From IMG/VR virus record IMGVR_UViG_3300025674_000451, positions 1 to 22,161 of that record: 22,161 nucleotides of DNA. The stretch is one strand, 5' to 3'. Below are positions 1 to 22,161 of this stretch, piece after piece. The DNA comes from a virus. The notes beneath the pieces were generated by a model, which searched no databases, was not told where the DNA came from, and saw only the letters and a program-made list of their open reading frames with translations. Both the position numbers and the translations under genes were made by a program. How positions within the stretch are numbered: position 1 is the stretch's first letter; each line of letters begins with the position of its first letter.

Positions 1-56
1 TTATATTTTTTATAAGTGCCAATATATAAACTTGGCGTTATTGATAGTTTAGTCAT
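1..56 (-). CDS. Partial small leftward hypothetical gene, N-terminus only
   Basis: An ATG on the minus strand at 56-54 opens a frame that stays open to the window edge (18 codons, starting MTKLSITPSLYIGTY). A purine-rich ribosome site (AAAAAGGA on the minus strand, about 61-68) sits a few bases upstream, and the gene begins 24 bp after the stop of the leftward gene at 80-343. The spacing and polarity fit two consecutive genes of one leftward operon. Function is unknown. The peptide shares the tetrapeptide ITPS with its neighbour, which may be chance. The fragment is too short to exclude a spurious frame. Confidence 0.45.
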   Translation of the reverse strand, partial: MTKLSITPSLYIGTYKKY

Positions 57-79
57 TGTTTTTCCTTTTTTTTTAGTTA

Positions 80-343
80 TTATCCTAACAATATATAACC
101 CTTGTTATCTTGCAAGATATCTACTGAAAATAATCTTAATTCATCAGCATTAAGTTCTTTGTACTTGTAAGTATCTAAGTCTTCAATGCTACTAAATGTA
201 GACCTGAAACTTGGGGTTATACTATAAAACCTCTTGACATCACGTGCTAGATCGTGAAACCCTATAGTTTTAATTGATATTTTCCTGTTTATTTTTTTAG
301 CTAATTTTCTAGCTTCTTTAACATTCATTATGTTATTAATCAT
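80..343 (-). CDS. Small basic hypothetical protein, leftward
   Basis: The gene encodes 87 aa starting MINNIMNVKEARKLAKK. The N-terminal third is Lys/Arg-rich and probably helical; the rest is mixed, with an acidic stretch around SSIEDLDTYKYKEL. There is no signal peptide, membrane segment or family motif that I recognise. The minus-strand leader carries AAAGGAT just upstream of the ATG, a usable ribosome site, and a TATAAT box lies about 45 bp further upstream (389-394). A second leftward gene follows within 24 bp. Its position, divergent from the late structural operon, suggests an early or accessory phage gene, but that is inference. In-frame alternative starts (M1, M6) differ by only five residues. 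Confidence 0.6.
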   Translation of the reverse strand: MINNIMNVKEARKLAKKINRKISIKTIGFHDLARDVKRFYSITPSFRSTFSSIEDLDTYKYKELNADELRLFSVDILQDNKGYILLG

Positions 344-366
344 TTTTTTTATCCTTTTTTTTTATT

Positions 367-380
367 GCTTGAAACCAAGC
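367..380 (-). repeat. Short hairpin in the leader of the leftward transcript
   Basis: GCTTG at 367-371 and CAAGC at 376-380 form a 5-bp stem with a four-base loop. ATTGC (364-368) can instead pair with GCAAT (383-387), so two mutually exclusive folds are possible. On the minus strand it sits between the -10-like box (389-394) and the ribosome site of the gene at 80-343. It is followed by A residues rather than T residues, so it is not an intrinsic terminator. It could affect translation or mRNA stability. Confidence 0.3.
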
Positions 381-388
381 ATGCAATA

Positions 389-394
389 ATTATA
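389..394 (-). promoter_or_regulatory. Candidate -10 box for leftward transcription
   Basis: The minus strand reads TATAAT at 394-389, a perfect sigma70-type -10 hexamer, about 45 bp upstream of the leftward gene that starts at 343. The -35 position is poor: only A/T-rich sequence such as TATTTA lies at about 17-bp spacing. The surrounding DNA is very AT-rich, so a chance match is possible. Location upstream of a leftward gene pair is the main support. Confidence 0.35.
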
Positions 395-490
395 TACCAA
401 AAATTAACCATTAAATAATTAATTTTTCTTAATCTTTCGCATGACCATAAATTACGGGTAAATACCTAATCGTGTAATGACAAGTCCTTA

Positions 491-521
491 GTATCTAATT
501 AAACAGTGTTCAATTAGATAC
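491..521. repeat. 31-bp near-perfect palindrome, operator- or origin-like
   Basis: The left arm GTATCTAATT (491-500) is the exact reverse complement of AATTAGATAC (512-521). The intervening AAACAGTGTTC continues the dyad: pairs 502-510, 503-509, 504-508 and 505-507 all match around a central G at 506. Only the 501/511 pair mismatches, so 14 of 15 positions pair. This is far more symmetry than expected by chance. It lies midway in the divergent region and suits a dimeric regulator, an initiator site or a cruciform. No binding protein can be named. Confidence 0.75.
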
Positions 522-534
522 AATTACAATATCA

Positions 535-546
535 AGGGCATGCCCT
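535..546. repeat. GC-rich 12-bp perfect palindrome
   Basis: AGGGCATGCCCT at 535-546 is a perfect dyad with no loop. It begins 14 bp after the larger palindrome and is a GC island in otherwise AT-rich DNA. It may be a protein-binding site or part of a composite control element. Confidence 0.5.
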
Positions 547-642
547 AGCTAAGTCAACATAATTCTAAATTATCTTAAGTGTTTTATACAGGTAAACCCT
601 CAATACAAAATAAAACCATTAACATTTTTGTATAAAAAAAGT

Positions 643-720
643 TATTTTTTAAAAAAATTCTCAAAATTTTAAAAATTTCCCACAAATTTCTAAAGTTTTT
701 TTAGACCCCCTAGGGGGGGT
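643..720. promoter_or_regulatory. Phased A/T tracts plus C5TAG5 palindrome; candidate packaging or origin site
   Basis: A/T tracts occur at about 644-657, 663-670, 671-677, 684-689 and 696-702, spaced near one helical turn (10-12 bp), which is the arrangement that gives intrinsic DNA bending. They end abruptly in CCCCCTAGGGGG (706-717), a perfect 12-bp palindrome followed by two more G residues. Bent DNA beside a GC-rich dyad just before terminase genes resembles the organisation of known cos regions. An origin is an equally open alternative. It does not look like a terminator, because no T tract follows the G/C stem on either strand. Confidence 0.4.
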
Positions 721-764
721 AAACGCTCCGCCACGCTTTATCTATTGGGTAGCCACCTGTAATT

Positions 765-801
765 TTTTGAAAATTCAAATAAAACCTTTTGGTTTTCAAA
801 A
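765..801. repeat. A/T-rich hairpin before the first rightward gene
   Basis: TTTTGAAAA (765-773) pairs perfectly with TTTTCAAAA (793-801). A competing inner hairpin, AAAACC (781-786) with GGTTTT (791-796) around a TTTT loop, shares the right arm. The structure ends 21 bp before the Shine-Dalgarno at 823. It would fold in the leader of the rightward transcript, or could be part of a leftward stop signal. With so few G/C pairs, function is uncertain. Confidence 0.3.
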
Positions 802-822
802 CAAATGGTGATACCATATAAC

Positions 823-828
823 AAGGAG
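823..828 (+). promoter_or_regulatory. Ribosome binding site that sets the first rightward start
   Basis: AAGGAG at 823-828 lies six bases before ATG 835. The upstream in-frame ATG at 805 has no such site, so 835 is the better start. Confidence 0.7.
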
Positions 829-834
829 CAAACA

Positions 835-1104
835 ATGGATATTAAATTAGAACTAAAAGTCAAAGAACTTGAAGACATTATCGAGCAACATGAAAAAAAG
901 ATTAAGCAATTAATCTGTGATATGCGTTATGTTAAAGAAGTCAGTAGAGAAAATAGCGAAAGAAACAAGAGTTATTTAAAAGAGCTTAACGAATTAACTT
1001 CTACTAGAGGCAAGGCAAGAGAAATAAAGGCAAAAGCCAGAGCAACCAAGCAGTATGCCAATGAGTTAAAGAAGGCGGCTGAGATTGAACAAGAGTGTAG
1101 ATGA
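835..1104 (+). CDS. Small coiled-coil protein, first gene of the packaging block
   Basis: The gene encodes 89 aa from ATG 835 (MDIKLELKVKELEDII). A consensus Shine-Dalgarno six bases upstream favours this start over ATG 805, which would add ten residues. The protein is almost entirely charged and helical, with Leu/Ile heptad spacing typical of a coiled coil across roughly residues 3-60 and a Lys/Arg/Ala-rich C-terminus (GKAREIKAKARATKQYA). No catalytic motif, signal peptide or membrane segment is visible. It overlaps the putative small terminase gene by 20 bp and is its immediate operon partner, so a role in packaging, such as DNA binding or oligomerisation, is plausible but inferred. It could itself be the small terminase. 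Confidence 0.65.
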   Translation: MDIKLELKVKELEDIIEQHEKKIKQLICDMRYVKEVSRENSERNKSYLKELNELTSTRGKAREIKAKARATKQYANELKKAAEIEQECR

Positions 1105-1462
1105 GATATTGCGTAATCGCAAGTTCAGCCCAGTAGAGAAGTTATTAGACCTCTACGAAGAACTTGAAGAAGATGGTGAGTATATCAGGGAGCAGATAGA
1201 CGCAAACCCAGAACTCGGTACTATAATCAACCCAGTAGACAATCAAAAGCTTCGTGAGCGTGTCCTCAGTAGCGTTATGAAGTGCAAACAGACAGAAGAT
1301 GGCTTACGTATTAAATTGGCTCAATTAGACGCTGCTAATCCAAACAGAGATAGTGGCCCAGTACAGGGTATTATTATGAACCACGTAGAGCGTACTTTGC
1401 CAGATGGTAGGATCATAATTGAGAAGGTAGCACAAATTGCCACAGATAAGAACCAACCCTAA
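1085..1462 (+). CDS. Putative small terminase subunit (TerS-like)
   Basis: This 125-aa frame starts at TTG 1085. GAAGG at 1071-1075 lies nine bases upstream, and no in-frame ATG occurs near the 5' end. The N-terminal 90 residues are helical and acidic (FSPVEKLLDLYEELEEDG), and the C-terminus looks beta-hairpin-like (VERTLPDGRIIIEKVAQI). Small terminase subunits recognise phage DNA and load the large subunit. They are poorly conserved, so the call rests on size, helical character and position directly before TerL, with the TerL start nested in its last codons (26-bp overlap). I see no diagnostic motif. A different accessory packaging protein is the main alternative. Confidence 0.5.
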   Translation: MNKSVDEILRNRKFSPVEKLLDLYEELEEDGEYIREQIDANPELGTIINPVDNQKLRERVLSSVMKCKQTEDGLRIKLAQLDAANPNRDSGPVQGIIMNHVERTLPDGRIIIEKVAQIATDKNQP

Positions 1463-3050
1463 TTGGGACGACAGTAATTTTGTTGACTACAGTAAGTTGT
1501 CAACTAAGCAGCGTAAGGAGATGGTGGAAGATCCTGACCACGAATTTAATTATGCGAACACTTACGACCCTAATGATTATGATGAGATAGTTGAGAAGTA
1601 TGACAACAAAGATGCGGTGTTACCTCAGAACGCAGTAGATGTGTGGGGTGGTTTCGTACCGACATTTTATCAGTATGAGTGGTATAAGCACTTTACCCAA
1701 GTAGAAGAAGGTGGTGGCTTTAGGCGTAATATTGAGGGCACTTGTGTAATTCATAGGCGTGGTGGTAAGACTACTGGTACTATTCCTTGTGTATTATTGC
1801 CGAGGTCTTTAAATGACCCAGGTTTATATTTGCATATATTCCCTACTTTAACTCAGGGCAGGGGTGCTTTGTGGACTGGTATGGGTAAGATCACAAGAGA
1901 TATGGCAACTTGTGCAATCCCTTACCTAGAGCTGATTCCAAAAATGTATTGGGTTAAGCGTAACAATCACGAAATGACATTAGAGTTATCTAATGGCAGT
2001 ATTTATAGGTTAGGTGGAGCGAGGGGTGCAGATGGTACTGCTAATCATTGGCGTGGTTTCAACCCAATGGGTGTGATCGCTGATGAGTATGGTGAGTGGA
2101 ATGATGATGTGGTAAGTGAGATATTCGGGCCAGTGTTAGCTCAGAATGGTGGCTTTATATTTCGTATTGGTACTCCTAAGGGCGAGAACCAGTTTTTCAG
2201 GGATTATATGTACGACTTAGAGAGTGAGAATGAATGTAACCGAGCGTGGTTATTAAGCATTGATAAGACTTATTACAATGATGGTAGCCCGATTATCACG
2301 AGGGAGTATATTGAGAAGGAATTAGCGAGGGGCGTTGACCCAGAGATTATTCAGCAGGAATATTATTGTTCTTTTAAGGCGGCTGCAAGTGGAGCTTGGT
2401 ATAAACACTCTATGAGCCGTATTGATGAGGAAGGTCGTATCCGCAAGTTATCTTACAACCCAAATCATAGGATAGAGGTGGACTGGGATTTAGGTGGTAG
2501 TGATGCTTTTGTAGCTGGTATCCGTCAGTCGTATGATGATTACCATAGGTATATTGATTGCATTAAGATGGAGAGCGTCCCTATTGGTGTGGTGATGGAC
2601 GCAGTATTAGCTAAATACCCTGGTGTGCATACTCATTATTTTCCCCATGATGGCAAGATGCGAATTGATATGGTAGATCATTTTCAAAGTCGTATTGAGG
2701 CATTGCGTAAGCGAGGTATCAATAATATCGTACAAGTCCCTCGTACAAAGAGTTTGGGAGATGGCGTACAAGTAACGAAAGAATATTTAGCTAAGTGTGT
2801 GTTTGATGTTGAAAATTGTAGTGAGTTAATAAGTAATTTGCGTAACTACAAGAAGAAGTTTAACAAGACGACTAATAGTTACATAGATGCGGCTGTGCAT
2901 GATGAACATTCTCATGGTGCAGACATGGTTCGTACTGGAGCGACAGCGTATAAGTTGTGTATGTTTGCGATTGATAATGGTTTAGGTGGTGGTAGAATGT
3001 TGCGTAAAAAGCGGTTAAGTCGGATAGCCAAATTTAATTATGGAGTATAA
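1437..3050 (+). CDS. terL: Terminase large subunit (DNA packaging ATPase/nuclease)
   Basis: This 537-aa protein pumps DNA into proheads and cuts concatemers. The N-terminal ATPase domain has a Walker A-like HRRGGKTT at about residues 106-113 and a Walker B-like VIADEYGEW at about 213-221, with the catalytic Glu after Asp. The C-terminal RNase H-like nuclease domain shows Asp residues in DWDLGGSD (about 349-356), HYFPHDGK (D405) and HDEHSHGADMVR (D489, D496), the expected acidic cluster. The start is TTG 1437, preceded nine bases upstream by GAAGG (1423-1427). The next in-frame ATG (1521) abuts an AAGGAG with no spacing and is less suitable. It overlaps the upstream gene by 26 bp and the next gene by 11 bp. 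Length is normal for podoviral TerL. Confidence 0.93.
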   Translation: MPQIRTNPNWDDSNFVDYSKLSTKQRKEMVEDPDHEFNYANTYDPNDYDEIVEKYDNKDAVLPQNAVDVWGGFVPTFYQYEWYKHFTQVEEGGGFRRNIEGTCVIHRRGGKTTGTIPCVLLPRSLNDPGLYLHIFPTLTQGRGALWTGMGKITRDMATCAIPYLELIPKMYWVKRNNHEMTLELSNGSIYRLGGARGADGTANHWRGFNPMGVIADEYGEWNDDVVSEIFGPVLAQNGGFIFRIGTPKGENQFFRDYMYDLESENECNRAWLLSIDKTYYNDGSPIITREYIEKELARGVDPEIIQQEYYCSFKAAASGAWYKHSMSRIDEEGRIRKLSYNPNHRIEVDWDLGGSDAFVAGIRQSYDDYHRYIDCIKMESVPIGVVMDAVLAKYPGVHTHYFPHDGKMRIDMVDHFQSRIEALRKRGINNIVQVPRTKSLGDGVQVTKEYLAKCVFDVENCSELISNLRNYKKKFNKTTNSYIDAAVHDEHSHGADMVRTGATAYKLCMFAIDNGLGGGRMLRKKRLSRIAKFNYGV

Positions 3051-3303
3051 TGTTTTTATGAAGTCAGGAGTACCACAAGTAATATCACCTGTAACGGCTT
3101 TAGGCGGTCTAAAATCAAAAGTTTTTGGTGAGGGTTATGACGAATTACCTTTTGGATTAACAGAGCGAGGTTACAGACGTTCATTGCGTAGAAAGCAAGA
3201 AAATTTAATTGAGCGTTTAGGTATGCGTTTAGGTATTGCAGGTATCAGCGAGTCTACAGATGTGGTGGGTTTTGAGAAAACAAAAAGGGATAACCAAGTA
3301 TGA
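3040..3303 (+). CDS. Small basic hypothetical protein between TerL and portal
   Basis: The gene encodes 87 aa from ATG 3040. An alternative start at ATG 3058 (81 aa, MKSGVPQVISPV) has GGAG twelve bases upstream and could be the real one. The N-terminal half is Gly/Val/Pro-rich (SPVTALGGLKSKVFGEG); the C-terminal half is Arg-rich and helical (RGYRRSLRRKQENLIERLG). There is no recognised domain. It overlaps TerL by 11 bp and shares an ATGA overlap with the portal gene, so it is translated within the head operon. Position just before the portal recalls T7 gene 7.3, a small tail-assembly virion protein, but I see no sequence evidence for that equivalence. Confidence 0.7.
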   Translation: MEYNVFMKSGVPQVISPVTALGGLKSKVFGEGYDELPFGLTERGYRRSLRRKQENLIERLGMRLGIAGISESTDVVGFEKTKRDNQV

Positions 3304-4913
3304 GCATAGCATCTGAGTGGTGTTCTAATTTTGATAATGTAACGAATGTGCGTAGTAATTACGACATTGAGTTTAATCGTTTAAATAAATATTTATCGCC
3401 TAGTAGCGTAAAGTTTTTTCAATCTAAAAATGGTGATGGTAATGTAAACCGTTTAGAAATTTTTGATGGCACTCCTGAAAGAGCGAGTGACGATTTAGCC
3501 AGTAGTTTACTTGGTATGTTGTTAAACCCTTTACAGGACAAGTTTAGCTTAGTGCCAGCGAATAAGGAATTACGTGATAGTAAGATTCATAAAGACCAGT
3601 TGATTAAGGCAAAGAATTGGATTGTCGATCATTTAAGTAGAGCGGATACAAGCTTTATGAAGGCAATGAGCAGTGTCTTACAGAACGTGGTGAACTATGG
3701 TGATGGCCCGTTTTTTATTTATCGTGATAAGAAAAAGAAGTTAGTAAAGTTTGCTGCATTACCTAAGCAAGAAGTATATTTTCAGCGTGATATGTATGGA
3801 GATATAATTAATTACTATAGAGAGATTTACATGACTCCGATCCAGTTAAAGAGAGAGTTTGAAGCGGCTGGTGGAGATGGTAACGCACGTTATTGGAAAG
3901 AGATTAATGAGAAGATTAACACTGACCCAAATGATGAGCGTAAGGTAATTAACATTGTATTTGAGCGTGATGATTATAAGACACGCACTTTAAATGTTGC
4001 TGAGAAGAAGTATGCAAGTTTATGGATTGATTACGACCACAAAGTTTTATTAAAAGAGAGTGGCTATGATTACTTTCCTTTCTTTGCGCCAGCGTGGCGA
4101 TTAAGTCCAGGAGAGGATTACGGCCGAGGCCCAGGACATAGAGCTTTACCAGATATTATCACTCTTAACTTGATGGAGAAAAACAATTTAGCGGCTGCTG
4201 AGGTAATGATTAAGCCCCCTCTCATCATGCCTTATGACATCATGGAAGATGATGTCGACTTATCTCCTGCCGCTATTAATTATATCCAGCTATCAAGAGC
4301 AATGTTTGGTACACAGTTTATAAAACCTGAGCCATTAAATGTTATACAAGATTTACCTATCAGTGTTCAGATGCAGGATAGGAAGCGTAATTTAATTTTA
4401 TTAGCTTTTTACAATGACTTATTACAGGACGATAAGCGAGTTGAGCAAAGTGCGACCGAGAGTAATAATCGAATGATGAGTAACATTCGTAAGTTCAGTG
4501 GGCCGTTTAGCAATCTGGAGAACGATTTATTGCAAGCTGTAATTAAGGAAGTGTATCAAGCTGGTATTGAGTTTGGTGAGATAGAGGTAGACAGCGAACT
4601 TAAAGATGTGAACGTAGCGTTTACAACAGCAATGTATGAAGCGCAGCAACAGATGCGTTTACAAGCATTACAAGCCGCAGGTACAATCCTGACACAATTC
4701 TTTGCTGGTGGTATTCAGATACCAGGCATTAAGCAAGAGTTATTAGCGGAGTATGTATTTAAGGCAACAGGAGCGGATAGTAATTTATTGGAAGACCCAG
4801 AGGTAGCAAGACAGCAACTTGAGCAACAGCGTCAAGTACAACAGGATAGTGTTGACACTAGATCGTTTAAAGATGTTGCTAGTGGGTTGAAAGATATACA
4901 ACAGATTGTATGA
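3300..4913 (+). CDS. Portal protein (T7 gp8-type head-tail connector)
   Basis: This 537-aa protein should form the dodecameric ring through which DNA enters and leaves the capsid and to which the tail attaches. It matches the podoviral head-to-tail connecting family in length and pattern. The N-terminus has RLEIFDGTPERASDDLAS followed by LLGMLLNP and a conserved NYGDGPFFIY near residues 132-141. The middle contains DYGRGPGHRALPDIITLNLM (about 272-291), and the helical C-terminal half carries LLAFYNDLL and TESNNRM (about 364-390). The Gln-rich tail (roughly 500-537) resembles a crown/barrel end. The start overlaps the preceding stop (ATGA), with AAGGGA at 3285-3290. It is followed, again by ATGA coupling, by the Bbp19-like gene. 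Confidence 0.93.
   Translation: MSIASEWCSNFDNVTNVRSNYDIEFNRLNKYLSPSSVKFFQSKNGDGNVNRLEIFDGTPERASDDLASSLLGMLLNPLQDKFSLVPANKELRDSKIHKDQLIKAKNWIVDHLSRADTSFMKAMSSVLQNVVNYGDGPFFIYRDKKKKLVKFAALPKQEVYFQRDMYGDIINYYREIYMTPIQLKREFEAAGGDGNARYWKEINEKINTDPNDERKVINIVFERDDYKTRTLNVAEKKYASLWIDYDHKVLLKESGYDYFPFFAPAWRLSPGEDYGRGPGHRALPDIITLNLMEKNNLAAAEVMIKPPLIMPYDIMEDDVDLSPAAINYIQLSRAMFGTQFIKPEPLNVIQDLPISVQMQDRKRNLILLAFYNDLLQDDKRVEQSATESNNRMMSNIRKFSGPFSNLENDLLQAVIKEVYQAGIEFGEIEVDSELKDVNVAFTTAMYEAQQQMRLQALQAAGTILTQFFAGGIQIPGIKQELLAEYVFKATGADSNLLEDPEVARQQLEQQRQVQQDSVDTRSFKDVASGLKDIQQIV
4236..4256 (+). repeat. Hairpin inside the portal gene
   Basis: GACATCAT (4236-4243) and ATGATGTC (4249-4256) form a perfect 8-bp stem with a GGAAG loop. 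It lies in coding sequence for YDIMEDDVD. The repeated Asp codons may create the dyad by chance, but the loop resembles a Shine-Dalgarno-like purine run. Confidence 0.35.
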
Positions 4914-5218
4914 TACAGACAAATTTAAAGTGGTGGTTAAATACCGTTGGAGCGGATTTAGGGACAGAAGAATTTACTAAAGCAAAGCGTTTTTTAGTAG
5001 AGGGTTCTTACAAAGAGTTTAGCGACAGTAAGTTTGGTGAAATAATTTTGCATGAGCTATTTGATTTTTGTGGTTTTGATAAGGTGAACTACAGTAATGA
5101 TTTCAAGCCAGAGACATTAGCTTTTTTAGAGGGACAGCGTAGCGTTTTATTGCACATATTACAGATGTGTGAAATGAGTCAATTAGTATTGATGAAGAAA
5201 GGAGCAAAGAATGGATAG
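4910..5218 (+). CDS. Small Bbp19-like protein between portal and scaffold
   Basis: The gene encodes 102 aa from ATG 4910, overlapping the portal stop by four bases. The C-terminal part (about residues 65-90, ETLAFLEGQRSVLLHIL) resembles the short helical motif of the Bbp19-type phage proteins, small proteins commonly encoded near the head genes of BPP-1-like podoviruses and of uncertain function. The N-terminus is helical (WWLNTVGADLGTEEFTKAKR). No membrane segment, signal or catalytic residue is evident. The 3' end overlaps the scaffold gene by 8 bp and contains its ribosome site. The Bbp19 assignment rests on recall of the motif and gene order. Confidence 0.65.
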   Translation: MIQTNLKWWLNTVGADLGTEEFTKAKRFLVEGSYKEFSDSKFGEIILHELFDFCGFDKVNYSNDFKPETLAFLEGQRSVLLHILQMCEMSQLVLMKKGAKNG

Positions 5219-6014
5219 TAGTGAAGCATGGTTAAAGGTTGAAGAAGCGACAAAAGATTATAATTTTGAGGAATTAAAATCTGTGTTTGGTGATTTACCA
5301 GAGGCAAAGACATTAGAGTCAGTAAAAAGTTTAAAGGGTCTAATGAAAAGTTATATAGACACAAGCCGTATGGTGGGTGATAAGAGCAAACGCTTACCAG
5401 ATAATGATGCAGACTGGGAACAATTTTGGCAATCTAGGGGTAAACCCTCAGACCCTAGTGGTTATCAATTTGATTTACCTGAGTATCAATTACCAGATGA
5501 TATTTATGATTACGTAGGTAAGAATTTACATGAAGCTAATTTAACGAATGAGCAAGCAAACAAGGTAATGAAAACATTTTTAAACCTTACAAAAGAAGAT
5601 GCTGAGAAGCGAGAAGCTGATTATGCAAAATCATTAGAAGAATTTACCAAGCAAAAAGAAGTACGCTTTGGTGATAAGTTATCTGAATACGACAACTTAG
5701 CTAAGAGTTATATTGACCAACTAAGTGAAGGTGCAGTCAAATCAAGTTTAGAAACATTGATGGCAAATCCAGATGGTTTAGAATTTTTAGCAAACTTAGC
5801 GCAAGCAGGAAATGAAAACCCAGGTGGGCCAGAGTATCGCCAGCCGAGTCGTAACACTGCAAAGACTGCAAGCGAGCAGCTTGAGGTATTAAAGCGAGAT
5901 AAAAACTTTTTAGATAAATTGTTTGGTACTGATATGCGTATTCCAGCATTAGAGCGCAAGCGAGCAAAAGAATTATGGCAATCATTACATGAGCAAGCTG
6001 TCAAAGAAAAGTAA
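5211..6014 (+). CDS. Capsid assembly scaffolding protein
   Basis: This 267-aa, very acidic and helical protein lies directly before the capsid gene, the standard scaffold position. The N-terminal region carries a pattern seen in podoviral scaffolds: a helix ending SRMVGDKSKRLPDND, then WEQFWQSRGKPSDPSGYQF (about 67-90). The centre is a charged coiled coil (about 105-160). The C-terminus is basic and helical (ALERKRAKELWQSLHEQA), as expected for the capsid-binding end of scaffolds. Scaffolds direct prohead assembly around the portal and leave before maturation. The start ATG 5211 has AAAGGAG at 5199-5205, one of the few strong ribosome sites in the window, consistent with high output. Confidence 0.88.
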   Translation: MDSSEAWLKVEEATKDYNFEELKSVFGDLPEAKTLESVKSLKGLMKSYIDTSRMVGDKSKRLPDNDADWEQFWQSRGKPSDPSGYQFDLPEYQLPDDIYDYVGKNLHEANLTNEQANKVMKTFLNLTKEDAEKREADYAKSLEEFTKQKEVRFGDKLSEYDNLAKSYIDQLSEGAVKSSLETLMANPDGLEFLANLAQAGNENPGGPEYRQPSRNTAKTASEQLEVLKRDKNFLDKLFGTDMRIPALERKRAKELWQSLHEQAVKEK

Positions 6015-6016
6015 TG

Positions 6017-6022
6017 TATAAT
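6017..6022 (+). promoter_or_regulatory. Candidate -10 box for the capsid gene
   Basis: A perfect TATAAT at 6017-6022 begins three bases after the scaffold stop codon. A transcript would start near 6029, at the first copy of the 14-bp leader repeat. No good -35 is visible at normal spacing, so a weak or activator-dependent promoter, or chance, remains possible. Confidence 0.35.
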
Positions 6023-6026
6023 AAAA

Positions 6027-6081
6027 TTATCGGGTTGCTTTTATAGTCCGTATTTATAGAAGTCCGTTTATCGGGTTGCTT
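6027..6081 (+). repeat. Duplicated 14-bp element in the capsid leader
   Basis: TTATCGGGTTGCTT occurs exactly twice, at 6027-6040 and 6068-6081 (41-bp period), and the intervening DNA holds two copies of AGTCCGT (6045-6051 and 6061-6067). This fills most of the only sizeable gap within the late operon. It could be a regulator or phage-polymerase recognition site, an mRNA element for capsid expression, or the result of a local duplication. Confidence 0.65.
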
Positions 6082-6104
6082 CAAGTAGTAGTTAATAAGT
6101 TTAT

Positions 6105-6110
6105 AAGGAG
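6105..6110 (+). promoter_or_regulatory. Strong ribosome binding site of the capsid gene
   Basis: AAGGAG at 6105-6110 lies six bases before ATG 6117, ideal spacing and in line with the very high expression capsid proteins need. Confidence 0.75.
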
Positions 6111-6116
6111 AAAAAA

Positions 6117-7094
6117 ATGGCTTATTCAGTTGATGAAGCATGGGTAAATCAGTATACGGACAACGTATCTTTATTATCCCAGCAACAAAATTCAGTGTTA
6201 GGTAACACTGGTATTAAAGGTGATGCAACAGGTGAATACAAGTTTTTTGAAAGAATTGACTCAGTTTCAATGTCAGCAAAAACTTCATCTAATTTAGCAA
6301 CATCATTCACAGATGTAACACACGAGAAACGTGCAGTTACTTTTAGTGATTACGTAATCAACTTCTACTCTGATATGAGAGATGCAAAAAGAATGTTAAT
6401 TGACGTTCAAAGCCCTTATGTTAGAGATGCAGTTGCAGCGTGGAATAGACAGATTGACAGCACAATCAATACAGCATTATTAGGTGCAGCGACTACAGGT
6501 TCAGGTGTAGGTGCAGCATTTACTTCTACTGCATTTGCTACTGCTACTCAAACTGTTGACGTATTGTTCCAAAGTGGAGATCCTATTGGTGCAGGTAACG
6601 GTACTGGTACTTATGGTACTAACACAGGTTTAACACTAGCTAAAATCTTAAAAGCTAGAGCTGTGTTACAACAAAACCATGCAGTACAACCAGGCGACAA
6701 TATCTATTGTATTATCGGCCCTGACGAGGAAATTGATTTATACGGTATTAACGAATTTAAATCAATCGACTTTAATGACGAAAGACCATACACATTAGGT
6801 ATTGACCCAGCAGGTTACATTGGTACTTTCTTAGGAGTAGATTTCTTAAGATATACTGGTTTAACTGAGACTGACCCAGCATCAGCATCTAACCACTACA
6901 GAAGTTGTTTAATGTACACTTCATCTGGTTTAGGGATCGTTAAAGGTGATGCACCTCAAGTAATGATCGCACCTAACCCTGAGAGAAACATGGCATTAAC
7001 AATCCACGTAGAAGGTAGTGTTGGAGCGGTTCGTGTTGAGGAGAAAAAGGTAGTTGAAATCAGAACATCATCTGGTATAACTGACCCTTCGTAG
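6117..7094 (+). CDS. Major capsid protein
   Basis: This 325-aa protein follows the scaffold gene and should form the icosahedral shell. It begins MAYSVDEAWVNQYTDNV. It contains an N-terminal helix and glutamine-rich stretch (LLSQQQNSVLG, about 19-29), a middle region with SDMRDAKRMLIDVQSPYVRDAV (about 85-106), a Gly/Thr-rich loop (about 152-176) and a C-terminal beta-rich domain ending in NPERNMALTIHVEGSVGAVR. This fits the podoviral capsid family with the HK97 fold, which I infer from pattern and position. No cleavage site or N-terminal prodomain is apparent, so scaffold is supplied in trans. A dedicated leader with repeats and a strong ribosome site separates it from the scaffold gene. The tubular A gene starts one base after its stop. 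Confidence 0.92.
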   Translation: MAYSVDEAWVNQYTDNVSLLSQQQNSVLGNTGIKGDATGEYKFFERIDSVSMSAKTSSNLATSFTDVTHEKRAVTFSDYVINFYSDMRDAKRMLIDVQSPYVRDAVAAWNRQIDSTINTALLGAATTGSGVGAAFTSTAFATATQTVDVLFQSGDPIGAGNGTGTYGTNTGLTLAKILKARAVLQQNHAVQPGDNIYCIIGPDEEIDLYGINEFKSIDFNDERPYTLGIDPAGYIGTFLGVDFLRYTGLTETDPASASNHYRSCLMYTSSGLGIVKGDAPQVMIAPNPERNMALTIHVEGSVGAVRVEEKKVVEIRTSSGITDPS

Positions 7095-7095
7095 T

Positions 7096-7680
7096 ATGAG
7101 TAGCTCAATATCAAAGCTAACGGTTTACAACTTGGCCCTTGCAGAATTAGAGCAAGGGCCGATTGTGAGCCTTGCAAGCGACAATCAAAATGTCAAAACT
7201 TTAAACAACGCTTATGAATTAGCGTTACGCACTTGTTTAAAATCTCGTAACTGGGATTTTGCTACAACATTTGCAACATTGGTTTTAATCTCAGATGCAG
7301 ACAACATTACACCATTCGCATATCAGTACGCATTGCCTGTTGATTTTCTTGAGATACAAAAGATATATGATTCTGACAATAAGCGAGTGGATTATATTCG
7401 CACCGCAGATGGATTATATACAGACGCTTCTCCTGCTTATTTGCAGTATACAAAATATTTTGAAGATTATTCACAATTTGATGAGAATTTTATTGAATTA
7501 ATCTCAATGACATTAGCAGAATTTTGTGCAGCAGAAATTACAGGTGATTTAAACAAGCAAGATTTTATTAGTAAAAAGAATGATAGGTTAGATGCAATCG
7601 CTGCATCTAAGTCAGTAGGTCGAACACGTAAGCACTACAATATTGATGATGGTTCGAGCTATATATTTAATAGGTATTAA
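7096..7680 (+). CDS. Tail tubular protein A (gp11-like adaptor)
   Basis: This 194-aa protein should form the ring joining portal and nozzle in short-tailed phages. Family-like features are the opening SKLTVYNLALAELEQGPI, the pair NAYELALRTCLKSRNWDFAT (about 38-57), and PFAYQYALPVDFLEIQKIY (about 73-91) followed by a beta segment. A helical C-terminal half contains LAEFCAAEITGDLNKQ, and the protein ends on an aromatic tail. Length equals T7 gp11. The ATG lies one base after the capsid stop and has no clear ribosome site, so translation is probably coupled to the capsid gene. A strong hairpin lies in its first 30 codons. Confidence 0.9.
   Translation: MSSSISKLTVYNLALAELEQGPIVSLASDNQNVKTLNNAYELALRTCLKSRNWDFATTFATLVLISDADNITPFAYQYALPVDFLEIQKIYDSDNKRVDYIRTADGLYTDASPAYLQYTKYFEDYSQFDENFIELISMTLAEFCAAEITGDLNKQDFISKKNDRLDAIAASKSVGRTRKHYNIDDGSSYIFNRY
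7134..7160 (+). repeat. GC-rich hairpin just after the capsid gene
   Basis: GGCCCTTGC (7134-7142) pairs perfectly with GCAAGGGCC (7152-7160) around a nine-base loop. It begins 39 bases after the capsid stop, inside tubular A. A second dyad follows at once: GATTGT (7161-7166) with ACAATC (7181-7186), enclosing the palindrome CTTGCAAG (7171-7178). No T tract follows, so it is not a classical intrinsic terminator. Its position matches where T7 places its late terminator between genes 10 and 11, so partial termination, or a stable 3' end protecting capsid mRNA, is possible. Confidence 0.6.
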
Positions 7681-7682
7681 TT

Positions 7683-10007
7683 ATGGCTGAACAAGGTAGC
7701 GTTACCACCAGTTTCGTAGCAGGTAAAACACCGCAAAGAATGAAGGGTCGTTACGATCACCCTTTGTATGTTAGTGGTGCAGAAGAATTATTAAATGTAA
7801 TCGCTACCCCAGGCGGTTCATTAATTCGCAGACCAGGTTGTGAAACAATTATAGACACAGGTACGATAGCTTACAGTAGCCGTATGATACCTTTTCACGA
7901 CCCTAATAACAATGGTGCATTAATATTTTTTGAGCCAGATAACAATGTAAAAGTTTATCAAAATGATGTGCAAGTTTTAAATGTCGCTCACAATATTCCA
8001 AATGGTCTTGTACCAATAGATGAGATGGATTATGTGCAGGTACGTGATTACATATTTTTCACGCATAAAACCTTTGCACCAAAGATGATCGTTAAAGAAC
8101 GAATAGAAACTTTAGAAGGCAATGGTACTCTAACTGAATTTGATTACCCTTATGTAGTAGTTGATACAACTGATATAGAAGTTAGAGTAGATGATGTTCT
8201 AAAAACATTGACAACTGATTATACGATTACAACTTTTGATAAAGTTGATGGTCAATTTGAAGGTATTAGAATTACTTTTGTAACAGCTCCTACAAATGGT
8301 GCTGTAGTAGAGATTAAGCGCAAATGGAGTTTTCATAATTACCCAAACTTAGATGGCCCCTGGGAAAGAGAGAACACTGATAACACATTAAAAGTTGCAG
8401 TACATAGTGCAGCTAGTGGTAGTGCTGACGAGGGTTATTACGGTACAGCAATTTTAAAAGGTGTAACCAGAAAGGGTGGTGCATTAAAAGCTTGGCTAAA
8501 CGATTCATGGGTTGGTCGCCAGATGCGAGTTTGGAGTGATGAGTCAAATGAAGAACAATATGCAACGATCACATTTGACAGTGTAGATACCTCTAAAACT
8601 AAGTACAATGTTACTATTTCAGAAATTTATAGGATAGCAGATTTATCTACAACAGTAGCAACATACGCACCACGTACAAAGCGTTGGGCATTAGCTGCTT
8701 GGTATGAGGGACAGTATCCAGAAGTGGTTGGTGTACATCAAGATAGCTTATGGTTTGGTCGTGGTAATGATAGATGGAAGACAATATCAGGAAGTTTATT
8801 TACATTTAGTCCAAGTCTACCTGACGATCAAGGCGTTTATCAAATAACAGCAGATTCAGGAATTTCAATTACAGGAAGCGATCCTGTATCTACTAACCCT
8901 TCATGGTTATTTGGTGATAAAGTTTTGTTTTCTGCTACTAACGCAGCACAAATGATTATTCAAGGCGGATCAACTTTCGGTGCTATCGCTCCTAGCACCG
9001 TTTCTATTTTGAAGCAAAGTACAATAGGTGCTGCAAAGATTAAACCAGTTGCAAGAAATGATTTATATTTTGTTGATAACTATAGGCAAAACATATATAA
9101 ATTTGAATATAAATTTCAAAGATCATCATTTGTCGCTGACAAAATAAACCAATATGACGATTTACTTTTTGAAAAGTACATTAGAAAAATGTGTTTAATC
9201 AAACAGCCTTTTCACATGCTTTGGTGTTTAATGGAAGATTTTAGTTTGGTGTGCTTAACCATCAATGAGACTGATAATGTTTTTGCACCTACTGTATTTA
9301 CTGGGTTGCAAGCAATAGATATTACAGTTATAGAGCAATCAGATGGGACAGAAGATATTTATATTTTAACGAACGAGGGTAAATTAGCTAAGTTTGGTGA
9401 TTTCATCACAGCAGAAGGCGAGCGTAATTTAAGAGTGAATATTGGTAGCGAGCCTCTTTTAATACTACCAAGTGGTTCTTATTACTTGAGAAACAATACA
9501 CTTGATTCTAAAAGAGAGTTCTTAACAGATTTTGCAACAAGTTACAACGGTGGCACATCTATTGATTTAAACACAATTTTAAGCACTCAGGTTGTAGTTG
9601 ATGATAGTAATTATGAAAACTGGAAATATAGCTCTACAAGTAAAACGGTAACACCTACCAATAAATATGAAGTTGGTACACCTTTTAGCGTAGGGATTAC
9701 AACCAATCAGATTAATACAGTACAAGGTAGTTTAACGGATATAAACCGCAGTAAGAAATTAAAGAAAGCTTATTTCAATTTAGATAAAACATTGAACTTT
9801 AAAGTTAAAGAAGTAGATAATAGTGATTATGAAGAAGTTAAGATTCGTGAGGGGCTAAGTGATTTATCTGAACCACCAGCAACTTACACAGGGTTAAAGA
9901 AGTTCAACTTACATGGTAATAAGAAAACATCAGTACAGTTACAATTTACTCAAGATGAGTCAGTACCATTTACGTTAAACTCTATAGTCTATGAGTACGA
10001 AATATAG
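7683..10007 (+). CDS. Tail tubular protein B (gp12-like nozzle)
   Basis: This 774-aa protein should form the tail nozzle. Length is close to T7 gp12 (about 790 aa). The N-terminus has the family pattern: SVTTSFVAGKTPQR, then YDHPLYVSGAEELLN and GGSLIRRPGCETI (about 40-58), the region where this family describes mapping of defaulted tail contacts. The centre is beta-rich, with DYIFFTHKTFAPKMIV (about 121-136), YPEVVGVHQDSLWFGR (about 347-362) and PSLPDDQGVYQITAD. The C-terminal part is beta propeller-like and ends FTLNSIVYEYEI. The start follows the tubular A stop by two bases. The 3' end overlaps the next gene by 17 bp. It would stand below tubular A and hold the fibres. Confidence 0.92.
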   Translation: MAEQGSVTTSFVAGKTPQRMKGRYDHPLYVSGAEELLNVIATPGGSLIRRPGCETIIDTGTIAYSSRMIPFHDPNNNGALIFFEPDNNVKVYQNDVQVLNVAHNIPNGLVPIDEMDYVQVRDYIFFTHKTFAPKMIVKERIETLEGNGTLTEFDYPYVVVDTTDIEVRVDDVLKTLTTDYTITTFDKVDGQFEGIRITFVTAPTNGAVVEIKRKWSFHNYPNLDGPWERENTDNTLKVAVHSAASGSADEGYYGTAILKGVTRKGGALKAWLNDSWVGRQMRVWSDESNEEQYATITFDSVDTSKTKYNVTISEIYRIADLSTTVATYAPRTKRWALAAWYEGQYPEVVGVHQDSLWFGRGNDRWKTISGSLFTFSPSLPDDQGVYQITADSGISITGSDPVSTNPSWLFGDKVLFSATNAAQMIIQGGSTFGAIAPSTVSILKQSTIGAAKIKPVARNDLYFVDNYRQNIYKFEYKFQRSSFVADKINQYDDLLFEKYIRKMCLIKQPFHMLWCLMEDFSLVCLTINETDNVFAPTVFTGLQAIDITVIEQSDGTEDIYILTNEGKLAKFGDFITAEGERNLRVNIGSEPLLILPSGSYYLRNNTLDSKREFLTDFATSYNGGTSIDLNTILSTQVVVDDSNYENWKYSSTSKTVTPTNKYEVGTPFSVGITTNQINTVQGSLTDINRSKKLKKAYFNLDKTLNFKVKEVDNSDYEEVKIREGLSDLSEPPATYTGLKKFNLHGNKKTSVQLQFTQDESVPFTLNSIVYEYEI

Positions 10008-10356
10008 AGTAAGGTTTGCTAGTAAAGAAGATATCTTGTTTACAAGACAACAGAAATTTATTTATCGGTGTAATATTGAGCCGTATGTTTCTTTGTACTT
10101 AACAGATGGTAAAGAGTACGTTTTATTAACTTACTTTATGCGTAGTTGTACTTTAAGTTTTATCAAGAGCGCAGAGCTTGATCGTGGTTTTGCTTTATAC
10201 GTGGCACGCACTTGTCGGAATGTCCTACAAGAATTTAACGAAAAAGTTTATGCATGGGTGTCAAAAAAGGATTTAAGGGCTAATAAATTTATACAGTTCT
10301 TAGGTTTTAGTCCTGTTTTTGAGAAAAAGGGTTATTATAAATATATATGGCAGTAG
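9991..10356 (+). CDS. gp13-like small protein with GNAT-like C-terminus
   Basis: The gene encodes 121 aa starting MSTKYRVRFASKEDILF. The ending NKFIQFLGFSPVFEKKGYYKYIW has the pattern of the last strand-helix unit of GNAT acetyltransferases, where a helix precedes LGF and a beta bulge. The acetyl-CoA loop (Q/R-x-x-G-x-G/A) is not recognisable, so catalysis is doubtful. Podoviruses commonly encode such a protein after tubular B; T7 gp13 is the positional counterpart and assists virion morphogenesis. It overlaps the preceding gene by 17 bp and the following one by 10 bp, with no Shine-Dalgarno, indicating coupled translation. A structural or assembly role is more likely than an enzyme. Confidence 0.65.
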   Translation: MSTKYRVRFASKEDILFTRQQKFIYRCNIEPYVSLYLTDGKEYVLLTYFMRSCTLSFIKSAELDRGFALYVARTCRNVLQEFNEKVYAWVSKKDLRANKFIQFLGFSPVFEKKGYYKYIWQ

Positions 10357-10799
10357 CAACAGCAGCACTAGCAGCAGTAGCAGCAGTAGGCAATATAATT
10401 GGCGGCATAAGGAGAGGCGTTCAAGCAAGACGAAACGCTAAGTTTATGCGCTTGGTTTTACAAGAGCAAAGAAAAATAAATGACAGCTTATATGCAAGAA
10501 AGATCAGGCAAGAAGTTGGTTCAGATTTAGTTAGTGCAGCCGCTCGTGGTGTTGCACAAACAGGCACTACACTAGATACAGTGTTTAATGAAGCATTTAG
10601 TTTACAACAGCAAAGAGTTATTAAGAATAAAGAATTAGCTTTAAGTGCGCTTAGGGCAGAAATGGAAGGTTCTCAATTTGCACAATCTGCATTTGCACAA
10701 GGGTTAGGTGGTGCATTGCAATCAGGTTATACAGGTTTCAAAGCTTATCAAGAGCAAAAAATGATAGAACAAGCGCAAGCAGATAGAGGTAGTTTATAA
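10347..10799 (+). CDS. Internal virion protein, gp14-like
   Basis: This 150-aa protein has an Ala/Gly-rich hydrophobic N-terminus (ATAALAAVAAVGNIIGGI, about 3-20) followed by basic residues (RRGVQARRNAK). Next comes a long helix (about 30-55), then a conserved-looking SAAARGVAQTGTTLDTVFNEA (about 64-85), and finally a helical Gln/Ala-rich end. In T7, gp14 is an ejected protein that makes the outer-membrane channel for DNA entry, and the hydrophobic N-terminus here suits that. It is shorter than T7 gp14 (196 aa). The start overlaps the gp13-like gene, and the next gene begins one base after its stop. Assignment rests on order, size and hydropathy. Confidence 0.75.
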   Translation: MAVATAALAAVAAVGNIIGGIRRGVQARRNAKFMRLVLQEQRKINDSLYARKIRQEVGSDLVSAAARGVAQTGTTLDTVFNEAFSLQQQRVIKNKELALSALRAEMEGSQFAQSAFAQGLGGALQSGYTGFKAYQEQKMIEQAQADRGSL

Positions 10800-10800
10800 G

Positions 10801-12972
10801 ATGGCAGGAAGACCAGGGACAGATATATTTCAAGCGATCGGGCAAGTAGCAGGTGGTGTAGCAAGACAAGAACTATCTGACTTGCAGCAGTTACGCAGGC
10901 AAGAAGAAGCTTTAACTGCTATTGAATTATCAAATCAATTTGATACTGATAACAATAACTGGTTAATAGATAAAGACGAAAACTATACTTATGATGGTAA
11001 CTTAACGGCTGATGCTGAAAGATATTTTAATGAGCGTGAAAATGCTTTAATAAACGGCTTACAAAGTAAGAATGTGCAAAGGCAAATGAAAGGTGCATTA
11101 TCAAGAAGCAAAAAAAATTTTTTAAACAAAGCACAGGCACTAGAAGCAACAAAGCATTTAGATTATCAAAAGACTTTATGGTCAACTGGTGAACAAAATG
11201 CAGCTTCGCAGATACAAGCAAACAAGGGTGATCTAAGTATATTGCAAGAGCAAATAGCAATATTTGAAACTAATAAAGAAGATTACACAGATCCAGTTAG
11301 ACAAAAATTATTACCAGCAACAAAAGGTGATTTATCTAAATTAACTTTAGATAGTCGAATGAACGATATTGAGCTACGTATCGCAAAGGGTGAGCTAAGT
11401 CCAGAAGATGCTTTAACCGACATAGAAATATATGAACAATCAATACTTAGACAAGCTAGTGTGTATGGTTTAGATGCAGATGATGTTCGTATTTATGGTG
11501 ATAAGATTGCAACATTTAAAAAGTCATTACTGACTAAAGGTGCTAAAGCTTACAAAAACTCTATTAACACTCAAGTAGAGTCTTTTGAGAATTTAATAAA
11601 TAATGGTCAAGAGTCGCCATATAATCCAAATTATCTAGCTTTAAAACAACAACAAATTGCACTTGACCCAGAAAAAGCAGCAGAAAAAAGTAAAGACTAT
11701 GCTGTTCTTGTTGGTAATTATAACGCTACTACATTAGCTAGTAATGGTGATATAGAAGAATTAACTCAATATCAAAATGAATTACAGCAACAGTACAGAA
11801 GTTCTAAGGGCAAAGTAAGTCCAGTAGAAGAAGATATTTTATTTACTAACTACACAGTAGCGCAAGAAAAATTAAGAGAAGCAAATAAATTAATAAGAAC
11901 CAATCAAGGTGAGCTTTTTAAAGATAGTGAAACCGCAAAGAGTGTATTAAGACAAGAGGGGGTTGTAGGGTATTTTAACTGGGCAGCAGCTAAATCGAAT
12001 GAGTATGCACCTCTGCACAACTTTAGACCTCTTACACCAAACATGATTGAAGATATTAGCTTGCAAATTCAATCAACAGCAGCATCAGGTGATTTTGCTT
12101 TACTTAGACAAACAATGACAAGCCTAGTAGATACTTTTGATGAACCAATAATGGCTTACGGTAATGTTAGTGGTGCTAAGATTTTAAAAGATAATTTATT
12201 GTATCACTTTGCACAAAAAGCAAGTTCTAACAAGGCTGACAAAGACCCTTTTAGTTTAGATGAAAAGTACACAATGTTGTTGCCATACAGCAAAGAATTA
12301 ACTCCTATTGAATTTGACCAATCAATTAGGTATCTATCAGCAGAAACACCTTTACTTGATAAAGACGTGCAAGAAAAAAATACTATTCAAGAAGGTATCG
12401 CAAAAGAAATTATCCCATTTTTACAAGCAAGAAACGGTAGAAGTGATGTATTGTTTCCACCAGAACTTGCCTTGCAACCTTTATTAACAGAAATAGCTTA
12501 TGGTCATTATGAGCTTAGCAGAAAAAGAAATGCTAAGGATAGTGCGAAATGGGCTATTGAAACATTTTTAAAACGAGATACAAAAGTAGTTAATACTGGA
12601 ATGGGTGAGACAGTTGTATCAAAAGATATCAGTAGAGATGTTTTATTGGTTTTACAAAGTAGGCAGGGTACAGGTAATTTTGCATTACAAGAATTAACAA
12701 AGAAAAATCCAGATGTAGAGTTTGCAGACGTTTATCAAATTGAGGGCTATGACATAAGCGGTAAGGTATTTAAAAAAGCAATAGAAAACAATTCACAATT
12801 AGTAGATGTAGGTAGCGATAAATATCAGCTTTACGTAGGTTTTCAAGATCAAAGACTTCCTTTATTAGAGAAAGGTACAAAGACACCAGTCATTTTTTCT
12901 AAAGAAGAAATTGAAAAATATAAAAGAGAAGTAAGGTCAAAACAAACTTTTGGTGCTGGTGGAATGTTGTAA
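10801..12972 (+). CDS. Internal virion protein, gp15-like (723 aa)
   Basis: This is a large, almost wholly helical, charged and Gln-rich protein with no signal peptide or membrane span. After a short opening (MAGRPGTDIFQAIGQVAGGV) come long helical repeats rich in Gln, Lys, Glu and Ala (about 30-400), then a more mixed C-terminal half ending in a basic tail with GAGGML. T7 gp15 (747 aa) is the helical core protein that is ejected with gp16 to build the periplasmic DNA conduit. Length, composition and position after the gp14-like gene match. I see no enzyme motif. It starts one base after the previous stop, with a weak GAGGT site about eleven bases upstream, and ends three bases before the next gene. 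Confidence 0.75.
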   Translation: MAGRPGTDIFQAIGQVAGGVARQELSDLQQLRRQEEALTAIELSNQFDTDNNNWLIDKDENYTYDGNLTADAERYFNERENALINGLQSKNVQRQMKGALSRSKKNFLNKAQALEATKHLDYQKTLWSTGEQNAASQIQANKGDLSILQEQIAIFETNKEDYTDPVRQKLLPATKGDLSKLTLDSRMNDIELRIAKGELSPEDALTDIEIYEQSILRQASVYGLDADDVRIYGDKIATFKKSLLTKGAKAYKNSINTQVESFENLINNGQESPYNPNYLALKQQQIALDPEKAAEKSKDYAVLVGNYNATTLASNGDIEELTQYQNELQQQYRSSKGKVSPVEEDILFTNYTVAQEKLREANKLIRTNQGELFKDSETAKSVLRQEGVVGYFNWAAAKSNEYAPLHNFRPLTPNMIEDISLQIQSTAASGDFALLRQTMTSLVDTFDEPIMAYGNVSGAKILKDNLLYHFAQKASSNKADKDPFSLDEKYTMLLPYSKELTPIEFDQSIRYLSAETPLLDKDVQEKNTIQEGIAKEIIPFLQARNGRSDVLFPPELALQPLLTEIAYGHYELSRKRNAKDSAKWAIETFLKRDTKVVNTGMGETVVSKDISRDVLLVLQSRQGTGNFALQELTKKNPDVEFADVYQIEGYDISGKVFKKAIENNSQLVDVGSDKYQLYVGFQDQRLPLLEKGTKTPVIFSKEEIEKYKREVRSKQTFGAGGML

Positions 12973-12975
12973 AAG

Positions 12976-15072
12976 ATGAAAAACCCTTTACTAGATGTAA
13001 CAACTTATACAGATAGAGAGATACAAACTCGTGGTGATTTATTAGACTTACCGCCATCAATGGAACTTGGTGCAATACATGGCCGAGCTGCTGATGAGTC
13101 AATTAATACATCTATTGTAAACTTTGCTAAAAAACAAGTAGCAAAGGTTACTGAGCAAAAGATTAGCGTAGAAGAAGCTAATAAACAATATGGTATTAAA
13201 GGTTTAGTAGAATTTGATGAACCACAATATCCAAGCGTTGCACAAAGGGTACAAAAAAACAAAGTACAACAAGCACAAAGACAAGCAATCTTACAACAAG
13301 ATTCTTTTGATAATAATGTAGGCTCAGTTATTGGAATGGGTGCAGTAGGCATAGGTACTGGTCTTGCAATGGATCCGACTGTATTACTAGCATTTGCAAC
13401 ACCAGTAGGAGTTGCAGCAGGTGGTCGTTTATTAACATCTATATCTGTGCCACAAAAAATGAAAAATTTTGCAGGTGCAGTACAAGCAATAACAAAGACT
13501 AAGGGGATACAAAATGCTATTCGTTTAGCAGATAAAGCAACAACACTAAAAACTACTTTTGGTACTGGTGCATTAAGAACAGGGTTAGCAGTAGGAGCAG
13601 AGTTTGCGGTTACTGAACCATTTGCATATTGGAACGCACAAGAGAATGGCTATGACTATGATGTATTAATGAACACAGGTTTTGCACTAGGTTTAACAGG
13701 TGCAGCAGCAGGTATCGGTGGTTATTTATTTAAAAATGCTGTTAAGGCAGATTTAAAAAGTTTTAAAGGTATAACAGAATTTACATCTTCATTTTCAAAA
13801 GCAGCAGTAGCCGCAAAGAGTGCAACGCCATTAATAGGTTATCGTGTAGCAAGCACTTTAGAAATGGTTGATAATGCAGTAGCAAAAAACATATTATCAG
13901 AAAATATTTATGCACAATTAATGGCAAAAGCAACTGACGACTTAGTTACAGGTCGACCGTTAGAAACAGATTTTATTCTTGCAGCAATGAGAGTTGACCA
14001 AACAGGTAGAGTTACCAAAAGGTTTTATGACGAATTAATATCTGGTGAGTTAGATAAATTTTTAACAGATAGTCAAAAACAATATTTCTTAAATAGCCGT
14101 TTTATAGATGAAGACCTTGTGGAAACCACAAACTTTAAAAAGTTTATTACTCAAGATCTAGGTGCTTTAGACAATTACGCTAGAAATGCAGATGATGTTA
14201 CATTAGCTAGGCAATTAAATTTAGAGGGAGCAACTCCTAAAAAAATCAATGCACGTATAAGCAGTGTGGCAAAATTACAAAACAGTGTTCAAAAAGAATT
14301 AGCGCAAGTTTTAGACAACATTAAATTACTTGAAACACAAATAGGAGTAGGTACTGCAAAAGCAAAAAGACTTGCTAAACAAAATTTAGAAAAACTTGTT
14401 ACTAAAAGAGATGAGCTTTATAAGCAAGTAAACGATTTTGATTTAGAGTTACAAAAGACACAAACCTTACAGCGACAAGTTTTAGTAGATGAGCTTGAGT
14501 TATATTTCGATCAAGCAAAACTTAAGACTGTAAAAGAATTAGATTATAATGATTTTAAAAATGAAGTTTTAGAAATTGCTAATAGATTAAAAAACAAAAA
14601 ATATCCAAGCATAGATAAGTTTGGTACTTTAACAGAAGACACCAAAGTAGACATAGCAAGATTGTTTTATTTAATGAAACCAGAAGATGTTTATGGTTTA
14701 TCAATAAAAGATTTAGCTAAAAACATTGATGAGTTAGATACATTTGATGCTTTTCAAAAACATAACTTTAGATCACAAGTTGAAGAAATGCCTTATGAGC
14801 AAGCTGAAAGTATTTTAAAAGAAAATATTGCAGATGTTGATACACCAGTTGCAAGAAAACTAGATGAGATTCTATCAAAACCAGAAGCACAAAAAGCTCC
14901 AGAGTTAAAAATAGAAGATTTAGATAGAGAAGTTGAAGATTTAAAATTGCAGGTATCACCAGAAAGTTTGAAAGATTTTGAAGCAGTATCAAAACAGATT
15001 GATGATGAAGTTATAAACCAAGAAAAAGTATTAGATGGTTTAATTCAATGTAGATTAAAGGGAGCTTTATAA
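12976..15072 (+). CDS. Large internal virion protein, first half of a gp16-like pair
   Basis: This 698-aa protein has a charged N-terminal region (1-110, including ISVEEANKQYGIKGL, a pattern I associate with podoviral internal virion proteins). Two Gly/Ala-rich hydrophobic segments follow, at about 116-153 and 236-252, which could insert in a membrane. Next come a mixed region, a strong coiled coil at about 428-515, and an acidic C-terminus. No transglycosylase (SLT) motif such as a catalytic Glu before GLMQ is seen, unlike the N-terminus of T7 gp16. The gene ends in a TAATG overlap with the next gene. Together they total 1,551 aa, close to or larger than a single gp16-type protein. It probably travels into the host with the DNA. 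Confidence 0.68.
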   Translation: MKNPLLDVTTYTDREIQTRGDLLDLPPSMELGAIHGRAADESINTSIVNFAKKQVAKVTEQKISVEEANKQYGIKGLVEFDEPQYPSVAQRVQKNKVQQAQRQAILQQDSFDNNVGSVIGMGAVGIGTGLAMDPTVLLAFATPVGVAAGGRLLTSISVPQKMKNFAGAVQAITKTKGIQNAIRLADKATTLKTTFGTGALRTGLAVGAEFAVTEPFAYWNAQENGYDYDVLMNTGFALGLTGAAAGIGGYLFKNAVKADLKSFKGITEFTSSFSKAAVAAKSATPLIGYRVASTLEMVDNAVAKNILSENIYAQLMAKATDDLVTGRPLETDFILAAMRVDQTGRVTKRFYDELISGELDKFLTDSQKQYFLNSRFIDEDLVETTNFKKFITQDLGALDNYARNADDVTLARQLNLEGATPKKINARISSVAKLQNSVQKELAQVLDNIKLLETQIGVGTAKAKRLAKQNLEKLVTKRDELYKQVNDFDLELQKTQTLQRQVLVDELELYFDQAKLKTVKELDYNDFKNEVLEIANRLKNKKYPSIDKFGTLTEDTKVDIARLFYLMKPEDVYGLSIKDLAKNIDELDTFDAFQKHNFRSQVEEMPYEQAESILKENIADVDTPVARKLDEILSKPEAQKAPELKIEDLDREVEDLKLQVSPESLKDFEAVSKQIDDEVINQEKVLDGLIQCRLKGAL
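15057..15064 (+). promoter_or_regulatory. Ribosome binding site of the second gp16-like gene
   Basis: AAAGGGAG at 15057-15064 lies seven bases before ATG 15072. It supports real independent initiation at the TAATG junction over a sequencing error splitting one gene. Confidence 0.65.
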
Positions 15073-17633
15073 TGGCAGATTGTATTGATGAAGTATTAGA
15101 GTCAGTAGGCGAAACTAATATTAAACGAAAAGATGCTATTGAAATGCTTACTGAATATGAAAAGCATTTAGAGGCACAAAAAGCTACTGGTGATCTTACT
15201 AAATTAGATTTAACTGGTGATGAACAATTTGCTAGACATCTAGCAAAAAGAGCTTCACAAAGAAAATATAGCTGGTTAAAAGATAAAGTAACACTAGAAA
15301 AACAATTTAACTTAATGGATTTTAAAGATGGTAAAACTATCCGCTCAAGTTTTGACGAAATTAATTCAACAGCACAAAGACGTATAACTAGTAACGTAGA
15401 AATATTAGATGCACAATTTACTAAATCATTAAACGCAGAAGATAGATTATTGTGGAAAGCAAACAAATTTGATGAAGAACAAACAACAAAATTCGTAGGT
15501 CAAATGATGACACTTGATGAAACCAAGATGCTAAAGATATCTCAAATAGAGGGCAGGTTTCACCCTGAGTTTAGAATTGCAGAAGCCATATCAAAGCTAT
15601 ATAAAGACATACACCTACAAAAAAATAACTATGGTGCAAACACAGGTTTTTTAGAAGGCTATATTGGTCGTAATAATTACGATCAAGTTAAGTATGCTTC
15701 TCCTGAAGTAATTGCAGAATTTAAAAAAGATGCTCTAGAAAGATTTAATTTTGGTGAGATGTATATTGGTGATAAAACACAAGAAGGTTTTATTGACCAG
15801 ATGATAAATAAAATTCGTAATGGTCTTTGGGAAAACGAATTAGATGAACTAACTTTTTATGATGAAATAGCCGAGGCACAAAATAAAATTAAAAACTTCA
15901 CTCAAGGTAGTATCGCAGAAAGATTAGGTAAGCAAAGAGTCGTACAAATGAAACCAGAAGATGCTTTATACATGCAGAAAAAATATGGCTCAGGTAATTT
16001 AAAAAATATTGTTGCTACTGAAATAAATAGCTGGGGTCGTGCTAAAGGATTAATTGAGTCATTCGGTAGTAACCCTGATAAAAACTACGATATATTAGTA
16101 AACAGGATAGTAGATAACAGTCTTGATATTGGTGGCAAAGGATTTCACCCTGTTGCAAAAAGAGGATTAGGTTACAAGGATTATTTACTTGGACGCTTAA
16201 AAAATCCATCAGGACACTTAGCTAGTAGAGTTTTTAACAGTATGAGAACTTTTATGTCGGCATTGCATTTGGGGCAAGGTGTTGTTACAGCACTTGCCGA
16301 TATTGCTACACCAGGGTTACGTAAAAGCCACTTGATGATGGAAAAAAGCATAGGTGGTAATTTAGCTATCATGGGAGAAAGTTTAGCTGAGCAGTTAGGT
16401 ATGCTAGTTGGGCAATATGGAGATGATGTAGCAAAGCGGATTGTTAAAGTAGAGCTAGAGTATTTAGAAGATTCTTTTTTAGATTTAGTTAGAGAGAGCC
16501 GTTTTGGTGGTGATGTTGTGGGTATTGATGGTAAAGGTCGTACTACTGGTGGTGCGTACACTATGCTTAACCTAGTTGATGATGCACACGATACTATCAA
16601 TAAATTTAATTTTATTGATAAGTGGACTCAGACTGCTATTCGTAGACAGTATGCACCAATAGCACGTGAGTTTGGTGAGTTTGCAGATAAAAGTTTTGAT
16701 GAGCTACATGATGCAATGCAAGCACAATTAAAGCGACATGGCTTAGTAGAAGATTGGGATATAATCAGAAGCCGAGTTATTGCAAGTGAAGATGGTAGAA
16801 AGTATGTAGACCCTAAAGCATTTAGTGAAATAGAACTTGATGAAATAGCAAAATTTTATCCTGACTTACAAGCAACTAGAAGCTTACAAAATAAAAAATC
16901 AGAATTAGATTCATTATTTAGAGCAGCATTTGCAAAAGAAGCGGAGCATAGAGTTTTAATGCCTGATTTAACCACAAGTGCTAATGTAGCTTTTCGTTTT
17001 CAACGTGGAAATATTGCACATGAAATTGCTATGAGTGCTTTTCAGTTTAAATCCTACAGTTTTGCTTTATGGAAAAAATTAATTTTACCAGCTTTTTCAG
17101 ATGGTGGACTTGCACCAATAGCGGCATTTACAGCATTTAGCATGGGTACAAATATGTTAATAACTTGGCTTACAGACTTTTTGAACAATAGATCACCAAG
17201 ACCATTTTTTAATACAGAAGACCCAGAAGTAGGTTTAAGGAATTGGAGTGCATTAGTTACAAGAGCAGTTGGTTATCCGTTTGCAGACGAATTGATTGGT
17301 AAAACTTTAGCAGGTGAATTTAGATCAGCAGACTTAGTGTCAATCGCTGGGCCAATGCTAGGTGATACTGTTAGAACATTTGGTAATTTATCAGGGGTAG
17401 CTAAAGGTCTTAAAGACGGTGATACAGATAAGATATCTAAAAATGCTTTTAAATTAGCACTTGGTTCACCAGTAGTAGGTGCAGGAATGAAAGGCGTTTT
17501 ATTTCTTAGGCCACTTACAAATTTGTGGCAAGATACGGTACTGGAACAATTTTCACCAGGGCATTTAAGACAAAGAGAGAAATACAAAGAACAGCAAGGA
17601 TCAGAAAGTATTATTGATTTACAATACCTCTGA
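15072..17633 (+). CDS. Large internal virion protein, second half of a gp16-like pair
   Basis: The gene encodes 853 aa, beginning MADCIDEVLESVG one base inside the previous stop codon (TAATG). The protein is mostly helical. The N-terminal third is charged. The middle has a Gly-rich hinge (VGIDGKGRTTGGAYTMLN, around 483-500). The C-terminal region has a conserved-looking HEIAMSAFQFKSYSFALWKK (about 650-670), a hydrophobic segment APIAAFTAFSMGTNMLITWL (about 681-700), and an ending SPGHLRQREKYKEQQG, typical of gp16-type ejection proteins of short-tailed phages. Such proteins span the inner membrane and pull DNA in. I see no lysozyme motif. A ribosome site at 15057-15064 shows independent initiation. 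The fibre gene follows 12 bp downstream. Confidence 0.72.
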   Translation: MADCIDEVLESVGETNIKRKDAIEMLTEYEKHLEAQKATGDLTKLDLTGDEQFARHLAKRASQRKYSWLKDKVTLEKQFNLMDFKDGKTIRSSFDEINSTAQRRITSNVEILDAQFTKSLNAEDRLLWKANKFDEEQTTKFVGQMMTLDETKMLKISQIEGRFHPEFRIAEAISKLYKDIHLQKNNYGANTGFLEGYIGRNNYDQVKYASPEVIAEFKKDALERFNFGEMYIGDKTQEGFIDQMINKIRNGLWENELDELTFYDEIAEAQNKIKNFTQGSIAERLGKQRVVQMKPEDALYMQKKYGSGNLKNIVATEINSWGRAKGLIESFGSNPDKNYDILVNRIVDNSLDIGGKGFHPVAKRGLGYKDYLLGRLKNPSGHLASRVFNSMRTFMSALHLGQGVVTALADIATPGLRKSHLMMEKSIGGNLAIMGESLAEQLGMLVGQYGDDVAKRIVKVELEYLEDSFLDLVRESRFGGDVVGIDGKGRTTGGAYTMLNLVDDAHDTINKFNFIDKWTQTAIRRQYAPIAREFGEFADKSFDELHDAMQAQLKRHGLVEDWDIIRSRVIASEDGRKYVDPKAFSEIELDEIAKFYPDLQATRSLQNKKSELDSLFRAAFAKEAEHRVLMPDLTTSANVAFRFQRGNIAHEIAMSAFQFKSYSFALWKKLILPAFSDGGLAPIAAFTAFSMGTNMLITWLTDFLNNRSPRPFFNTEDPEVGLRNWSALVTRAVGYPFADELIGKTLAGEFRSADLVSIAGPMLGDTVRTFGNLSGVAKGLKDGDTDKISKNAFKLALGSPVVGAGMKGVLFLRPLTNLWQDTVLEQFSPGHLRQREKYKEQQGSESIIDLQYL

Positions 17634-17645
17634 TAAAATATAATT

Positions 17646-19775
17646 ATGGTAATAACCAATACAGCAAAAGAAAATACTTATACTGGAAATGGAAGCCTTG
17701 CTTCATACAGTTTAACAATACCTTTTTTTGACACAGCAGACGTTAAAGCCAAATTAGATGGTGTAATAACAACAGCGTTTACAGTAACACCAGGGACTTT
17801 GGTAGATGGGCACTATAACAATGGTACAGTTGTATTTACTACTGCACCTGCAAATGGCGTTGCCATACTATTATATTGCGATACTCCTGCAAAACAAGAG
17901 GACGTAGATGCAGGTGCTACTAACAGTATTGACGTAGAAGATGTAGAGCAAGCATTAGATAGATCAGCCTTAATCGCTAGAGATACAAGAAGAATTAATG
18001 AAGCGAGTGCTACAGAAGCAGCCGCAAGTGCAGCCGCAGCAGCTACATCAGAAAGTAATGCAGCTACATCAGCAGCAACAGCAAGTGCAAAAGCTACAGA
18101 AGCGGCTACATCAGCAGCTAACGCACAATCATCTGCAACAGCCGCAGCTACATCAGCAGCAGCAGCTTTAGTATCTGAGTCAAACGCAGCTACAAGTGAA
18201 ACCAATGCAGCAGCATCAGCAGGCTCAGCAAGTGCGATTGCAAACGGAACTTTATATACTTATGTAGAGTCGTCAGGCACTATCACCGCAGTTGATGGTG
18301 GCGCATATAGCTTTGCTGCAAGTGGTACAGTAAACCTACCGACACCAGCACCAGCAGTACATATCAGAGTTTTATTAGCTGCTACAACAGGGACTATAAC
18401 TTTTGTTCGCAATGGTAGTGAGACTATCAATCAAATACCTAGTGATGTTTCAGCAACAGGCGCAGGCTTTTACACAGTTGCTTGCTATAACGGTACAGAT
18501 TGGTTGCTTACTCAAGGAGAGCAAACAGGTATCTATGCACAAGCACAAGCTGGAGCAGATGGAGCAGATGGGGCAGATGGGGCAGATGGAGCAGATGGAG
18601 CAGATGGGATAGGTATTCCAGCAGGCGGTTCAGCAGGAGAAGTTTTACAAAAAATAGATGGTACTGATTATAATACTCAATGGGCGACAGTAACAGCAAC
18701 AGAGTCAGAATTAGTACAATTTGATATTAGAAACACAACAGGTTCTACAATCACCGCAGGTACACCAGTTTACATTAGTGGTTATGCTACTGGTGATGGC
18801 AGGGTTTTAGTTACACCAGCAGATGCAAGTAGTTCTGCTACAATGCCAGCAGTCGGAGTCATCAAGACAGATGTTGCTAATAACTCTAATGGCTCTGTAG
18901 TAGCGATTGGTGCGTTGACGAATATTGATACAAGTTCTTTTAGCGAGGGTAACACAGTATATGTTGCAAGTGGTGGTGGTTTAACCAATGTTAAGCCTAC
19001 TGGCACTAATTTAATTCAAAACATTGGTAAAGTCAGTCGCTCACACGCTTCTAACGGAGCAATAATAGTAACTGGCCCAGGTAGATCAAATGATGTACCT
19101 AACTTACCATCAGCAAATTTATGGTTAGGTAATGCAAGTGGAGTCGCTACACCAGTTTCAATTTCAGGTGATGCAACATTAGCAAATACTGGTGCATTAA
19201 CGATCTCAAATAAAACTGGTGCAGATACAGGTATCGTAACTGGTACTGCTGGTACATCAGGTAATTTGGTTCAGTGGAATGTTGACGGAGATGCAGTAGA
19301 TGCTTCTATTGCTGCATCAGACGTAGTTACACCATCAAGCACAGATACTTTAACAAACAAAGATTTATCAAGTACAACTAATACTTTTTCAAATACAATC
19401 ACTACTAAAACCGTTATTGTAAAAGCGATTGCAGATGATACAGCTTTAACAGTTGCAGATAATCTAACAAAGTTTGTCGTTCCTGTTGAACTCAATGGAA
19501 TGAATTTAGTATCAGTAGGGGCTCATGTGTTTACTGCTTCAACAAGTGGGCTACCTACGATACAAATTTTTAATGCAACAGATTCAGTAGATATGTTATC
19601 AACTGGTATCACTATTGATGCAAATGAAAAAGATTCTAGTACCGCAACAACAGCAGCAGTTATCAATACTGCTAATGATGATGTTGCAACAGGAGATGAA
19701 ATCAGAATTGATTGTGATGTTGCTGGAACTGGAACAACAGGATTAGAAGTAAGGTTAGGATTTAGATTACCATAA
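17646..19775 (+). CDS. Tail fibre protein with collagen-like repeat
   Basis: This 709-aa host-recognition fibre has several regions. Residues about 8-110 match the T7 gp17-type N-terminal anchor pattern: YTGNGSLASYSLTIPFF, then AKLDGVITTAFTV, VVFTTAPANG and ILLYCDTP. Residues 115-199 are an Ala/Thr/Ser-rich repeat of the fibre coiled-coil type (AATSA units). Residues about 200-296 form a beta domain. A collagen-like stretch of six Gly-Ala-Asp triplets follows at 303-320, then a beta-rich shaft and tip with the common fibre motif DTLTNKDLSS (around 566). It ends EVRLGFRLP. The anchor should bind the nozzle protein. No protease or endosialidase motif is seen. The start lacks a clear ribosome site. 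A putative accessory protein gene follows. Confidence 0.88.
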   Translation: MVITNTAKENTYTGNGSLASYSLTIPFFDTADVKAKLDGVITTAFTVTPGTLVDGHYNNGTVVFTTAPANGVAILLYCDTPAKQEDVDAGATNSIDVEDVEQALDRSALIARDTRRINEASATEAAASAAAAATSESNAATSAATASAKATEAATSAANAQSSATAAATSAAAALVSESNAATSETNAAASAGSASAIANGTLYTYVESSGTITAVDGGAYSFAASGTVNLPTPAPAVHIRVLLAATTGTITFVRNGSETINQIPSDVSATGAGFYTVACYNGTDWLLTQGEQTGIYAQAQAGADGADGADGADGADGADGIGIPAGGSAGEVLQKIDGTDYNTQWATVTATESELVQFDIRNTTGSTITAGTPVYISGYATGDGRVLVTPADASSSATMPAVGVIKTDVANNSNGSVVAIGALTNIDTSSFSEGNTVYVASGGGLTNVKPTGTNLIQNIGKVSRSHASNGAIIVTGPGRSNDVPNLPSANLWLGNASGVATPVSISGDATLANTGALTISNKTGADTGIVTGTAGTSGNLVQWNVDGDAVDASIAASDVVTPSSTDTLTNKDLSSTTNTFSNTITTKTVIVKAIADDTALTVADNLTKFVVPVELNGMNLVSVGAHVFTASTSGLPTIQIFNATDSVDMLSTGITIDANEKDSSTATTAAVINTANDDVATGDEIRIDCDVAGTGTTGLEVRLGFRLP
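18552..18605 (+). repeat. Six tandem 9-bp units encoding Gly-Ala-Asp
   Basis: Six head-to-tail units occupy 18552-18605. Units 1, 2, 5 and 6 are GGAGCAGAT, and units 3 and 4 are GGGGCAGAT. They encode six GAD triplets of the fibre. The single variable base leaves Gly unchanged. Such in-frame short tandem repeats can expand or contract by slippage or recombination and thereby alter fibre length. Confidence 0.9.
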
Positions 19776-19780
19776 AGGAG
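19774..19780 (+). promoter_or_regulatory. Strong ribosome binding site after the fibre gene
   Basis: AAAGGAG at 19774-19780 overlaps the fibre stop codon and lies six bases before ATG 19787. Its strength equals that of the scaffold and capsid genes. Confidence 0.7.
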
Positions 19781-19786
19781 AAAGTT

Positions 19787-20257
19787 ATGTCGGGTGATAT
19801 CGTAAATAATGTTGGAGTAGTACAATCGGGTTTGCAAGCTTGGATTGATACAAATATAAAACCAAATGTAGTTGAGGTGTTAAACGTAAAAGAAGTTTAC
19901 GTAAATAACAATGCACGTTCGTATGACGTGAGTGTACTTGTTACAGTAAATGCAGATGGTGCTACAAATATTGCAACACAACCTGTTTTTGCAGTTGATG
20001 AAAATTTAGCAACTGAAAAATTTTATTTTGGTAGAAACAAAGTTCAGAACTTTGTTGCACCAGCTAATGAAGTAAACAAAGAAGCTTTGATTGCAACAAC
20101 ATTAAATGCTTTAAAACAACAAGACCCAAATGCTAAATTTGTAGGTTTAGAAGTAGATACGAACAATGGTATTACTATTTACAAAATTCAAGTAAACGGT
20201 GTCAACAAAGCGTACACAATTTTAGATGGTAGCTTAACTGAACTTGAGATTATTTAA
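19787..20257 (+). CDS. Well-translated hypothetical protein downstream of the fibre
   Basis: This 156-aa protein (MSGDIVNNVGVVQSGLQAWIDTNIK) is of unknown function. It has an amphipathic N-terminal helix (about 9-28). Beta strands follow, rich in Val/Asn (VNNNARSYDVSVLVTVNADG), then helical stretch EVNKEALIATTLNALKQ and a C-terminal beta hairpin ending LDGSLTELEII. There is no signal peptide, membrane segment or catalytic motif. Its ribosome site is among the best in the window, suggesting many copies, which would suit a fibre chaperone, an adaptor, or a minor capsid or decoration protein. It sits between the fibre and the DUF2341/LamG gene, overlapping the latter by one base (TAATG), so an adsorption-apparatus role is inferred from context. 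Confidence 0.75.
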   Translation: MSGDIVNNVGVVQSGLQAWIDTNIKPNVVEVLNVKEVYVNNNARSYDVSVLVTVNADGATNIATQPVFAVDENLATEKFYFGRNKVQNFVAPANEVNKEALIATTLNALKQQDPNAKFVGLEVDTNNGITIYKIQVNGVNKAYTILDGSLTELEII

Positions 20258-21324
20258 TGGCTTGGTACGACAGTAATTGGTCTTATAGGATTCCTGTAAC
20301 AATCGACAGCACGAAAGTTAGTGCCGATTTAACTGACTTTCCTGTCTATGTTGATTTATCAGATTTAAGTGCTGACTTCTTTTCTAACGTAAAAACTGAT
20401 GGTAGTGATATTAGGGTTACAAAAGATGATGGTACGACAGAAGTGCCTAGAGAAGTTGTTGCTATTGATACAGGTAGCTCTACTGGTGAGTTACATTTTA
20501 AAGCTGATGGTACTTTAAGTTCATCAACTGATACAGACTTTTATATTTACTACGGCAATGCCTCTGCTACAGAACCAGCAGTAACAGCGACTTATGGTCG
20601 TAATAATGTTTGGACTGATTATGATGGAGTTTATCATTTACAAGGAAATGCTACTAATTCAGCAGGTACATCTTACTCAGAGCTAATGGACGGCACATCT
20701 TCTAGCTCAGGTAAAATTTATGGAGCTTATGATTTTGATGGTACTAGTGATGAATTAATTACTAATTATACGGGTTTTAGTGGAACTAGCACTTTTGGCT
20801 TATCAATGTGGTTTAACAAGGGTAGCGGTGGTGGTACATCACCAATGCTCGCAGGCGTTTCTTCAACTTTAGGCAGCACGTATGAAATTTTTTATCTCAT
20901 GCTTGCCAACAGCAAAACAAACGTGCAAGTCGCTATCAAAGCTGGCTCTTCAAGTTACACAGATATAACTACAAATACAACAACGATTAACGCAGGTACT
21001 TGGTATTATAACAGTTGTTGGTATGATGGCAGTAATTTGTATAATAAGATTAATAACGGTACGGCAGCCTCAACCACTGCTACAGGCTCATTAAATACGA
21101 GTACTAGTGATGGTTTAGATTTTGCAAACTGGAAAGGACAAAGTCAATATCAGTATGATGGGCTCTTGGACGAAATAAGATTTACGACTACACCAAAGAA
21201 TGATAATTGGTATAGTACAGAATACAACAACCAAAACTCAGCAAGCACTTTTTATTCAGCAGGGGCGCAGGAAACTTACACCCCAAGCGCAACCTTTATT
21301 CCAAAAATAACATCAGTGTTATAA
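20257..21324 (+). CDS. DUF2341 + LamG/concanavalin-like appendage protein
   Basis: The gene encodes 355 aa. The opening (MAWYDSNWSYRIPVTID, then LTDFPVYVDLSDL, SDIRVTKDDGTTEVP and a YIYYGNASA at about 96-104) follows the DUF2341 consensus. DUF2341 modules occur in cell-surface, receptor-binding and carbohydrate-related proteins. The C-terminal part (about 122-330) is LamG/concanavalin-like, with GAYDFDGTSDELITN, LSMWFNKGS, NAGTWYYNSCWYDGSN and the typical last-strand signature LLDEIRFTTTPKNDNWYSTEYNNQ. This beta-sandwich often binds sugars. There is no signal peptide or anchor, so it should be a virion tail appendage or fibre tip protein binding host glycans. It is coupled to the preceding gene by one base, and another beta-rich gene begins 7 bp downstream. 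Confidence 0.85.
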   Translation: MAWYDSNWSYRIPVTIDSTKVSADLTDFPVYVDLSDLSADFFSNVKTDGSDIRVTKDDGTTEVPREVVAIDTGSSTGELHFKADGTLSSSTDTDFYIYYGNASATEPAVTATYGRNNVWTDYDGVYHLQGNATNSAGTSYSELMDGTSSSSGKIYGAYDFDGTSDELITNYTGFSGTSTFGLSMWFNKGSGGGTSPMLAGVSSTLGSTYEIFYLMLANSKTNVQVAIKAGSSSYTDITTNTTTINAGTWYYNSCWYDGSNLYNKINNGTAASTTATGSLNTSTSDGLDFANWKGQSQYQYDGLLDEIRFTTTPKNDNWYSTEYNNQNSASTFYSAGAQETYTPSATFIPKITSVL

Positions 21325-21331
21325 TGAGGGT

Positions 21332-22161
21332 ATGGCCTACAATATAGATTTTAGCGGTAAAGATTGGAATGGACGACCATATGTTCAAGCAGGTAATGCG
21401 TTAAATCTTACCAGCTTAACTGGTGAATATAAATATTTTTATATAGATGGCGATAAAGATGCGGCTGATAACTTTACAAATGATTACCAACTTCGTGGTA
21501 TTTGGGTTTATGGTTCTATTACTAGTCCTAGTTCATGGAGAAGCACATCAACAGCAGCAAAAACAACCCTGTTTTTACATTTAGACTTTTTTAAACGTGG
21601 TACAGATTTTAATAGCAGTAGCGTTAGTACAATAAAGACGGACATTCCATTAATACATTTTCGTGCATCTGAAACAAGCACCACTAAAACATTAGATCCT
21701 ATCTATATTAACTTAAATACAGGTGGTCAAATCATTGGAAACGCAATGGCTAGACTTGCAGAAGGTGATACTTATAATGATTTAGCTGGTGGTACTGCTA
21801 ACGCTTGGAGTAATGCAAACATTTCTGTAAACAGAGTATATGGTACAGAGTCAACCGTATATAATGATCTTTTTACACTAGAAGCTGAAAAAAGTACAGC
21901 AGGTGCAGATGCAACAAACAATTTATTAGGTACATCTGATGCTGGAAGCCAAACAGCGACTACATCTGAGCAAATACCTGCAAATACAGCAGGATATATC
22001 CAAGCTACTTTTAACCCTTTTGGTAAGTATGGAAACATCATATTTAATGATCTTGAACTTGGAATGACAGATAGTGCAGATGCGGCAACCACAACTAATC
22101 CAAAATACAGATGGGAACTTGACTCAAACAGTATTGGTAATCATACAGCTAAAGCAGTGCA
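21332..22161 (+). CDS. Partial beta-rich tail appendage protein, cut by the window edge
   Basis: From ATG 21332 an open frame runs to the end without a stop (276 full codons). It begins MAYNIDFSGKDWNGRPYVQAG and continues beta-rich and Thr/Ser/Asn-rich, with IWVYGSITSPSSWRSTST, FLHLDFFKRGTDFN, an INLNTGGQIIGNAM segment and YIQATFNPFGKYGNIIFNDL. Composition is like a tail appendage or virion surface protein and unlike an enzyme. GAGGG at 21326-21330 is close to the start. The gene follows the DUF2341/LamG gene by 7 bp in the same operon, so a host-recognition role is likely but inferred. I recognise no family, and the C-terminus is missing. Confidence 0.8.
   Translation, partial: MAYNIDFSGKDWNGRPYVQAGNALNLTSLTGEYKYFYIDGDKDAADNFTNDYQLRGIWVYGSITSPSSWRSTSTAAKTTLFLHLDFFKRGTDFNSSSVSTIKTDIPLIHFRASETSTTKTLDPIYINLNTGGQIIGNAMARLAEGDTYNDLAGGTANAWSNANISVNRVYGTESTVYNDLFTLEAEKSTAGADATNNLLGTSDAGSQTATTSEQIPANTAGYIQATFNPFGKYGNIIFNDLELGMTDSADAATTTNPKYRWELDSNSIGNHTAKAV

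Follow-up and report, generated by a model that had tools for sequence, protein, structure and literature searches.

What does a long, nearly perfect inverted repeat do in the spacer between the divergent gene blocks of an HTVC010P-type podovirus? The stretch of DNA analysed here (hereinafter the window) is an entire record of 22,161 bases, in which a 31-bp dyad at 491–521 lies between a leftward ORF (80–343) and rightward genes starting at 835, a divergent position already ascribed to it in an initial annotation. That leftward ORF (minus strand, 87 aa), the first complete one, and the start of another are all that the window holds on this side, the early region being mostly outside the record. 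The 87-aa protein has no relatives in the viral contig collection, no family match and a poor AlphaFold model (pLDDT 56). The rightward block, on the plus strand, opens with a small charged protein of 89 aa (835–1104; 40–43% identity in the relative L004), followed by a small protein directly before TerL (1085–1462; 53% identity in L004), which by its position is a candidate terminase small subunit, and by the terminase large subunit TerL itself (1437–3050; PHROG 2, E-value 8e-19). It continues with genes for a head-tail connector, a scaffold/protease-like protein, the major head protein and tail tube proteins. The same order of TerL, connector, capsid and tail tubes is found in the Pelagibacter phages HTVC010P and HTVC034P (NC_020481, MW273922), in which a divergent junction likewise adjoins the terminase side but TerL is only ~27% identical to that of the window. 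The window's TerL is at most ~35% identical to any phage record, and a TerL search of the genome contig collection gave no matches. The spacer likewise matched no sequence in the phage collection, HTVC010P and HTVC034P included, and in the titles and abstracts of the literature on control regions of HTVC010P-type phages none describes it.

A strong dyad for its spacer

Recomputation recovered the dyad exactly as the initial annotation had described it, and the dyad is thus a real feature: its arms (491–505 and 507–521) pair in 14 of 15 positions around the central G506, giving GTATCTAATTAAACA-G-TGTTCAATTAGATAC (full sequence GTATCTAATTAAACAGTGTTCAATTAGATAC, with no strand assigned), and the sole mismatch is A501/C511. 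With a match scored as +1 and a mismatch as -2, it reaches 12 and is the top-scoring dyad of the window, the runner-up having a score of 10. To this extent it is unlike anything else in the window, as had been claimed, but for a 22-kb sequence to include a dyad this strong is nothing rare. Among dinucleotide shuffles, 155 of 20,000 attained a score of at least 12 when the spacer was shuffled (344–834; 0.8%) and 20 of 400 did so when the entire window was (5%); shuffling the window in 500-base blocks gave 27 of 400 (7%). A high frequency in shuffled sequence had been named beforehand as a sign that the dyad is unremarkable; judged by the shuffles, the dyad is unusual for the spacer and not for the whole window. 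Furthermore, related AT-rich phage DNA totalling 482 kb contained 14 dyads scoring at least 12, a count that falls once near-duplicate loci are removed, such that dyads of comparable strength occur at ~0.3–0.6 per 22 kb in the AT-rich related loci. The dyad is therefore mildly unusual, being notable for its own AT-rich spacer and not extraordinary for a 22-kb window.

These numbers bear directly on the reading that the dyad is a product of chance or a lineage-specific relic, i.e., that an AT-rich spacer happened to yield a functionless dyad. The whole-window shuffles and the density of comparable dyads in related loci speak for it, as does the absence of the dyad from a more distant relative (see below); against it stand the 0.8% frequency in its own spacer and its position amid several conserved elements. 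On balance, we consider this reading rather unlikely. Two-fold symmetry beyond chance, as would be demanded of an operator, is likewise seen locally, whereas the whole window offers it only at the 5–7% level. No further copies of the dyad are present in the rest of the 22,161-base record, and this single-copy state counts against a protein-bound operator, since operators often come in sets.

Conservation in relatives

Using TerL, the small gene before TerL and the capsid protein as queries, we found the same divergent spacer in only two other IMG/VR contigs. The first (L002/L003; 17.7 kb) is ~99% identical to the window and has the dyad unchanged. As neutral divergence between the two, measured at 4-fold sites, is only ~1% (16 of 1632 differ), this identity says little; we accordingly rejected conservation between the window and L003 as a sign of constraint, because kinship alone predicts 120 unchanged bases. 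The differences between the two cluster in patches (578–760, 8498–8737, 11978–12097 and 13058–13297), of which the first two show 8–11 differences per 120 bases against the ~1% at 4-fold sites, a distribution that suggests recombination; the first patch includes a local hot spot (578–755), with 20 differences at 581–755, which is possibly a product of recombination.

The second contig (G001, also cited by its locus L004) is near-complete at 32.3 kb and is the only independent relative, with 75% identity in TerL and 86% in the capsid protein. The dyad is absent from G001, where the best match has eight mismatches and was judged to be a chance resemblance and not a counterpart. A search of the viral contig collection with the exact dyad arms found them in no contig besides the near-identical relative. 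The check on relatives that the initial annotation had proposed thus gives an identical dyad in L003, which is too close to be informative, and none in the G001 spacer. Loss of the dyad from a genome that keeps the same divergent gene pair would have spoken against its importance; G001 lacks the dyad, yet its first leftward gene also differs from that of the window, so this objection carries only half its force. By these comparisons the dyad appears to be lineage-specific, shared only with a near-identical virus.

Conserved spacer elements and a candidate leftward promoter

The spacers of the window and G001 have three elements in common, in the same order, the patterns of which were partly picked after seeing both sequences, so that their single-site probabilities are not to be taken at face value. 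The first is a palindrome of the pattern AAGGG-N4-CCCTAG (AAGGGCATGCCCTAG; 534–548, without strand; L004 5026–5040), which has a single occurrence in each of the two, both lying within the divergent spacer. The second is a spaced dyad, AACATAA-N7-TTATCTT (556–576, without strand), which has a perfect AAGATAA-N7-TTATCTT counterpart at L004 5140–5160. The stretch around it (549–578) matches L004 5167–5138 in inverted orientation with 26 of 30 bases identical (87%), a match equalled in none of 300 shuffles; being itself a spaced dyad, its orientation may not matter for function. The third is an 88-bp GC palindrome block on the plus strand (TTTTTAGACCCCC-TAGGGGGG ... TCTATTGG..CCT..AATTTTTT; 698–785; L003 ~241–330; L004 5260–5347), which is the best conserved non-coding part of the spacer and aligns better than all 300 shuffles. 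Across the group, the region upstream of the TerS-like gene has kept a GC palindrome, AGACCCCC(C)TAGGGGGG, and, ~45–55 bp after it, a AATTTTTT tract. A similar layout of palindrome and tract was also observed in L063, L064 and L066–L070, GC-rich and otherwise unrelated contigs, and in L068 its position is precisely between an HNH gene on one side and TerS-TerL on the other. In HK97 the corresponding region has a cos site with a TerS-binding A-tract (PMC11331095), and we regard the block at 698–785 as a candidate packaging (cos-like) signal. These conserved neighbors may prove more worthy of study than the dyad.

A consensus scan listed a sigma-70-like promoter candidate on the minus strand at 528–557, with a -35 hexamer TTGACT (557–552), an 18-nt spacer and a -10 hexamer GATATT (533–528), matching at 9 of 12 positions. 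This site is weak when taken alone, given that the region has four promoter-like sites against 2.8 ± 1.8 in shuffles. However, the same scan finds a leftward promoter-like site in L004 (TAGATA-17-TACAAT; 5049–5021), and the AAGGG-N4-CCCTAG palindrome fills the space between -35 and -10 in both genomes, with its phase equal to within 1 bp. It is this shared arrangement of palindrome and promoter that argues for a putative leftward promoter, as either match alone is equalled by shuffles. The combination of the promoter-spacer pattern with TAGATAC was also encountered in six further contigs, which have no TerL, TerS or portal homology and were dismissed as chance occurrences. With a start 6–8 bases past the -10 hexamer, transcription from the candidate promoter would begin at ~520–522, i.e., at the right edge of the dyad, and the dyad would accordingly span ~+1 to +31. 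An operator is expected to adjoin its promoter, and the predicted start at ~521 would place the dyad there, albeit on the strength of a promoter match no commoner than in shuffles.

Genome layout of the near-complete relative

In G001 the divergent region is located at ~12.3–12.8 kb of the contig, with a layout as in the window. Its leftward/early genes encode RuvC, a DnaB-like helicase, a Sak4-like AAA protein and others, whereas the rightward genes include those for the TerS-like protein and TerL; a convergent junction follows at ~26.7 kb, and the tail genes that come next extend the late block over the contig ends. One such end (L150:19261–19998) translates to FFFKQKTAYEI, which looks like sequencing-adapter read-through, making this contig end probably an artefact. 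The early region is closed by two small proteins (L150:13154–13387 and L150:12664–12858), one of which, of 77 aa, weakly resembles MarR-like winged-helix proteins (E-value 8e-4, below the curated cut-off); the other resembles a ribbon-helix-helix protein by eye, with no family match. Going by these resemblances, both are candidate regulators. G001 shows no phage RNA polymerase gene, and no integrase or CI/Cro-type repressor was recognized among the ORFs examined.

This gene content bears on the proposal in the initial annotation that the spacer is a divergent control region with the operator of a lytic switch. The control region itself is upheld as one between early and late blocks, with the same layout, the shared short elements and the skew minimum described below in G001; the switch is not. 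The divergent position and the operator-like symmetry would suit an operator deciding between lysis and lysogeny, but the leftward genes make up a replication/early block, and since near-complete G001 shows no integrase or repressor among the ORFs examined, we regard such a switch as highly improbable.

The cumulative GC skew of G001 (L150 and L151) is lowest at the divergent region and highest close to the convergent junction (~26.7 kb), as a strand bias of the genes or else a bidirectional origin would produce. The dyad might be part of a replication origin, as an initiator-binding site or unwinding element, and the skew minimum, the AT-richness of the spacer (28% GC versus 36%) and the DnaB-like helicase of G001 would be in keeping with this. 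The skew is, however, confounded by gene direction, which flips at the same place; moreover, a single dyad with no iterons, absent from G001, speaks against an origin, and we assign this explanation a low probability.

The dyad as an RNA or DNA structure

Besides binding a protein as DNA, the dyad could act as RNA, forming a 5′-terminal stem-loop of the leftward early mRNA that would serve in protection from 5′-end-dependent decay, in processing or as a protein-binding site. In the leftward (minus-strand) RNA a G-U pair takes the place of the A501/C511 mismatch, so that the stem closes over 14 bp with a loop of 3 nt (-15.3 kcal/mol, z -5.0), whereas the rightward RNA retains an internal mismatch and folds at -10.6 kcal/mol. 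These predicted energies mildly favor a role in the leftward transcript, and two further points agree with it: the candidate promoter would begin the RNA at the base of the stem, and the symmetry exceeds in length and perfection what most operators require. The ompA-type 5′-terminal stem-loops of bacterial mRNAs slow decay, and the likeness lies in a stable stem that is predicted to stand at the start of a candidate transcript; the difference is that the dyad is known from sequence alone, the 5′ end of the transcript being placed by the promoter match. On the other side, about one mismatch in every three would by chance become a wobble pair on one of the strands, the only homologue of the dyad (L003) is identical, such that covariation cannot show, and L004 has no such hairpin at the corresponding position. 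An Rfam search of the dyad returned no match, by which we rejected a known RNA family. We view an RNA role as somewhat unlikely, yet the foremost of the rivals.

An intrinsic terminator was considered and discarded: the stem is AT-rich, and there is no T-run after the dyad and no terminator-like site on either strand in 344–840. Nor does anything point specifically to a cruciform, which had also been suggested, as the single-stranded DNA folds reach only -6.7 and -8.2 kcal/mol.

A putative operator of the leftward early promoter

The dyad is probably a regulatory site, and of the specific roles we tentatively prefer that of a cis-acting control site (operator) through which a lytic HTVC010P-type podovirus would regulate its leftward early promoter, with a probability of roughly 38%. 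Under this proposal, a dimeric, phage-encoded DNA-binding protein, the gene for which would lie outside the record, would bind the 31-bp dyad as DNA, at the start site and over the initial three turns of the leftward unit, and would lower or time early transcription. We infer use of the promoter, binding and the direction of the effect from a divergent spacer with a multi-element layout that is kept in the same order in a 75% relative, from the palindrome set between the -35 and -10 hexamers of the leftward promoter candidate in both genomes, and from the locally unusual symmetry of the dyad. The MarR-like small protein of G001 provides a candidate binder, and the lack of a T-run or terminator on either strand is consistent with the same role. 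Weighing against an operator are the absence of the dyad from G001, a promoter match no better than those in shuffles and a regulator gene that is not visible in the window.

Staphylococcal phage phi11 offers a comparable arrangement: its operators lie in a divergent control region between divergently oriented repressor genes (PMC3991615). The likeness is that of a dyad between divergent transcription units near promoter-like hexamers. Unlike phi11, there is here a single long dyad with no repressor pair and no homologous copy set, and lysogeny genes are not seen in the window's relative. The dyad is thus best described as a familiar kind of feature, seemingly lineage-specific and with a putative functional role. 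A bolder version, in which HTVC010P-type podoviruses would have a new early-promoter architecture combining a palindrome in the promoter spacer, a lineage-variable dyad at the start, small phage regulators and a packaging signal in the same spacer, strikes us as quite unlikely.

Taken alone, one dyad in one near-identical contig pair changes little. If the dyad and its conserved neighbors do constitute an early control region, they would provide a compact target for the timing of early and late genes in this type of lytic podovirus, the near-complete relative showing no RNA polymerase gene.
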